Below are positions 1 through 64,000 of a stretch of 64,000 nt of DNA, piece after piece (positions within the stretch are counted from its first letter, which is position 1; every line of letters starts with the position of its first letter). Made by a program: the position numbers and the translations under genes. This DNA comes from Pseudomonas paraeruginosa PA7. GTDB lineage: Bacteria > Pseudomonadota > Gammaproteobacteria > Pseudomonadales > Pseudomonadaceae. The notes under the pieces are model-generated. The model did no database searches, was not told where the DNA came from, and saw nothing but the letters and a program-made list of their open reading frames with translations. The stretch is taken from contig NC_009656.1 in assembly GCF_000017205.1 (NCBI RefSeq), forward strand, positions 4,096,001-4,160,000, given 5' to 3'.

Positions 1-45
1 CTGGGCATCGAGCGCTTCATCGCCTTCGGCCACAGCGTCGGCGGC
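1..45 (+). pseudogene. Alpha/beta hydrolase scrap at the left edge
   Basis: Frame 1 reads LGIERFIAFGHSVGG, which looks like the strand and nucleophile elbow (G-H-S-x-G-G) of an alpha/beta hydrolase. Directly after it the similarity stops, and the stop codon of the oppositely oriented methyltransferase gene begins at 46-48. The rest of the hydrolase would lie left of the window, so I see only a truncated 3' edge. The match is short and could be chance, but the spacing of the elbow and the preceding hydrophobic strand are typical. Confidence 0.4.
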
Positions 46-798
46 TCAGCGGAGCATGCCGGCGCGCACCGTCAGCGGCCAGCGGACCCGCCGGCGGAGC
101 CACGGGTCGCCCCAGGCCTCGCGCAGTTGCGCGGCGAACGCGACAACCGGGTCCTGGCCCAGGGCCTTGCCCGCTTCCTTCACCGCCGACCAGGTGCCGA
201 CGTAGCCGAGCAGGTCGTCCACGCTCCACTCCACCTCGATGGCCAGAGCCGGCAGGCGTCGCTCCTCGAAGGGGAACGGCAGGTTGCGATAGCCTTCCTC
301 CACGTGGCGGCGCTCGGCCGGCCAGTAGGGACCGACGACCTGGTGGTAGAAGTGCTGGAGCAACGGCTCCATGGGCCCGTCGACATGCAGCACGCCATAG
401 GTGACCAGAGCCAGGATCGCGTCCGCGCGGGCCACTCGCCGGGCCTCCTGGTAGAAACGCGGCAGGTCCAGCCAGTGGGCGGCCTGGGCGACGGTCACCA
501 GGTCCACGCTGGCCGCCGCCAGGCCGCTGTCCTCGGCCAACGCGACGCGGTAGTCGACCCGCGGGTGGGCCTGCGCCTTGTCGATCTGCGCAGCGCTGGC
601 GTCGGTGGCGACCACCCGCTCGAAGCGCTCGGCCAGCAGCACCGAGAGTTGACCGGTGCCGCAGCCGCAATCCAGGGCCAGGCCGCGGCCAGGGCTGAGC
701 GCGGCCAGTTCCTCCACCAGACGCGGCGGGTAGCTCGGCCGGTGTGCCGCGTAGTTCGCCGAGCCGGTGGAGAAATGATCCTTGAAGTGGGTGGTCAT
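46..798 (-). CDS. SAM-dependent class I methyltransferase
   Basis: This 250-residue protein is a soluble class I methyltransferase of the Methyltransf_11 type; the substrate is unknown. The SAM-binding motif I is clear at residues 41-50 (ALDCGCGTGQ), followed by an acidic residue at the end of strand 2 (VVATDAS) and a motif-II-like stretch (SVDLVTVAQAAHW). I chose the ATG at 798 because CGGAGA lies just upstream; an in-frame extension of ten codons lacks a better site. It is full length for its family. It is flanked by gene scraps on both sides, so it sits in a rearranged patch rather than an evident operon. Confidence 0.85.
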   Translation of the reverse strand: MTTHFKDHFSTGSANYAAHRPSYPPRLVEELAALSPGRGLALDCGCGTGQLSVLLAERFERVVATDASAAQIDKAQAHPRVDYRVALAEDSGLAAASVDLVTVAQAAHWLDLPRFYQEARRVARADAILALVTYGVLHVDGPMEPLLQHFYHQVVGPYWPAERRHVEEGYRNLPFPFEERRLPALAIEVEWSVDDLLGYVGTWSAVKEAGKALGQDPVVAFAAQLREAWGDPWLRRRVRWPLTVRAGMLR

Positions 799-892
799 GG
801 CTGTCTCCGGAAGTGGCGGTGCCACCATAGGCTAGGCGAATGCCGATGGCGGCGAAATAGGGCTTTGGAAGGGCCGCGGCGGTACCCGTCGC

Positions 893-1187
893 CTAGTCGA
901 ACAGCGTCTCTTGCGCGCCCGCCTCGCCCCGCGCCAGCAAGCTCCTGATCTGGCTCTCCAGCACCCGGTGCCGCGACCTCGTGATAGCCCGCCGCCAGCG
1001 TCTCGTCGGTGCGCTGGCGCAGTTCGCCGCCGACGATCACGCAGAGGAAGAACGCCTTCAGCGCATGCGGCAACTGCGGCGGATGCGGGTGCCGCTGCTT
1101 GTCCCAGAGCGCCAGCAACTGCCTCGCGCGCACCCGCAGCCCGGTTTCCTCGTACACTTCGCGGACCACCGCCGTTCCCGGCGACTC
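893..1187 (-). pseudogene. Broken Nudix hydrolase gene
   Basis: The minus strand keeps most of a Nudix box (E-x7-REVYEETGL, near 1140-1187) and the following segment KAFFLCVIVGGELRQRTDET. After AAGYHEV the frame breaks, but a second frame resumes with HRVLESQIRSLLARG and ends QETLFD with a stop at 893-895. The N-terminal third of the gene is missing: at about 1180-1190 it meets a LysR fragment on the other strand. The gene has therefore lost its 5' end and carries an internal frameshifting deletion. It would have encoded a hydrolase of ADP-ribose or a related dinucleotide, but the product cannot be active. Confidence 0.7.
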
Positions 1188-1472
1188 ATTTGCGCCGCGC
1201 CCGCCTACCTCGAATGCCGTGGCGCACCGGGTGCCCCGGCCGACCTCGTGGCGCACGACTGCCTGGGCTTCAGCGGCCTGCACAGCCACCCCGAATGGAA
1301 GCTGACCGGCCAGGGCGAGCAGCCGGTGCGGGTGCGCGGCGCGCTGGTCAGCAACGACAACGAGGCCCTGCTCTGCACCGCGCGCCTGGGCCTGGGGATC
1401 TTCGCCGCCGGCGGATGGCTGATGAGCCGCGACCTCGACGCCGGCCCGCCGTGGCAGCGCCGCCAGGACTGA
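1178..1472 (+). pseudogene. LysR-family regulator, effector-domain remnant
   Basis: Frame 3 reads RRLICAAPAYLECRGAPGAP and continues through HDCLGF and SNDNEALLCTARLGLGIFAAGGWLM, the standard effector-binding domain of LysR regulators. The helix-turn-helix N-terminus is absent. The start of the fragment abuts the Nudix fragment around 1178-1190. The usual C-terminal end is also lost: after SRDLDAG the frame runs into PPWQRRQD and stops at 1472. It therefore has both ends damaged. In PAO1, as I recall, a LysR gene (PA2681) precedes the dienelactone hydrolase gene that follows here, so this is probably its residue. Confidence 0.7.
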
Positions 1473-1606
1473 GCGCGCCGGACTATCCGGATACCTCCCG
1501 GCCAACATGCGGATAGCCAATGCCCCGCCCGTCGGTTCCTACTAGGCTGGCTCGCTTCGCTTTCGCGTTTTCCCACACCAACAACAACTCGATGAGGAAT
1601 CCAGGC

Positions 1607-2848
1607 ATGGGACAGTACGTCAGCATCGCCGCGTCCGACGGCAGCGGCCGGTTCGACGCGTATCTCGCGCTCCCCGCCAGCGGCAAGGGCCCGGGCGTGG
1701 TGATCGGTCAGGAAATCTTCGGGGTCAACGCGAACATGCGCGCGGTGGCCGACCTGTACGCCGAGGAAGGCTACGTCGCGCTGGTCCCGGACCTGTTCTG
1801 GCGTCTGCAGCCGGGCGTCGACCTGGGCTACGACGAAGCGGCCTTCGCCAGCGCCATCGACCTGTTCCAGCGCATCGACCTGGACGCTGCGGTGGACGAC
1901 ATCGCCGCCTGCATCGGGCACCTGCGCCAGCGCGAGGAAGTGGCCCACGCCGGGATCGGCTTCGTCGGTTTCTGCATGGGCGGCAAGCTCGCCTACCTCG
2001 CCGCGACGCGCACCGACGTTTCCTGCTCGGTGGGCTACTACGGCATGGGTATCGAGGCGCTGCTCGACGAGGCGAAACAGATAAGGGGCCGGCTGGTGCT
2101 GCATTTCGCCGAACAGGACGCCTACTGCCCGGCGCAGGCGCGCGACACCATCCTGCCCTGCCTGCGGTCCCTGCCCAAGACCGAGCTGTACCTCTACCCC
2201 GGCGTCGACCACGCCTTCGCCCGGGTCGGCGGCACGCACTTCGACAAGCCGGCCTACCTGATGGCCCATGAGCGCAGCATCGCCGCCCTGAAGCGGGAGA
2301 TCGGGCCGAACTTCGACCTGTCGGCGCTGTGGGACGAGCACGTGCGCCACGAGTTCGACACCCGCGACGTTGCCGCGACCATGGCGACCATGGTCGCCGA
2401 GCCCTACGTCAACCACGTCCCGACCCTCACCGGCGGCGTCGGCCAACGCGAGCTGAGCCGCTTCTACCGCCACCATTTCATCCACGGCAACCCGCCGGAC
2501 ATGACGCTCACGCCGATCTCGCGGACGGTCGGCGCACTGCAGGTGGTCGACGAGTTCATCATGCGCTTCACCCATAGCTGCGAGATCGACTGGTTGCTGC
2601 CCGGCGTGCCGCCCACCGGGCGCTTCGTGGAAATCCCGATGCTCGGCGTGGTGCGCTTTCGCGGCGACCGGCTGTACCACGAGCACATCTACTGGGACCA
2701 GGCCGGCGTACTGGTGCAGATCGGCCTGCTCGACCCGCGGGGCCTGCCGGTGGCGGGCGTGGAGAGCGCGCGCAAGCTGCTCGACGAAAGCCTGCCATCG
2801 AACGGCCTGATGCCGCGCTGGGCGAGCAGCGAGGGGCTCGGCCTCTAG
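1607..2848 (+). CDS. Dienelactone hydrolase fused to an NTF2/SnoaL-like domain
   Basis: The 413-residue protein has two parts. Residues about 1-240 form a dienelactone hydrolase (carboxymethylenebutenolidase) domain with the Cys nucleophile elbow GFCMGG and the late motif YPGVDHAF, which carries the catalytic His. The remainder (EFDTRDVAATMATMVAEPYV onward) is a SnoaL-like cone domain. Fusions of this kind are common in pseudomonads, but their substrate is not established. The start at 1607 is preceded by GAGGAA at 7 bases; longer in-frame starts have no site. It probably corresponds to PA2682 of PAO1 (from memory). The gene looks intact although both flanks carry remnants. Confidence 0.85.
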   Translation: MGQYVSIAASDGSGRFDAYLALPASGKGPGVVIGQEIFGVNANMRAVADLYAEEGYVALVPDLFWRLQPGVDLGYDEAAFASAIDLFQRIDLDAAVDDIAACIGHLRQREEVAHAGIGFVGFCMGGKLAYLAATRTDVSCSVGYYGMGIEALLDEAKQIRGRLVLHFAEQDAYCPAQARDTILPCLRSLPKTELYLYPGVDHAFARVGGTHFDKPAYLMAHERSIAALKREIGPNFDLSALWDEHVRHEFDTRDVAATMATMVAEPYVNHVPTLTGGVGQRELSRFYRHHFIHGNPPDMTLTPISRTVGALQVVDEFIMRFTHSCEIDWLLPGVPPTGRFVEIPMLGVVRFRGDRLYHEHIYWDQAGVLVQIGLLDPRGLPVAGVESARKLLDESLPSNGLMPRWASSEGLGL

Positions 2849-2864
2849 GGACGGCGAGACGCGG

Positions 2865-2921
2865 CTAGCCGCCGACAAGAGCGGCGGCGATCACATCGTC
2901 GTAGGTAGGCAGGTCGAGCAT
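2865..2921 (-). pseudogene. First codons of a threonine/serine dehydratase, remainder deleted
   Basis: A strong ribosome-binding site (CGAGGAGCCGACC) precedes an ATG at 2921. The first codons read MLDLPTYDDVIAAA, the usual opening of PLP-dependent threonine/serine dehydratases of this group. The frame then ends after LVGG at 2865. Everything after about codon 14 is missing, and the stop of the convergent upstream gene is only 16 bases away. As I recall, PAO1 has a full serine/threonine dehydratase gene (PA2683) at this place. This is a deletion stub that has kept its translation start. Confidence 0.6.
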
Positions 2922-2969
2922 GGTCGGCTCCTCGGACCTTGGCAAAGAAAAAACGGGCAAGCCGCCAGG

Positions 2970-3485
2970 CTACCAGCCGAACGCCGCCAGCAGCGCCTGC
3001 GCGACGTCATCGGCGGCGATCCGATCGGTCTCGACCACCAGATCGTCCAATGCCGCCTCGCGCAGTATCGCGTCCAGTTCGGCGCTGCGCCGCAGGTGCC
3101 AGGCGAGCCCCTGCGGATCGCTGGCGTGGCGTATCCGCAGGCGCGCGGCGAGGGTTTCCGGCGACGCCTGCAGGCGACAGAGCGACAGCCTGCCCCCGCC
3201 GAGCGCGTCGCGGTAGCGCGCGAGGTCGGCGCGACGCTCGAGCACCCCCGCCAGGATCAGGCGTTGCGCTCCGGCCGCGCGATAGTTGGCGGCCAGCACG
3301 GCAAGGTTGCGCAGCTCCAGCGCGAGGTTGAAGGGATCGTCCGCCGGCGCCGGCCAGCAGTGCCGGATCGCGTCCAGGTCGAGCAGCGCATGCGCCACGC
3401 CGCGCCCGGCCAGGCGCCCGGCCAGGGCCTCGGCGACGGTGGACTTGCCGACGCCGACGGTGCCGTTGAGGAAAAGGCTCTGCAT
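2970..3485 (-). CDS. Small P-loop nucleotide kinase
   Basis: The 171-residue cytoplasmic protein has a Walker A motif at residues 7-16 (NGTVGVGKST) immediately after the first strand, as in AAA_33/shikimate-kinase-like or adenylylsulfate-kinase-like enzymes. It has a DLDAIR segment where such kinases bind substrate and a run of Arg residues (RLRIRHASD) compatible with a lid. Substrate unknown. The start at 3485 has GGAG upstream and puts the P-loop at the usual distance from the N-terminus; a longer frame upstream has no known sequence. It lies 29 bases downstream of tsi5 on the same strand and may be read through from the T6SS operon. Confidence 0.75.
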   Translation of the reverse strand: MQSLFLNGTVGVGKSTVAEALAGRLAGRGVAHALLDLDAIRHCWPAPADDPFNLALELRNLAVLAANYRAAGAQRLILAGVLERRADLARYRDALGGGRLSLCRLQASPETLAARLRIRHASDPQGLAWHLRRSAELDAILREAALDDLVVETDRIAADDVAQALLAAFGW

Positions 3486-3514
3486 GGGGCGCAGCTCCAC
3501 GATTCGGGTCTGCC

Positions 3515-3706
3515 TCACTCGTCCAGGTAGCCATCCCTGATCCCCTTCGAACGGCGATACAGGTACAGGCCGACGCGCAGCACGACGAGCACGCCGAAGA
3601 ACACCCCGACGGTCACCCAGGTGTTGCCGAAGAACCATTCCAGGCAGACGTAGAGCAACGCCAGCGGAATGCACACGAGGGTCATCAGCAGGTAATGCTT
3701 GATCAT
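3515..3706 (-). CDS. tsi5: Tsi5, immunity protein to Tse5
   Basis: This 63-residue protein is almost wholly membrane: hydrophobic segments at about residues 5-24 and 30-49 are followed by a basic loop (RRSKG) and an acidic end (DGYLDE). Its ATG overlaps the tse5 stop (ATGA), which implies translational coupling of toxin and immunity. Tsi5 is known as the inner-membrane immunity protein that blocks the pore-forming C-terminal toxin of Tse5. Identification rests on position, size and topology. It is too small to be found by length-based gene calling, which explains why it was missed in early annotations. Confidence 0.85.
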   Translation of the reverse strand: MIKHYLLMTLVCIPLALLYVCLEWFFGNTWVTVGVFFGVLVVLRVGLYLYRRSKGIRDGYLDE

Positions 3707-6700
3707 TGCGGTGGGCACTCCTCTTCTTCGTCCTTCAGCGGGCACTTGACGATCTGCTTGCCCGTCTGCCAGGCGGCCTGGGTGGCCACCGCCTTCTTGA
3801 TGGTATCGGCATGCGCGGCCTTGCGCGCGGCCAGCTTGGCCGCGCGGTTGGCGGTGTTCGCCGCCTGCCCCGAGAGGGTCCTGATCGCCCTCGCCGACTG
3901 GACCACCGTCTTGCCGGTGCTGAGCATGCCCGGCGCCACGGTGCCGATCGCCGCCGAGGCGCCGACATGCTTCCAGTTGATGTCGATGCACTTCCACTTG
4001 ATGTCGGTGAGATCGCGATCGTTGTCCCAGTTGTCCTTCATCTGTCCCAGCACTTGCTTGCCGGTCTGCATGCCCAGCTCGATACCGGCGCCCAGCGCCG
4101 CGCCGATCGCGGCCCGCGCGGCGAAGGCGCCGATCACCACCAGCGGGATGATCAGGCCGGTGGGGTCGTAGGCCACCGACGGCGCGTTCAGCGCATAGGT
4201 ATAGGGATTGGGCCCGCCGCCCAGGCCGAGCGGATCCTGGCTGGCGTAGCGGCCGGCCTCGGGCAGGTAATAGCGATAGCGGTTGTAGTAGAGGCCGCTT
4301 TCCTCGTCGTGGTACTGGCCCTGGAAGCGGATCGGCTGCGCGCCGGGCTCGCGGTCCGGCTCGACCGCCCGCCAGTCGTGCGCGACGCCCTGCCAGCGCA
4401 GTTGCCCGCGTTCGTCGCTGAGTTGCAGGGGGGTCCCGAGATGATCGGTATGGAAGAATGCGAACCGCGCCTCGCCCAGTTCCGGCACGCATTGCGCCGG
4501 CAGCGGCTGGCCTTCGGCAGCGAACGTCCGGCGCAGCTCGAGCAGTTCCGGGGTATCGGGTTCGCGGGCCTGCTCCAGGCGCAGCAGCGGGACGAAACCG
4601 CCCGGTTCGTGAACCGTCGTGCGCAGCTGCCGCTCGAAGGCCTCGGCGCACTGGCGGTCGCCGTCCCAGCCGAAACGCACCTGTTGCTCGACGCCGTCGC
4701 GCAGCACGCTCTTGGCGATCCGCCGCGACAGTGCGTCGTAGCGATAGCGCGCCTCCACCCGCGTGCCGTCGGCAGCCTCGCGCGTCAGCCGGACCAGGCG
4801 CTGCGCGCCGTCGTAGGCCAGGCGCAGGCGCTCGCCGTCGGCACCGACGCGCTCCACCAGGTTGCCCTGGGCATCGAAGTGGTAGCGATTGCCGGCGATC
4901 CGCTGCACCCGGTTGCCGAGCCAGCGCTGCGGGGCCTCGCCGGTCTCGCTCTCGCCGCTTGCGGAGCGAGTGAACCCGGAACGGTACAGTTCGTTGTGCT
5001 CGAAGGCCTGGCGACCCGCTTCGCGCCGGTTCGCCACCTCGTCGTCCAGGCGGTTGCCGGCGGCGTCGTAGTGGTAGCGGCGGTCCGGCAGGCCGGCTCG
5101 CCGGCTGCCGAGCAGGCGGCCGGCAAGGTCGTATTCGTAGCGCACGGCCGGCTGCTGGTTGTCGTCGATGCCCACCAGTTGCCCGAGTCCGTCGTAGCGA
5201 TAGCCACGTTGCCAATCGGCGCCCCCGGCCAGGCGCAGGCGACTCTCCTGCAGGCGCCCCAGCGCACCGTAGCGGCGCTCCTGGACGAACAGCGCATCGC
5301 TCTTCCCACCATGGCGCGCGTCGCGACGCACCTCGCGCTGCAGGGCGTCACGCTCGAAGGCCAGCTCGATGGCGCCGACCAGCGCGCCGTGCAGGTGACC
5401 GGCGCCGTAGGTCAGCCAGGTCACCGGCGGCGCGTCGCCGTAGCGGCTGGTCTGACGCATGCCCAGCTCGTCGTGGCTGTGCTCGACGCTGTAGACCCAG
5501 CCATCGGCATGTAGCTGGCTTTCCAGGCGCAGGTTGCCCACCTCGTCGTACTCGTAGCGGACTTCGCAATCCGGCCCGACGGCACTGGCCAGGCGGCCGT
5601 CGGCCAGCCAGCGGTAACGTTCGACCAGCGCCGGCGCAGCATCGCTGGCCGGGATCCGGACGCTCGCCAGGCGACCGTCGCGGTCGTAGGCATAGGCGGT
5701 CTCCCGACCGTCGGCGTCCTCGCGGGCAACCAGCTCGTCGGCGGCATTGTAGCGGTAGCGCTGGCGACGCCCGTCGAAGCCGGTCTCCTCGACCAGGCGG
5801 TCGAGCGGGTCGTAGCGGAAATGCGCCTGGGCGCCGTTCTCGTTGGTCAGGGTGAGCAGCCTGCCAGCCTCGTCGTGCTGGTAGGACAACTCGCGACCGC
5901 TGGCATCGGAGACCAGCGCCAGCAGATCGCCATGCCCCCAGGAAAACAGCGTGGCCCGGCCCTCGGCATCGCTGATCCGGGTCTGCCTTCCGAGAGCGTC
6001 GTAGGCGTAGCCGAGGGCGCTGCCATCGGCCAGGGCCAGGCCGATCAACTGGCCCAGCGGATCGTAGCGGCGCCGGGTGACCTGGCCCAGCGGATCGGTC
6101 TCGCAGGTCAGGCGTCCTTCACTGTCGTATTCGTAGCGCCAGGTCTGGCCGGAACAGTCGGTCAGCGCCGCCAGCAGGCCGAGCCGGTTCCACTCCAGGC
6201 GTCGTTCACCGCCACGCGGATCGACGATCCGCGTCGGCCGGTCGGGCAGGCGCGCGTCCTCGTAGCGATAGCGGGTGCTGCCGGCCGGGCCGTGCACGGT
6301 GACCGGGTTGCCCCGCTCGTCGCGCTCGAAGCGCCAGCGGCGCTGCATCGCGTCCTCCAGTTCGACCAGCAGCCCGGTCTCCTCGTCGAGCGTCTTGCGG
6401 TAACGCGCCTTGCCCGGCGTCTCCTCTTCCAACGTCCGCCCCTGGCCATCGCGCCGGCGCCGGGTCTCCCGGCCCAGCGGGTCGCGCAGGGCGACCAGGC
6501 GGCCGAACAGGTCGTAGTCGAACTCGGTGCGGCTGCCGTCAGCCCTGACCAGCGCCGTCCAGCGCCGCTGCCCGCCTTCGCCGGCGAACTCGTAGCGTTC
6601 GACGCGGCCGAGGCTGTCGCTGACCTCGGTGGCATCGCGCAGGTAGCGGAAGCTGCGGGTCAGGCCGCCCGCCTCGATCTGTTTCAGCACCCGCCCGTGC

Positions 6701-7662
6701 GGGGCATGGACATCCCACTCGTAGCGAACCTCCAGCCCGCCCGGCTCACCATGGGCGACCAGCATGTGCGCGTGCCAGGCGAACACCCGCACCACCTGGC
6801 CAAGGCGATCGCGCACGGCGATCAGGTCGCCGCTGTCGTTGAACTGGTAGCGCACCAGCCAGTCGAGCCCGGGATCCTGCGGGTCGATATGGTCCGGCGC
6901 CGGGCCGTCGTGGCTGGCCAGGATCACGCCGAACAGGCGCAGGCCGTCGTCGCCCTCGCTCGGCGCGCAGGCCTGCTGGTAGACCAGCGCATAGCTGCGT
7001 CCGGCGCTGTCGCGCACGCCGGTGAGCAGACCGCGTCCGCTCCAGCGGTACTCGGTACGGTAGCCGGCGCGGCCGAAGCTGGCCTGCAGGCGCCAGATAC
7101 CGTCGGGATGGCGAAGGAAGTGCAGGTAGCTGTGGCCCGAGAGCACCAGCACCGAGGCTTCCTGCGCCCGGAGTTCGGCCGGCACCGCCGCCCAGCGTCC
7201 GCGCCAGGCCTCCACCTCGCCGTCCTCGCGGTTCGAGCCGCCGCGGCGCAGCCAGAGCTCCTCGCTGCCGGAATAGAACTGCGCGCCCGGCGCCAGGGCG
7301 GGAAAAGCGATCCGCCGCCCCTGGGCATCGACCAGCACGCAAGCCTCGTCACCCAGTTCCAGATGCATGCTTTCGCCCGGCAGCCACCAGCCCTGGCCGA
7401 GCCGCCCGACCCGCGGATTGCTCGACAGGTAGCCGCGGGCGAAGGTGAAGGTGTCCGGCGCCGCCAGGGCGAAATCGACCTCCTCCGGCAACAACTTGCA
7501 CCCGAGCATCGGGTTGACCGGTTTGCCCACCAGCGGCACGCAGGCCGACACCCGGTCGGCCAGGCCGACCGCGCTGCTGCCGACGTGCACGGTGGGAGAG
7601 CCGGTGGAGATCACGCCTCCCGAGACTTTTTCACCGACATGGGAAACGGGTAGCCCGCTCAT
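3703..7662 (-). CDS. tse5: Tse5, Rhs-family T6SS effector with pore-forming C-terminus
   Basis: This is a 1319-residue Rhs effector. A PAAR-like N-terminus (residues about 1-60, SGGVISTGSPTVHVG) should bind the VgrG spike. About residues 380-1140 carry many YD repeats of the form YDxxGRL that build the Rhs shell. The Rhs core ends with DPLGL (1143-1147), GGGPNPYTYALNAP and DPTGL (1166-1170). The toxin follows from residue 1171 (149 residues, beginning IIPLVVIGAF, with Gly/Ala-rich hydrophobic helices). Family knowledge: Tse5 self-cleaves at both ends of the shell, and its C-terminus makes ion-selective pores in the inner membrane of prey. The gene starts 49 bases after vgrG4 with AAGGAAGG as ribosome site, and overlaps tsi5 by four bases. 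Confidence 0.95.
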   Translation of the reverse strand: MSGLPVSHVGEKVSGGVISTGSPTVHVGSSAVGLADRVSACVPLVGKPVNPMLGCKLLPEEVDFALAAPDTFTFARGYLSSNPRVGRLGQGWWLPGESMHLELGDEACVLVDAQGRRIAFPALAPGAQFYSGSEELWLRRGGSNREDGEVEAWRGRWAAVPAELRAQEASVLVLSGHSYLHFLRHPDGIWRLQASFGRAGYRTEYRWSGRGLLTGVRDSAGRSYALVYQQACAPSEGDDGLRLFGVILASHDGPAPDHIDPQDPGLDWLVRYQFNDSGDLIAVRDRLGQVVRVFAWHAHMLVAHGEPGGLEVRYEWDVHAPHGRVLKQIEAGGLTRSFRYLRDATEVSDSLGRVERYEFAGEGGQRRWTALVRADGSRTEFDYDLFGRLVALRDPLGRETRRRRDGQGRTLEEETPGKARYRKTLDEETGLLVELEDAMQRRWRFERDERGNPVTVHGPAGSTRYRYEDARLPDRPTRIVDPRGGERRLEWNRLGLLAALTDCSGQTWRYEYDSEGRLTCETDPLGQVTRRRYDPLGQLIGLALADGSALGYAYDALGRQTRISDAEGRATLFSWGHGDLLALVSDASGRELSYQHDEAGRLLTLTNENGAQAHFRYDPLDRLVEETGFDGRRQRYRYNAADELVAREDADGRETAYAYDRDGRLASVRIPASDAAPALVERYRWLADGRLASAVGPDCEVRYEYDEVGNLRLESQLHADGWVYSVEHSHDELGMRQTSRYGDAPPVTWLTYGAGHLHGALVGAIELAFERDALQREVRRDARHGGKSDALFVQERRYGALGRLQESRLRLAGGADWQRGYRYDGLGQLVGIDDNQQPAVRYEYDLAGRLLGSRRAGLPDRRYHYDAAGNRLDDEVANRREAGRQAFEHNELYRSGFTRSASGESETGEAPQRWLGNRVQRIAGNRYHFDAQGNLVERVGADGERLRLAYDGAQRLVRLTREAADGTRVEARYRYDALSRRIAKSVLRDGVEQQVRFGWDGDRQCAEAFERQLRTTVHEPGGFVPLLRLEQAREPDTPELLELRRTFAAEGQPLPAQCVPELGEARFAFFHTDHLGTPLQLSDERGQLRWQGVAHDWRAVEPDREPGAQPIRFQGQYHDEESGLYYNRYRYYLPEAGRYASQDPLGLGGGPNPYTYALNAPSVAYDPTGLIIPLVVIGAFAARAAIGAALGAGIELGMQTGKQVLGQMKDNWDNDRDLTDIKWKCIDINWKHVGASAAIGTVAPGMLSTGKTVVQSARAIRTLSGQAANTANRAAKLAARKAAHADTIKKAVATQAAWQTGKQIVKCPLKDEEEECPPQ

Positions 7663-7711
7663 CTATCCATCCTTCCTTGGCAAAACCTGCGACCGGGCAT
7701 TCGCCGGCCGC

Positions 7712-9781
7712 TCAACAGTTGATATCGACGTTCGGCGAGAGGATCTCGATCTCCGCCGGGGTGATGCGGATGGTGCTCTGCCCGCAGCGCAGGAGGATCT
7801 CGCGGTCGGCGGTCAGCTCGATGCGCTGGCTGCCGAGGACGATGCTCCTGCCGTCCAGGCCGATCTTCGACCCGTCGTCGCTGCCGCCCACGCTCACTTC
7901 GTAGCTGTCGCCCACCGACAGGGTCTTCTTCTTCATCACCTGGGTGCTCTGGTTCAACCCGACCACCGTGTTCATCATCATGCCGACATTGAGGCTGTAG
8001 CCGAGGCCGACGTTTTCCATGCGCCCCATGCCGACGTTCTGCAGCGAGGCCATGAGGATGGTCTCGCTCTTGTTCATGCCGATCTTCACCGTTTCGTTGC
8101 GGTCCACCGTCTTGCTGCGGTTGGCATGCACGGTGATGGTCTCGTTGTTGTCCACCGTCTCGGTGCGATCGTGCTTCACGTGCACGGTCTCGTCGTGGTC
8201 GATGGTCTTGCTGCGGTCGTGACCGACCCAGTGGGTCTCGTCGTTCTCGACCTCGATGTCCTGGTTCTTCTCCGCGTGGATGTACAGCTGCTCGGCGCCC
8301 TTCTTGTCCTCCATGCGGATCTCGTTGAAGTTGGCCGGCGTGCCGCCCTTGCTCGAACGGCTCTTGGTGCCGCTCTGGGTGGCGTTCGCCGGCAGTTCGT
8401 AAGGCACTGTCTGCTCGGCGTTGTAGACCCGCCCGGTGATGATCGGCCGGTCCGGGTCGCCTTCGAGGAAGCTGACGATCACCTCCTGGCCGATCCGCGG
8501 GATCTGGATCGAGCCCCAGTTCTTCCCGGCCCAGGCCTGGGATACGCGCATCCAGCAGGAGCTGTTCTCGTTCGACTGGTCGTGGCGGTCCCAGTGGAAG
8601 TGCACCTTGACCCGGCCGTACTGGTCGGTCCAGATCTCCTCGCCCTTGGGCCCGACCACCACCGCGGTCTGCGGGCCGCGCACCACCGGCACCGGCGTCA
8701 GCGGCAACGGCCGGAACGGCTGGGCGGCATCGATGCAGTCCAGTTCGCTCTCGAACTGCGCTCCGGCGCCGCCATTGCCGGTCTCGAGAAGCTCCTGGAC
8801 CACCCGGTATTCCGCCGCCACCACCAGGTACTCGCGGTTCTGGTCGAGCCGCGGATAGTTGCTCAGGTGGAACAGGTGCCCGGAGCCGATGCCCCTGGCG
8901 CAACCGCGCAGGCGTACCCGCTCGTGCTGGGTCTGGATCGCTTCGATGCGGGTCCGCGCGTAGTGTTCGCCATCCTGGCTCTGCACGTATTCCCCGGGGT
9001 AGTCGTACAGCGGGTAGTCCGCCGCCGCATGGGCGCGCCCCACGTTGGAGCGCACCTCCAGGCGGGTGCCGGGACGCTGGAAATCGTAGTCGTTGAGGCT
9101 CAGCGAACCGGGCTGGACCTCGCGCGCCACGTGCCAGTCGAAGAAATGGTCGCGCTCGCGGTGGCCGAGGGTCGGCGGGTAGTAAGGCACGCTGGCGTAG
9201 CCGACCGGGCTCTGGTGCGCACCGTAGGCGTCGGAGAGGACCAGGATGTGGCGCTTCTTCTCGTGGCGGAACCAGTAGTAGATGCCCTCCTGCTCCATCA
9301 GCCGGCTGACGAAGTCGAAGCTGGTCTCGCGGTACTGCACGCAGTACTCCCACTCGCGGTAGGGGCGTGTCAGGGCATCCTCGAAGTCGGAGAAGCCGAG
9401 ATCGCGGAACACCTGCTTGATGATGTCCGGGACCTTCTGGTTCTGGAAGATGCGACAGTCGGAGGTGCGCGTGAGCAGCCACAGCCAGGGCCGCAGGGTG
9501 ACCTGGTAGCTGGCGAACTGGCCGCTGCCGGCACCCTGGCTGCAGCGCGCGACGATGCCGTGGAAATGCCGCCGGATGCCGCCGGGCAATTCCAGTGCCA
9601 GGCTCATCGGCTTGCCCAGCAGGGCGTCCAGGGGCAGGGCGTGATTGCTCGAAACCAGCTCGAGCTCGTGGTTGAACAGCCTGCCCAACTCTTCGCGGCC
9701 TTCCAGCCGTTGCAGTTGCAGGACCTCGGGGCCCAAAGGGGAATCCACGTGGACCAGGCGGGTATGTTGGGAGAACAGCAT
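7712..9781 (-). CDS. vgrG4: VgrG4, T6SS spike protein
   Basis: The 689-residue VgrG forms the trimeric tip of the T6SS tube and carries Tse5. The N-terminal part (HTRLVHVDSPLGPEVLQ onward) is the gp27-like region. A gp5-like OB fold follows (GPKGEEIWTDQYGRVKVHFHW; SWMRVSQAWAGKNWGS; FLEGDPDRPIITGRVYNA). The last 230 residues are repetitive (KTIDHDETVHVKHDRTETVD and similar), forming the gp5-like beta-helix, and the end (RITPAEIEILSPNVDINC) should accept a PAAR tip. The start at 9781 is supported by AAGGAAG 7-8 bases upstream; the longer open frame upstream is not VgrG-like. It is the first gene of the vgrG4-tse5-tsi5 operon. Confidence 0.93.
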   Translation of the reverse strand: MLFSQHTRLVHVDSPLGPEVLQLQRLEGREELGRLFNHELELVSSNHALPLDALLGKPMSLALELPGGIRRHFHGIVARCSQGAGSGQFASYQVTLRPWLWLLTRTSDCRIFQNQKVPDIIKQVFRDLGFSDFEDALTRPYREWEYCVQYRETSFDFVSRLMEQEGIYYWFRHEKKRHILVLSDAYGAHQSPVGYASVPYYPPTLGHRERDHFFDWHVAREVQPGSLSLNDYDFQRPGTRLEVRSNVGRAHAAADYPLYDYPGEYVQSQDGEHYARTRIEAIQTQHERVRLRGCARGIGSGHLFHLSNYPRLDQNREYLVVAAEYRVVQELLETGNGGAGAQFESELDCIDAAQPFRPLPLTPVPVVRGPQTAVVVGPKGEEIWTDQYGRVKVHFHWDRHDQSNENSSCWMRVSQAWAGKNWGSIQIPRIGQEVIVSFLEGDPDRPIITGRVYNAEQTVPYELPANATQSGTKSRSSKGGTPANFNEIRMEDKKGAEQLYIHAEKNQDIEVENDETHWVGHDRSKTIDHDETVHVKHDRTETVDNNETITVHANRSKTVDRNETVKIGMNKSETILMASLQNVGMGRMENVGLGYSLNVGMMMNTVVGLNQSTQVMKKKTLSVGDSYEVSVGGSDDGSKIGLDGRSIVLGSQRIELTADREILLRCGQSTIRITPAEIEILSPNVDINC

Positions 9782-10009
9782 GGGAAATCTTCCTTGATAG
9801 TCACCTGCGATGGACGGTTCGAACAGCGCGTGCCACCGACGCGGCGAATGATCGTACAATCCCGCGCCGCCGCGAAAGGCTGGCCATTCGCCACACCCCT
9901 GCCCGCCTCCTGCGGACCCGCCGACCCTATGCCAGAAAAAAAACCGAGGCAACGGCGGTTTTGTCGAAAAGTATTTCCGCCGCCATGAGCGCTGCGTCGC
10001 ATTGGCCCA

Positions 10010-10059
10010 TTGCCCCCGGTCACGTGGAAATGCGATATTCACAAACGTGAATCATTCTC
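10010..10059 (+). promoter_or_regulatory. pfeR promoter with candidate Fur box at the start codon
   Basis: A -35 like TTGCCC (10010-10015) lies 18 bases before a -10 like GATATT (10034-10039), placing transcription start near 10047, the GTG start of pfeR. A 19-base stretch at 10041-10059 centred on AATCATT matches the Fur consensus at 12 positions by my alignment and overlaps the transcription and translation start. Iron repression of pfeR fits known biology; the leaderless layout is my inference. Confidence 0.5.
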
Positions 10060-10769
10060 ATACTACCCTGCCCGCTCCCGCCCCCCGCCTGCTGCTGGTC
10101 GAAGACGATCCGCGCCTGCGCGAGGATCTCGACGCGCATTTCCGCCAGCGCGGCTTCCACGTGACCGTCTGCGGCGATGGCTCGCACGGGCTGGAAGCCG
10201 CCGGGCGCGAAGCATTCGACCTGGTGTTGCTGGACATCATGCTGCCCGGCCTCGACGGCCTGGCCCTGCTGGAGTCGCTGCGCCGCGAGCAGGCCACGCC
10301 GGTGATGCTGATGTCGGCGCTGGGCGCCGAGCAGGATCGCATCAGCGGCTTCACCCGCGGCGCCGACGACTACCTGCCGAAGCCGTTCAGCCTGGCCGAG
10401 CTGGATGCCCGCACCGACGCCCTGCTGCGCCGGGTACGCCTGGATCGCCAGCCGCCCGCGCCACGCCAGGACACCCGGCTGGCGTTCGACGAACAGGCCC
10501 GGGAGGTGTTCCACGAGGGGCTCCCGGCAGGCCTGACGCCGTCCGAGTACCGCCTCCTGGCCATCCTCCGCGAACACGCCGGCGAGGCACTGAGCAAACC
10601 CTTCCTCTATCGCAGCGTGCTGCACCGCAACTACACCCGCCTCGATCGCGGTCTCGACGTGCACGTCTGCAACCTGCGCCGCAAGCTCGCCGCCATCGCC
10701 GTGCGCCACCTGCAGATCCAGGCGGTACGCGGCCAGGGCTACCTGCTGGTGGAAACGGAACGGCCCTGA
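10047..10769 (+). CDS. pfeR: PfeR, OmpR-type response regulator for enterobactin uptake
   Basis: The 240-residue regulator has a receiver domain with acidic pocket D20/D21, phospho-acceptor D63 (LLDIMLPG), S90 and K112, then a winged-helix domain (about 145-235, ending RGQGYLLVET). With PfeS it activates pfeA when ferric enterobactin is present. I chose the GTG at 10047 because it gives the usual distance to the receiver domain and no in-frame ATG exists nearby; there is no clear ribosome site. A candidate Fur box overlaps the start. The stop shares one base with the pfeS start (TGATG), so the pair is translated as a unit. Confidence 0.92.
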   Translation: MNHSHTTLPAPAPRLLLVEDDPRLREDLDAHFRQRGFHVTVCGDGSHGLEAAGREAFDLVLLDIMLPGLDGLALLESLRREQATPVMLMSALGAEQDRISGFTRGADDYLPKPFSLAELDARTDALLRRVRLDRQPPAPRQDTRLAFDEQAREVFHEGLPAGLTPSEYRLLAILREHAGEALSKPFLYRSVLHRNYTRLDRGLDVHVCNLRRKLAAIAVRHLQIQAVRGQGYLLVETERP

Positions 10770-12109
10770 TGCGCAGGCATCCGCTGCTGTGGAAACTGGC
10801 GCTGCTGCAGGTCGGTTTCTGCCTGCTGCTGACCTGGCTGATCTACACCTGGGGCCTGTCGGTGGAGCGCAGCACCTACTTCCTCGCCCCCGCCGACCGC
10901 AGCTACCTGGCGGACTACGCGCGGCAGGCGGAGGATGCCTGGCGCAGCGAGGGCGCCGCGGGCGCCGAACGCTTCCGCAAGGAACTGTCGGCGAAGGAAG
11001 ACACCTGGGTGGCGCTGGTCGGCCCGCACCTGGAAAGCCTCGGCAGCACGCCGTTGAGCGCCGCGGAATCGAGCCACCTGACCTTCATGCGCAAGCTCGA
11101 CTGGCCAATGAGCCGGCGCTTGCGGGACGAACTGCCGTACGTCAGCATCGAGTTTCCCGATCATCCCGAACAGGGCCGGCTGGTGATCCAGTTGCCGGAA
11201 CGCCTGCTGCCCGGCGGGCTGACCCCGCGTACTCGCCTGGTCACCCACGGCATAGTCCCGACCCTGCTGGCCGCCCTGCTCGGCCTGCTGCTCTACCGCC
11301 ACCTGGTGGCGCCGCTGAACCGCCTGCGCGACCGCGCCGACGCCCTGCGCGCCGACGAACTGGAGACGACGCCGCTCGCCGCGCCGCTGGCGGCGCGCCG
11401 CGACGAACTCGGCGAGCTGGCCCAAGCCCTGGAGCACATGGCCGCACGCCTGCGCCAGAGCCTCGCCCAGCAGCGTCTGCTGCTGCGCACCCTGTCCCAC
11501 GAACTGCGCACGCCGCTGGCGCGCCTGCGCATCGCCCATGACAGCGACCTGCCGCCGGACCAGCTGCGCCAGCGGCTGGACCGCGAGGTCGGCGACATGC
11601 AGCGCCTGCTGGAAGACACTCTCGACCTGGCCTGGCTGGACACCGAGCGTCCGCAACTGCCCACCGAGCCAGTGCTGGCGCTGTCGGTGTGGGAAGCGCT
11701 GCGCGAGGACGCCTGCTTCGAGAGCGGCTGGGAGCCGTCACGGCTGCCCTGCCGGCTGGGCATCGACTGTCGCGTCGAGGCGCACCTGGACAGCCTCGCC
11801 CAGGCCATGGAGAACCTCCTGCGCAACGCCATCCGCCATTCTCCGGAGGGCGGCACGGTCAGCCTCGACGGCGAGCGCGAGGGCGACTTCTGGCACCTGC
11901 GCCTGCAGGACCAGGGGCCGGGCGTGGCGGAGGACCAGCTGGAGCGTATCTTCCTCCCCTACCAGCGCCTGGATGCCGCCGCCGGCGAAGGCTTCGGCCT
12001 CGGCCTGGCGATCGCCCGGCGCGCCATCGAGCTGCAGGGTGGCCGGCTCTGGGCCAGCAACGGCAGGCCCGGACTATGCCTGCACCTGTGGTTGCCGGCG
12101 GCCGCCTGA
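10769..12109 (+). CDS. pfeS: PfeS, sensor histidine kinase for enterobactin
   Basis: The 446-residue inner-membrane kinase has a transmembrane helix at about 8-28, a periplasmic sensor loop of about 125 residues, a second helix at about 158-177, a HAMP linker, the H-box LRTLSHELRTPLARLR with H244, the N-box ENLLRNAIRHSPEGG with N353, and the G motifs GPGVAED and GFGLGLAIARR. It phosphorylates PfeR; in the known system the signal is ferric enterobactin in the periplasm. Its start overlaps the pfeR stop by one base. All catalytic motifs are present, so it should be functional. Confidence 0.92.
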   Translation: MRRHPLLWKLALLQVGFCLLLTWLIYTWGLSVERSTYFLAPADRSYLADYARQAEDAWRSEGAAGAERFRKELSAKEDTWVALVGPHLESLGSTPLSAAESSHLTFMRKLDWPMSRRLRDELPYVSIEFPDHPEQGRLVIQLPERLLPGGLTPRTRLVTHGIVPTLLAALLGLLLYRHLVAPLNRLRDRADALRADELETTPLAAPLAARRDELGELAQALEHMAARLRQSLAQQRLLLRTLSHELRTPLARLRIAHDSDLPPDQLRQRLDREVGDMQRLLEDTLDLAWLDTERPQLPTEPVLALSVWEALREDACFESGWEPSRLPCRLGIDCRVEAHLDSLAQAMENLLRNAIRHSPEGGTVSLDGEREGDFWHLRLQDQGPGVAEDQLERIFLPYQRLDAAAGEGFGLGLAIARRAIELQGGRLWASNGRPGLCLHLWLPAAA

Positions 12110-12150
12110 GGGCGAAGTGTTTAGAAAGTTAATGCGCTTTACTCTCAAAT

Positions 12151-12169
12151 AACAATCAATATCATTCGT
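12151..12169 (+). promoter_or_regulatory. Candidate Fur box before pfeA
   Basis: The 19 bases AACAATCAATATCATTCGT match the Fur consensus at 11 positions in my hand alignment and lie 38 bases before the pfeA ATG, in the AT-richest part of the pfeS-pfeA gap. pfeA is known to be Fur-repressed and PfeR-activated. I do not see an obvious direct repeat for PfeR, though the T-rich stretch at 12121-12150 is where one would be expected. Confidence 0.45.
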
Positions 12170-12207
12170 GATCTCTCGCTTTTTGCCGCACTGCCCGGAG
12201 ATCACCG

Positions 12208-14448
12208 ATGTCCTCACGCGCCCTTCCCGCCGTTCCCTTCCTGCTCCTGTCCAGTTGCCTGCTGGCCAACGCGGTGCACGCCGCCGGCCAGGACGACGGC
12301 TCCATCATCGAGCTGGGCGAGCAGACCGTGATCGCCACCGCCCAGGAGGAAACCAAGCAGGCGCCGGGGGTCTCCATCATCACCGCGGAGGACATCGCCA
12401 GGCGGCCACCGAGCAACGACCTGTCGCAGATCATCCGGACCATGCCGGGAGTCAACCTGACCGGCAACAGCTCCAGCGGCCAGCGCGGCAACAACCGGCA
12501 GATCGACATCCGTGGCATGGGCCCGGAGAACACCCTGATCCTGGTCGACGGCAAGCCGGTCAGCTCGCGCAATTCGGTGCGCTATGGCTGGCGCGGCGAG
12601 CGCGACAGCCGCGGCGACAGCAACTGGGTGCCGGCCGATCAGGTCGAGCGCATCGAGGTGATCCGCGGGCCGGCGGCGGCGCGCTACGGCAACGGCGCGG
12701 CGGGCGGCGTGGTGAATATCATCACCAGGCAGGCCGGCGCGGAAACCCACGGCAATCTCAGCGTCTACAGCAACTTCCCGCAGCACAAGGCCGAGGGCGC
12801 CAGCGAACGGATGAGCTTCGGCCTCAACGGGCCGCTCACGGAAAACCTCAGCTACCGCGTCTACGGCAACATCGCCAAGACCGCCTCGGACGACTGGGAC
12901 ATCAATGCCGGCCACGAGTCCAACCGCACCGGCAAGCACGCCGGCAGCCTCCCCGCCGGACGCGAAGGCGTGCGCAACAAGGACATCGACGGGCTGCTCA
13001 GCTGGCGCCTGACGCCCAGGCAGACCCTCGAGTTCGAGGCCGGCTTCAGCCGCCAGGGCAACATCTACACCGGCGACACGCAGAACACCAACAGCAACAA
13101 CTACGTGAAGCAGATGCTCGGCCACGAGACCAACCGCATGTACCGCGAGACCTATTCGGTCACCCATCGCGGCGAATGGGACTTCGGCAGCTCGCTGGCC
13201 TATTTGCAGTACGAGAAGACCCGCAACAGCCGGATCAACGAAGGCCTGGCCGGCGGCACCGAAGGTATCTTCGATCCCAACAACGCCGGCTTCTACACCG
13301 CCACCCTGCGCGACCTGACCGCCCACGGCGAGGTCAACCTGCCGCTGCACCTGGGCTACGAGCAGACCCTGACCCTCGGCAGCGAGTGGAGCGAGCAGAA
13401 GCTCGACGACCCCAGCTCCAACACCCAGAACACCGAGGAAGGCGGCTCGGTCCCCGGTCTCGCCGGGAAGAACCGCAGCAGCAGCTCCTCGGCGCGGATC
13501 TTCTCGCTGTTCGCCGAGGACAACATCGAGCTGATGCCAGGCACCATGCTTACCCCGGGCCTGCGCTGGGACCACCACGACATCGTCGGCGACAACTGGA
13601 GCCCGTCGCTGAACCTGTCCCACGCGCTCACCGAGCGGCTCACCTTGAAGGCCGGCATCGCCCGCGCCTACAAGGCGCCCAACCTGTACCAGCTGAACCC
13701 CGACTACCTGCTCTACAGCCGCGGCCAGGGGTGCTACGGGCAGAGCACCAGTTGCTACCTGCGCGGCAACGACGGCCTAAAGGCCGAGACCAGCGTGAAC
13801 AAGGAACTGGGCATCGAGTACAGCCACGACGGCCTGGTGGCGGGGCTGACCTACTTCCGCAACGACTACAGGAACAAGATCGAATCCGGCCTGTCGCCGG
13901 TCGACCACGCCAGCGGCGGCAAGGGCGACTACGCCAACGCGGCGATCTACCAGTGGGAGAACGTGCCCAAGGCGGTGGTCGAGGGCCTCGAAGGCACCCT
14001 GACCCTGCCCCTGGCCGACGGCCTGAAGTGGAGCAACAACTTCACCTACATGCTGCAATCGAAGAACAAGGAAACCGGCGACGTGCTCTCGGTGACGCCG
14101 CGCTACACCCTCAACTCGATGCTCGACTGGCAGGCCACCGACGACCTCTCGCTGCAGGCCACGGTCACCTGGTACGGCAAGCAGAAGCCGAAGAAATACG
14201 ACTATCACGGCGACCGCGTCACCGGCAGCGCCAACGACCAGCTCTCGCCCTACGCCATCGCCGGCCTCGGCAGCACCTATCGGCTGAGCAAGAACCTGAG
14301 CCTCGGCGCCGGCGTCGACAACCTGTTCGACAAGCGCCTGTTCCGCGCCGGCAACGCCCAGGGCGTGGTCGGCATAGACGGGGCCGGCGCGGCTACCTAC
14401 AACGAGCCCGGACGGACCTTCTACACCAGCCTGACCGCGTCGTTCTGA
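12208..14448 (+). CDS. pfeA: PfeA, TonB-dependent ferric enterobactin receptor
   Basis: The 746-residue outer-membrane receptor imports ferric enterobactin using TonB. A signal peptide ends near AVHAA (residue 26), a TonB-box-like segment EQTVIAT lies at about 38-44, and the plug domain follows (GVSIITAEDIARRPPSNDLS; DIRGMGPENTLILVDGKPV). The 22-strand barrel ends with a C-terminal Phe (TSLTASF), the usual BamA signal. CGGAGA precedes the ATG at 12208. It follows its regulators pfeRS and precedes the esterase pfeE by 19 bases, so sensing, import and iron release are encoded in order. Confidence 0.94.
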   Translation: MSSRALPAVPFLLLSSCLLANAVHAAGQDDGSIIELGEQTVIATAQEETKQAPGVSIITAEDIARRPPSNDLSQIIRTMPGVNLTGNSSSGQRGNNRQIDIRGMGPENTLILVDGKPVSSRNSVRYGWRGERDSRGDSNWVPADQVERIEVIRGPAAARYGNGAAGGVVNIITRQAGAETHGNLSVYSNFPQHKAEGASERMSFGLNGPLTENLSYRVYGNIAKTASDDWDINAGHESNRTGKHAGSLPAGREGVRNKDIDGLLSWRLTPRQTLEFEAGFSRQGNIYTGDTQNTNSNNYVKQMLGHETNRMYRETYSVTHRGEWDFGSSLAYLQYEKTRNSRINEGLAGGTEGIFDPNNAGFYTATLRDLTAHGEVNLPLHLGYEQTLTLGSEWSEQKLDDPSSNTQNTEEGGSVPGLAGKNRSSSSSARIFSLFAEDNIELMPGTMLTPGLRWDHHDIVGDNWSPSLNLSHALTERLTLKAGIARAYKAPNLYQLNPDYLLYSRGQGCYGQSTSCYLRGNDGLKAETSVNKELGIEYSHDGLVAGLTYFRNDYRNKIESGLSPVDHASGGKGDYANAAIYQWENVPKAVVEGLEGTLTLPLADGLKWSNNFTYMLQSKNKETGDVLSVTPRYTLNSMLDWQATDDLSLQATVTWYGKQKPKKYDYHGDRVTGSANDQLSPYAIAGLGSTYRLSKNLSLGAGVDNLFDKRLFRAGNAQGVVGIDGAGAATYNEPGRTFYTSLTASF

Positions 14449-14455
14449 GCCATAA

Positions 14456-15382
<927 letters not shown>

Positions 15383-15410
15383 AGGCGCGCGCTCCCAAGA
15401 GAACCGACGC

Positions 15411-15446
15411 AACGGCGGATAACCGCTTCGCGGTTATTCGCCCTAC
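15411..15446. repeat. REP-like hairpin with TTC loop
   Basis: The arms ATAACCGC (15419-15426) and GCGGTTAT (15430-15437) pair perfectly around TTC, and the outer GGCG/CGCC extend the stem with one mismatch. The form GGCGGATAAC..., followed by CGCCCTAC, is an interspersed extragenic element that I recall as common in P. aeruginosa. It lies between the convergent pfeE and NADH dehydrogenase genes and could also end transcription or protect mRNA ends. Confidence 0.65.
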
Positions 15447-15495
15447 CGGAGGCCAGGCATCCGCGCGCCGCGACATCCCTCTACGCCGCACGGCC

Positions 15496-15519
15496 CCCTC
15501 TCCCGCCTGCGGGAGAGGG
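15496..15519. repeat. REP-like hairpin CCCTCTCCCG/CGGGAGAGGG
   Basis: Perfect 10-base arms (15496-15505 and 15510-15519) surround a CCTG loop and are followed by TTGGAGTGAGGG. This is the form of another widespread Pseudomonas intergenic repeat. It is 21 bases from the stop of the NADH dehydrogenase-like gene (minus strand) and 114 bases from the pfeE stop, so it may act as a two-way terminator, although no T-run follows on either strand. Confidence 0.65.
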
Positions 15520-15540
15520 TTGGAGTGAGGGAAAATCGCC

Positions 15541-16746
15541 CTACGCCACCACCGGAATCAACGGGTCGGCCGCCGCCAGCGCGATGGCGCGGTCCGCCGC
15601 CGGCGGGTAGATCCACACGCCGTTGATCTCGGTCTTGATCTTCTTGCCCTCCTCGCGCACGAAGCGCACCTGGCGGTCCCAGCCCTCGGTGAACACCGCG
15701 CCCCAGCCGCCGAGGTCGAGGCAGGTCACGTACTTCACCTGGCTGTAGGGAATCGGCTCGACGCCGAGCAGGTCGGCGGCCACGTTGTTGCCGGCCGAGC
15801 GGCCCAGGGCGATGGCATGCTGGCAGGTCATCAGGGCATGGTTGCCGCGGTCGTCGGTAGCCGCGCGGGCCACGTCTCCGGTGGCGTAGACATCGTCGAG
15901 ACCGAGCACCTTGAGGTTGCGGTCGACATGCAGGCGACCCTGTGCATCGCGCTCGCCCGGAATCTGCCCGGTCAGCGTGCTGGCCCGCACGCCCACGGTC
16001 CAGACCACGGTCTTCGCCTCGATCCGCTGGCCGTCGTCGAGCGTCACGCCCTCGGCATCCACCGCCGCCACCGAACGCCCGAGGCACCACTCCACGCCCA
16101 GCTCCGCCGAGGCCTCGGCGATCAAGCCGCCCAGTTCCGCACCCATCGATGCGCCAATGGCGGCGCCGCGGTCGACCACGATCACCCGCAGCGCCGCTTC
16201 CTCGCCGAGGATCGCCCGCAGGCGCGCCGGCATCTCGGTGGCGGTCTCGATGCCGGTAAAGCCGCCGCCGGCGACCACCACGGTGTTGCGTGCCGACGAA
16301 TCCGGCAGGTCGCGCAGGGCATGCAGGTGTGCCTCCAGGCGCAAGGCGTCTTCCAGTTGGTCGACATCGAAGGCCGCGTCGATGCCGGCGACACTCGCCG
16401 GCCGCCACACGCCGCTGCCGGCCGCCAGCACCAGGCGGTCGTAGTCCAGCTGCGCCGGCGCGCCCTCGGCATCGCGGTACGCCACCCGCTTGCCGGCCAC
16501 GTCGATGCGCTGCGCGCTGCCCTGCACGAAGCGCACGCCGACCGCGTCGAACAATTCGCCCAGCGGCGCCGTCATGCGCTGCACCTCGGGCTCGTAGAAA
16601 CGCGGGCGGATGCGCAGCTCGGGTTGCGGCGCGAGCACCGCGACCTCGATGTCGTCGCGGCCATGGCGGTCGAGCAGGCGGACCGCGCTCAGCGCGCTCC
16701 ACATGCCGGCGAATCCGGCGCCGACGATCAGGATACGTTGTTTCAT
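15541..16746 (-). CDS. NADH dehydrogenase-like FAD oxidoreductase (NDH-2 family)
   Basis: The 401-residue flavoprotein has two Rossmann folds: the FAD-binding GAGFAGMWSA at residues 8-17 and an NAD-binding segment VVVAGGGFTGIETATEM near residue 155. An ATGD motif follows (DVYATGDVARA). It resembles NDH-2 enzymes that pass electrons from NADH to quinone without pumping protons; it lacks an obvious C-terminal membrane helix. AGGAG precedes the ATG at 16746. The gene is divergent from an Rrf2 regulator. Its likely promoter (TTGTTT, 17 bases, TATAGT) is buried in a perfect palindrome, so repression by that regulator is likely. It corresponds to PA2691 by memory. Confidence 0.82.
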   Translation of the reverse strand: MKQRILIVGAGFAGMWSALSAVRLLDRHGRDDIEVAVLAPQPELRIRPRFYEPEVQRMTAPLGELFDAVGVRFVQGSAQRIDVAGKRVAYRDAEGAPAQLDYDRLVLAAGSGVWRPASVAGIDAAFDVDQLEDALRLEAHLHALRDLPDSSARNTVVVAGGGFTGIETATEMPARLRAILGEEAALRVIVVDRGAAIGASMGAELGGLIAEASAELGVEWCLGRSVAAVDAEGVTLDDGQRIEAKTVVWTVGVRASTLTGQIPGERDAQGRLHVDRNLKVLGLDDVYATGDVARAATDDRGNHALMTCQHAIALGRSAGNNVAADLLGVEPIPYSQVKYVTCLDLGGWGAVFTEGWDRQVRFVREEGKKIKTEINGVWIYPPAADRAIALAAADPLIPVVA

Positions 16747-16792
16747 GGAGGCTCCTGGAAGGATGAGGACGGGTTCTGCGGAGAGTCGCCCC

Positions 16793-16827
16793 TCCGTAAC
16801 TACGACTATATTAGTCGTAGTTACGGA
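16793..16827. promoter_or_regulatory. Perfect 35-bp palindromic operator between ndh-like gene and rrf2
   Basis: Two perfect 16-base arms, TCCGTAACTACGACTA (16793-16808) and its complement (16812-16827), flank TAT. On the minus strand the -10 TATAGT (16805-16810) lies inside, and a TTGTTT -35 (16828-16833) follows at 17 bases spacing, so a bound protein would block the dehydrogenase promoter. The symmetric AT centre also offers a -10 (TATATT) toward the Rrf2 gene. The natural candidate ligand is the Rrf2 protein encoded 185 bases away. Confidence 0.7.
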
Positions 16828-17012
16828 AAACAAGCCCCGGCACCGACACGAGCAACCACCCACTCCCGCCGTTCGACAGAAGAAGAAGTCAGGAAAAAGG
16901 GGTGAAAAATCGGAAACAGAGCGGTTTCGGCCGGGAAAAGCGAGACAGCAAAATCTTGTGACCGCTCTGAAAAGCTCGCACACTATTGCGAATATTTCTG
17001 TCGGAGTTAGTG

Positions 17013-17537
17013 ATGGCTCTCTATAGCGCTGGCGTCGAGTACGGCATCCATTGCCTGCTGTTCCTCGCCGACGAGAAAGGTGACAGCCGCGAGTCCAGCG
17101 TGCGCGCCCTCGCCGAACTGCAGGGGGTGCCCCCGGAATTGCTGGCCAAGGTCTTCACCCGCCTGGCCAAGGCCGGCCTGGTGGCGGCCACCGAAGGCGT
17201 GCGCGGCGGCTTCCGCCTGGCGCGTCCGGCCAACGAGATCAGCGTGCTCGACGTGGTCCGCGCCATCGATGGCGACAAGTCGATCTTCGAGTGCCGGGAG
17301 ATCCGCGAGCGCTGTGCGCTCTTCGAAGGCAACCCGCCATCCTGGGCGACCCGCAATACCTGCTCGATCCACGCGGTGATGCTCACCGCGCAGAAGCGCA
17401 TGGAAGAAGCGCTGGCCCAGCAGACCATCCTCGACCTGGTGCGCCGGGTAGGGCGCAGCGCGCCGCCCGAGTTCGGCGAGCAGGTGCTGCGCTGGATGGA
17501 AGCCAGCCGCGAAGGCCGCAACCCCACCCGCGACTGA
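17013..17537 (+). CDS. Rrf2-family transcriptional regulator
   Basis: The 174-residue protein has the Rrf2 winged helix (ALYSAGVEYGIHCLLFLAD ... LAKVFTRLAKAGLVAATEGVRGGFRLARP). Three cysteines, C94, C101 and C117, lie where Rrf2 sensors hold a cluster, but their spacing (C-x6-C-x15-C) differs from IscR and NsrR. This suggests a redox or Fe-S sensor with a different geometry. GGAG is placed 7 bases before the ATG. It is divergent from the NADH dehydrogenase-like gene and separated from it by a perfect palindrome, which it most likely binds. It corresponds to PA2692 by memory. Confidence 0.85.
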   Translation: MALYSAGVEYGIHCLLFLADEKGDSRESSVRALAELQGVPPELLAKVFTRLAKAGLVAATEGVRGGFRLARPANEISVLDVVRAIDGDKSIFECREIRERCALFEGNPPSWATRNTCSIHAVMLTAQKRMEEALAQQTILDLVRRVGRSAPPEFGEQVLRWMEASREGRNPTRD

Positions 17538-17705
17538 GTCCCTGCGCCAGGCGAGCCGGCGCCGCAAGTCCCTTTCGCGGAAAACACCATTGTCGACTGC
17601 GGTGCTAATCGCGCCGGCGTTTCTCCCTACCCTATCCCCAGAGGCCGCCGTAGAGCGGCCGCCGGCCCACTGCAACGGCCCGTGTCCAACTTGCGTGATA
17701 GGTGA

Positions 17706-18209
17706 ATGATGGAACCTGGCAGCTACCAACTGACCATGAGCGTGCTCATGACCCCCGACAAGGCGAACTTCTCCGGCAACGTCCATGGCGGCGCCCTGCT
17801 CAAGCTCCTCGACGAGGTGGCCTTCGCCTGCGCCAAACGCTACGCCGGACGCTACGTGGTGACCCTGTCGGTGGATCAGGTGATCTTCCGCGAGCCGATC
17901 CATGTCGGCGAACTGGTGACCTTCCTCGCCTCGGTGAACTACACCGGGCGCACTTCGATGGAGGTCGGGGTGAAGGTGATGACCGAGAACATCCACGAGC
18001 GCACCGTGCGCCATACCAACAGCTGTTTCTTCACCATGGTGGCGATGGACGACCAGCGTCGGCCAGTGGCGGTGCGTCCGCTGGAACCGGAGACGCCGAC
18101 CGAGAAGCGCCGCTACGCCCAGGCCCTGGCCCGGCGCGAGCAGCGCAAGCTGATGGAGCTGCGCTACCAGGAGATCCGCGAACAGGTGGATCACGCGATG
18201 CCGGCCTGA
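17706..18209 (+). CDS. Hotdog-fold acyl-CoA thioesterase
   Basis: The 167-residue protein matches the YciA/acyl-CoA hydrolase family, which hydrolyses acyl-CoA to free acid and CoA. The active-site signature is NFSGNVHGGALLKLLDEVAF, with the Asn/His-Gly-Gly and Asp residues in place, followed by the second strand motif IHVGELVTFLASVNYTGRTS. The basic C-terminal helix (EKRRYAQALARREQRKLMEL) is typical. Two adjacent ATGs (17706 and 17709) follow AGGTGA; the second may be the better-spaced start. A short GC hairpin (17643-17660) lies upstream, and the 168-base gap before the gene holds nothing else I recognise. Confidence 0.85.
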   Translation: MMEPGSYQLTMSVLMTPDKANFSGNVHGGALLKLLDEVAFACAKRYAGRYVVTLSVDQVIFREPIHVGELVTFLASVNYTGRTSMEVGVKVMTENIHERTVRHTNSCFFTMVAMDDQRRPVAVRPLEPETPTEKRRYAQALARREQRKLMELRYQEIREQVDHAMPA

Positions 18210-18236
18210 ACACCGCCCGGCCCGCGGGCCGGGTCC

Positions 18237-18563
18237 TCAGCCCTCGCCGACCAGGCTCTCGAACGCTTCTTCCAGCACGCTGGCGCTGCCGGGCCGGACC
18301 ACCCGCGCCACCTCGCGGCCATCGCGCAGGAAGACGAAGGTCGGCCACAGCTTGACCTGGAACGAGCGGCCCAGGCGCCGGCCAGGGCCGTCCTCGATCT
18401 TCAGGTGGGCGACCTCCGGGTAGTCGTCGAGCACTTCCGCCAGCAACGGCTGGGCAGCCTGGCAATGGCCGCACCAGTCGGTGCCGAACTCCACCAGGGT
18501 CGGACCGGCGAGCCGGTCCAGTTCGTCGCGCGCCGGTGCCTCGGCGCTGTATCGGCTGTTCAT
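18237..18563 (-). CDS. Thioredoxin-like protein with CGHC active site
   Basis: The 108-residue cytoplasmic protein has a thioredoxin fold with the redox motif WCGHC (residues 30-34; cysteines C31 and C34) and the cis-Pro loop WPTF. CGHC rather than CGPC implies a more oxidising potential, as in protein disulfide isomerases. There is no signal peptide. It starts 80 bases after the DUF1615 lipoprotein gene on the same strand and may be co-transcribed with it. It is convergent with the thioesterase gene. By memory it corresponds to PA2694. Confidence 0.85.
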   Translation of the reverse strand: MNSRYSAEAPARDELDRLAGPTLVEFGTDWCGHCQAAQPLLAEVLDDYPEVAHLKIEDGPGRRLGRSFQVKLWPTFVFLRDGREVARVVRPGSASVLEEAFESLVGEG

Positions 18564-18643
18564 GCGTTGCGTCTCCGTGACGATGGCTGACAGGACGACA
18601 GACTGTCGCGGCGGGATCGGGTTCGACCCGCCCGACGATGTCC

Positions 18644-19747
18644 TCAGCGTCCGCGGGCGCGGACCATGCAGCGCTGGTAGCGTTCGTCGACGCGCTTGGC
18701 GAACCAGGCGGTGGTCAGCTTGCGGGTGATCTTCGGGCTTTCCAGCGTGATGCCCGGCAGCACCGCGCGCGGCAGTTGCTTGCCGGTGGCCGCCTCGGCC
18801 AGGGCGAAGACCTTGCGGTACAGCGCGCTGTCGGCGAAGTCCGCGCTGTCGCCCTGCTCCAGCGCCCGGCGGATCGCCGCGTCGCTCATGTCCAGGCGCT
18901 TGCCCAGGGCGCGCACGGCCAGCTCGGTGGAGCCCGGCGTGCGCGTGCCGTAGCGGATCAGGTCGCCATCCAGCGCCAGCGGGATCCCCGAGACGCGACT
19001 CAGCGCGCTCTGGAAGGCGGCGTTGCGGCTGGCGTACCAGCCGGCGTTGAAGTCGGCGAAGCGGTACAGCGGCGCCGGGTAGTCCACCGGATAGCCGAGC
19101 AGGTGGGCGATGCCGAAATACATGCCGCCGCGCCGGCTGAACACTTCGCGGCGGATGCTGCCATCCACCGGGTAGGGATAACCGTCGGCGTGGCGCTCGG
19201 CGAAAGCGATGCTGACCTGCATCGGCCCGCCGGTGTGCACCGGGTTGAAGCCGCCGAACAGCTTGCCGCCCATGGGCACGATGGCGATGAAGTCGTCGAA
19301 GGTCTCGCTCAGCTCCTTCTCCGTCCGCGCCGCGGCCAGGCGCTGGCTGTAGGTCCGCCCATCGGGCGACTTGATACCCAGCGCCGAGCTGACCAGGAAC
19401 GCCGGCACGTGCAGCTTGCCGGCGCGGCGCTCGAGTTCGCGGGTGGCGATCCTGCCCAGGCCGGCTACCGGCGGGTCGACCTGGTAGGTGGACTCCTGCT
19501 CGGTCACCGCCAGCACCGCACAGAGATTCTCGTCGCTGGGGTAGACCTGCTGGGCGGAAAAGGCCGCGTAGATATCGCGGGCCCAACCCTGGCGATCGCG
19601 CACCGTGGCCGGCATCAGACGGACGATCTTCGCCCGTACTTCGTCGGGGTTGGGCGGCGGCGGCTCCGCCGACCGCGAACTGCACCCGGCCAGCGCCAGG
19701 AGCATGGCCAGCCCCGTTACGCCGCAACCCTGGCGTACTGCTTTCAT
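18644..19747 (-). CDS. DUF1615 family lipoprotein
   Basis: The 367-residue protein has a lipobox LALAGC with Cys22 after a short hydrophobic segment, so it is likely a lipoprotein facing the periplasm. The body resembles DUF1615 proteins, which have a conserved CAVLAVTEQES segment and GGFNPVHTGGPMQVSIAFAE. The Glu in the first segment and the overall pattern recall lysozyme-like enzymes, but that is only a suggestion. No function is established. Start supported by position of the lipobox. It precedes the thioredoxin-like gene. Confidence 0.75.
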   Translation of the reverse strand: MKAVRQGCGVTGLAMLLALAGCSSRSAEPPPPNPDEVRAKIVRLMPATVRDRQGWARDIYAAFSAQQVYPSDENLCAVLAVTEQESTYQVDPPVAGLGRIATRELERRAGKLHVPAFLVSSALGIKSPDGRTYSQRLAAARTEKELSETFDDFIAIVPMGGKLFGGFNPVHTGGPMQVSIAFAERHADGYPYPVDGSIRREVFSRRGGMYFGIAHLLGYPVDYPAPLYRFADFNAGWYASRNAAFQSALSRVSGIPLALDGDLIRYGTRTPGSTELAVRALGKRLDMSDAAIRRALEQGDSADFADSALYRKVFALAEAATGKQLPRAVLPGITLESPKITRKLTTAWFAKRVDERYQRCMVRARGR

Positions 19748-19860
19748 CTGCGATTCCCTGTTCCGTTGCGAAGTGGGCGGCCGGTGGCGACCGCCGAAGC
19801 CAGGGCATTCTAGCCGAGCATCCGGCGGCTTCCGTACCGTCCGTCACGCACGGTCGCGCT

Positions 19861-20754
19861 TCAGAGCGCTGCGTCGGCGCGCTGCCGCTTGACCCGGCGC
19901 CAGGTCGAGGGCGAGGCGCCGGCCAGCCGGAGAAAGATCCGCGAGAAATGCGGCTGGTCGGAAAAGCCGCAGGCGACGCCGATCTGCGACAGCGGTTCGT
20001 CGCTGCCCAGCATCAGCTCCTTGGCCCTGTCGACGCGCATGCGCATCAGCCATTCGTGGGGCGACACACCGGTGCTGCACTTGAAGGCCTTGGTGAAATA
20101 GCTGCGCGAGAGGCCGCACTCCTCGGCCAGGCGCGCCACCGATACGCCCTCGCTCAGATGCCCGGCGATCAGCTCCTTGGCCCTGCGCAATTGCCAGGGC
20201 GCCAGGCCCTTGCCAGTACAGGCCGGGACCGGGGTCGAGGCGAAGCGATCCTGGACGTGGGTCAATAGCGCCAGCATGACCTGTTCGATGAACAGCTCGT
20301 TGCGCTCCCCCGCCCTGGCGAAGCTGGGCAGCAGCGCCAGGGCCAGGTGATAGACCACCGGGTCGTCGACGCCGATGATCCGCTCCGGTTCGGCGGACAT
20401 GCGCTGCCCCTCTTCGTAAAGAAACTCCTTTATCGAAGCGCGCGGCAACATGAAGCGGACATTGTCGTAAGTTGCCCGGTGCTGGCACTTTATTTCATCG
20501 CCAAGATAGGCGATGGAGATACTTTTCTGCGGATGACCGCCATCGAATACCAGTTTTTTTCCATTCCAGAGACGGTGGGAGTTGAAGTCGCGCAACTGAA
20601 CGATGACGGAAAACGAATCGGCACAAGGAATATGGATGACCTTGTCCGGATCGGGAGTCGTCTCACTGTTGCGAATCAAGGCGTATCCCTCTCCCCTTAT
20701 GATGTTCCCTGGCGTGGGCTGGTCGCTCTTTGTTCTGTCTACGGCAACAGTCAT
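19861..20754 (-). CDS. AraC-family transcriptional regulator
   Basis: The protein (297 residues from the ATG at 20754) has an N-terminal domain of the kind found with isochorismatase-type clusters and a C-terminal AraC domain with two helix-turn-helix units (VSVARLAEECGLSRSYFTKAFK and PLSQIGVACGFSDQPHFSRIF). I prefer 20754 because GGGG lies 5 bases upstream; an ATG at 20772 would add six residues. It is downstream of and on the same strand as the XapX and isochorismatase-like genes, which it may regulate. It uses more AT-rich codons in its N-terminal half than its neighbours do. Confidence 0.82.
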   Translation of the reverse strand: MTVAVDRTKSDQPTPGNIIRGEGYALIRNSETTPDPDKVIHIPCADSFSVIVQLRDFNSHRLWNGKKLVFDGGHPQKSISIAYLGDEIKCQHRATYDNVRFMLPRASIKEFLYEEGQRMSAEPERIIGVDDPVVYHLALALLPSFARAGERNELFIEQVMLALLTHVQDRFASTPVPACTGKGLAPWQLRRAKELIAGHLSEGVSVARLAEECGLSRSYFTKAFKCSTGVSPHEWLMRMRVDRAKELMLGSDEPLSQIGVACGFSDQPHFSRIFLRLAGASPSTWRRVKRQRADAAL

Positions 20755-20822
20755 GACTCCCCCTGATTCCATGCGCCTGATGATCTGCTGAAATATTCAC
20801 TTTCGACGCGATACAGGACGCA

Positions 20823-20859
20823 CGAAAGCTCCCAGAGATTAATCCGAGGGAGCCTTTCG
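20823..20859. terminator. Hairpin between XapX gene and araC
   Basis: CGAAAGCTCCC (20823-20833) pairs with GGGAGCCTTTCG (20848-20859) with a single bulge. It lies in the 169-base gap between the XapX gene end and the AraC start, both on the minus strand. No U-run follows on either strand, so it may be a factor-dependent end or an RNA-stability element. The rest of the gap is AT-rich and probably holds the araC promoter. Confidence 0.4.
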
Positions 20860-20923
20860 GGGAAATCGAACCCGACGAAGGTAACTAGAAGATTACCATC
20901 GCATTACGCGATAATTATAACGT

Positions 20924-21205
20924 TCAACCCTTTTCCTTTTCCGACGGGCCAGCGACCTGGTCGAGGCGATGCCGACCCGGTAGTTGCCCCAGCACATGGC
21001 CGACCGAACCCGCCTTGTCGCAGGCCGAGGCGAACGCGCAACCGCCGAGCAATTGCTTGCCGACCGGGATGACCTGCTCGCCGAGCAGGATGCCGAGCAA
21101 CCCCACCAGCGCCACCAGCGGCGGAGCCGGCGAACGCACCTGCAACAGGCTGTACACGATCCCCACCAACAGTCCGGCGCCCAGCGACAATACGTAGAGC
21201 TTCAT
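20924..21205 (-). CDS. XapX domain (DUF1427) membrane protein
   Basis: The 93-residue protein has two hydrophobic segments (residues about 3-21 and 28-46) with the XapX signature SLGAGLLVGIVYSLLQVRSPAPP and a GILLGEQ loop, then a basic soluble tail. XapX proteins are small membrane proteins often next to cysteine-hydrolase genes; one member was linked to xanthosine permease, but the role is unclear. AAGGAG is upstream of the ATG. The gene follows the isochorismatase-like gene after 56 bases, so the two probably form an operon. Confidence 0.82.
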   Translation of the reverse strand: MKLYVLSLGAGLLVGIVYSLLQVRSPAPPLVALVGLLGILLGEQVIPVGKQLLGGCAFASACDKAGSVGHVLGQLPGRHRLDQVAGPSEKEKG

Positions 21206-21261
21206 CTTCGTTCTCCTTCGCGGCCGTGCCGCCCGGCGGGCCGGAGCGGCACGGCCGGCAT

Positions 21262-21942
21262 TCACTTGGCCGGATTCGGGCCGATGCGTTCGCCGTGGGT
21301 CACCCGCTCGGGCGCCTTGTGCACCATGGTGTAGGCGTAGTCCACCCCCATCCCGTAGGCCCCGGAATGCTCCTTGGCGATGGCCATCACGGCGTCGTAG
21401 GTATCCCGGCGGGCCCAGTCGCGCTGCCATTCCAGCAGGACCTGTTGCCAGGTCACCGGTACCGCGCCGGCCTGGACCATGCGGTCCATGGCGTACTTGT
21501 GGGCGTCGCTGGAGGTGCCGCCCGAGGCATCGGCCACCATGTAGATCTCGTAGCCGCCCTCGAGCATGGCGCAGAGGGCGAAGGTGGTGTTGCAGACCTC
21601 GGTCCACAGCCCGGCGACCACGACCTTCTTGCGCCCCGCGGCGGCCAGCGAGTCGCGCACGTTCTGGTCGTCCCAGGAGTTCATCGAGGTGCGCTCGAGG
21701 ATCTTCTGCTCGGGGAACACCGCCAGCAGCTCCGGATAGGTCGGGCCGGAAAAGCTGTCGGTTTCCACCGTGGTGATGGTCACCGGGATGTCGAACACCT
21801 TCGCCGCCTTGGCCAGGCCCACTACGTTGTTCTTCAGCGTCTGGCGATCGATGGACTGTACACCGAATGCCATCTGTGGCTGCTGGTCGATGAAGATGAT
21901 CTGACTGTTCTGCGGAGTTAGAACTTCGAGATAGTGGCTCAT
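21262..21942 (-). CDS. Isochorismatase-like cysteine hydrolase (YcaC type)
   Basis: The 226-residue protein has the isochorismatase fold with D19 (FIDQQPQM), a basic residue on the middle strand (RKKVVVAGLW) and the Cys nucleophile in LWTEVCNTTFAL. The length and the sequence SGPTYPELLAVFPEQ match YcaC-like hydrolases rather than true isochorismatases or nicotinamidases. The substrate is unknown. AGGAAAC precedes the start. A 7-base-arm palindrome (21975-21992) lies 33 bases upstream. It pairs with the XapX gene downstream and probably corresponds to PA2698. Confidence 0.85.
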   Translation of the reverse strand: MSHYLEVLTPQNSQIIFIDQQPQMAFGVQSIDRQTLKNNVVGLAKAAKVFDIPVTITTVETDSFSGPTYPELLAVFPEQKILERTSMNSWDDQNVRDSLAAAGRKKVVVAGLWTEVCNTTFALCAMLEGGYEIYMVADASGGTSSDAHKYAMDRMVQAGAVPVTWQQVLLEWQRDWARRDTYDAVMAIAKEHSGAYGMGVDYAYTMVHKAPERVTHGERIGPNPAK

Positions 21943-22407
21943 GATTGTTTCCTGACGACGAACGATTAATTCCAGCTGTTGCGCACAACAGCACGCGGGC
22001 CAACGGACAACTTTCCGAGGCCGACCAGACTATGAAGCATGGATATTAAAAAAAACAAACCTTTCGAGAAAATAAATCGCCGAACGACAGTATCCGTGAA
22101 AGTTGAACAGCGTTATTGAAAACATTCGGCACATAGATACAAAAAGCGCACATCGAGACAATAGGAACAGGACTCCCATCCAGCACAATCGACAGTCCAC
22201 CCAATAACAAAAGTGCCTATCAAGTTCAGGATCGGGCTCGCGCCTTATCTGGACTCCATTAGCAGAAAGTTGCGCTTGCAGGAGGACGCGTCATTCGGCA
22301 AAGCCGCTCTTTCGTCCCGCACGTTTCCTGCCGCACCTATCCTGTCCGGTGGCTTCTCTCGCCGCCGCCTTCGCTGACCGATTCCGCCCCGTCGCCAGGA
22401 GCACGCC
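21943..22407. other. Intergenic region with a palindrome, divergent promoters
   Basis: This 465-base gap separates the isochorismatase-like gene (minus) from the amidohydrolase gene (plus). It is much more AT-rich than the genes, particularly 22030-22240. GCTGTTG (21975-21981) and CAACAGC (21986-21992) form a perfect inverted repeat around CGCA, a possible operator. I find no convincing open frame, RNA gene or terminator in the rest. Confidence 0.5.
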
Positions 22408-24387
22408 ATGAGCCACGATCCGCCGAGCAAGAACCGCCGCCATTTCCTCGCTACCAGTTCGGTGCTGGGCGCCGCCGGGGCCCTGTGGTCCGCCCTGCCC
22501 TTCGCCGACGCCGCCAGCCTTTCTCCCGCAAGCAACCCAGGAGGTTCCATGACCGCCGACCTGATCCTGCACAACGGCCGCTTCCACACCGTGGACCGCG
22601 ACAACCCCAGCGCCACCGCCGTGGCGATCAAGGACGGGCGCTTCCTCGCCGTCGGCAGCGACGCCGAGGCCATGCTCCATCGCGGCAGCGCCACCCAGGT
22701 CATCGACCTGCGGAAGCGCTGCGTGATCCCCGGTCTCAACGATTCGCACCTGCACCTGATCCGCGGCGGCCTCAACTACAATCTGGAGCTGCGCTGGGAA
22801 GGCGTACCGTCGCTGGCCGACGCCCTGCGCATGCTCAAGGCCCAGGCCGAACGCACGCCCAGCCCTCAGTGGGTGCGGGTGGTCGGCGGCTGGAACGAAT
22901 TCCAGTTCGCCGAGAAGCGCATGCCGACCCTGGAGGAACTGAACAAGGCCGCGCCGGACACCCCGGTGTTCGTCCTCCACCTGTACGATCGTGCCCTGCT
23001 CAACCGCGCCGCCCTGCGCGTGGTCGGCTACACCAGGGACACGCCCAACCCGCCTGGCGGCGAGATCGTCCGCGACAGCAGCGGCGAACCCACCGGCATG
23101 CTGATCGCCCGGCCCAACGCGATGATTCTCTACGCCACCCTGGCCAAGGGACCGAAGCTGCCGCTGGAATACCAGGTCAACTCCACCCGCCAGTTCATGC
23201 GCGAGCTCAACCGCCTCGGCCTGACCAGCGCGATCGACGCCGGCGGCGGCTTCCAGAACTACCCGGACGACTACCAGGTGATTCGCGAACTGGCCGACCA
23301 GGGCCAGCTCACCGTGCGCATCGCCTACAACCTGTTCACCCAGAAACCCAAGGAAGAACTCGCCGACTTCAAGAACTGGACCGTCAGCGTCAAGTACGGC
23401 CAGGGCAGCGATTTCTTCCGCCACAACGGCGCCGGCGAAATGCTGGTGTTCTCCGCCGCCGACTTCGAGGACTTCCTCGAGCCGCGCCCTGACCTGCCGC
23501 GGAGCATGGAACAGGAGCTGGAGCCGGTGGTCCGCCACCTGGTGGAACAGCGCTGGCCGTTCCGCCTGCACGCCACCTACGACGAGTCGATCTCGCGGAT
23601 GCTCGACGTATTCGAGAAGGTCGACCGCGACATCCCGTTCAATGGCCTGCCCTGGTTCTTCGACCACGCCGAGACCATCACCCCACGCAACATCGAGCGG
23701 GTGCGGGCACTCGGCGGCGGCATCGCGATCCAGGACCGCATGGCCTTCCAGGGCGAGTACTTCGTCGACCGCTACGGTGCCAAGGCCGCCGAGGCCACGC
23801 CGCCGATCCAGCGCATGCTCGCCGAGGGCGTGCCGGTGGGTGCCGGCACCGACGCCACCCGGGTCTCCAGCTACAACCCCTGGACCTCGCTGTACTGGCT
23901 GGTCAGCGGCCGCACCGTCGGCGGCATGGCCCTGTATCCGCAGGGCCTGCCGCGGGAAACCGCGTTGCAGCTGTTCACCCAGGGCAGCGCCTGGTTCTCC
24001 AGCGAGCAGGGCAAGAAAGGACAGATCAAGGTTGGCCAGCTGGCCGACCTGGCGGCGCTGTCGGCGGACTTCTTCGGCGTCGAGGAAGAAGCCATCAAGT
24101 GGATCGAGTCGGTGCTCACGGTGGTCGACGGCAAGGTCGTCTATGCCGCCGCCGAGTTCGACAAGCTCGGTCCGCCGGCGCCGCCGGTGCTGCCGGACTG
24201 GTCGCCGGTGGCCAAGGTACCCGGCCACTGGCGGCAAGGCGCGCCGCTGACCGCCCAGGTCCACCAGTGCGTCGGTGCCTGCGCGGTACACGCCCACGAG
24301 CACAACCGCGCGCGCCACTCCAACGTACCGGTGAGCGACTTCCAGGGTTTCTGGGGCGCATTCGGCTGTTCCTGCTTCGCTTTCTGA
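22408..24387 (+). CDS. Tat-exported amidohydrolase (YtcJ/Amidohydro_3 family)
   Basis: The 659-residue protein begins with a twin-arginine signal (NRRHFLATSSVLGAAG), so it should be folded with its metal before export to the periplasm. The amidohydrolase body follows (DLILHNGRFHTVDRDNPSAT) with the metal-ligand motif NDSHLHLIRGG and later a GTDATR segment. The C-terminal tail has a Cys/His cluster (CVGACAVHAHEHNRARH) and ends CSCFAF, unusual for the family and perhaps another metal site. AGGAG precedes the ATG. A porin and an MFS transporter gene follow in the same direction, which suggests uptake and breakdown of an amide compound. Confidence 0.85.
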   Translation: MSHDPPSKNRRHFLATSSVLGAAGALWSALPFADAASLSPASNPGGSMTADLILHNGRFHTVDRDNPSATAVAIKDGRFLAVGSDAEAMLHRGSATQVIDLRKRCVIPGLNDSHLHLIRGGLNYNLELRWEGVPSLADALRMLKAQAERTPSPQWVRVVGGWNEFQFAEKRMPTLEELNKAAPDTPVFVLHLYDRALLNRAALRVVGYTRDTPNPPGGEIVRDSSGEPTGMLIARPNAMILYATLAKGPKLPLEYQVNSTRQFMRELNRLGLTSAIDAGGGFQNYPDDYQVIRELADQGQLTVRIAYNLFTQKPKEELADFKNWTVSVKYGQGSDFFRHNGAGEMLVFSAADFEDFLEPRPDLPRSMEQELEPVVRHLVEQRWPFRLHATYDESISRMLDVFEKVDRDIPFNGLPWFFDHAETITPRNIERVRALGGGIAIQDRMAFQGEYFVDRYGAKAAEATPPIQRMLAEGVPVGAGTDATRVSSYNPWTSLYWLVSGRTVGGMALYPQGLPRETALQLFTQGSAWFSSEQGKKGQIKVGQLADLAALSADFFGVEEEAIKWIESVLTVVDGKVVYAAAEFDKLGPPAPPVLPDWSPVAKVPGHWRQGAPLTAQVHQCVGACAVHAHEHNRARHSNVPVSDFQGFWGAFGCSCFAF

Positions 24388-24435
24388 CGTACCCGGGCGG
24401 GCCCTTCGCGGCCCGCCTCGCCCGGAGTTTTCCCG

Positions 24436-25743
24436 ATGATCCGCGTTCGACCGGTCGGCCGCCTGGCCCTTTTCCTGGCGCTGGGCGGCACCTCGCCGTG
24501 CCACGCCGCGGCCCAGGAACCCAAGGCGCCCGAGCTGCTGGAGTGGCGCCTGCTCAACCGCAACTACTTCCTTTACAACGACTATCGCCGCGCGGACGCC
24601 GGGCGCGGCTACCGCAAGGAATGGGCACACGGCCTGATCGCCGACCTGGAGTCGGCCTATACTCCCGGCCGCGTCGGTTTCGGCCTCGATCTCCACGGCT
24701 TCGCCGGCTTCAAACTCGACGGCGGACGTGGCCATGCCGGCACCGGCCTGTTGCCGCTGGACTCATCCGGCGATAACGCCAGCGAGTATTCCGACGCCGG
24801 CGCCGCACTCAAGCTGCGGCTCGGCGAGAGCCTGCTCAAGGTCGGCGAAATGACCGTCGAGACCCCGGTCTTCGACACCAGCGACAAGCGCCTGCAACCC
24901 CAGTACGCCAGGGGCTTCTTCCTGCAGAGCGACGACTTCGACCGCGTGCGGATCCAGGCCGGGCGCTTCACCGCCTTCAAGGAACAGGCCGCCAGTTCCG
25001 GCCATGGCGACTTCGACGGCTACGGCGCGAGCACCGCCGGCAGCGCCATCGGCTTCGCCGGCGCCAGCCTGGCGGCCAGCGACGACCTGAGCGGCTCGCT
25101 GTTCGCCGCGCAACTGGACAACGTCTGGCGCCAGGTCTATCTCAACATGAACCTGCAACGTGCCGCGTTCAGCCTGGATGGCAACCTCTATCGCACGCGC
25201 GACCAGGGCCGCAGCCGGGCCGGCGCGATCGACACCCTGGCCTACAGCCTGCAGTTGAAGTACCGCGTCGGCGCACAGGGGTTTTCCCTGGCCTACCAGC
25301 GTGTCCACGGCGACACGCCGTTCGACTTCGTCGGAGGTGACTCCATCTACCTCGCCAACTCGATCAAGTACGCCGACTTCAACGGCCCCGGCGAGCGCTC
25401 CTGGCAGGCCCGCTACGACCTCGACCTGGCGCCGTTCGGCCTGCCGGGGCTGAGCCTCATGGCGCGCTACGTCAGCGGCCGCGCCATCGACGGCAGCCAT
25501 GCGCCGGCCGGCGGCGCCTACAACCCGCTGGCCGCCGATGGCCGCTATCGGCCCCTGCTGGGCAGCGGCGGCAAGCACTGGGAGCGCGACCTCGACCTGC
25601 GCTACGTGTTCGCCTCGGGCCCGCTCAAGGACCTCTCGCTGAACGTCTCGCACCTCAGCCACCGGGCCAACGCGGCCCAGGCCGGCGACGACATCGACCG
25701 CCTCTACCTGATCGTCGAATACCCCCTCAAAGGCTCGCTCTGA
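24436..25743 (+). CDS. opdB: OprD-family outer-membrane porin, probably OpdB
   Basis: The 435-residue protein has a signal peptide ending near CHAAA (residue 26), then the OprD start (ELLEWRLLNRNYFLYNDYR). Family signatures include GYGASTAGSAIGFAG and SLQLKYRVGAQGFSLAYQ, and the strand AGDDIDRLYLIVEYPLKGSL ends the barrel. OprD-family porins are 18-strand channels selective for amino acids or carboxylates. In PAO1 the gene at this place is, as I recall, opdB (PA2700), linked to proline uptake. GGAG is 9 bases before the ATG. The gene lies between the amidohydrolase and an MFS gene whose start is one base after its stop. Confidence 0.82.
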   Translation: MIRVRPVGRLALFLALGGTSPCHAAAQEPKAPELLEWRLLNRNYFLYNDYRRADAGRGYRKEWAHGLIADLESAYTPGRVGFGLDLHGFAGFKLDGGRGHAGTGLLPLDSSGDNASEYSDAGAALKLRLGESLLKVGEMTVETPVFDTSDKRLQPQYARGFFLQSDDFDRVRIQAGRFTAFKEQAASSGHGDFDGYGASTAGSAIGFAGASLAASDDLSGSLFAAQLDNVWRQVYLNMNLQRAAFSLDGNLYRTRDQGRSRAGAIDTLAYSLQLKYRVGAQGFSLAYQRVHGDTPFDFVGGDSIYLANSIKYADFNGPGERSWQARYDLDLAPFGLPGLSLMARYVSGRAIDGSHAPAGGAYNPLAADGRYRPLLGSGGKHWERDLDLRYVFASGPLKDLSLNVSHLSHRANAAQAGDDIDRLYLIVEYPLKGSL

Positions 25744-25744
25744 C

Positions 25745-27331
25745 ATGAACGCACCCGCCGCCTCCCCCTGGAGTCCCCTGCGCCAGACCACCTTCCGCTG
25801 GCTGTGGCTGGCCAGCATCGCCTCCAACATCGGCACCTGGATGCACGAGGTGGGCGCCGGCTGGCTGATGACCTCGCTCTCCGCCAGCCCGCTGAACGTG
25901 GCGCTGGTGCAGGTCGCCGGCTCGCTGCCGATGTTCTTCCTGGCCCTGCCGGCCGGCGCCCTCGCCGATATCGTCGACAAGCGGCGCTACCTGCTCGGCG
26001 TGCAATTGTGGATGGCGTTGGTGGCCACCCTGCTGGCCAGCCTCACCCTGCTCCAGTCGACCAGCGTCTGGCTGCTGCTCGGCCTGACCCTGTGCATGGG
26101 CATCGGCACCGCGCTGATGATGCCGGCCTGGAGCGCCACCACTCCGGAACTGGTGGGCAAGGACGAACTGCCGGCGGCGGTGGCGCTGTCCAGTGTCGGG
26201 GTCAACCTGGCGCGGGCGGTCGGCCCGGCCATCGCCGGGGTGCTGGTGAGCCTGGTCGGCCCCTGGCTGACTTTCGCCCTCAACGCCCTCTCCTTCTTCG
26301 CGGTGATCGCCGTGCTGCTGGCCTGGAAACGCGAGGCCGTGCCCTCGGTGCTGCCGGCGGAACGCCTGTTCGGCGCCCTGCGCGCCGGCTGGCGCTACAG
26401 CCGCAGTTCAAGGCCGCTGCAAGCGGTGCTGGTGCGCGCGGTGGCGTTCTTCCTCGGCGCCAGCGCCGGCATGTCGCTGCTGCCGCTGATCGTGCGCGGC
26501 GACCTGCAGGGCAACGCCATGGACTTCGGCCTGCTGCTGGGCAGCGTCGGCGTCGGCGCGGTGCTCGGCGCCGCGTTCCTGCCGCGCCTGCGCGAACGCC
26601 TCGGCAGCGACCGCCTGGTGCTGCTCTCCAGCGTGCTCTACGCGCTGGTGCTGGTGGCCCTGGCGCTGCTGCGCAACCTCTATTTGCTGGTACCGGTGAT
26701 GCTGCTCAGCGGCGTGGCATGGATCGCCGTGCTTTCCAGCCTGCAGGTCGCCGCGCAGACCTCGGTGCCGGCCTGGGTCCGCGCCCGCGCGCTGGCGGTC
26801 TACATCCTGGTGTTCTTCGGCAGCATGGCCGCCGGCGGCGCCCTGTGGGGGCTGCTCGCCAGCCACCTGTCGATGACCTTCGCCCTGCTCTGCGCCAGCG
26901 CCGCGCTGCTGCTCGGCCTGTTCGCGTCGCTGCGCTGCCATCTGCCGGTCACCGCGGCCGAGGACCTCGCGCCGTCGCTGCACTGGCCGGCACCACTGGT
27001 CGACGAAGAGGTGGACCGGGAACGCGGCCCGGTGCTGGTCACCCTCGAGTACGACATCGACCCGCAGGACGCCGCGGCATTCCAGGCGGCGATGGTCGAG
27101 GTGCGCGCCATGCGTCGGCGCAACGGCGCGGTGTCCTGGGGACTGGTCCAGGACAGCGGCAACCGTCGCCTGTGGCTGGAGTTCTTCATCGATGAATCCT
27201 GGCTGGAACACCTGCGCCACCACCAGCGGGTGACCCGCGGCGAGTTGCGGGTCGAGGCCGCCGCCCGGCGCTTCCAGAGCGCCGGCGTCGAGGTGCGTAT
27301 CCGTCATTACCTGCACGGCGCGGCGCGCTAG
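25745..27331 (+). CDS. MFS transporter (EntS/MFS_3 type) with a C-terminal ABM-like domain
   Basis: Residues about 1-410 form a 12-helix MFS_3 transporter (IASNIGTWMHEVGAGWLM; LPMFFLALPAGALADIVDKR). The last about 100 residues (GPVLVTLEYDIDPQDAAAFQ, AMRRRNGAVSWGLVQD, ELVEFFIDESWLEHLRHH-like) resemble the small ferredoxin-like monooxygenase fold (ABM) and should sit in the cytoplasm. Such fusions occur in proteobacteria, but the role of the extra domain is unknown. The ATG is one base after the porin stop (TGACATG), so translation is coupled. Direction of transport cannot be told from sequence. Confidence 0.82.
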   Translation: MNAPAASPWSPLRQTTFRWLWLASIASNIGTWMHEVGAGWLMTSLSASPLNVALVQVAGSLPMFFLALPAGALADIVDKRRYLLGVQLWMALVATLLASLTLLQSTSVWLLLGLTLCMGIGTALMMPAWSATTPELVGKDELPAAVALSSVGVNLARAVGPAIAGVLVSLVGPWLTFALNALSFFAVIAVLLAWKREAVPSVLPAERLFGALRAGWRYSRSSRPLQAVLVRAVAFFLGASAGMSLLPLIVRGDLQGNAMDFGLLLGSVGVGAVLGAAFLPRLRERLGSDRLVLLSSVLYALVLVALALLRNLYLLVPVMLLSGVAWIAVLSSLQVAAQTSVPAWVRARALAVYILVFFGSMAAGGALWGLLASHLSMTFALLCASAALLLGLFASLRCHLPVTAAEDLAPSLHWPAPLVDEEVDRERGPVLVTLEYDIDPQDAAAFQAAMVEVRAMRRRNGAVSWGLVQDSGNRRLWLEFFIDESWLEHLRHHQRVTRGELRVEAAARRFQSAGVEVRIRHYLHGAAR

Positions 27332-27379
27332 GCCGGCGCGACACGGTCGTCGCCCGCCGCTGGCGCTGCCGCGCGCAGC

Positions 27380-27467
27380 TGTTATCCTGCTCCCGGTGGC
27401 GCCAAGGACGGTGGCCGGCAGCGATGCCGCGCACCCACGGCGCCGCGAACGCAACCCACAGGGAAGT
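27380..27467 (+). promoter_or_regulatory. tse2 promoter and candidate RsmA box in the leader
   Basis: An extended -10 (TG-T-TATCCT, 27380-27388) predicts a start near 27395 and a leader of about 79 bases. Just before the ATG, ACAGGGAAGT (27458-27467) matches nine of ten positions of the RsmA/CsrA site ACARGGAUGU and contains the ribosome-binding site. RsmA is known to repress P. aeruginosa T6SS genes after transcription, so this site would repress translation directly. The extended -10 has no clear -35. Confidence 0.5.
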
Positions 27468-27473
27468 CCACGC

Positions 27474-27950
27474 ATGTCCTACGACTACGAGAAGACCAGC
27501 CTCACCCTCTACCGGGCGATATTCAAGGCCAACTACGAGGGCGACGTCGGTCGCTACCTGCGCCCCGACAAGGAACTCGCCGAGGCCGCGGAAGTCGCCC
27601 CGCTGCTGCATCCGACCTTCGACAGCCCCAGCACCCCCGGCGTCCCCGCCCGCGCGCCGGACATCGTCGCCGGCCGCGACGGCCTCTACGCCCCGGACAC
27701 CGGCGGCACCTCGGTGTTCGACCGCGCCGGCGTGCTGCGCCGCGCCGACGGCGACTTCGTGATCCCCGACGGCACCGACATCCCGCCGGACCTGAAGGTG
27801 AAGCAGGACAGCTACAACAAGCGCCTGCAAGCCACCCACTACACCATCATGCCGGCCAAGCCGATGTACCGGGAGGTCCTCATGGGCCAGCTGGACAACT
27901 TCGTGCGCAACGCCATCCGTCGCCAATGGGAAAAAGCCCGCGGGCTCTAG
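27474..27950 (+). CDS. tse2: Tse2, cytoplasmic T6SS toxin
   Basis: The 158-residue protein, beginning MSYDYEKTSLTLYRAIFKA and ending RRQWEKARGL, matches Tse2, a toxin delivered by the H1-T6SS that acts in the cytoplasm and arrests growth. Its structure resembles ADP-ribosyltransferases. It has no signal peptide or membrane segment. AGGGAAG precedes the ATG at 27474 and is part of a candidate RsmA site. The immunity gene tsi2 follows after 9 bases. Because Tse2 kills the producer without Tsi2, the pair must be expressed together. Nothing in the gene appears damaged. Confidence 0.96.
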   Translation: MSYDYEKTSLTLYRAIFKANYEGDVGRYLRPDKELAEAAEVAPLLHPTFDSPSTPGVPARAPDIVAGRDGLYAPDTGGTSVFDRAGVLRRADGDFVIPDGTDIPPDLKVKQDSYNKRLQATHYTIMPAKPMYREVLMGQLDNFVRNAIRRQWEKARGL

Positions 27951-27959
27951 GAGTGAACC

Positions 27960-28193
27960 ATGAACCTGAAACCCCAGACCCTGATGGTGGCGATCCAGTG
28001 CGTCGCCGCGCGCACCCGCGAACTCGACGCGCAGTTGCAGAACGACGACCCGCAGAACGCCGCTGAACTCGAACAGCTGCTGGTCGGCTACGACCTCGCC
28101 GCCGACGACCTGAAGAACGCCTACGAAGAGGCCTTGGCGCAATACAGCGGCCTGCCTCCCTATGACCGGCTGGTCGACGACCCGGCCGCCTGA
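27960..28193 (+). CDS. tsi2: Tsi2, immunity protein to Tse2
   Basis: The 77-residue acidic, mostly helical protein (MNLKPQTLMVAIQCVAARTR onward) matches Tsi2, which dimerises and binds Tse2 to block its active site. AGGAG lies 8 bases before the ATG. The gene starts 9 bases after the tse2 stop, so both are on one transcript. An AraC regulator gene is convergent with it after 42 bases. Confidence 0.96.
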   Translation: MNLKPQTLMVAIQCVAARTRELDAQLQNDDPQNAAELEQLLVGYDLAADDLKNAYEEALAQYSGLPPYDRLVDDPAA

Positions 28194-28235
28194 GGCCACG
28201 GGCCAGACGGCTTCGGCCTGCGCCCGCTCCGGCGC

Positions 28236-29255
28236 TCAGGCGCGGAAATGGCTCGGCGGCTGTCCGCTCCAGCGCTGGAAGGCGTGGCGCAGGCTGGCGG
28301 TCTCGCTGAAGCCGAGCGCCTCGGCGATCCGGTAGATCGGCATGTCGCCGCTCTGCAACAGCTCCTTGGCACGGGCGAAGCGCAACTCGTCGAGCAGTTG
28401 CTGGTAACTGGTGCGTTGCTGCTGCAGGTGCCGGCGCAGGCTGCGCGAGGAGCAGTTCAGGCGCCGGGCCAGTTCCTCCAGGCCGGGCGGATCCTGCAGG
28501 CGCTCGGCGAGGATCGCGCGGACCCGGTCCAGCCAGGCGCGACGCGCGGCCAGGTCGATGTTCTGCCGCCGGCACTGTTCGAGCATCTCCCGGTGGGTCA
28601 CCGGGTCGGCCAGCGGCAACGGGCGCTCCAGCCATTCGGCGGCGAAGCCGATGGCGCTGCGTTCACGGCCGAAATGCAACGCGCAGCCGAAGCCGTCGAC
28701 GTAGGCCCGCGCCATCGCCTCGTCGCCGGCATAGTCGAAGGCCGCCTCCAGCAACGGTAGCGGCTGGCCGAGCAGGTCGGCGCAGGTGACCTTCAGCGAG
28801 CCCAGGCACAGTTCGGTGTTGAACGGCCGCAGCGCCTCGTCCTCGCCGTAGCCGGTGGCCACCAGCCAGGCACGGCCGTCGGCGATCTCCAGCGACAGGT
28901 GGAAGTAGGTACCGAGCAGCACCGGGTAGCTCAGGCCGATGCGCAGCGCCTCGCCGAGGCTCGGCGCGGAGAGCAGCGCGTAGCCGAGCAGGCCGTAGGC
29001 GGAGATCCGCGTGCGCAGCCCCAGGCGCAGGCCCAGCGCCGGTTCGTCGCTCAGCCGGCAGGCGTTGGCGAACACCTGCTGCTCCTGCCAGGGACTGATC
29101 AGGCGCCGCAGGTCGAGCAGGTCGGCGGGGGTGATGCCGCTGCCTTCGAGCAGTTGCTCGCGGGCGAAGCCTTCCCTCTCCAGCAGGGAGAGGGTCAGGG
29201 TCGACATATGCAGCGAGTTGAGCCAGGTGGCGCGGGAGAAGGTCGAGTCGATCAT
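28236..29255 (-). CDS. AraC-family regulator with Arabinose_bd-type N-domain
   Basis: The 339-residue protein has the N-terminal AraC_binding_2/Arabinose_bd domain (MSTLTLSLLEREGFAREQLL; GLRLGLRTRISAYGLLGYAL) shared with OruR/ArgR-like and virulence regulators, and a C-terminal HTH pair (LEELARRLNCSSRSLRRHLQ; MPIYRIAEALGFSETASLRH). The effector is unknown. A weak GGAAA lies before the ATG. Inside the gene, 29174-29194 forms a CCCTCTCC/GGAGAGGG hairpin like the intergenic repeats, but it is in frame. The gene is convergent with tsi2 and next to the VWA gene, with no clear operon. Confidence 0.85.
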   Translation of the reverse strand: MIDSTFSRATWLNSLHMSTLTLSLLEREGFAREQLLEGSGITPADLLDLRRLISPWQEQQVFANACRLSDEPALGLRLGLRTRISAYGLLGYALLSAPSLGEALRIGLSYPVLLGTYFHLSLEIADGRAWLVATGYGEDEALRPFNTELCLGSLKVTCADLLGQPLPLLEAAFDYAGDEAMARAYVDGFGCALHFGRERSAIGFAAEWLERPLPLADPVTHREMLEQCRRQNIDLAARRAWLDRVRAILAERLQDPPGLEELARRLNCSSRSLRRHLQQQRTSYQQLLDELRFARAKELLQSGDMPIYRIAEALGFSETASLRHAFQRWSGQPPSHFRA

Positions 29256-29368
29256 GGCGTTTCCATCGTTACCGGTGGCCGCGCCGCATTGTTACCGCAC
29301 GGGCGAGGCAGGACAGCTTAAGCAAGTTGCGCGCCGTCGTGCCTGTCGCTCGTCCCGCGCAATGCGCC

Positions 29369-30550
29369 TCAGCCCCGCGAGAGGAAGCGCATGCCCTCCT
29401 CCAGGCCGCTCAGGGTCAGCGGATACATCTGTTCCTTGACCAGTTCGCGGACCAGTCCGGTGGACGCGGTGTAGTTCCAGGTGTCCTTCGGATAGGGGTT
29501 GATCCAGATGAGCTTCTTGTACTTCTCCATGAACCGCTGCATCCAGACGTAACCGGCTTCCTCGTTCCAGTGCTCGACGCTGCCGCCGGCCTGGGTGATC
29601 TCGTAGGGCGCCATCGCCGCGTCGCCGACGAACACCACCTTGTAATCCGGACCGTACTTGTGCAGCAGGTCGAAGGTGGCGGTGCGCTCGCTGCTGCGGC
29701 GCAGGTTGTTCTTCCACACCGACTCGTAGATGAAGTTGTGGAAGTAGAAGTACTCCAGGTGCTTGAACTCGGTCTTGCAGGCCGAGAACAGCTCCTCGCA
29801 GACCTTCACGTGGGCGTCCATCGAGCCGCCGATGTCCAGCAGCAGCAACAGCTTCACCGTATTGCGCCGTTCCGGGCGCATCTGGATGTTGAGCAGGCCG
29901 GCGTCCTTGGCGGTGTGGTCGATGGTGCCATCGATGTCCAACTCCTCCGCCGCGCCCTCGCGGGCGAACTTGCGCAGGCGGCGCAGGGCGATCTTGATGT
30001 TGCGCGTGCCCAGTTCGACCTGGTCGTCGAGGTTCTTGTACTCGCGCTGGTCCCAGACCTTGGCCGCCCTGCCCTGGCGCTTGCCGGCGTCGCCGACGCG
30101 GATGCCCTCCGGGTTGAAGCCGCCGGAGCCGAACGGGCTGGTGCCACCGGTGCCGATCCACTTGTTGCCGCCGGCGTGCCGTTCCTTCTGTTCCTCGAGG
30201 CGCTTCTTGAACTCCTCGATCAGCTTGTCCAGGCCGCCGAGGGACTGGATCTGCGCTTTCTCCTCGTCGCTCAGCAGACGCTCGAACTCCTTGCGCAGCC
30301 ATTCCTCGGGGATCAGCGCCTTGAGGTGGTCGTCGAGTTTCTCTAGGCCCTTGAAGTAGGCGCCGAAGGCCCGGTCGAACTTGTCGAAGTGGCGCTCGTC
30401 CTTGACCATGATGGTGCGCGCCAGGTAGTAGAACTCGTCCATGTCGGCGAACACCACGCGGTGCTTCAGCGCGTCGATCAGGTCGAGCAGCTCGCGCACC
30501 GAGACCGGCACCCTGGCTGCGCGCATTTCGTTGAACAGGTTGAGCAGCAT
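29369..30550 (-). CDS. CoxE-like von Willebrand factor A protein
   Basis: The 393-residue cytoplasmic protein has a long charged N-terminal half and a C-terminal VWA domain. The metal-ion adhesion motif is seen as LLLLLDIGGSMD, with Asp-x-Gly-x-Ser. A TGGTSPFGSGGFNPEG low-complexity linker lies in the middle. Proteins of this CoxE/YehP class work with MoxR AAA+ ATPases to insert metals or mature enzymes. Here the MoxR gene is two genes upstream on the same strand, with a small GFA gene between, so they most likely act together. It corresponds to PA2705. Confidence 0.85.
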   Translation of the reverse strand: MLLNLFNEMRAARVPVSVRELLDLIDALKHRVVFADMDEFYYLARTIMVKDERHFDKFDRAFGAYFKGLEKLDDHLKALIPEEWLRKEFERLLSDEEKAQIQSLGGLDKLIEEFKKRLEEQKERHAGGNKWIGTGGTSPFGSGGFNPEGIRVGDAGKRQGRAAKVWDQREYKNLDDQVELGTRNIKIALRRLRKFAREGAAEELDIDGTIDHTAKDAGLLNIQMRPERRNTVKLLLLLDIGGSMDAHVKVCEELFSACKTEFKHLEYFYFHNFIYESVWKNNLRRSSERTATFDLLHKYGPDYKVVFVGDAAMAPYEITQAGGSVEHWNEEAGYVWMQRFMEKYKKLIWINPYPKDTWNYTASTGLVRELVKEQMYPLTLSGLEEGMRFLSRG

Positions 30551-30598
30551 GGCTGCGACCTCGTCTGTTGTCCGTTGATCCCGGCGCGCGGGCGCCGG

Positions 30599-30994
30599 TC
30601 AGTGTTGGTCTTCCTGCGGCAGGTCGTCGGCGATGGCGTACCAGTCGGCCTTCGAGCCTACATAGATATGCCGCTGCGGCACCTCGCCCAGCGGCGAGTC
30701 CAGCGTGCCGAGGGCGATCGAGGTGGACGCCGGGTCCTCGTCGCCGCCGAGCCACTGCAGGTTCGAACCGCAGTGCCGGCAGAAGGTCCGGGTGACGCCG
30801 GGCGAGGAGTGGTACTCGGCCACCGCGTCCTCCCCGGCGACATAGCGGAACGCTTCGCGGCGCAGGTTGCCGTAGCTGGCGAACGCCGCGCCGTGGGCCT
30901 TGCGGCACTGGCTGCAATGACAATGGCTGGCCGATTCGATGGGCGCGTCGATTTCATAGCGTACCGCGCCGCACAGGCAACTACCGCTGAGCAT
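30599..30994 (-). CDS. GFA family zinc protein
   Basis: The 131-residue protein has the GFA (glutathione-dependent formaldehyde-activating) fold with zinc ligands in SCLCGAVRYE, HCSQCRK and FCRHCGSNL. Most members have no proven catalytic role. It lies between the MoxR ATPase and VWA genes, 64 bases after MoxR and 48 bases before the VWA gene, all on the minus strand. Such an insertion in a MoxR/VWA operon is unusual and may point to its substrate. Confidence 0.85.
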   Translation of the reverse strand: MLSGSCLCGAVRYEIDAPIESASHCHCSQCRKAHGAAFASYGNLRREAFRYVAGEDAVAEYHSSPGVTRTFCRHCGSNLQWLGGDEDPASTSIALGTLDSPLGEVPQRHIYVGSKADWYAIADDLPQEDQH

Positions 30995-31058
30995 GGGATG
31001 TCCCTCCGCTGTCTGCCGCCGCCACTGCCGGTCCTCTCCAGGGAAAGGGCCGATCCGT

Positions 31059-31904
31059 TCAGCGACTGGCGCGGCGGCTCATGAACGCCAGGCGCTCGAG
31101 AAGCTGCACGTCCTGCTCGTTCTTCACCAAGGCGCCGGCCAGCGGCGGGATCGCCTTGGTCGGGTCGCGCTCGCGCAGCACCGCTTCGCCGATCTCGTCG
31201 GCCATCAGCAGCTTCAGCCAGTCGACCAGCTCGGAGGTCGAAGGTTTCTTTTTCAGGCCGGGCACCTTGCGCACGTCGAAGAAGATGTCCAGCGCCTCGC
31301 TGACCAGCGACTGCCTGATGTTCGGGTAGTGCACGTCGACGATCTTCTGCAGCGTCTCGCGGTCGGGGAAGGCGATGTAGTGGAAGAAGCAGCGGCGCAG
31401 GAAGGCGTCGGGCAGTTCCTTCTCGTTGTTCGAGGTGATGATGATGATCGGGCGCTGCTTCGCCTTGATGGTTTCGTTGGTCTCGTAGACGTAGAACTCC
31501 ATCTTGTCGAGTTCCTGCAGCAGGTCGTTGGGGAACTCGATGTCGGCCTTGTCGATCTCGTCGATCAGCAGGATCACCCGCTCCTCGGCCTCGAAGGCCT
31601 CCCAGAGCTTGCCCTTCTTGATGTAGTTGCGCACGTCGTGGACCTTGTCCACGCCCAGCTGCGAGTCGCGCAGACGGCTCACCGCGTCGTACTCGTAGAG
31701 GCCCTGGTGGGCCTTGGTGGTGGACTTGATGTGCCAGGTGATCAGCCTGGCGCCGAAGGATTCGGCCAGTTGCTCGGCGAGCATGGTCTTGCCGGTGCCC
31801 GGTTCGCCCTTCACCAGCAGCGGCCGCTGCAGGGTGATGGCGGCGTTGACCGCGAGCTTGAGGTCGTCGGTGGCGACGTAGGACTGGGTGCCTTCGAACT
31901 TCAT
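31059..31904 (-). CDS. MoxR-family AAA+ ATPase
   Basis: The 281-residue ATPase has Walker A GEPGTGKT, Walker B VILLIDEID, sensor 1 IIIITSNNEKELPDAFLRRC and the typical C-terminal region. MoxR proteins act as chaperones that mature or assemble enzymes, together with VWA partners. The ATG at 31904 has GAGGAT upstream. The promoter is likely TTCACA (31996-32001), 18 bases, TATAGT (31972-31977) on the minus strand. A perfect palindrome CATTCAGT-C-ACTGAATG (32013-32029) lies just upstream. The operon continues with the GFA and VWA genes. It corresponds to PA2707. Confidence 0.88.
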   Translation of the reverse strand: MKFEGTQSYVATDDLKLAVNAAITLQRPLLVKGEPGTGKTMLAEQLAESFGARLITWHIKSTTKAHQGLYEYDAVSRLRDSQLGVDKVHDVRNYIKKGKLWEAFEAEERVILLIDEIDKADIEFPNDLLQELDKMEFYVYETNETIKAKQRPIIIITSNNEKELPDAFLRRCFFHYIAFPDRETLQKIVDVHYPNIRQSLVSEALDIFFDVRKVPGLKKKPSTSELVDWLKLLMADEIGEAVLRERDPTKAIPPLAGALVKNEQDVQLLERLAFMSRRASR

Positions 31905-31971
31905 CAGGAAATCCTCGAACGGTAACGCCCTGGCGGGAAAACCGGGCAGTTCAGTATTGTTTGAAAACCCG

Positions 31972-32029
31972 ACTATAACGCGGGGACAAGCGCACTGTGA
32001 ACGCAGACGGGTCATTCAGTCACTGAATG
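31972..32029 (-). promoter_or_regulatory. Promoter and upstream palindrome of the moxR operon
   Basis: On the minus strand a TTCACA (31996-32001) and TATAGT (31972-31977) are 18 bases apart, with start near 31965, about 60 bases before the moxR ATG. Upstream of the -35, 32013-32029 is a perfect palindrome (8-base arms around one C). Its place suits an activator or a repressor that also blocks the -35. No regulator is obvious nearby. Confidence 0.45.
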
Positions 32030-32066
32030 CCCGGCCACCTCGCGACCCGCCGTTCCGCCCGCGTCT

Positions 32067-33152
32067 TCAGCCGTCGTTGTCGCGCATCGCCGGGGAACGC
32101 TCGAAACGGGCGTTGAACGCCTCGACGAACGCATTGCGGAGAATCCCGAGGAACGCCTGGAAGGCACTGATGTCCCGCTGCCGGACATTACCGCTCAGCT
32201 CCACGCGGGTTGCGAACTGATCTTTGCGCTGGTTCTTCAGCGCCGTCTCGCCGCCGCCGACCAGCGCTTCCCAGACCGAACGGAACAGGTTCTTGTCACT
32301 ATCCTCCACGTCCTGCCGCCAGTTGAACACATCCACGTCACGCAGCAGCGGCTTGATATAGCCGTCCAGCTGGCCGCGCTTCGCATGGGCCTCCAGCACC
32401 AGGTCGCCGCTGCCGGCATTGAAGTCGAACTTGCCATAGGCGCTGGCGAAATCGTTGAGGCGCTTCAGCTCGACGCCGGTGACCCGCAGGCGCAGGTCGA
32501 AGTCCTCGAAGTCGCTCAGCGGGTCGAATCGCGCCGTCACCTCCAGCGGTGCCTGGCCGAGTATCCGCGCCGTGCCTTCGAGATGCGCCGGCCGCTGGCC
32601 CTGGGCGTCGGCCACGTTGGTCAGGTTGTAGATACTGGCGTCGAGCGCCGAGGCGCGCAGGTTCACCGGCGGCTTCGAGCCGAAGTTGCGGAAGCGCAGG
32701 GTGCCGTCCACCACCCGCACCTCGTCGAGGGTGATCGGCAGTAGCTTGTCCAGTTGCTCGCGCCAGTCGGTGCCGGCCCCGGTCTGCGAGGCCTCGCGGT
32801 CGCCGCCGGCGTCGACGAAGTTGAGCTGCGGACGTTCGAAGACCACCCGCGCCACCACGGCATGGTCCTGCCAGAGCGCCCGCCAGCTCACCGACAGGTC
32901 GATGCCCGGCGCATCGAGGAACGGCACCGGCACCCTGCCGTTGTCCTTGACGATGCTCAGGCCATCGATCCGGTAGGCGCCGCGCCATAACGCCAGGTCG
33001 ACATCGGCGATGTGCCCGCGGTAGTCGCCCATATTGGCCAGCCTGTCGTTCAGGTAGCCACGCACCAGGTACGGCAGCGCCAGGTGCAGCGCCAGCGCGA
33101 GCAGGAGCAGCGCCGCCAGGGCGCCCAGGGGAATGGCATAGCGTTTCTTCAT
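32067..33152 (-). CDS. DUF748 / AsmA-like membrane-anchored protein
   Basis: The 361-residue protein begins with an N-terminal membrane helix ([20 protein letters not shown]) and continues with a DUF748 domain ([59 protein letters not shown]). DUF748 proteins are part of the AsmA/TamB-like group of periplasmic bridge proteins linked to lipid transport and envelope integrity. AGGAGG precedes the ATG. It is divergent from the cysteine synthase gene and separate from the moxR operon. It corresponds to PA2708. Confidence 0.8.
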
Positions 33153-33273
33153 CGATGCGGCCCTCCTGGACAGTGGACCCACCCGGCGCGCCGCTGGTTC
33201 GACCGCGTCTGGACGCGCGCGCGGGGGCGGAATAGGCTGGTTGATCTTTCCACCCGGCGACAAGGACACCATC

Positions 33274-34248
<975 letters not shown>

Positions 34249-34302
34249 CCCACCACCTGCGGCGCCACGTCGAGATGGCGCCGCCTGCCGGAAGCCCGCA
34301 CC

Positions 34303-34917
34303 ATGCTGGAAACCTCGCTCTTCGTCGCCACCCTCGCCACCCTCGGCATGCTCTCGCCCGGCCCGGACTTCTTCCTGGTGATCCGCAACGCAGCGCGCTA
34401 CCAGCGCTCGGCGGCGATGATGACCTCGCTGGGAGTGACCCTCGGGGTGGCCACCCACATGACCTACTGCGTCGCCGGCCTGGCCGTGGTGATCACCACC
34501 ACGCCATGGCTGTTCAACGCGCTGAAGTACACCGGCGCGGTCTACCTGATCTGGATCGGCATCCAGGCCCTGCGCGCGCGCGGCGGCGGCCGCGTCGACC
34601 TGGCGCTCGGCGAGACGCAGCGCATCGGCCACTGGAGCGCATTCCTCCAGGGCTACCTGTGCAACCTGCTCAACCCCAAGGCCACGCTGTTCTTCCTCGC
34701 CGTGTTCACCCAGGTGCTGAGCCTGGACTCCAGCTTCGCCGAGAAGCTCTGGTACGCCGGCATCATCGTCGGCCTCGCCGCGCTCTGGTGGCCGCTGCTG
34801 GTGGTGCTGATCCAGAGCGCGGTGGTTCGTCGCGGCCTGGCCAGGGCCCAGGGGGTGGTCGACAAGCTGCTCGGCGGCCTGCTGATCGCCCTCGGGGTCA
34901 AGGTCGCCCTGAGTTGA
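34303..34917 (+). CDS. LysE/RhtB family amino-acid exporter
   Basis: The 204-residue membrane protein has six hydrophobic segments and the RhtB signatures LATLGMLSPGPDFFLVIRNA and FLQGYLCNLLNPKATLFFLA. Family members export amino acids or derivatives such as homoserine lactone, threonine or cysteine. The gene starts 54 bases after cysK in the same direction, so export of cysteine or its precursors is a sensible guess. No clear ribosome site of good spacing is seen at the ATG. Confidence 0.85.
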   Translation: MLETSLFVATLATLGMLSPGPDFFLVIRNAARYQRSAAMMTSLGVTLGVATHMTYCVAGLAVVITTTPWLFNALKYTGAVYLIWIGIQALRARGGGRVDLALGETQRIGHWSAFLQGYLCNLLNPKATLFFLAVFTQVLSLDSSFAEKLWYAGIIVGLAALWWPLLVVLIQSAVVRRGLARAQGVVDKLLGGLLIALGVKVALS

Positions 34918-34926
34918 GGCACGAGG

Positions 34927-34976
34927 CCGGGGCCTCGCCCCGGCGCGGCGCACTCTCCTGCCTGCGGGCCCGCAGG
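34927..34976. terminator. Two GC-rich hairpins after the LysE gene
   Basis: CCGGGGC-CTC-GCCCCGG (34927-34943) and the 16-base perfect palindrome CCTGCGGGCCCGCAGG (34961-34976) follow the lysE-type stop within 60 bases. Neither has a T-run, so they may work as Rho-assisted ends or RNA stabilisers. The remaining intergenic stretch to 35115 is GC-rich and contains further weak inverted repeats (near 35030-35090). Confidence 0.4.
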
Positions 34977-35115
34977 GAAAAGCCGCCCCTTTCCTCGCTT
35001 CCGGCAACGCGGGATAAAACCCGGGTGCCGGCCAGCGTTGCCGGCGCCCCCTGAGCGCCGGCGGCGAACCAGTCCGTCGCCGGCGCTGTCGTCAGCCGAC
35101 AGGACACCTACAACA

Positions 35116-36207
35116 ATGAAGACCCGCATCGCCTCCCTCACCCTCCTCGCCCTCGCTTGCGGCAACGGCGCCGCCTTCGCCGCCGACACCCTGAAGATCT
35201 ACAACTGGTCCGAGTACATCGCCCCGGAGACCGTGGCGAACTTCGCCAGGGAAACCGGCGTCCAGGCCACCTACGACGTCTACGACAGCAACGAGACCCT
35301 CGACGGCAAGCTGATGACCGGCCAGTCCGGCTACGACGTGGTGTTCCCGTCGAACCACTTCATGGCCAAGCAGATCCAGGCCGGCGCCCTGAAGAAGCTC
35401 GACAAGAGCCAGCTGCCCAACTGGAAGAACCTCAACCCGGTGCTGCTCAAGGCCCTGGAGGTCAACGACCCGGGCAACCAGTACGGCTTCCCCTACCTCT
35501 GGGGCACCACCGGCATCGGCTACAACCCGGCGAAGATCAAGGCGGTGCTCGGCGACGACGCGCCGCTGGACTCCTGGGACATCTTCTTCAAGCCCGAGTA
35601 CATGCAGAAGCTGAGCAAGTGCGGGGTGGCGGTGCTGGACAACGGCCCCGAGCTACTGCCCATCACCCTCAACTACCTCGGCCTGCCACACCACAGCCAG
35701 AAGGCCGACGACTACAAGCAGGCCCAGGCGGCGCTGCTGAAGGTGCGCCCGTACATCCGCTACTTCCACTCCTCGAAGTACGTCAGCGACCTGGCCAACG
35801 GCGAGATCTGCATGGTGGTCGGTTTCTCCGGCGACATCCTGCAGGCCGCGACCCGCGCCAAGGAGGCCAACAACGGCGTGGAAGTGCGCTACTCGACGCC
35901 GAAGGAAGGCTCGCCGCTGTGGTTCGACATGGTCTCGATGCCAATCGACGCGCCCGACGAGAAGGCCGGCTACGCCTTCATGAACTACCTGCTGCGTCCC
36001 GAGGTGATGGCGGCGATCAGCAACCACGTGCACTACGCCAACGGCAACCTGGCCGCCGACCCGCTGGTGGACGCGCAGATCAAGGCCGACCCGGCGATCT
36101 ACCCGCCGCAGGAGAAGATGGCCAAGCTGTTCGCCCTGGAATCCATGCCGCAGAAGATCGACCGCGTGCGCACGCGTACCTGGAACACGGTGAAGACCGG
36201 CAAGTGA
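35116..36207 (+). CDS. Periplasmic polyamine-type binding protein (PotF/SpuD-like)
   Basis: The 363-residue protein has a signal peptide ending AFAAD (residue 23-24) and a PotD/PotF-type fold (LKIYNWSEYIAPETVANFAR; YDVVFPSNHFMAKQIQAGAL; YGFPYLWGTTGIGYNPAKIK). Such proteins bind putrescine or spermidine and give them to an ABC permease. No permease or ATPase genes follow, so it is an orphan that may use a remote transporter such as SpuFGH or serve as a sensor. The ATG at 35116 has AGGA at rather long spacing. It corresponds to PA2711. Confidence 0.85.
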   Translation: MKTRIASLTLLALACGNGAAFAADTLKIYNWSEYIAPETVANFARETGVQATYDVYDSNETLDGKLMTGQSGYDVVFPSNHFMAKQIQAGALKKLDKSQLPNWKNLNPVLLKALEVNDPGNQYGFPYLWGTTGIGYNPAKIKAVLGDDAPLDSWDIFFKPEYMQKLSKCGVAVLDNGPELLPITLNYLGLPHHSQKADDYKQAQAALLKVRPYIRYFHSSKYVSDLANGEICMVVGFSGDILQAATRAKEANNGVEVRYSTPKEGSPLWFDMVSMPIDAPDEKAGYAFMNYLLRPEVMAAISNHVHYANGNLAADPLVDAQIKADPAIYPPQEKMAKLFALESMPQKIDRVRTRTWNTVKTGK

Positions 36208-36625
36208 AGCCCGGCGCCGGCCCGGTTTGTCGCCGGGCTGGCGTTTTAGCGCAAGGCTCGCCCACAGGCTCGTCAAATCCCGGACGGCCCGCTATAGTCC
36301 CTCTCGTTGTCTTCATCGACCGGATAGCCTCCATGAACCAGCGCTCGCACAGCTCGCTCCCCGCCCTTCCGGTAGCCACCGGCGAGGTCGGCGCGCTCCA
36401 GCCGTGCGCCAGCCTGGGCTGCGTTTCCCCTCCTGTAGTCGCCTCGACTCCGCCTCCACCTCCCGGTTCGGCCGCCTGCCCGCCGCCGGGCGTCAGCCCC
36501 TGACGAGCGCGGTAGCGCCCCAACCCTCTTCCACAGCCCGCCGCGGCAGCACCATTCGCTGCCGACGCGTGCCGTCCGCCGCCGGCCCGAGCCCGCGGCA
36601 TGCCCGACTACAAGGTGGCAGATCC
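36208..36625 (+). other. Long leader region before the DMT transporter, with a proline-rich small frame
   Basis: This 418-base stretch has a sigma70-like promoter (TCGTCA 36270-36275, 17 bases, TATAGT 36293-36298). It predicts an untranslated leader of about 320 bases for the DMT gene. Inside is an open frame of 56 codons (36333-36503) with a run of five prolines and a second run of three, but no ribosome site, so I do not call it a gene. No known riboswitch fold is recognised by eye. Confidence 0.35.
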
Positions 36626-37489
36626 ATGCTTGCACTGAACAAATCCGCGCTGGCCGGCCTGGCCAGCACCAGCCTCTTCGTCCTGCTCTGGAGCAGCGGC
36701 GCGATCGCCTCGAAATGGGGCCTGGCGCATGCCTCGCCGTTCGCCTTCCTGGTGTTCCGCTTCGGCATCGCCCTGGCCTGCCTGCTGCCGCTCGCCCCGC
36801 TACTCAGGCTGCGCGCGCCGCGCAGCGCGCGTGAGCGCGGCAAGGCCCTGCTCACCGGCCTGGTGATGCTGGGGATCTATCCGATCTTCTATATCTTCTC
36901 GCTGAAGCTGCAGGTCACTCCCGGCATGATGGCGACCATCCTCGGCGTGCAACCGATCCTCACCGCCGTCATCCTCGAACGCCGGCAGTCGCCGGCGCGC
37001 CTGTTCGGCCTGCTGCTGGGCCTGGCCGGCCTGGTGCTGGTGGTCTACCAGGGCATCGGCCTGGCCGGGATGTCCACCGCCGGTATCCTCTGCGCGCTGC
37101 TGGCGCTGGCTGGCGTAACCGGCGGCTCGATCATGCAGAAGGGCATCCGCGAGAACCCGCTGGGCACCCTGCCCCTGCAGTACCTCGCCGGCCTCGGCCT
37201 GTGCCTGGCGTTCGTGCCCTTCCAGCCGTTCGAGTTCGAATGGAACGCCGGCTTCCTGGTCCCCGCGCTGTGGATGGGCGTGGTGGTGTCGGTGGGCGCG
37301 ACCCTGCTGCTCTACCGGTTGATCGCCCAGGGCAACCTGGTCAACGTCACCAGCCTGTTCTACCTGGTGCCGGCGGTGACCGCGATCATGGACCTGCTGG
37401 TCTTCGGCAACCGCCTCGGCTGGCTCAGCCTGCTGGGCATGGGGCTGATCGTGGTCGGCCTGACGTTCGTCTTCCGCAAGGCCGGCTGA
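36626..37489 (+). CDS. EamA/DMT-family transporter
   Basis: The 287-residue protein has ten hydrophobic segments in two EamA repeats (LLWSSGAIASKWGLAHASPF; GVQPILTAVILERRQSPARL; SLFYLVPAVTAIMDLLVFGN). DMT proteins of this kind usually export amino acids or metabolites. AAGGTGG is 8 bases before the ATG at 36626. A leader of about 320 bases precedes it and may hold regulatory structure. After its stop the sequence turns quickly into a fragment of a molybdopterin oxidoreductase, so a deletion ends close to its 3' end. Confidence 0.87.
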   Translation: MLALNKSALAGLASTSLFVLLWSSGAIASKWGLAHASPFAFLVFRFGIALACLLPLAPLLRLRAPRSARERGKALLTGLVMLGIYPIFYIFSLKLQVTPGMMATILGVQPILTAVILERRQSPARLFGLLLGLAGLVLVVYQGIGLAGMSTAGILCALLALAGVTGGSIMQKGIRENPLGTLPLQYLAGLGLCLAFVPFQPFEFEWNAGFLVPALWMGVVVSVGATLLLYRLIAQGNLVNVTSLFYLVPAVTAIMDLLVFGNRLGWLSLLGMGLIVVGLTFVFRKAG

Positions 37490-37551
37490 GCGAACGGCCA
37501 GCTGCACGTGCTGAACAACCGCAAGACCGCTGCCCACGCCGGCTTCGACGG

Positions 37552-38145
37552 GTGGCCGCCGACCGCCTGTTCCAGGCCATGCTCGGCAACCCGTCCGGGG
37601 TGGTCTTCGCCGAAACCAACCACGCCGAAAGCTGGCAGGCCGTGGCCCGTCCCGAGCAGCGGATCAACCTGCACATCCCCGAACTGTTGCCGGAACTGGC
37701 CAGGCTCGCCCACAGCGCGCCGTCCCACGACCCGGCCTCCCCCTTCATCCTCGCCGCCGGCGAGCGGCGCAGCGACACCAGCAATACCGCCGTGCGCGAC
37801 ACCGGCTGGCACCGCCGCGGGCGCTACGGCACCCTGCGCATCAGCCCGCAGGACGCCGAGGCGCTGGGCTGCGCCGACGGCGAGGTGCTGCGCGTGGTGA
37901 CCCGTCGCGGCGGCGTCGAGGCGGAAGTGGAGATCAGCGACATGATGCAGCCGGGCAATGTCTCCCTGCCCAACGGCCAGGGCCTGGAATACCGCAACGC
38001 CAACGGCGAGGTAGTGCGCCGGGGCGTGGCGCCCAACGAGGTGACCGACTGCAGCCAGCGCGACTTCCTCGCCGGCACGCCCTGGCACAAGTACGTGCCG
38101 GCGCGCCTGGAGCGGTTGGCGCCGGCCGCGCCGGCCGACGCCTGA
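37552..38145 (+). pseudogene. Molybdopterin oxidoreductase, C-terminal remnant
   Basis: The frame reads VAADRLFQAMLGNPSGVVFA, then HDPASPFILAAGERRSDTSN and PGNVSLPNGQGLEYRNANGE, which is the C-terminal molydop_binding domain of DMSO-reductase-type molybdenum enzymes, about 197 residues. The N-terminal Fe-S and most of the molybdopterin-binding parts, some 450 or more residues, are missing. A GTG at 37552 marks where the homologous frame begins, 63 bases after the DMT stop. In PAO1, as I recall, a full oxidoreductase (PA2714) stands before the ferredoxin. The fragment ends just before the ferredoxin start, so that end of the old operon is intact. Confidence 0.75.
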
Positions 38146-38161
38146 GCCGGGAGAGACGATC

Positions 38162-38500
38162 ATGACCTTCGTCGTGCTGGAAGAATGCATCCGCTGCAAG
38201 CACACCGACTGCGTGGAAGTCTGTCCTGTGGACTGCTTCTACGAAGGCCCGAACTTCCTCGTCATCCACCCCGAGGAGTGCATCGACTGCGCGCTCTGCG
38301 AGCCGGAATGCCCGGTCGCCGCGATCCGCGCCGAGGACGAGGTGCCGCTCGGGCAACGGCAGTTCATCGGCCTCAACGGCGAACTCGCCGCGCATCCCAA
38401 CTGGACGCGGATCACCCGCAAGAAGCCGGCGCCCGACGACCACGACGCCTGGTTCGGCATGCCGGGCAAGCTGGCCGAACTCGACCGCAACGGCGCCTGA
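38162..38500 (+). CDS. Seven-iron ferredoxin (FdxA type)
   Basis: The 112-residue protein has the two cluster motifs of 7Fe ferredoxins: C-x2-C-x4-C-x3-CP with an extra Cys ([20 protein letters not shown]) and C-x2-C-x2-C-x3-CP ([14 protein letters not shown]), giving a [3Fe-4S] and a [4Fe-4S] cluster. It ends with the C-terminal extension of FdxA proteins. GGGAGAG precedes the ATG. It lies 16 bases after the truncated molybdopterin oxidoreductase, its likely original partner, and remains intact although that enzyme is gone. Confidence 0.88.
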
Positions 38501-38514
38501 GGCGCGGACAGCGC

Positions 38515-39750
38515 TCAGGCTTCGGCGCGCGAACGCATGAGCCGCCGGTAGCGACGGGTCTGCAGGAACGCGCCGGTCTGCTGCGCGAACAGCGCGCACA
38601 AAGGCGACACCCGTGGGTTGGTCGCCCTGCCCCGGCTCAGCTTGCGCAACTGAAACTTCACCGCCGCCATGTTCGCCAGCGAGGCCAGGGGTTTGTTCTT
38701 CCAGGTTATCGGCCGCAGCTGCGGCGCCGGGTCCCTGCCGGCGCGCCAGTCGCGCGGCAGGCCCGGCTCGAGGGCCAGCGCCGTGCCGATGCCGACCATG
38801 TCCACCCCGCTGGCCAGCACCTGCTCGGCCACCGGCCGTCGGCGAATGCCTCCCGTGACCATCACCGGCATCCGCGCCACCGTGCGGATGTCGCGGGCGA
38901 ACTCGACGAAGTAGGCCTCGCGGGCCAGGGTCCGTCCATCGCGCGCCTCGCCATGCATGGCCGGTGCCTCGTAGCTGCCGCCCGACAGCTCGACCAGGTC
39001 GACGCCCAGGCCATCGAGCATCCGTACCACCTCGCGGGCATCGTCGGCGCTGAAGCCGCCACGCTGGAAGTCGGCGGAATTCAGCTTCACCGCCACCGCG
39101 AAAGCGGGGGAAACCTCGGCGCGCACCGCCCGGACGATCTCCAGCAGCAGGCGTGCGCGGTTCTCCAGGGAACCGCCCCAGGCATCCTCGCGACGGTTGC
39201 TCAGCGGCGAGAGGAACTGGCTGAGCAGGTAGCCGTGGGCGGCGTGGATCTGCACCCCGCTGAAGCCGGCCCGTTCGGCCAGCGCGGCGCTGCGGACGAA
39301 TCGCCGGATGACCTCGGCGATCATCGCCTCGTCCATCGCCCGCGGCGTGGCGAAGTGCTTCGACAGCCCGCCCAGCTCCAGCGGCACCGCCGAGGGTGCC
39401 CAGGCCTGCTGGCCGAGGTTGGCCTGCATCTGCCGGCCCGGATGGTTGATCTGCAACCAGAACTGCGCGCCGGCGGAACGGCCGATACGCGCCCAGCGGC
39501 GGAATTTCTCCAGTTGCGCATCGTCTTCCAGGACCACCCCGCCAGGGCCGGTCATGGCGCGGCTGTCGATCATCACGTTGCCGCTGATCAGCAACCCGGC
39601 GCCGCCATCGGCCCAGGCCTGGTAGAGACGCATCAGCGCCTCGGAGGGCGCCTGCCCGGCGTCCGCCATGTTCTCTTCCATGGCGGCCTTGGCAATGCGG
39701 TTGGGGAGGGTCGAACCGTTGGGGAGCGAGAGGGGGTCGAACAGGTTCAT
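38515..39750 (-). CDS. Old-yellow-enzyme-type FMN oxidoreductase
   Basis: The 411-residue protein has an OYE-like (NADH:flavin oxidoreductase) TIM barrel: LFDPLSLPNGSTLPNRIAKA, FWLQINHPGRQ, AGFSGVQIHAAHGYLLSQFL with the His-Ala-Ala-His-Gly active-site stretch, NRREDAWGGSLENRARLLLE, and the phosphate site ASGVDMVGIGTALALEPGLP. Such enzymes reduce activated alkenes such as quinones or enals. GAGGTAG precedes the ATG. Its promoter (39779-39809) has a MerR-type operator shared with the cpo and DJ-1 genes nearby, so it is probably induced with them by electrophile or oxidant stress. It corresponds to PA2716. Confidence 0.87.
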   Translation of the reverse strand: MNLFDPLSLPNGSTLPNRIAKAAMEENMADAGQAPSEALMRLYQAWADGGAGLLISGNVMIDSRAMTGPGGVVLEDDAQLEKFRRWARIGRSAGAQFWLQINHPGRQMQANLGQQAWAPSAVPLELGGLSKHFATPRAMDEAMIAEVIRRFVRSAALAERAGFSGVQIHAAHGYLLSQFLSPLSNRREDAWGGSLENRARLLLEIVRAVRAEVSPAFAVAVKLNSADFQRGGFSADDAREVVRMLDGLGVDLVELSGGSYEAPAMHGEARDGRTLAREAYFVEFARDIRTVARMPVMVTGGIRRRPVAEQVLASGVDMVGIGTALALEPGLPRDWRAGRDPAPQLRPITWKNKPLASLANMAAVKFQLRKLSRGRATNPRVSPLCALFAQQTGAFLQTRRYRRLMRSRAEA

Positions 39751-39778
39751 GGGGCTACCTCGTAAGGACAGTGGCCCG

Positions 39779-39809
39779 ACGATAAGATTGAAGTGAACTT
39801 CAAGGTCAA
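39779..39809 (-). promoter_or_regulatory. MerR-type promoter of the FMN oxidoreductase gene
   Basis: On the minus strand TTGACC (39804-39809) and TATCGT (39779-39784) are separated by 19 bases, the long spacing that MerR-family activators correct by twisting DNA. The spacer holds the perfect inverted repeat TTGAAGT-TC-ACTTCAA (39788-39803). Start of transcription would be near 39772, 22 bases before the ATG. Confidence 0.72.
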
Positions 39810-39874
39810 TGCTTTTTTCCCATCCACCGGTTCGGTAGTGGCCGCCGGGCATGCCTGCCCGGCGGCCGTCACGC

Positions 39875-40705
39875 TCAACCGCGGATGAACGCCAGCAGGT
39901 CGGCGTTGATCACCTCGGCCTGGGTGGTCGGCATCCCGTGCGGGTAGCCCGGATAGGTCTTCAGCGTGCCGTTGCGCAGCAGCTTCGCCGAGCGTACGCC
40001 GGAGTTCTCGTAGGGCACGATCTGGTCGTCGTCGCCGTGCATCACCAGCACCGGGATGTCGATGCGCTTGAGGTCTTCGCTGAAATCGGTCTGGGAAAAG
40101 GCCACGATCCCGTCGTAGTGGGCCTTGGCGCCGCCCATCATGCCCTGCCGCCACCAGTTGCGGATGATCCCTTCCGAGGGCTTCGCCCCAGGTCGGTTGT
40201 AGCCGTAGAACGGGCCGGCGGGAATGTCCTGGTAGAACTGCGCGCGGTTCGCCGCCAGCTGCGCCTGCAGGTCGTCGAAGACGCTCTTCGGCAGGCCGCC
40301 GGGGTTGCCCTCGGTCTTCACCATCAGCGGCGGCACGGCGCTGATGATCGCCGCCTTCGGCACCGGGTCGTCGGGATAGCGGGCGATGTAGTGGACCACC
40401 TCGCCGCCGCCGGTGGAATGGCCGACGTGGATCGCGCCGCGCACCCCGAGGTGCTCGACCACCGCCGCCACGTCGTCGGCGTAGTGATCCATGTCGTGAC
40501 CATCCCAGACCTGGCTGGAGCGTCCGTGGCCACGGCGGTCGTGGGCGACCACGCGGAAACCTTCGGCGAGGAAGAACAGCATCTGCGCATCCCAGTCGTC
40601 GGCGCTCAGCGGCCAGCCATGATGGAAACAGATCACCTGGGCGTCGCGCGGCCCCCAGTCCTTGTAGAAGATCTCGACGCCATCCTTCGTTGTCACATAA
40701 CCCAT
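39875..40705 (-). CDS. cpo: Cofactor-free haloperoxidase-type alpha/beta hydrolase (chloroperoxidase)
   Basis: The 276-residue enzyme has an alpha/beta fold with oxyanion motif FHHGWPLSADDWD, nucleophile elbow GHSTGGGEV with Ser97, the acid loop VMHGDDDQIVPYEN and the late His in YPGYPHGM. Family members act as esterases and perhydrolases and can form peracids that halogenate substrates. GGGAGAAG precedes the ATG. The promoter at 40875-40905 is MerR-type and is shared with the divergent merR gene. It corresponds to PA2717 (cpo) by memory and should belong to the same regulon as the FMN oxidoreductase and the DJ-1 protein. Confidence 0.87.
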   Translation of the reverse strand: MGYVTTKDGVEIFYKDWGPRDAQVICFHHGWPLSADDWDAQMLFFLAEGFRVVAHDRRGHGRSSQVWDGHDMDHYADDVAAVVEHLGVRGAIHVGHSTGGGEVVHYIARYPDDPVPKAAIISAVPPLMVKTEGNPGGLPKSVFDDLQAQLAANRAQFYQDIPAGPFYGYNRPGAKPSEGIIRNWWRQGMMGGAKAHYDGIVAFSQTDFSEDLKRIDIPVLVMHGDDDQIVPYENSGVRSAKLLRNGTLKTYPGYPHGMPTTQAEVINADLLAFIRG

Positions 40706-40874
40706 GTCGCTTCTCCCGCTCTGGTGTGGATGCAGGCACCCGCGCGACAACGTCGGCGGGCACCCCGTGTAGAGTAGAAAGCCGCCGCCGGCGCGCCGCC
40801 TCGACGAGGAAAACGCGACCGACGGTAGCGCGCCGGCGACCAGCCTGTCGTGTTCGTCGCCCGGCGGTGAAACG

Positions 40875-40905
40875 ACCCTAGGCTTGAAGTAGGCTTGAAG
40901 GTCAA
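40875..40905 (-). promoter_or_regulatory. MerR-type promoter of cpo, in the cpo-merR gap
   Basis: On the minus strand TTGACC (40900-40905), 19 bases and TAGGGT (40875-40880). The spacer TTCAAGCCTACTTCAAGCC keeps the ACTTCAA half seen in the other two sites, while the other half is changed (TTCAAGC instead of TTGAAGT), giving a direct-repeat look. The site lies 18 bases before the merR ATG, so it may also control merR itself. The leader to cpo would be about 163 bases. Confidence 0.6.
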
Positions 40906-40923
40906 CGCATTTCGAGGTGCGAC

Positions 40924-41355
40924 ATGAAAATCGGCGAACTGGCGAAACTCACCGGCCTGGCGACTTCGCGCATCCGCTTCTACGAGGCCAGCGGGCTGAT
41001 CCGCTCGCAGCGCAGGGCCAACGGCTACCGCGACTACACGGCGGACACCGTGTGGATCCTGAAGCTGGTCACCGGCGCCCAGGCCGCCGGCTTCTCCCTG
41101 GAGGAGATCGCTCGCCTGCTGCCGAGCGGCGACGGCGCCTGGCAGCACGGCGAGCTGCTCGAAGGCTTGCGCCGCAAGGTGGCCGAGATCGAGGCCCTGC
41201 AACGACGCCTGGAACAGAACAAGGCGCAATTGCTGCTGGCCATCGAGAGCATCGAGAACAAGCCGGAAGGCCTGCAGTGTACGGAGAACACCCAGCGCGT
41301 GCTGGAGCGTCTGCGCGAGGAAAGCCGCTTACAGAACGCCGGGCCTGCACGGTAA
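40924..41355 (+). CDS. MerR-family transcriptional regulator
   Basis: The 143-residue protein has the MerR winged helix (MKIGELAKLTGLATSRIRFY EASGLI), RRANGYRDYT as wing, and a long dimer helix (about 78-112). The only cysteine is C119 near the C-terminus, in GLQCTEN, so a one-cysteine redox or electrophile switch is possible, but a metal site of the MerR or ZntR type is absent. GAGGTG precedes the ATG. The gene sits between cpo and the DJ-1 gene, and three 19-base-spacer promoters with matching operators surround it, which marks it as their activator. It corresponds to PA2718. Confidence 0.88.
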   Translation: MKIGELAKLTGLATSRIRFYEASGLIRSQRRANGYRDYTADTVWILKLVTGAQAAGFSLEEIARLLPSGDGAWQHGELLEGLRRKVAEIEALQRRLEQNKAQLLLAIESIENKPEGLQCTENTQRVLERLREESRLQNAGPAR

Positions 41356-41397
41356 ACCCGGCGCCCTCTCCCGCGCCGGCGGAGCAGCGGCTTTCAC

Positions 41398-41428
41398 TTG
41401 ACCTTGAAGCTGACTTCAACCCTAGAGT
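41398..41428 (+). promoter_or_regulatory. MerR-type promoter of the DJ-1/PfpI gene
   Basis: TTGACC (41398-41403), 19 bases, TAGAGT (41423-41428). The spacer contains TTGAAG-CTGA-CTTCAA, a perfect inverted repeat like that at 39788-39803. The predicted transcript starts near 41435, about 65 bases before the ATG. It is read away from merR, so the gene is activated separately from cpo but by the same protein. Confidence 0.72.
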
Positions 41429-41499
41429 GACGCCAACCCGCCCGGACGGCATGCCGAAACCGGCGCCGGCGGGATCACTCACCGAGGAAGGTCAACGCA

Positions 41500-42186
41500 A
41501 TGACCAAGCGCATCCTGCACGTCGTCACCAACGTCGCCCACTATGCCGATCCGACCCAGCCCACCGGGCTGTGGCTGTCGGAGTTGACCCATGCCTACGA
41601 GATCTTCGCCGCCCGGGGCTACCAGCAACGCCTGGTCAGCCCCCGCGGCGGCGAGTCGCCACTGGAGCCACGCGCCCTCGGCTGGCCCCACGCCGATGCC
41701 AGCGCCAAGGCCTGGCTGGCCGACGAGGCGCTACTGGCGCTACTGGCCGACACCGCCGCTCCCGAACAGGTCGACGCGGAGGCCTTCGACGCCATCTATT
41801 TCACCGGTGGCCACGGCGTGATGTGGGACTTCCCCGACGCCGCCGGGCTGCAGCGCCTGACCCGCGAGATCTACCAGCGCGGCGGCATCGTCTCGTCGGT
41901 CTGCCATGGCTATTGCGGCCTGCTCAACACACGCCTGGACGATGGCCGCCTGCTGGTCGCCGGGCGCCGCCTCACCGGCTATTCCTGGATCGAGGAGGTG
42001 CTCGCCGGGGTCGCCCGCAAGGTGCCGTACAACGTCGAGGAAGAAATGAAACGGCGCGGCGCGCTATACGAAAGGAGCCTGCTGCCGTTCACCAGCAAGG
42101 TGGTGGTCGACGGCCGACTGGTCACCGGGCAGAACCCGCAGTCGGCCAGGGCCACGGCCGAGCGGGTGGCCGCCCTGCTCGGCTGA
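41500..42186 (+). CDS. DJ-1/PfpI family protein (Hsp31-like)
   Basis: The 228-residue protein has the type 1 glutamine-amidotransferase-like fold with the nucleophile elbow VSSVCHGYCG, Cys135 followed by His136, the partner acid in AYEIFAA and the FTGGHGVMWD strand loop. Length and sequence fit Hsp31/YajL-type proteins, which deal with methylglyoxal or protect proteins from carbonyl damage. GAGGAAGG is 8 bases before the ATG. It has a MerR-type promoter and probably belongs to an electrophile or oxidative stress regulon with cpo and the FMN oxidoreductase. It corresponds to PA2719. Confidence 0.88.
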   Translation: MTKRILHVVTNVAHYADPTQPTGLWLSELTHAYEIFAARGYQQRLVSPRGGESPLEPRALGWPHADASAKAWLADEALLALLADTAAPEQVDAEAFDAIYFTGGHGVMWDFPDAAGLQRLTREIYQRGGIVSSVCHGYCGLLNTRLDDGRLLVAGRRLTGYSWIEEVLAGVARKVPYNVEEEMKRRGALYERSLLPFTSKVVVDGRLVTGQNPQSARATAERVAALLG

Positions 42187-42198
42187 GCGCGCGGCGCT

Positions 42199-43038
42199 TC
42201 AGTCCTGCGCACGCCTCACCTGGAAGTCGTGGCGCCGCTTGCCGATTAAGAACGACATCTGCATCGTCCCGTCGGCCAGGGGCCGCAGGATCGTCGCAGT
42301 GCTGGTCTTGTGGTAGGGGTGGCTGAACAGCGCCGGCTTTTCCGTGTAGGCGTAGCTGCGGAAATGCAGCTCGTCGCCGACCCAGCGCACGTCGTTGTAG
42401 AGGTGCCGCCAGTTATCGCTGTCGGCCATGTACAGGCGGGCGCCGCCGTCCGCGTCGCGGAGCACTTCGAGCTGTACGCCGTCGTCGTTCGCCCAGCGGC
42501 CGATATAGCGCTCCAGGCCGACATGCGGGGGAATCGCCGGCGCGGGGAGGAAGTCGCCGCTGCGGTACGGCGTCAGCCTGCCGCGCTCGGCGTCCGTGTT
42601 GTACATCCCGCACAGCGAGGCGACCCTGTCCACCTTCAGGTAATCGAAGGTCAGCTCGGCGCTGGCGATGCGCATGCCCAGGCGCATCGCCTGGGGCTTG
42701 AAGTCCAGAACCCGCAGGTCGAACTCGTCGAAGGGCGACCTGACATGGATGGAGCCGCCATCGTCGGCCACCCGGTAGTCGGACGTTTCGATCTCCCGAC
42801 GTTCGTCGAGCTTCGAGCAGTTGAAGGGGTGCAGCAGCACCTTGCCGTCCGCCCGGTACTCGGCGACGTTGGCGATGCCGTTGCGCAGCGGCAGCATGGC
42901 CCAGATGCCGACGATGCGGCTCTGGTCCTCGGCGAGGGGCGACGACGGGGCGGGTTCCCCCGCCTCCTTGTGGGCGCAGCCGCCCAGGACCAGGGCGGCC
43001 AGGGCGAAAGGAAGGAATCTGTTCGGCATGCGGGTCAT
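42199..43038 (-). CDS. Lipoprotein with lipocalin-like repeats, function unknown
   Basis: The 279-residue protein has a signal peptide and lipobox (ALAALVLGGC, Cys21), so it is a lipoprotein. Two similar beta-rich halves follow: RIVGIWAMLPLRNGIANVAE and ERYIGRWANDDGVQLEVLRD, each like the start of a lipocalin-like domain. The start could be the ATG at 43038 or 43029; the second has GGA at a good distance. No neighbour explains it, and it is convergent with the DJ-1 gene. I do not recognise a function. Confidence 0.7.
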   Translation of the reverse strand: MTRMPNRFLPFALAALVLGGCAHKEAGEPAPSSPLAEDQSRIVGIWAMLPLRNGIANVAEYRADGKVLLHPFNCSKLDERREIETSDYRVADDGGSIHVRSPFDEFDLRVLDFKPQAMRLGMRIASAELTFDYLKVDRVASLCGMYNTDAERGRLTPYRSGDFLPAPAIPPHVGLERYIGRWANDDGVQLEVLRDADGGARLYMADSDNWRHLYNDVRWVGDELHFRSYAYTEKPALFSHPYHKTSTATILRPLADGTMQMSFLIGKRRHDFQVRRAQD

Positions 43039-43171
43039 CCATGATTCGTTGGCGAAAACCCCCAGCGCCGCGCTGGAGCATGGCGTTCGCGGACGGCTGC
43101 GGAGCGTAGCGCAGAGCGCCGCTCCGCTGCCAGCGACCGGTTCCGCCTTGCGGGCTGCGCGACGCGGCGGC

Positions 43172-43810
43172 CTATGCCAGCGGCTTGAGCATCAGGAAGT
43201 TGCGCACGCTGTAGTAACCCTGCGAATCCCGCCAGTCGAGAGCGGCCAGGCTCTGCATGCCGGCCTCCCACGGCTGGTTGTCGAACAGCGCTTCCACCGT
43301 GCGCTGGTTGCCGAAGGCGCAGAAGAAATGCCGGAACCAGTGCAGGCGCGGGTCCAGCGGCTCGGCGCGGATCGCCCGCTCGATGCCCGGGAACAGCCCC
43401 GCCGGCAGCGCTGGCGCCTTGCCCTCGGCACCGCGCAGGCCGAGGTTGCCGATGTGCGCCTCGAAACGCCGCTCGCCGATCTCCCAGGTTTCCACCAGCA
43501 CCTGGTCCTCCCCGGCATGTCCCCAGAACACCGAGAGCAGGACATGCAGGGAATTGGAGCAGAAATTGCGCAACGCGTCCTGCAAACCCTCCTCGCCGCC
43601 ACCGATGCCGGCGAAGGCCTCCTGCAACTGGCGCTCGTCCTCCAGCAGCACGTCGACATCCAGCCGTCCGGTCTTCTCCCCCGGGTACCAGGTGGCGCGG
43701 ATCGCCGGCAGCCGCCCGTTGGGTGCCACCCATTCGCCGTGCGCGACGTACTCGATCTGGTGGGAGTCGAACAGTGCAGCCAGGTGCTGCGAGGCGGAGA
43801 CCGCTTCCAT
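43172..43810 (-). CDS. Conserved protein of unknown function
   Basis: The 212-residue protein (MEAVSASQHLAALFDSHQIE onward) is acidic and soluble, without signal peptide or membrane segment. It has RLDVDVLLEDERQLQEAFAG and a C-terminal stretch WRDSQGYYSVRNFLMLKP. I do not recognise a domain; conserved tryptophans suggest a folded alpha/beta protein. The ATG at 43810 follows AAGGGAC at 8 bases; a start at 43825 has no site. It is divergent from the VOC gene and follows no operon. Confidence 0.7.
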   Translation of the reverse strand: MEAVSASQHLAALFDSHQIEYVAHGEWVAPNGRLPAIRATWYPGEKTGRLDVDVLLEDERQLQEAFAGIGGGEEGLQDALRNFCSNSLHVLLSVFWGHAGEDQVLVETWEIGERRFEAHIGNLGLRGAEGKAPALPAGLFPGIERAIRAEPLDPRLHWFRHFFCAFGNQRTVEALFDNQPWEAGMQSLAALDWRDSQGYYSVRNFLMLKPLA

Positions 43811-44000
43811 GGGTTGTCCCTTCATGCGTCGATGGCGCGCCCGAGGCGGCCAGGAAAACCCGGCGAGGCCGGGCGAAACGCGGCATAGGGTAGCGTAGAT
43901 CGACACGCGCGGCGCGCCCGCCCGTTCGGCGCCTGCGCGGGCCGCCCGCCGCCGGGCGGCTAGACTGCCTGGGTCGCCCCCCGCCCGTGGAGACCGCCCC

Positions 44001-44480
44001 ATGACCAGCAAGAACACCATCTGCCTCTGGTACGACAACGCCGCACTGGAGGCCGCGACCTTCTACGCCGAGACCTTCCCGGACAGCGCCGTGCTGGCCA
44101 TCCACCGCGCCCCCGGCGACTACCCTTCCGGCAAGGAAGGCGACGTGCTGACGGTGGAGTTCCGCGTGATGGGCATTCCCTGCCTCGGTCTCAACGGCGG
44201 GCCGGCGTTCCGCCACAGCGAGGCGTTCTCCTTCCAGGTCGCCACCGACGACCAGGCCGAGACCGACCGGCTGTGGCACGCCATCGTCGACAATGGCGGC
44301 GAGGCAAGCGCCTGCGGTTGGTGTCGCGACAAGTGGGGCCTGTCCTGGCAGATCACCCCGCGCGTGCTCAGCCAGGCCATCGCCAGTCCGGACCGCGCGG
44401 CGGCCAGGCGCGCCTTCGAGGCGATGATGACGATGGGCAGGATCGATATCGCGGCGATCGAGAAGGCCTTCCGAGGCTGA
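44001..44480 (+). CDS. VOC/PhnB-like protein (glyoxalase superfamily)
   Basis: The 159-residue protein matches the PhnB / 3-demethylubiquinone-methyltransferase-like group: NTICLWYDNAALEAATFYAE, FPDSAVLAIHRAPGDYPSGK, FRVMGIPCLGLNGGPAF, and WCRDKWGLSWQITPRVL. The group belongs to the vicinal oxygen chelate fold, but the role of most members is unknown. The next gene, a GFA zinc protein, starts 32 bases later, and a small gene overlaps that, so the three form an operon. Confidence 0.85.
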   Translation: MTSKNTICLWYDNAALEAATFYAETFPDSAVLAIHRAPGDYPSGKEGDVLTVEFRVMGIPCLGLNGGPAFRHSEAFSFQVATDDQAETDRLWHAIVDNGGEASACGWCRDKWGLSWQITPRVLSQAIASPDRAAARRAFEAMMTMGRIDIAAIEKAFRG

Positions 44481-44512
44481 GCCGGCCCACTGGATCACAG
44501 AGGAGTTGCGAA

Positions 44513-44905
44513 ATGGACCGATACACCGGCGGCTGCCTCTGCGGCCAACTCCGCCTGGTGGCGAGCGGCCAGCCCTACCGGGTCGGTCTCTGCCATTGCC
44601 TGGACTGCCGCAAGCACCACGGCGCGCTGTTCCACGCCTCGGCGATCTTCCCCGAGGACGCGGTGCGCATCGAGGGCGAAAGCCGCGACTACGCCGGGCG
44701 CTGCTTCTGTCCGCACTGCGGCTCGTCGGTGTTCTCGCGCAGCGCCGACGAGATCGAGGTCAGCCTCGGCGCCCTCGACGCCCCCGACCGGTTGCGCCCC
44801 ACCTATGAACTCTGGACTATCCGCCGCGAGAGCTGGCTGCCGGCGTTTCCGCTGGCCCGCCATTATGAAGGGGATCGCCCGGGCAACGGACGCAGTGAAG
44901 AATGA
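44513..44905 (+). CDS. GFA family zinc protein (second copy)
   Basis: The 130-residue protein has GFA zinc ligands in GGCLCGQLRL, CHCLDCRKHHG and CFCPHCGSS. It is a paralog of the protein at 30599-30994 but clearly different in sequence. AGAGGAG lies 8 bases before the ATG. Operon with the VOC gene upstream; the next start (44902) overlaps its stop as ATGA. Link to a formaldehyde or glutathione function is only inferred from the family name. Confidence 0.85.
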   Translation: MDRYTGGCLCGQLRLVASGQPYRVGLCHCLDCRKHHGALFHASAIFPEDAVRIEGESRDYAGRCFCPHCGSSVFSRSADEIEVSLGALDAPDRLRPTYELWTIRRESWLPAFPLARHYEGDRPGNGRSEE

Positions 44906-44934
44906 AGTTCAAACCCCAGGAAAAAGGTATCGCC

Positions 44935-45213
44935 ATGGACGAATCGTTCGAAGAACATCTGGAACTCGCCAAGACGCTGTTCGCGCGGCGCCTGCCGTAC
45001 TGGTGCGACGCTTTCCTGCGCCCGGCCGACCAGGCCTTCCACGCCTTCCTGAACGCACATGGCCACGCCACCACCTACCTGGTGCTCGAAGGCTTCGATC
45101 CAGTCTATATTCCTCGCGGCTGCGACCTGGATGCCGTACGCGCGACCGCCAGGGCCAGGGCCCGCCTGAGGGAGGAAGGCGCGGCGAAGGACACGCTGCC
45201 CATCCTGCTCTGA
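44935..45213 (+). CDS. Small conserved protein
   Basis: The protein (92 residues from the ATG at 44935: MDESFEEHLELAKTLFARRL) is soluble and has no domain I recognise. AAAAGG lies 8 bases before this ATG, which I prefer. An in-frame ATG at 44902 overlaps the GFA stop and would add eleven residues, with translational coupling instead of a ribosome site. It ends the VOC-GFA operon. A lipoprotein gene follows after 77 bases. Confidence 0.65.
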   Translation: MDESFEEHLELAKTLFARRLPYWCDAFLRPADQAFHAFLNAHGHATTYLVLEGFDPVYIPRGCDLDAVRATARARARLREEGAAKDTLPILL

Positions 45214-45290
45214 TCGCCTCCCGCCCGGATGGCGGAGCGTCCCGGGCCAGCCCTTCGCCCCCACGCATTGCCCGCCAACGGAAGGCCCCG

Positions 45291-45833
45291 ATGAACCCCC
45301 AGCCCCTGTTCCGTCTCGCCGCCTGCCTGGCCCTCCTCCTGCCGGCGGCCTGTGCCACGCCCCGCCCCGCCACGCCGGCGGACCCCGCCACGCTGTTCGC
45401 CGACGCCCTGCGCTGCCGCGGCGCCTTCCCCGACGGCCGTGACCCGGCGATAGCCGGCTACCTGCGCGCCAATGGCGTCGAGATACAGGACCGCGTGCCC
45501 GGCGGGCCCCTCGACCTGCTCTACCGCTTCGCCAGGCCGCCGCGCATCGACGGCAGCCTGGTGAACGCGGTGCGCGTGCGCGGTGGCAACGGCGTGCTGG
45601 TGATGGCCTATGCCGAAGGCGACCTCGAAGACTTCGCCCGCCGCCAGGGTGCGGCGCCCCACCCCGGCGAACACGCCGCCGCGGATGGCTTCGGTGAACT
45701 GGAGGTGCTCTACAGCCGGCCCCTTCCACTGCGCCCCGGCCTCGACCAACGCCCGCCGCGCCTGGTGATCGGCCGCGGCATCGAGGCGGCGACGCGCGCG
45801 TTCCGCTGGGGCTGCCGGAGCTACGACGGCTGA
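45291..45833 (+). CDS. Lipoprotein of unknown function
   Basis: The 180-residue protein has a signal peptide with lipobox LLPAAC (Cys21) followed by ATPRPATPADPAT, then a mixed domain (FADALRCRGAFPDGRDPAIA; GEHAAADGFGELEVLYSRPL) with cysteines C42 and C175 that could form a disulfide. No family is recognised. GGAAGG precedes the ATG. After it comes a 228-base stretch without a gene. This is the last gene before the region where gene order differs from that I recall for PAO1. Confidence 0.7.
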   Translation: MNPQPLFRLAACLALLLPAACATPRPATPADPATLFADALRCRGAFPDGRDPAIAGYLRANGVEIQDRVPGGPLDLLYRFARPPRIDGSLVNAVRVRGGNGVLVMAYAEGDLEDFARRQGAAPHPGEHAAADGFGELEVLYSRPLPLRPGLDQRPPRLVIGRGIEAATRAFRWGCRSYDG

Positions 45834-46061
45834 ACGCGGCAAGCCCGGTCAAGGACAACCAGCCCAGGGTCCGACGCCGCCAGCCAGGATCAGGGCGCCT
45901 CCGGCCCGGGCAGGCGCGGCGCCAGCCTCAGCATGGCGTCGAGCGCCCCCCGGCGCGCAATGGGCCTCTCACCTTCCTTCGCCAACGTTGCATCTTCCTC
46001 GCCTGTGCCGGAAGCGAGGCGATCGAGAACGGGGCAAGGCCGGGCAAGCCGCGACCTCCCT

Positions 46062-46691
46062 TCAAGCGTCCCGCCCATCGCCTCCAGGTCCGGGGGCCCG
46101 CAGGAGAATGCGCACCGCCCAGAGCCACTGGGCGATGAGGGTCTCGTTATGTTCCGGATTGCCCAGCAGCACGCTCGACAGCGCCATGCCGCGCAGGAAA
46201 CGGATGCTCAGCGACTTCACCGCGTCGTAGTTGGGCGTTTCCCGGACCGCCGCGAACAGGCTGTCGACCACCCGTTCGCGCTCGACCCAGGCCTGCCGCT
46301 CGGCGTCCCTGACCGCGGCCTGCAGGTCGGCGTCGGTGCGCGAGGCGCCCCACAGCTCCAGCTCGGCGAGAAAGGCCGGACGCAGGCTCATCGCCGCGAG
46401 AATGCGTATCGCGCGCTCGACCGGGTCGCTGACCCCGGCCATGGTCGACTCGGCCTGGCGCACCGCTTCGTCGTTGCGCCGCACCAGCTCCTCGATGGTG
46501 GCCGAGAGCAGCGCCGCATGGGTCGGGAAGTGATGGAGCAGCGCGCCACGGCTGGCGCCCGAGCGGCGCTGCACTTCGAGGGTGGTGGTCCGGCTCGCGC
46601 CCAGTTCGATCAGCGACGACACGGCCGCATCGAGAAGGCGTTGGCGGGTGGGGACTTTACTGGCGGGCGAGGGACTGCTTGCTGCTGGCAT
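46062..46691 (-). CDS. TetR-family repressor
   Basis: The 209-residue regulator has a TetR helix-turn-helix (RQRLLDAAVSSLIELGASRT; RRSGASRGALLHHFPTHAAL) and a larger ligand domain. It is divergent from the enoyl-CoA hydratase/acyl-CoA ligase operon, and two palindromes with identical arms lie in the gap (46722-46739 and 46756-46773). By analogy with PsrA or FadR-type TetR repressors, an acyl-CoA or free acid probably releases it. The start is the ATG at 46691; no strong ribosome site is visible. Confidence 0.85.
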   Translation of the reverse strand: MPAASSPSPASKVPTRQRLLDAAVSSLIELGASRTTTLEVQRRSGASRGALLHHFPTHAALLSATIEELVRRNDEAVRQAESTMAGVSDPVERAIRILAAMSLRPAFLAELELWGASRTDADLQAAVRDAERQAWVERERVVDSLFAAVRETPNYDAVKSLSIRFLRGMALSSVLLGNPEHNETLIAQWLWAVRILLRAPGPGGDGRDA

Positions 46692-46721
46692 GACGGGCTA
46701 TTCACTCGACGAATGATGGAA

Positions 46722-46773
46722 ACAGTCAGGATTGACTGTCCGCTCGGGCATTCATACAGTCAACCCTGACTGT
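46722..46773. promoter_or_regulatory. Twin TetR-type operators
   Basis: ACAGTCA-GGAT-TGACTGT (46722-46739) and ACAGTCA-ACCC-TGACTGT (46756-46773) have the same 7-base arms around different 4-base centres, with centres 34 bases apart, about three helical turns. They lie between the tetR start (46691) and the hydratase start (46815), where a repressor would shut off both promoters. Such doubled sites allow cooperative binding. Confidence 0.78.
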
Positions 46774-46814
46774 GCTGTCCCGAACAACCGAGATCCTACT
46801 CCCTGGAGACCGAG

Positions 46815-47717
46815 ATGCCGACCTTCGCCACCGTCAAGATCGAACTGGATCCGCAGTCCCCGCGCATCGCGCGGCTGCTGCTGAACCGCCCGGAGCGCCT
46901 GAACGCCATCACCGACCAGACGCCACGCGACATCCGCGCCGCGGTGGAGTGGGCGGAGGCCCACGACGAGGTCCACGTGATCGTCGTGGAAGGCGCCGGC
47001 AAGGGCTTCTGCGGTGGCTACGACCTGGCGGCCTCGGCCGAACGGATGCTGGAACACCCCTGCCAGCAGGAAAGCAGCCCCTGGGACCCGATGCTCGACT
47101 ACGCCTGCATGAAACGGAACACCGAGGACTTCATGAGCCTCTGGCGCTGCAGCAAGCCGACCATCGCCAAGGTGCACGGCCACGCCGTGGCCGGCGGCAG
47201 CGACATCGCGCTGAGCTGCGACCTGCTGGTGATGGCCGAGGATGCGCGGATCGGCTACATGCCGACGCGCGTCTGGGGCTGTCCGACCACCGCGATGTGG
47301 ACCTTCCGCCTCGGCTTCGCCCGCGCCAAGCAACTGATGTTCACCGGCGACGTCCTCGACGGCGCCACCGCCGCGGCCTGGGGCCTGGCCAACCTGGCGG
47401 TGCCGGCGGAGGAGCTGGAGGCGGCGACCCTGAAGCTCGCCGAGCGCATCGCCGGGGTGCCCAGGTCGCACCTGGCGATGCACAAGATGGTGGTCAACCA
47501 GGTGATGCTGAACATGGGCCTGGAGCAGACGCAAAGCCTGGCCACCCTGTTCGACGGCATCACCCGGCACAACCCCGAGGGTGTCTGGTTCCGCCGCTAC
47601 GCCCAGGCCGAGGGCTTCAAGGCGGCGGTGGAATGGCGCGACAGCGGCCGGCCGATCCCCGAGCGGGAAGAGGCTCGCGAGCTGATCCGCGACCTGGAGG
47701 CACGGCTGAAGCCGTAG
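46815..47717 (+). CDS. Enoyl-CoA hydratase/isomerase family protein
   Basis: The 300-residue crotonase has the CoA-binding and oxyanion segments [40 protein letters not shown] and [21 protein letters not shown] substrate-side Glu at the usual position is not clearly present, so hydratase activity is not certain. It is about 40 residues longer than short crotonases. GGAGA precedes the ATG. It is followed after 52 bases by an acyl-CoA ligase gene; both are under the twin operator bound by the divergent TetR. Confidence 0.85.
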
Positions 47718-47769
47718 TCCACTTCCGTACCGCGCGCGCATGCCGCGCGCAGCCACCCGGAGATGCCCG

Positions 47770-49554
47770 ATGTCGACCGCCGTCCCACGCAACGCCGAGT
47801 TGCACCGGCGCCTGGCCGCCACCCCCAGCCCCTTCGACCTGCTCGCCGCGACGGTGCGAGAGGTACCGCAGCGAACCGCCCTGGAATGCCTCCCCGACGA
47901 CCTCGCCGGTGCCCCGCAGGCGCTCAGCTACCGCCAGTTGCTGCTGGACGTGCAGCGCTTCGCGGCGGCGCTGCGGGCGACCGGCGTCCGCCAGGAGGAA
48001 GCGGTGGCCATCCTGCTGCCCTTCGTTCCCCAGGCGGTGGTCGCCCTTCTCGCCGCCAGCGCCGTGGCCGTCGCCTTCCCGGTCAACCTGCTGCTCTCGG
48101 CGGAGGCGATCCGCACGCAACTGGAGCTGGCGCGCTGCCGCGTCGTCGTCTGCCTGGGCCCGCATCCGGCGCTGGACGTACGGGAGCGGGTCGGCCAGGC
48201 GCTCGCCGCGATGGCCGGGCCGCCGCTGCTGGTCGAGGTGCCACTGGCCGGAGCGACGCCCGGCGCGCTGTGCTGGAACGCCTTCATCGCTCGTTCCGCC
48301 AGCGGCGTGGACGCGCCCGACGCGCCCGAGCGCCTCGGCGCGCTGGTCCACACCGGCGGCAGCACCGGGCAGCCGCGCCTGGCGCGCCTGTCGCTGCGCA
48401 ACATGGCCAGCGCGGCGCTCATGGCCGGCGCCGGCCTCGGCATCCGGCCCGAGGAGCGGCTGCTCAGCGGCTTGCCACTGTTCCACGTCGGCGGCGCCAT
48501 CGACGCCCTGCTGGCCGCGCTGGCGGTGGGCGCCACCCTGGTCTTCCCGACCGCGCTGGGAATGCGCAACCCGGCCGTGGTCCGGCAGGTCTGGCAGATC
48601 GTCGCGCGCTACCGGATCACCCTGCTGGCGGCCGTGCCGACCTCGCTCGCCGCGATCCGCGACAGCCCGCTCGCGGATGCCGACCTCAGCCAGCTGCGGG
48701 CGCTGATGACCGGCGGCTCGCCGCTGCCCGAGGAACTCGCCCGGCACCTGCGGGCCCGCACCGGCAAGCCTATCTACCAGCTCTACGGCATGACCGAGTC
48801 GAGCGGCATCGCCAGCGCCCAGCTCACCAGCGGCCAGCCTGCGGCCCACGCGGCCGGGGTGCCCGTGCCAGGGGTCGAGATCGCCCTCGGCGAGCCCGGC
48901 GTGTACCGGCCGGGGGCGAAGGGCGAAATCCTCGTGCGCGGGCCGAACGTCTTCCATGGCTACCTGACCGCCCAGGGCGTGGTCGACGATCCGCGCGGCG
49001 GCTGGCTCGCCTCCGGCGACCTCGGCGAGGTCTCGGCCGACGGCGAGCTACGGATCGTCGGTCGCAGCAAGGATGTGATCATCCGCAGCGGGCACAACAT
49101 CGATCCCCTGCTCATCGAGGAGACCGCCCACCAGCATCCGGACGTGGCCCAGGCCGCTGCGGTGGCGATGCCCGACGACTATGCCGGCGAGGTCCCGGTG
49201 CTGTTCGTGGTGGCGCGCGCAGGCGCGCAGGTCATGCCCGGTGAGATCGCCACCTTCGTCGCGCAACGCATCGCCGAACCGCCGGCGCGTCCCCGCCAGG
49301 TCTTCGTTCTCGACGAACTGCCGCTGACCCCGTTCGGCAAGATCGCGCGCTTCCGCCTGCGCCAGCGCGCGGTTGAACAGCGGGTCGGCGAATTGCTGGC
49401 GGAGCGCCTCGGCGCAATCACGGTGAGCTGCGACGACCCCGCCGCCAGGCGCGTGACGATCGGCAGCGGACAACGCCTGGAGGAACCCCGGCGCGCGGAG
49501 ATCGAGCGTCTGTTGCAGCGCTTCGACCTGCAACTGGAGATCCGCCAGCGCTAG
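47770..49554 (+). CDS. AMP-dependent acyl-CoA synthetase
   Basis: The 594-residue enzyme has the adenylation motifs HTGGSTGQPRLARLS (phosphate loop), QLYGMTES, GWLASGDLGEVSADGELRIV and the catalytic Lys motif PLTPFGKIARFRLRQ near the C-terminus. It should activate a fatty or aromatic acid to its CoA ester, which the crotonase upstream could process. A C-terminal tail of about 60 residues follows the usual end of the fold. GGAGA precedes the ATG at 47770; an in-frame ATG at 47740 is less likely. Confidence 0.87.
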   Translation: MSTAVPRNAELHRRLAATPSPFDLLAATVREVPQRTALECLPDDLAGAPQALSYRQLLLDVQRFAAALRATGVRQEEAVAILLPFVPQAVVALLAASAVAVAFPVNLLLSAEAIRTQLELARCRVVVCLGPHPALDVRERVGQALAAMAGPPLLVEVPLAGATPGALCWNAFIARSASGVDAPDAPERLGALVHTGGSTGQPRLARLSLRNMASAALMAGAGLGIRPEERLLSGLPLFHVGGAIDALLAALAVGATLVFPTALGMRNPAVVRQVWQIVARYRITLLAAVPTSLAAIRDSPLADADLSQLRALMTGGSPLPEELARHLRARTGKPIYQLYGMTESSGIASAQLTSGQPAAHAAGVPVPGVEIALGEPGVYRPGAKGEILVRGPNVFHGYLTAQGVVDDPRGGWLASGDLGEVSADGELRIVGRSKDVIIRSGHNIDPLLIEETAHQHPDVAQAAAVAMPDDYAGEVPVLFVVARAGAQVMPGEIATFVAQRIAEPPARPRQVFVLDELPLTPFGKIARFRLRQRAVEQRVGELLAERLGAITVSCDDPAARRVTIGSGQRLEEPRRAEIERLLQRFDLQLEIRQR

Positions 49555-49755
49555 CGAAGGCAGCGGTCCGGTGGCTGGCTGGCGGAGATTCTGGTCATTT
49601 CCGGGGCACCGCTCCCGGCGCGGGCTGCCACGCCTGTCCAGGCGCCTGCTGCGAGGCACACCATGCGATCGAGGGCAGGCGGCGTCCGGCCACGGGGAGA
49701 CCATGTGCCGCCAGTTGAAGCGAAAGGGGAAGCGTCCGGCTCTCGCTGTTCTCTC
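49555..49755. other. Intergenic region, no gene seen
   Basis: The 201 bases between the acyl-CoA ligase stop and the DUF1090 stop (convergent) are GC-rich and hold only low-quality open frames. No clear terminator hairpin with a T-run is seen. It may contain the junction of two chromosomal segments, which I cannot place. Confidence 0.4.
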
Positions 49756-50142
49756 CTACCCCTGCAGCTCGCTTCTCGCCTCGGCCAACTCTCGCTGGGC
49801 CTTCCTCAGCTTGCGGGCTTTGCTACGGATCTTGTCTTCCTTGCCGCTGGCCTGGGCCTCCAGCAGTTCCTCCCGCCTTTCCTCGACTTCCTGTTCTTTC
49901 TTGCGAATATTCTCTTCATGTTTTCGAAGCAACGAGGCATCGGTGCAGTGCGCCTCGATCCTCTGCAAGGCGATTCGCAATCCGGCTTCACGGTGCGTAT
50001 TGTCGTGCATCCGGGCATAGTCGATCTGCTGGCGGATCCTGGCCTTCTTGGCCTCGCAGCCTCTGAATTCAGCGTGGGATTGAGCTGACACACCAAGCAG
50101 AATGGCGAGCATCAGCGACAGCGCCTTGTTGTTCCTGGCCAT
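49756..50142 (-). CDS. DUF1090 periplasmic protein (YqjC-like)
   Basis: The 128-residue protein has a signal peptide ending SHAEF (cleavage near residue 24) and a long charged helix rich in Glu, Lys and Arg (ENIRKKEQEVEERREELLEA), typical of DUF1090/YqjC proteins, which form an antiparallel coiled coil. Two cysteines (GCEAKK and AHCTDAS) could form a disulfide. AAGGAAG precedes the ATG. Function unknown. It is convergent with the acyl-CoA ligase gene and uses noticeably less GC-rich codons than its neighbours. Confidence 0.82.
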   Translation of the reverse strand: MARNNKALSLMLAILLGVSAQSHAEFRGCEAKKARIRQQIDYARMHDNTHREAGLRIALQRIEAHCTDASLLRKHEENIRKKEQEVEERREELLEAQASGKEDKIRSKARKLRKAQRELAEARSELQG

Positions 50143-50548
50143 CGGGCTTCCTTGTTGCGTGTGGCGACAGCGAGCGAAAGCGGACTCCCGCCCTCCGCCT
50201 TTTATCCATGAAGGCATTCCTCATGGGCAGGCCGGCTTTATATGTTTCCGCCCGTAACAACCGATATAGGACGTTTCCGAAAGGGCCGGGGTCGCCAGGG
50301 CGATCCGCCTGGCGACCGTTCCCGCCCGCCCGGCTGCGCGGCGTCACGTTCCTGTAGCCAGCGCGGCACCTGGCGACCGGGGTTCGCCCTGCGACGCCCG
50401 CGGGCCATGGTCGCAAGCCGAGGAACGGCAGGCGCCGCGACTGGCGTGGTCGCACAGGGCCGGTGGCAGCGGACGCGGCAACCGATTCACTGCATGGGCA
50501 AACGGACCGCACCCGGCCGAAAGCCATTCCTCGACGTGCCTCGCCTCT
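50143..50548. other. 406-base gap without a recognised gene
   Basis: The stretch lies between the DUF1090 start and the acetyltransferase stop, both on the minus strand. It probably holds the DUF1090 promoter near 50160-50270, where base composition is more AT-rich. The rest is GC-rich with no convincing ribosome site and frame. I see no RNA gene or repeat. Confidence 0.4.
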
Positions 50549-51082
50549 TCACTCCGCCACCCTGCCCTCGACCCGCCGCAACCGCGCCATGCTGTACACA
50601 TCCACGAAGCGCCCATCCCGCACCGCGTAGTCGCGCATCTCCCCCTCCGTCTCGAAGCCGAACCTGCGATACAGCGCCAGCGCCGGGGCATTGTCGGTGT
50701 AGACGGTGAGTTCGAGGCGGCGCAGGTTCATCCAGTTGTCGGCGATGTCCAGCAGTTCGCCGAGCAGGCGGCTGCCGACGCCCTTGCCCTGCCAGGCGAC
50801 GGCGACGCCCATGCCGATGCTGCCGCTGTGGCTGCGGCGGATGCGCGGGTGCCGTTCGAGGCTGGCGCTGCCGATGACGTCGCCCTGGTGCAGGGCGACG
50901 AGGATCAGCAGGCGGTCGTCGTCCGCGCTGCCCTGCAACTGCCTGCGGCGCTGCTCCACCGACTGGTAGGGCATCTGCAGGACCTGGCGGGCCACGGCGG
51001 GGTCGTTGTACAGGGCGGTGAGGCCTTCCACGTGGCGTTCGCTGTAGCGTTCGAGGCGGATCGTCGGCGATTCGGCGGTCAT
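50549..51082 (-). CDS. GNAT-family N-acetyltransferase
   Basis: The 177-residue enzyme has the acetyl-CoA-binding signature of GNATs ([22 protein letters not shown]-x-x-G-x-G/A) and the C-terminal helix [20 protein letters not shown]. It resembles phosphinothricin/RimJ-like or YhhY-type enzymes; the substrate is unknown. AGGGAC precedes the ATG at 51082. It is divergent from aceK. As I recall it is PA1377, whose neighbour in PAO1 is also aceK. Confidence 0.85.
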
Positions 51083-51216
51083 TGCGGTCGTCCCTGGCTG
51101 TCTGGCCGTCCAGCATAAGCGTCTGCGCCGGGCCCGACCAGCCGGTCGGAGATCGCGCTTTCCCTGTCGCGCGGCTCTGGCTAAGCTCGGCGTTCGAACC
51201 ACGAAAGGACGCCAGC

Positions 51217-52950
51217 ATGGTCCAGAGTGCCCCAGCCAGCGAAATCGCCGCCCTCATCCTGCGCGGTTTCGACGCTTACCGAGAGCAGTTCCGCGAGATC
51301 ACCGACGGCGCCCGGGCCCGCTTCGAGCAGGCGCAATGGCAGGAAGCGCAGCGCGCCTCGGCGCAGCGGATCAACCTCTACGAGGAAAAGGTCGCCGAAA
51401 CGGTGGCCGGGCTGCGCGCGGGGCTGGCCGACAGCGAGCTGCTGGACGTGGAGCGCTGGCCGATCATCAAGAGCGCCTACATCGCGCAGATCGACCTGCG
51501 GCTGGACGACGAGCTGGCCGAGACCTGGTTCAACTCGATCTTCTGCGGGCTGTTCAGCCACGACAACATCAGCGACGGCACGATGTTCGTGCACACCACC
51601 CGGCCCTCGCTGCGCGCCCACGCCCGCGCGCCCTACACCCGCACCTACCGGCCGGGCGGCGACCTGCGCCAGGCGCTGGAGAAGATCTTCGACGACTACC
51701 GCTTCGACGTGCCCTACGACGACCGCGAGCGCGACCTCGAACGGATCGACGCGCTGCTGCACAGCAACCTGCCGGATTGGGTGTGCAAGGACCCGGACCT
51801 GGCCATCGAGCTGATCGGCTCGGTGTTCTACCGCAATAAGGGCGCCTACCTGGTGGGCCGCCTGTTCACCCCGGACGAACAGTGGCCGCTGGTGTTCCCG
51901 CTGCTGCACCGCGAGGGCCACGGCATCCAGTTCGACACGGTGATCACCGACGAGGCGGAAGTCTCGATCATCTTCTCCTTCACCCGCTCCTACTTCATGG
52001 TCGACGTGCCGGTGCCGGCCGAGCTGGTGGCCTTCCTCAAGCGCCTGCTGCCGGGCAAGCACCTGGCCGAGCTGTACACCTCGATCGGCTTCTACAAGCA
52101 GGGCAAGAGCGAGTTCTACCGCGCGCTGATCAACCACCTGGCGACCACCGACGACCGCTTCGTCATGGCCCCCGGGGTACGCGGGATGGTGATGAGCGTG
52201 TTCACCCTGCCCGGCTTCAACACGGTGTTCAAGATCATCAAGGACCGCTTCAACCCGTCGAAGAGCGTCGACCACGCCACGGTGATCCAGAAGTACCAGT
52301 TGGTGAAGAACCACGACCGGGTCGGGCGCCTGGCCGACACCCAGCAGTTCGCCGACTTCCGCTTCCCGGTGAGCAAGTTCGAGCCGGAATGCCTGGCCGA
52401 GCTGCTGGAAGTGGCGCCGTCGACGGTGGTGGTGGAAGGCGACGTGGTGCTGATCCGCCACTGCTGGACCGAGCGGCGCATGACCCCGCTGAACATCTAC
52501 CTGGAGAACGCCAGCGAGGCGCAGACCCGCGAGGCGCTGAACGACTACGGGCTGGCGATCAAGCAACTGGCGGCGGCGAACATCTTCCCCGGCGACATGC
52601 TGCTGAAGAACTTCGGCGTGACCCGCCACGGCCGGGTGGTGTTCTACGACTACGACGAGATCTGCTACCTCACCGAGGTGAACTTCCGCTACATCCCCGA
52701 GCCGCGCTTCCCCGAGGACGAGATGTCGTCCGAGCCCTGGTATTCGGTGGGGCCCAACGACGTGTTCCCGGAGGAATTCCCGCGCTTCCTGTTCGTCGAC
52801 CTCGACCAGCGCCGGCTGTTCGCCAAGCTGCACGGCAACCTCTACGACGCCAAATACTGGCAGGGCCTCCAGCAGCAGATCCGCGAGGGCAAGGTGATCG
52901 ACGTGTTTCCCTATCGGCGGCAGGAGACGCCCGAGCAGTTGCTCAAGTAG
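51217..52950 (+). CDS. aceK: AceK, isocitrate dehydrogenase kinase/phosphatase
   Basis: The 577-residue bifunctional enzyme adds and removes phosphate on isocitrate dehydrogenase, sending carbon to the glyoxylate shunt on acetate. AceK signatures include [20 protein letters not shown], the ATP-binding loop [38 protein letters not shown] and [17 protein letters not shown], which carries catalytic aspartates. AAAGGA precedes the ATG at 51217. In enterobacteria aceK follows aceBA; here, as in P. aeruginosa, it stands alone next to pdxB. Confidence 0.96.
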
Positions 52951-52970
52951 CCCGAACCAGCCGCACGCGC

Positions 52971-54113
52971 CTAGACCAACTGCGCCCCCAGCGCCCGCAC
53001 CACCCGCTGCAACTCCGCCTGTCCACCGGTGGCGACGCGCAGGCCGGTGATCTCGCGGCGCGGCGGGTAGTGTTTGCGCAGGGCGTCGAAGGCGGCGCGG
53101 CGGGTGGCGCTGTCGCCGGTCAGGCTGCGGCGGAAGGCGGCGTCGTCACTGCGCGGGTCGTACACCGCGCGGCACAGCGTGGCCAGGGCCCAGGCCGGGT
53201 CGCAGCCGGGGTTGAGTTGCAGGCCGGCGAGCCAGGTTTCCGGCAGCACGTCTTGCAGGCTCACGCGTTCGGCGATGCCGCGCCAGGCGCAGTAGGCCTG
53301 GTAGATCTGCGCGGTGCCGCGCAGCTTGCCTTCCAGGCTGTAGCCGGCGATGTGCGGAGTGGCGATCAGGCAGCGCGCGGCCAGTTCGGGGTCGGCCTGC
53401 GGTTCGCCTTCCCAGACGTCCAGCGCCACTTCCAGGTCGGCGCCGCCTTCGAGCAGGCGGCGCAGGGCCTGGTTGTCGACCACCGCGCCACGGCTGGCGT
53501 TGACCAGCCAGGTGCCGGGACGCAGGGCGGCCAGGCGGGGTTCATCCAGCAGGTGGCGGGTCGGGTGTTCGCCGTCGCGGTTCAGCGGGGTGTGCAGGCT
53601 GATCACGTCGGCCTCGGCCAGCAGCCGTTCCAGCGAGACGAATTCGCCGTCCGGCTCGCGCGCCTGGCGCGGCGGATCGCAGACCAGCACCTTCCAGCCC
53701 AGCCCGCGCAGCACCTCCACCAGCCGCCCGCCGACCTGCCCGGCGCCGACCACGCCATAGGTGCGTTCGGCCAGGTCGGCGCCGCGCACCTCGGCCATCG
53801 CCAGCAGGCAACCGAGCACGTAGTCCACCACCCCGCGGGCGTTGCAGCCGGGCGCGCTGGACCAGGCGATGCCGGCCTCGGCGAAGTAGTCGAGGTCGAG
53901 GTGGTCGGTGCCGATGGTGCAGGTGCCAACGAAGCGTACCGGCGAGCCGGCCAGCGCCGCGCGGCTGACCTCGGTGACCGAACGCACCAGCAGCACGTCG
54001 ACCTCGGCCAGCGCCGCGCGGTCGATGGCGCGCCCGGGCAGGCGGCGAATGGAGCCCTGGTCGGCGAAGAAGGCGTCGACCAGGGGAATGTTTTCATCGG
54101 CGAGAATACGCAT
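52971..54113 (-). CDS. pdxB: PdxB, erythronate-4-phosphate dehydrogenase
   Basis: The 380-residue cytoplasmic NAD-dependent dehydrogenase acts in the second step of pyridoxal phosphate synthesis. It has the D-2-hydroxyacid-dehydrogenase fold: [20 protein letters not shown], the NAD motif [20 protein letters not shown], catalytic Arg in [14 protein letters not shown], and His in [15 protein letters not shown], then the PdxB-specific dimer domain. GGAGGT is placed before the ATG at 54113. It is convergent with aceK (20 bases between the stops). Confidence 0.95.
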
Positions 54114-54279
54114 GCAGACCTCCGCGAACGAGGCTGCACACTCTAGCAGGGCGGAGGCTCGCGGTGTTGCCGAACGGCTCGCGAGACGGACCTGCCAGCG
54201 CCATGCGCAAGCCTCGACGATCGCGTTTCTCCCAACCACGACCGCGAACGATGGCCCGCCACAAGGAACAGAACCGCGA

Positions 54280-54644
54280 ATCGCTTCCTCGACCAGGCCC
54301 GCGACGGCTTCGTCATGGGCGAAGGCGCCGGCCTCCTGGTCATCGAGGAACTGGTGGGCTGCGGCACCAGCGCCGACGCCTACCACATGACCGCCGGGCC
54401 GGAAGATGGCAGCGGCGCCCGCCGGGCCATGCAGCAGGCGCTGCGTCAGGCCGGCGTGGAAGCGGTCGCGGTGCAGTACCTGAATGCCCCCGCCACGCTC
54501 AACCTGGAAACGCCCGACGCAGACGCCGAGGGCCTCGACCTGGTTCGCGGCCAAGCCCGGCGGTGGCCGATGGAACATGCGCTATCCAATGGCTTCGGCT
54601 GCGGTGGGGTGAATGCCAGCGTATTGTTCCGGCGCCGGGTGTAG
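54280..54644 (+). pseudogene. Beta-ketoacyl-ACP synthase II remnant with internal deletions
   Basis: The frame reads [26 protein letters not shown], then [59 protein letters not shown] and [20 protein letters not shown]. These are blocks of a KAS II (FabF-type) enzyme. Relative to the family it lacks the whole N-terminal half with the active-site Cys, about ten residues after EELV, and about a hundred residues after YLNA, including a catalytic His region. The deletions keep one reading frame, so it still looks like an open frame. It is probably what is left of fabF2 (PA1373 by memory), which follows pdxB in PAO1. Confidence 0.75.
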
Positions 54645-54762
54645 GACGGCCGGCCCCTCCGCCAGCCGCTCGGAACCCGCTGGCGGGGGCATCGAGCACA
54701 AGGAAACTCCCGGTGCCTGCCCTGCCAGCAGCGGGCCTCGAAGCCGCCCCGAAGGGATTCTG

Positions 54763-54791
54763 TTGCCGCAGCGAAACGCTGTGAATACACT
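54763..54791 (+). promoter_or_regulatory. Promoter of the copper efflux operon, apparently leaderless
   Basis: TTGCCG (54763-54768) and TACACT (54786-54791) are 17 bases apart. The start of transcription would fall at about 54798-54799, which is the A of the first ATG, and no ribosome site exists. No CueR-like 19-base spacer or CopR box is obvious. Confidence 0.5.
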
Positions 54792-54798
54792 GCCCGGC

Positions 54799-55143
54799 AT
54801 GATTCGTCGCCTTCGCTTGCTCGTAGTCTTGCTGCTGACCGTCGCGCTTCCCCTCACCGGGATGGCGGGCATCGAGGCGCCGACCGAACCTTGCCCGATG
54901 CAGAGCATGGGGATGGAGCGGATGGCGGGCATGGATCAGGATTGCTGCAAGGACATGAGCAAGACGCCCCAGCACGGCAAGAAGGACTGTAAAAGCGGAC
55001 AGGAATGCAAGAGCGGCAGTCTTTTGCAGGTCAATGTCCTGAAGCCCGCCACCCCCACCGCCATTTCCCACCGCGCTACGCGGCATTCCGACGTCGTGCT
55101 CGGCCAGGCTCCAGCCGACCCCTGGCGACCACCCTGCGCCTGA
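54799..55143 (+). CDS. Small secreted Cys/Met/His-rich protein at the head of a cus operon (CopL-like)
   Basis: The 114-residue protein has a signal peptide (IRRLRLLVVLLLTVALPLTG) and then a region with many soft-metal ligands: PCPMQSMGMERMAGMDQDCC, KDMSKTPQHGKKDCKSGQEC. The composition and position resemble small copper-responsive proteins (CopL and others) that precede copper or silver efflux genes. It probably binds Cu(I) or Ag(I) in the periplasm. The ATG at 54799 coincides with the predicted transcription start, and no ribosome site is seen, so initiation would be leaderless. The next gene begins 89 bases downstream. Confidence 0.7.
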   Translation: MIRRLRLLVVLLLTVALPLTGMAGIEAPTEPCPMQSMGMERMAGMDQDCCKDMSKTPQHGKKDCKSGQECKSGSLLQVNVLKPATPTAISHRATRHSDVVLGQAPADPWRPPCA

Positions 55144-55232
55144 TTCCTCTCTCGACCTGACCCCCGCCCGCGGCCTTGGCGGCTGCCGGGCGGCCCGCGC
55201 CCATGCGCTGGTTTTCCAGAGGAATTCTCGAC

Positions 55233-56477
55233 GTGACCCATGTCCGACTCCTATCGGGCTGGCTGCTGCTCGCGCTGCTGCCCAGCCTGTCCGCGCAGGG
55301 TGCCGCCCTGTCGCTGGACGAAGCCTTGTTGCTGGCTGAACGCAACGCACCATCCCTGCTCGCACAAAGCGAGAAGCTATCTGCCGCGAAAAGCGCCGCC
55401 ATCCCTGCCGGAGAACTTCCCGACCCCAGGCTGAGCCTGGGTGTGCAGAACGTTCCCATCGAGGGCGACGAGCGTTGGTCCACCCGGCGCGACAACATGT
55501 CCATGCAGGTGGTCGGCCTGACGCAGGAGATGACCAATGGCGACAAGCGCAAAGCCCGTATCGAGACAGCGCAGGCCGCCATCGAGCGCGCCGATGCCGA
55601 GGCGGGCGTGGAGCGCCTGAAGGTCCGTAATGCCTTGGCCCAGGCCTGGATCGGGGCCTACACACTGCAACGCAAGCTGGCAATGTTCGACGACTTCTAC
55701 CACGAGAACCGTCTGCTCGAGGCGGCCGTCCGCGCGCGCCTGGCCGGCGGCGGCGCAAGCGCGGTGGACGGGGTAGCCCCGCGCCAGGAGGCCGCCCTGC
55801 TGGATGAGCAGAAGGACGACCTGCTGCGCCAGGCTGCCCAGGCCCGTGCAGCGCTCAGGCGCTGGATCGGACAGGACGTGCCCCGGACCCTGAGCGGCGG
55901 CTTCCCGCACTGGTCCATCGATGCTGCGCGTTCGCTGCAGGCGCTGCACAGGCACCCGGAACTCGCCGCCTACGGACCGATGACCCGCGAGGCGGAAGCG
56001 CTGGTGCGCGAGGCCGTGGCGGAGAAGAAGCCGGACTGGAGCTGGGAAGTGGACTACCAGCGTCGCGGCCGCGACTTCGGCGACATGATGACGCTGCAGC
56101 TGAGCTTCGACCTGCCCCTGTTCAGCGGCACTCGCCAGGATCCGAAGATCGCCGCGCGACGTGCCCAGGTGCGCCAGCTGGCAGCCGAGCGCGAGGCCCT
56201 GGCGCGCGAGCACGAGCAGCAACTGGCGGACGACCTGGCCGAACATCGCCGCCTGCAACGTGCCTTGGAGCGCAGCCAGGGCACCCTGGTGCCGCTGGCC
56301 GAGGAAAAGGTACGCCTGGCCACCGCGGGCTACCGCGCCGGCAAGCTCCAGCTCGACGAGGTGATCGGCGCCCGCCAGCAACTGGTGGCGGCAAGGCTCA
56401 GGCAGATTGACCTGCAAGGCGCCCTGGCACAGGTCGCGGCGCGCCTCCACTTCACTTACGAGGAGGGCCGCGCATGA
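55233..56477 (+). CDS. CusC/CzcC-type outer-membrane efflux channel
   Basis: The 414-residue TolC-family protein has a signal peptide, then the OEP repeats (LSLDEALLLAERNAPSLLAQ; LKVRNALAQAWIGAYTLQRK; DLPLFSGTRQDPKIAARRAQ). It should form the trimeric outer-membrane tunnel of an RND efflux pump. I prefer the GTG at 55233, because GAGGAA lies 8 bases upstream; an ATG at 55203 would add ten residues before the signal sequence. The stop overlaps the start of the adaptor gene (ATGA). Confidence 0.88.
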   Translation: MTHVRLLSGWLLLALLPSLSAQGAALSLDEALLLAERNAPSLLAQSEKLSAAKSAAIPAGELPDPRLSLGVQNVPIEGDERWSTRRDNMSMQVVGLTQEMTNGDKRKARIETAQAAIERADAEAGVERLKVRNALAQAWIGAYTLQRKLAMFDDFYHENRLLEAAVRARLAGGGASAVDGVAPRQEAALLDEQKDDLLRQAAQARAALRRWIGQDVPRTLSGGFPHWSIDAARSLQALHRHPELAAYGPMTREAEALVREAVAEKKPDWSWEVDYQRRGRDFGDMMTLQLSFDLPLFSGTRQDPKIAARRAQVRQLAAEREALAREHEQQLADDLAEHRRLQRALERSQGTLVPLAEEKVRLATAGYRAGKLQLDEVIGARQQLVAARLRQIDLQGALAQVAARLHFTYEEGRA

Positions 56478-57949
56478 GCCGTTTCCCCTGGAAAGCTTCG
56501 ATCCTGTCAGGTCTCGTCCTGGTCGTAGGCGCCAGCGCCGGCTATTGGCTGGCGCGACCCACCCAGGCGCCGGCAGCGGCACCGCCGCCGGGTACCGAAC
56601 GCAAGCCGCTGTACTGGTACGACCCGATGGTCCCGCAGCAGCACTTCGATGCACCGGGCAAATCGCCCTTCATGGACATGCAGTTGGTGCCCAGATACGC
56701 CGACGATGCCAGTGCCGCCGACAGCGAGCCCGCAGTACGTATCGAGCCGGGCATTCAGCAGAATCTCGGCGTACGCCTGGCCGTCGTCACCCGCGACAAA
56801 CTCGATCGCGCACTGCGGATCAGCGGCGTCCTGGCTTTCAACGATCGCGACGTGGCCGTGCTGCAAGCCCGTGCCGGCGGTTTCGTCGAGCGCACCTACG
56901 CCCGCGCGCCGGGCGATGTGGTGACCGCCGGAGCCCCGATAGCGGACGTGCTGGTACCCGAGTGGACGGCAGCGCAGGAGGAATTCGTCGCCTTGCGCCG
57001 TATGGGCGAGCCGGCACTGCTGGCAGCCGCCCGCCAACGACTGCTGCTGGCGGGCATGCCCGCTGAACTCGTGCGACAGATCGAGCGCAGCGGCGAGGTC
57101 CAGCCCTTGGCCACCCTGAGAGTGCCGATCGGTGGAGTGATCCGGGAGCTCGATGTACGCCCGGGCATGACCCTGGCGGCGGGCGCGTCCCTGGCCAGGA
57201 TCAACGGCCTGGGGCACGTCTGGCTGGAAGCCGCCGTGCCGGAGGCGCAGGCCGCCGGCCTGCGTGTCGGCCAGGCGGTCACGGCGCGCCTGATGGCTTT
57301 TCCTGAGCGCCCGGTGGCCGGGACCCTGGCCAGTATCCTGCCGGAGAACGACCGGCAGAGTCGCACCCTGCGACTGCGCATCGAACTGCCCAATGCCGAT
57401 GGCCAGTTGCGCCCGGGCATGACGACAGAGGTCAGCCTCGATCTTGCCGGTCAGGACGCCGTGCTACAGATTCCCAGCGAAGCGGTCATCCGTACCGGGA
57501 AGCGCAACCTGGTGATGCTGGCGGAAGGCAAGGGGCGGTTTCGTCCGGTCGAGGTTCGACTCGGCCAGGAGAACGGCAGCCATGTGGCCGTTCTGCAGGG
57601 CTTGCAGGAAGGCCAGCGGGTGGTCGCTTCCGGGCAGTTCCTGATCGATTCGGATGCCAGCCTCAAGGGCATCGAGGCCCGCACGGCCGACGAACCCGTC
57701 GCGCCGATGCGGATGCCGCCCGTTCACGAGGCGGACGGCCGCATCGTGGAGATCTCCGCGCAAGGCTTGACCATCGACCACGGCCCGTTCCACACCCTGG
57801 GCATGTCCGGCATGACCATGACCTTCCCTCTCGCTCGCCCCGGTCTGGCGGCAGGCCTGAAGCCCGGCGACCGCGTTCGCTTCGGCGTCAGCCAGGGCGA
57901 TGCCGGACTGGTCATCGAACAGATCGGCAAGCAGGAGCCGCAGCCATGA
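56474..57949 (+). CDS. CusB-type membrane-fusion adaptor with HMBD and C-terminal CusF-like domain
   Basis: The 491-residue adaptor has a membrane anchor at the N-terminus, then the heavy-metal-binding domain ([28 protein letters not shown]), the barrel-sandwich/beta-barrel parts of an HlyD protein, and an extra C-terminal domain like CusF from about residue 415 ([20 protein letters not shown]). In that domain H436, M447 and M449 fit the CusF metal ligands, but the Trp of CusF is replaced by M444. It carries Cu(I)/Ag(I) between chaperone and pump. It overlaps its neighbours by four bases on both sides. Confidence 0.9.
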
Positions 57950-60900
57950 TCGCCAAGCTCATCCGCTGGTCGGTGGCCAACCGTTTCCTGATACTGCTGG
58001 CCACGCTGTTCATCGTTGCCTGGGGGGTGTGGTCGCTGCGCAGCACGCCGGTCGATGCGCTGCCGGATATCTCCGACGTGCAGGTGATCATCCGTACCAG
58101 CTACCCAGGGCAGGCGCCGCAGATCGTCGAGAACCAGGTCACCTATCCGCTGGCCACCACCATGCTGTCGGTGCCGGGTGCGAAGACCGTCCGCGGCTTT
58201 TCCTCGTTCGGCGACAGCTTCGTCTACGTGCTGTTCGAGGACGGAACCGACCTCTACTGGGCTCGCTCCCGAGTGCTGGAGTACCTGAACCAGGTGCAAT
58301 CGCGTCTGCCGTCGACGGCGAAGGCCGCCCTGGGGCCGGACGCCACCGGGGTCGGCTGGATCTACCAGTACGCCTTGCTGGATCGCAGCGGCCGGCATGA
58401 TCTGGCACAGCTCCGCGCGCTGCAGGACTGGTTCCTCAAGTACGAGCTGAAGACCGTGCCGGACGTGGCCGAAGTCGCCACCGTCGGCGGCATGGTCAAA
58501 CAGTACCAGGTAGTGCTCGACCCGGTGCGCCTCGCCAGCCTGGGTATCACCCAGGGCCAGGTGATCGAGGCTATCGGCAAGGCCAACCGGGAAGCCGGTG
58601 GCGGCGTACTCGAACTCGGCGAGGCGGAGTTCATGGTGCGTGCCTCGGGTTACCTGGAGACGTTGGCGGACTTCCGCGCGATTCCCTTGCGCCTGGCGGC
58701 CAACGGCAGCCCGGTGACTCTCGGCGACGTCGCCAGCATCCAGCTCGGCCCGGAGGTACGCCGGGGCATCGGTGAGCTGGACGGTGAAGGCGAGGCGGTG
58801 GGCGGGGTGATAGTGCTGCGCAGTGGCAAGAACGCTCGCCAAGCCATTGCCCATGTGAAAGCGAAGCTGGAGACGCTGAAGAAGAGCCTGCCCGAGGGAG
58901 TGGAGATCGTCACCACCTACGACCGCAGCCAACTGATCGATCGTGCGGTGAGCAACCTCAGCCACAAGCTGATCGAGGAGTTCATCGTCGTCGCGCTGGT
59001 CTGTGCCGCGTTCCTCTGGCACCTGCGCTCCTCGCTGGTGGCCATCGTCTCGCTGCCGGTGGGGGTGCTCATCGCGCTGATCGTGATGCGCCACCAGGGG
59101 ATCAACGCCAACATCATGTCCCTGGGCGGCATCGCCATCGCCATCGGCGCGATGGTCGATGCTGCGGTGGTGATGATCGAGAACGCGCACAAGCGAGTCG
59201 AGGCCTGGCAGGAGAAGCACCCTGGCATGCCACTGGTTGGCGAACAGCGCTGGAAAGTGATGACCGAGGCCGCGACGGAGGTCGGCCCGGCACTGTTCTT
59301 CAGCCTGCTGATCATCACCCTGTCGTTCATTCCGGTATTTACCCTGCAGGCGCAGGAGGGACGCCTGTTCGGCCCGCTGGCATTCACCAAGACCTATGCG
59401 ATGGCCGGCGCCGCCGCGCTCTCCGTGACCCTGGTGCCGGTACTGATGGGGTACTGGATCCGCGGACGCTTGCCCTCGGAGCAGCGCAACCCGCTCAATC
59501 GCTGGCTGATCCGGCTCTACCAGCCGGCGCTGGATGCCGTGCTGCGTCGCCCACGCACGACCCTGGCGACAGCGGCGCTGGTCTTCCTCTCCGGACTGTG
59601 GCCCCTCGCCCACCTGGGCGGGGAATTCCTGCCGCCGCTGGACGAGGGCGACCTGCTGTACATGCCCTCGGCCCTGCCGGGGCTCTCGGCGCAAAAGGCT
59701 TCGGAGCTGCTGCAGAGCACCGACCGCCTGATCAGGAGCGTGCCGGAAGTGGCTTCGGTGTTCGGCAAGGCCGGCCGCGCCGAGTCGGCCACCGACCCGG
59801 CGCCATTGGAGATGTTCGAGACGACCATTCGCTTCAAGCCAGAGGAGCAATGGCGACCTGGCATGACCAGTGAAAAGCTGGTGGAGGAACTGGACCGCGT
59901 GGTGAAGGTACCGGGCCTGACCAATATATGGATTCCGCCGATACGCAATCGCATCGACATGCTCGCCACCGGCGTCAAGAGCCCCATCGGGATCAAGGTC
60001 GCCGGTACCGACCTGGCCGAGATCGACCAGGCCACCCAGGCCGTGGAGCGGGTAGCCAGGGGCATCGCGGGGGTGAGTTCGGCCCTGGCCGAACGCCTCG
60101 TCGGCGGCCGCTACATCGATGTCGACATCGACCGCCAGGCAGCCGCCCGCTATGGCATGAACATCGCCGATGTGCAGACCATCGTCAGCAGTGCCATCGG
60201 CGGCGAGAACGTTGGCGAAACAGTGGAAGGGCTCGCCCGCTACCCCATCAATGTGCGTTATCCACGCGAGTGGCGCGACTCGGTCGAGGCTCTGCGACAA
60301 TTGCCGATCTACACCGCCCAGGGTGGGCAGATCACCCTGGGCAGCGTGGCCCGGGTGCGCATCAGCGAAGGTCCGCCGATGCTCAAGAGCGAGAACGCCC
60401 GGCTTTCCGGCTGGGTCTACGTGGACGTGCGCGGTCGCGACCTGGCTTCGGTGGTGGCGGAACTGCGCCAGGCAGTGGATCGCGAGGTGCGGCTGGCACC
60501 GGGCATGAGCCTGAGCTACTCCGGGCAGTTCGAATACCTGGAGCGCGCCAACGCCCGCCTCGGACTGGTGGTGCCGGCGACCCTGGCGATCATCTTCGTC
60601 CTGCTCTACCTCACTTTCGGTCGTTTCGACGAGGCCCTGCTGATCATGGCCACTTTGCCCTTGGCCCTCACCGGCGGGGTGTGGCTGCTGTACCTGATGG
60701 GCTTCAACCTGTCGGTGGCGACCGGAGTCGGTTTCATCGCCCTGGCCGGGGTCGCGGCGGAGTTCGGCGTAATCATGCTGGTCTACCTGAAGAACGCCTG
60801 GTCCGTACGCCCGGACGGCGGCGGTCCTGGCGAATTGCTGGCGGCCATACGCGAGGGCGCGGTCCAGCGCGTACGCCCCAAGGCCATGACCGTCGCCGTG

Positions 60901-61098
60901 ATCGTCGCCGGCCTGTTGCCGATCCTCTGGAGCGGCGGCACCGGTAGCGAGGTGATGAGCCGCATCGCCGCCCCCATGGTCGGCGGCATGCTCACCGCCC
61001 CGCTGCTTTCGCTATTCGTCATCCCCGCCGCCTACTGGCTGATGCGTCGTCGTCAGCCCGGCGAGATAGCCCAACCCCACCCAGGAGAAATTGCATGA
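57946..61098 (+). CDS. CusA-type heavy-metal RND efflux pump
   Basis: The 1050-residue inner-membrane pump has the RND layout of 12 helices and two large periplasmic loops (after helix 1: [20 protein letters not shown]; after helix 7: [20 protein letters not shown]). The charged helix 4 motif [20 protein letters not shown] matches CusA-like pumps for monovalent Cu and Ag rather than CzcA pumps for Zn/Co/Cd. Proton-driven efflux from periplasm or cytoplasm goes out through the CusC-like channel. Start overlaps the adaptor stop (ATGA), stop overlaps the cusF start (ATGA), so translation of the operon is coupled throughout. Confidence 0.92.
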
Positions 61099-61421
61099 AC
61101 GCTTCCTTCATCGCCCTTGGCGCCCTGCTGTTCGCCCTGTCCTTCCCCGCGTTCTCCGAAAGCATGCCCGACAGGCGGATGGACGGCGCGAAAAGCTACC
61201 AGACCGCCCGTGCCGAGGGCACCATCGAGGCGATCGACCCGGAGCGCCACACGGTCACTCTCGCCCATGGTCCCGTCGTCGCGTTGCAATGGCCGCCAAT
61301 GACCATGGGGTTCAAGACCTCCGACGAGCAACTCGAGGGTCTGCGGGTCGGGGATAGGGTGGAGTTCGAGTTCCGCAGTGAAGGAGGCTCGTCGCGGATC
61401 CTGAGTATCCGCAAGAAGTAA
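61095..61421 (+). CDS. CusF-type periplasmic Cu(I)/Ag(I) chaperone
   Basis: The 108-residue protein has a signal peptide (cleavage near SFPAFSES) and a CusF domain. The ligands H58, W66, M69 and M71 keep exactly the +8, +11, +13 spacing of E. coli CusF ([17 protein letters not shown]), in which Trp caps the metal by a cation-pi contact. It brings metal to the adaptor. The ATG overlaps the pump stop. As the last gene of the operon, it is followed by a 206-base gap. Confidence 0.93.
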
Positions 61422-61560
61422 CTCCCGAGCGCGCGTACGTCCCGTCGGCCGGTTCGGTCGACGGGGCCCTCCCCCGATAGCTGACTGCCGGCCGGGAGGA
61501 AGTTGCCCAAGATAGCCATCGTCGAACCGCAGGCGCGTGAGCGGCTGATACCCAACAATC

Positions 61561-61577
61561 GCGAAACCCGGTTTCGC
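61561..61577. promoter_or_regulatory. Palindrome before the PhzF-like gene
   Basis: GCGAAACC-C-GGTTTCGC is a perfect inverted repeat with 8-base arms, 51 bases before the ATG of the PhzF-like gene. It could be an operator for that gene or a short terminator hairpin after the cus operon; it has no T-run. Confidence 0.4.
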
Positions 61578-61627
61578 ACGGCAGCCACCTGCCCTATCCT
61601 CCCCCCGCCACAACGCCAGGAGGCTAC

Positions 61628-62464
61628 ATGCCGGTTTCGTTACCCTTCGAGCAAGTCGATGTCTTCTCCGAACAGCCCTTCAAAGGCAACGCCGTTGCCG
61701 TGGTGATCGGTGCCGACCACTTGAGCAGCCAGCAGATGCTCGAGTTCGCGGCCTGGACCCAGTTGAGCGAGACGACCTTCCTGCTGCGGCCGACCGTTGC
61801 CGAAGCCGACTATCGCGTGAGGATCTTCACCCCGCTGCGGGAGCTGCCCTTTGCCGGGCATCCGACGCTGGGAAGCTGCCAGGTCTGGCTGAACCAGGGG
61901 GGCGGCAATGCTGCTGACGAGATCGTCCAGGAATGCCTGGCGGGCCTGATCCGCATCCGCCGCAAGGGCGCCTTGCTGTCGTTCGCGGCGCCTCCCCTGC
62001 TCCGTGGCGGAGCGGTCGAAGACGAAGTTTTGCGACGGATCGAGAGCGGGCTAGGCCTGTCCCCGGGGCAGGTACTCGGCAGCCAATGGGTGGACAACGG
62101 ACCCGGCTGGGTCGCCGTTCGGCTGGCCACGCGTGACGAGATCCTGGCCATTCGCCCGGACTACGCAAAGCTCGACGGGCTCAACGTGGGGGTGGTCGCG
62201 CCCTGGCAAGGTCCCCAGGCGGAGGCTGATGTGGAAGTGCGCGCCTTCATGGGCGAGGAACTCAATGAAGACCCCGTTACCGGCAGCCTCAACGCGAGCC
62301 TGGCGCAATGGCTGATCGGCACGGGGGTCATGCCCGGGCGCTACACGGCGAGCCAGGGCACGGCCTTGGGTCGCCGGGGGCGGATAAGCGTCGAGCAGAT
62401 CGGCGGCGATATCTGGATCGGCGGTGAGGTACAGCCGGGCATGTCGGGGCAGGTCGTGTTCTGA
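61628..62464 (+). CDS. PhzF-family isomerase/epimerase-like protein
   Basis: The 278-residue protein has the PhzF double hot-dog-like fold (FEQVDVFSEQPFKGNAVAVV; RIFTPLRELPFAGHPTLGSC; GEELNEDPVTGSLNASLAQW). The catalytic Glu of PhzF corresponds to E48 in QLSETTFL. It is not phzF itself, since no phenazine genes are near; the substrate is unknown. AGGAGG precedes the ATG. It is convergent with the TonB-dependent receptor. Confidence 0.88.
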   Translation: MPVSLPFEQVDVFSEQPFKGNAVAVVIGADHLSSQQMLEFAAWTQLSETTFLLRPTVAEADYRVRIFTPLRELPFAGHPTLGSCQVWLNQGGGNAADEIVQECLAGLIRIRRKGALLSFAAPPLLRGGAVEDEVLRRIESGLGLSPGQVLGSQWVDNGPGWVAVRLATRDEILAIRPDYAKLDGLNVGVVAPWQGPQAEADVEVRAFMGEELNEDPVTGSLNASLAQWLIGTGVMPGRYTASQGTALGRRGRISVEQIGGDIWIGGEVQPGMSGQVVF

Positions 62465-62591
62465 GCGGGACGGCGTAACCTGCCCCTCCCCATTACCTGG
62501 CCGGCATGGAGCGGCGTCCGGCATTGGGCAGAAATGCCTGCCCACGCGGATGACAACGAGGGCGCCTTCTCTCTGGAAGCATCCTCCCTGC

Positions 62592-62616
62592 CCACCGGGC
62601 CGCCCAGGCCCGGTGG
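62592..62616. terminator. Hairpin between convergent genes
   Basis: CCACCGGGC (62592-62600) and GCCCGGTGG (62608-62616) form a perfect 9-base stem with a 7-base loop, 14 bases from the receptor's stop and 128 bases from the PhzF-like stop. It is likely a two-way terminator, although neither strand has a good T-run. Confidence 0.5.
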
Positions 62617-62629
62617 CTCCGCCCTCCCC

Positions 62630-64000
62630 TCACCAGTTGTGCGTATAGCTCGCCGTCAGCACCGTGCCCGGCGCCGGCAGGTGGCTGGTGTTGTTGTTGT
62701 TGCGCAGCAGTTGGCTGTAGAGCGGGTAGTAGTCGCGGTTGAACAGGTTCTGGATGCCCAGGCTCAACTGGTCGTCGGGGGTGATGCGGTACTGGCTGAC
62801 CAGGTCGACCGTGGTGTAGGTGCTGACCTGGCGGCGGCCGAAGCTTTCCACGCCGTCGAGACGGTAGTCCTTGGAGTCGAAGAAGGTGGCCTGCAGACGG
62901 TTGTTCCAGTCGGCATCCGGCTTGTATTGCAGGTAGGCGGTCAGCTTCAGCGGCGGCACACGGTAGCCGGTCATGTTCTGCCAGTCCTTGCCGTCCGGCT
63001 TCTCGCGCCCGCGCATCCAGGTGGCGCTGCCGCCCGCGCCCCAGACTTCGTCGTCGCTGAGCCAGTCGGCGCTGGCCTCGACGCCGTAGATGCGTTCCTT
63101 GGTGCGGGTGAGGATCAGGCCGTTGTTGAAACTCTGCACGTCGCCCAGCTTGGAGGTGGTGTAGAACAGCGCCAGGCTGCCCAGGGTATTGCCGCCGATG
63201 GCACCGCGCCAGCCGAGTTCGTAGTTGTTGGTCTTCACCGGTTCGAGGTTCGACGAGCCGATATCGAAGCCACGGCGGGCGTTGCGCAGTTGGATGCCGA
63301 CGTCGGGCAATTGGAAGCCCTGGCTGAAGGAGGCGTAGATCTCCTGGCCGGCCACCGGCGAATAGACGATGCCGAGGTTCGACAGCACCGCATCGTAGTC
63401 GAGGTCGCCGCCCTTGACGGCCACCGGCGAGGCGGCCTTGGACTCGGAGAGCGGGATGAAGTCGTCGAATTCGGCGGTGGAATATTCGTAGCGCAGGCCA
63501 CCGTCGATCGACCAGTGTTCGTCGAAGCGATGCTGCAACTGGGCGAACGCGCCGGCGCTGCGAGTCCGTAGCGGCGGCATGTAGGTGAGCTTGCCGATCT
63601 TGTCGAAGACCAGCCCGCCGCTGGCGTCGTAGGCCGCCGGGTCGAACACGTCGAGCGGCATGTCGCTGCGTTCCTGGTTGTAGTCGCCGCCCCAGACCAG
63701 TTCGGTATTGCCGCTCTCGCCCAGCGGCGTGCGCAGGGTCAGGCGGCTGCCGAACACTTCGCTGTTCTGCATGATCTGGTCGACGTTGCCGCCACGGGTG
63801 GAGACGGCGCGGGCGTCGAACGGAGTGAAGCGAGTGAAATAGTCGCGGTAGTAGAGCTGCGCGGAGAGCCGGCTGCCGAGGATGTCGAGGTTCTCGTACT
63901 CGAGGTTCGCCAGGGTGTTGCGGATGCGGTTCTGCTCGTCCAGCTCCAGGCCCTTGATCGCGTTGGCCGGGACCGAGCCCGGCGGCAGTCTGGCGACCCT
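62630..64000 (-). CDS. TonB-dependent siderophore receptor, N-terminus beyond the window
   Basis: The frame is open from the right edge to the stop at 62630 and gives about 456 residues of the C-terminal barrel. Visible strands include ILGSRLSAQLYYRDYFTRFT, IWASFSQGFQLPD-like (YASFSQGFQLPDVGIQLRNA), DNFELGWRG-like (TNNYELGWRGAIGGNTLGSL) and the end QNLFNRDYYPLYSQLLRNNN. The TonB box and plug lie outside. An ATG at 63770-63772 is internal, not the start. By memory it is PA1365, a putative siderophore receptor of the aerobactin/alcaligin-like group. Confidence 0.88.
   Translation of the reverse strand, partial: RVARLPPGSVPANAIKGLELDEQNRIRNTLANLEYENLDILGSRLSAQLYYRDYFTRFTPFDARAVSTRGGNVDQIMQNSEVFGSRLTLRTPLGESGNTELVWGGDYNQERSDMPLDVFDPAAYDASGGLVFDKIGKLTYMPPLRTRSAGAFAQLQHRFDEHWSIDGGLRYEYSTAEFDDFIPLSESKAASPVAVKGGDLDYDAVLSNLGIVYSPVAGQEIYASFSQGFQLPDVGIQLRNARRGFDIGSSNLEPVKTNNYELGWRGAIGGNTLGSLALFYTTSKLGDVQSFNNGLILTRTKERIYGVEASADWLSDDEVWGAGGSATWMRGREKPDGKDWQNMTGYRVPPLKLTAYLQYKPDADWNNRLQATFFDSKDYRLDGVESFGRRQVSTYTTVDLVSQYRITPDDQLSLGIQNLFNRDYYPLYSQLLRNNNNTSHLPAPGTVLTASYTHNW

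Follow-up and report, generated by a model that had tools for sequence, protein, structure and literature searches.

A candidate MerR-family regulon defined by a shared 19-base-spacer operator at the cpo locus of Pseudomonas paraeruginosa PA7

INTRODUCTION

A short locus in Pseudomonas paraeruginosa PA7 raises the question of whether a single MerR-family protein controls the old-yellow-enzyme (OYE), cpo and DJ-1/PfpI genes around it from three look-alike promoters and, if so, what signal it senses. Members of the MerR family act at promoters with spacers of 19 to 20 bases, which are kept silent and are activated by distortion of the DNA (PMC9909328). A preliminary description of the locus, made from the sequence by itself, proposed that one MerR protein and three matching promoters make up a local stress regulon and that an electrophile or oxidant is sensed through Cys119. 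It knew of no published account of this set of genes as a regulon, and our search of the open literature likewise brought up none. Here, we ask how well each part of the proposal stands when the operator and the regulator are followed through the PA7 genome and through related genomes. "The window" refers throughout to the whole 64-kb stretch of PA7 DNA that was analyzed.

RESULTS

Three promoters with one geometry

The features of the locus are collected in Table 1. Judging from its position adjoining the MerR gene, the cpo gene of the window is PA2717, and we take the flanking genes to carry the PAO1 numbers PA2716 and PA2719. PA2718 is a MerR-family factor in PAO1 numbering (PMC13086498), and PA2717 is named cpo (PMC9262955; PMC7685553). 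The haloperoxidase/perhydrolase activity ascribed to cpo is an annotation only. An open reading frame at 42199-43038, adjoining the DJ-1 gene, begins like a lipoprotein and matched nothing in Pfam or NCBIfam.

Table 1. Genes and promoter/operator elements of the locus, numbered by position in the window
Feature	Position	Strand	Description
Old-yellow-enzyme (OYE) family FMN oxidoreductase, 411 aa	38515..39750	minus	Pfam Oxidored_FMN 175 bits
OYE gene promoter/operator, MerR-type	39779..39809	minus	TTGACC-N19-TATCGT, dyad TTGAAG-TTCA-CTTCAA; -35 TTGACC 39809-39804; 19-base spacer TTGAAGTTCACTTCAATCT; -10 TATCGT 39784-39779
Alpha/beta hydrolase annotated cpo (chloroperoxidase, PA2717), 276 aa	39875..40705	minus	Pfam Abhydrolase_1 106 bits
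cpo promoter/operator, MerR-type	40875..40905	minus	TTGACC-N19-TAGGGT, weaker dyad TTCAAG-CCTA-CTTCAA; -35 TTGACC 40905-40900; spacer TTCAAGCCTACTTCAAGCC; -10 TAGGGT 40880-40875
MerR-family regulator, 143 aa (PAO1 PA2718)	40924..41355	plus	Pfam MerR_1 PF13411 62.9 bits
DJ-1/PfpI gene promoter/operator, MerR-type	41398..41428	plus	TTGACC-N19-TAGAGT, dyad TTGAAG-CTGA-CTTCAA; -35 TTGACC 41398-41403; spacer TTGAAGCTGACTTCAACCC; -10 TAGAGT 41423-41428
DJ-1/PfpI family protein, 228 aa	41500..42186	plus	Pfam DJ-1_PfpI 49.6 bits

The preliminary description had placed TTGACC, a 19-base spacer and a -10 element before each of the three genes. On reading the sequence, this proved exact to the base, as did all three ranges. 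Each spacer contains the dyad TTGAAG-N4-CTTCAA, and the weaker copy that had been noted at cpo differs from it by one mismatch. All three sites have the arrangement expected of MerR-family targets, a dyad inside a 19- to 20-base spacer of the promoter. From the last base of the -10 to the start codon, the coordinate difference is 29 for OYE, 170 for cpo and 72 for DJ-1. The cpo operator stops at 40905, a short distance before merR begins at 40924. A generic promoter scan with 16- to 18-base spacers found none, as expected because the spacers are 19 bases long, and Rfam gave nothing at gathering score in 38000-43200.

The operator in the PA7 genome

The genome (a single contig of 6,588,339 bases) was scanned for the 22-base pattern TTGACCTTGAAGNNNNCTTCAA. 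When up to three mismatches were allowed, there were nine matches (two with none, one with one and six with three), and the three window sites are the only ones with at most one. The reversed pattern, as a control, gave two matches genome-wide with up to three mismatches. Within the 64-kb window, the 16-base dyad alone matched 20 places when as many as three mismatches were allowed, where 7.4 would be expected; only the three promoter sites matched it with zero or one. A weight matrix of 31 positions, built from 92 sites in the loci of the best 80 of 573 relatives, scored the window sites at 50.8, 50.4 and 39.7. The best non-overlapping place in the window scored -23, and the peaks in five mononucleotide shuffles ranged from -16 to -24.

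Conservation within the genus

Absence of the three sites from related genomes had been named in advance as a result that would speak against a regulon; the sites are conserved. A merR orthologue (E <= 1e-20) is present in 23 of 25 genus genomes. The window's own operator pattern, with one mismatch allowed, occurs in 16 of the 25 and its reversed control in 0 of 25. A relaxed pattern, TTGACMTTRAAG-N4-CTTYAA, has at least one exact site in all 23 genomes that have a merR orthologue, and no exact site in the two that lack one. Every one of the 23 full-length genus loci has a site 19 to 23 bases before merR that points away from it; 21 of these sites fit the relaxed pattern exactly and 2 with one mismatch. 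The gene served by this merR-adjoining site is OYE in 19 loci and cpo in 3 (the window, L019 and L022), with no assignment in 1. The oldest visible unit is therefore probably merR with a divergent OYE gene, to judge from these gene orders, and the arrangement in the window, with cpo beside merR and with OYE and DJ-1 behind operators of their own, would be a derived form. The DJ-1 operator was found exact only in the window and occurs with one mismatch in two genus relatives.

Named relatives and unlinked sites

We then considered the loci of the best 80 of 573 relatives, ranked by similarity to the window MerR. They include many from Pseudomonas and others from Cupriavidus, Ralstonia, Burkholderia, Paraburkholderia, Variovorax, Chromobacterium, Dyella, Luteimonas, Pseudoxanthomonas, Bradyrhizobium, Rhizobium and Shinella, as well as several bins and an Acidobacteria bin. 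These 80 loci hold 98 sites with at most one mismatch, in 74 loci; the remaining loci are L128, L142, L151, L166, L172 and L177. A -10 of the form T[AG]nnnT stands at 19 bases in 92 of the 98 sites, at 21 in four and at 24 in nine, and at 14-18, 20, 22 and 23 in none (one site may fit two spacings). One shuffle per locus gave 0 sites, as did the reversed pattern. When two mismatches are allowed and a -10 is required, the same best 80 of 573 loci hold 116 sites, which precede genes for OYE (57), cpo (21), acetoacetate-decarboxylase-like (ADC-like) proteins (19), DJ-1 types (7), saccharopine-dehydrogenase-like proteins (2) and epimerases (2), with 8 lacking an assignment. In relatives, the operator precedes more than three gene families, and it is found not only beside merR. 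Judging from these sequences, DJ-1 is the least conserved target.

Some sites are distant from merR. In G006, G015 and G009, each such site lies before an ADC-like gene. In G022, merR and its operator are at 1.69 Mb, and three further sites at 2.77 Mb precede a cpo, an ADC-like and a DJ-1 gene, one site per gene. Unlinked operators before members of the set are the strongest argument for one protein acting in trans.

The ADC-like operators of many relatives have a recurring altered right half, AGTTNAA for ACTTYAA (L020 335, L042 1575, L043 1596, L054 1343, L062 158, L065 3149, L110 7550), which might reflect an adjustment toward weaker or altered binding.

Co-occurrence in the family and phylum

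A sample of 198 family genomes, including the 25 genus genomes, contains a MerR orthologue in 70, the relaxed operator in 64 and the reversed pattern in 0. Both are present in 62 of these related genomes, MerR only in 8, the operator only in 2 and neither in 126 (counts uncorrected for kinship). The two operator-only genomes are G085 and G171, which have no orthologue at E <= 1e-20. Seven of the eight MerR-only genomes have, within the locus, a site of one or two mismatches with a -10 at 19 bases, and the other, G042, has a three-mismatch site only. Among the 75 merR loci, some of which overlap, 62 have a site within 250 bases of merR. The other 13 have no site with up to two mismatches in that range; most of them have one elsewhere in the stretch, and L068 has a three-mismatch site only.

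The relaxed operator occurs at 91 places in the family genomes, corresponding to 88 distinct contexts, and in all 88 a T[AG]nnnT follows exactly 19 bases after the -35, a spacing that was outside the search pattern. OYE or cpo genes lie behind 65 of the 88 (55 OYE and 10 cpo-type hydrolase). The others precede genes for ADC-like proteins (14), peroxiredoxins (2), and DJ-1, epimerase, saccharopine-dehydrogenase-like and aldehyde dehydrogenase proteins (1 each), with no assignment for 3. Independence from the sites holds only for the counts of OYE, cpo and window-type DJ-1, since the ADC-like, epimerase, saccharopine-dehydrogenase-like, aldehyde-dehydrogenase, peroxiredoxin and DJ1b queries were picked for adjoining such sites. 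Two ADC-like proteins scored 28.6 and 24.7 against Pfam, below the cut-off of 29.8 bits. The ADC-like protein of relatives has no match in the PA7 genome at E <= 0.001, in a search run with no positive control.

A wider sample of 398 phylum genomes contains the relaxed pattern in 21, of which 13 belong to the window's family, and the reversed control in 0. Outside the family, only 8 of the 381 genomes sampled carry the operator. The 10 sites in these 8 genomes precede OYE (2), cpo (1), epimerase (1) and peroxiredoxin (2) genes, with 4 lacking an assignment, of which two are near-identical in context and one has no -10.

Operators beside other MerR proteins

Peroxiredoxin genes with a 19-base-spacer operator were found in G085, G171, G499 and G576 (loci L104, L105, L198, L199, L248 and L249). 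A more distant MerR-family protein is encoded within each examined stretch of these four genomes, indicating that the operator is not exclusive to MerR proteins of the window type; related MerR proteins appear to share it. In G499 and G576, a similar operator precedes a gene for a small protein rich in Met, with a distant MerR protein alongside. The gene that follows a related operator at position 1501 of L194 and L195 encodes a small Met-rich, signal-peptide-like product and lies in the vicinity of a distant MerR-family protein.

The regulator protein

The MerR protein of the window has the MerR winged helix-turn-helix domain, PF13411, well above the cut-off of 21.6 bits (Table 1). Cys119 is its sole cysteine, as the preliminary description had said. 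Across 81 proteins, namely the window MerR and its orthologues from the best 80 of 573 relatives, Cys119 is invariant (81/81) and His75 is kept in 78/81. Second, diverged MerR copies are found in loci L121, L134, L135, L143, L158, L169 and L174; these keep Cys119 in 7/7 and His75 in 5/7, and a DJ-1 gene lies near the second copy in 5 of the 7.

The closest solved structures to the window MerR are CueR chains, and its highest NCBIfam scores are with the CueR and MerR models, far below their curated cut-offs. No NCBIfam model reached its cut-off with the window MerR or with four relatives: the window protein scored 66.5 with CueR (cut-off 147.4), 48.5 with SoxR (116.9) and 39.2 with NmlR (175), the four relatives giving 42 to 52 with the NmlR model. 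A profile alignment to CueR puts His75 on Ser77, and a single-sequence alignment puts it one residue away. In metal-sensing members, the Ser77 position contributes from the partner subunit. The PA7 genome has fourteen MerR_1 matches. In a comparison with the plainly MerR-like proteins among 14 automatically picked frames, C119 aligns with the loop cysteine of paralogues that have several tail cysteines.

DISCUSSION

The proposal that one MerR protein and three matching promoters with 19-base spacers form one regulon is strongly supported by the conservation of the operator. By target, the case is good for OYE and cpo, whose operators are common in relatives, and thinner for DJ-1, whose operator was found exact only in the window. 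The description of the regulon as local does not cover relatives, where some members are far from merR.

We consider it likely that this is a MerR regulon in which a reactive carbonyl or related electrophile, the putative inducer, acts at Cys119 and activates the three promoters. The promoter geometry of the window fits the distortion scheme of the MerR family, and by analogy with that family we infer binding, repression and activation as follows. A MerR dimer would sit on the 19-base spacers of the three promoters, which would be nearly silent because their -35 and -10 elements are spaced too widely and lie out of phase. A sensor site built around Cys119, together with His75 (placed by the alignment where it may look into the Cys119 pocket from across the dimer), would be modified or loaded by a reactive carbonyl or a similar electrophile. 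MerR would then kink the DNA and bring on expression of all three targets, ene-reductase, alpha/beta hydrolase and DJ-1/PfpI protein, at the same time. Bound at the cpo site, MerR would regulate merR as well. The signal itself is judged from the enzyme types and the lone cysteine. Ene-reductase, DJ-1, aldehyde dehydrogenase, epimerase-type and decarboxylase-like targets together suggest reactive carbonyls or enones, and an invariant lone cysteine suggests a thiol sensor. Putative sensing of an electrophile or oxidant through Cys119, as originally proposed, is consistent with the invariance of this residue and with targets drawn mostly from carbonyl-handling families.

The same operators could instead serve a catabolic route, with the regulator responding to a non-covalent organic ligand such as a plant or microbial ketone, lactone or quinone rather than to stress. 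Ene-reductase, esterase-type hydrolase, ADC-like, epimerase and aldehyde dehydrogenase targets do look degradative, and gene content differs strongly between species; however, the MerR protein is short (143 aa), matches no ligand-binding domain beyond the MerR DNA-binding models, and has its lone cysteine as an invariant tail residue, so that we regard a catabolic role as unlikely. A metal ion bound by His75 and Cys119, acting through the same operators and regulator, appears improbable. The kinship with CueR in solved structures and NCBIfam scores, the place of C119 at the loop-cysteine position of multi-cysteine paralogues in the same genome, the alignment of His75 with or next to CueR Ser77, and, in G499 and G576, the similar operator of a gene for a Met-rich small protein adjoining a distant MerR all point toward metal. 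On the other hand, only one cysteine is left, the NCBIfam scores are far below cut-off, and 85 of the 88 family sites precede reductase, hydrolase, decarboxylase-like, dehydrogenase, epimerase, peroxiredoxin or DJ-1 genes (3 other), with no metal genes among the assigned operator targets. It is very improbable that a different MerR paralogue is the main occupant of the sites and the neighboring merR a bystander: the genome has many MerR_1 matches and similar operators lie near more distant MerR proteins elsewhere, but a window-type orthologue accompanies the operator in 62 of 64 operator-bearing family genomes, and most merR loci (62 of 75, some overlapping) have a site within 250 bases of merR.

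An electrophile-responsive MerR regulon has its nearest precedent in the NmlR/AdhR system, comprising AdhR (YraB) of Bacillus subtilis and NmlR of Haemophilus and Neisseria. These regulators likewise belong to the MerR family, and theirs is a system that controls carbonyl-stress enzymes. The AdhR operator is reportedly CTTAAAG-N4-CTTTAAG, nearly the same as the relaxed operator described here. The system responds to formaldehyde and methylglyoxal (PMC4776306, PMC6943732), and YraA, a target of B. subtilis AdhR, is described as a cysteine proteinase (PMC4776306) and as a DJ1-family protein (PMC6943732). In the NmlR/AdhR clade, Cys52/54 is absolutely conserved (PMC4776306), whereas it is absent from the window MerR, which has only C119. 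The partner genes there are adhC and estD, in contrast to the OYE, alpha/beta hydrolase and other targets of the window type. CueR and the other metal-sensing MerR proteins, the best relatives of known structure, share the long-spacer promoter mechanism; CueR has two loop cysteines, unlike the window MerR with its one cysteine and a His at or next to the Ser77 position. SoxR has four iron-sulfur cluster cysteines, against one here, and its model score is below cut-off. Electrophile-responsive control of an old yellow enzyme is also known from NemR-nemA of Escherichia coli, but NemR is a TetR-type repressor, whereas the control proposed here is of the MerR type with a 19-base spacer.

Published data touch these genes in several places. 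ChIP-seq of PA2718, the one direct binding study that our search brought up, gave 2,480 peaks, the most of 172 factors, with a tagged protein overexpressed from a plasmid in LB, and the available part of that report mentions no stressor (PMC13086498). So many peaks do not look like a three-promoter regulon, and the overexpression design may be behind their number; as far as the accessible text goes, the result neither confirms nor excludes the three window sites. Expression of cpo rose 9- to 12-fold after inhibition of lipoprotein transport (PMC7685553). PA2716, PA2718 and PA2719 did not come up for that source, so cpo is probably under other control too, although the table there may be partial. 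A direct AlgU promoter before cpo was considered and set aside, the best match having 4 mismatches to the AlgU consensus. PA2718 is in a microarray list (PMC6546240) and cpo in a mutant comparison (PMC10413270), neither of which, in the portions available, shows the regulon. A manuka-honey/methylglyoxal transcriptome names another PfpI-type operon, PA14_56360-56370 (PMC7329319), and PA14_28970, one of the tentative PA14 tags considered for this locus, is described as a putative iron transporter (PMC5039717).

On a wider scale, we tentatively suggest an undescribed MerR reactive-carbonyl regulon that spans several classes of Proteobacteria. A CueR-like metal pocket would have become a one-cysteine electrophile sensor (Cys119 with His75 of the partner subunit), and the enzymes it controls, drawn from up to eight families, would form a modular set reshuffled from species to species under a constant operator; this larger picture is possible but doubtful as a whole. 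The candidate regulon gives a little-studied regulator a precise and testable job, and its exact operator predicts regulon members in any genome. It ties cpo, this type of ene-reductase and the ADC-like proteins, whose physiological role is unclear, to one signal, and it offers a comparison case for the possible conversion of a metal pocket to a thiol sensor within the MerR fold.
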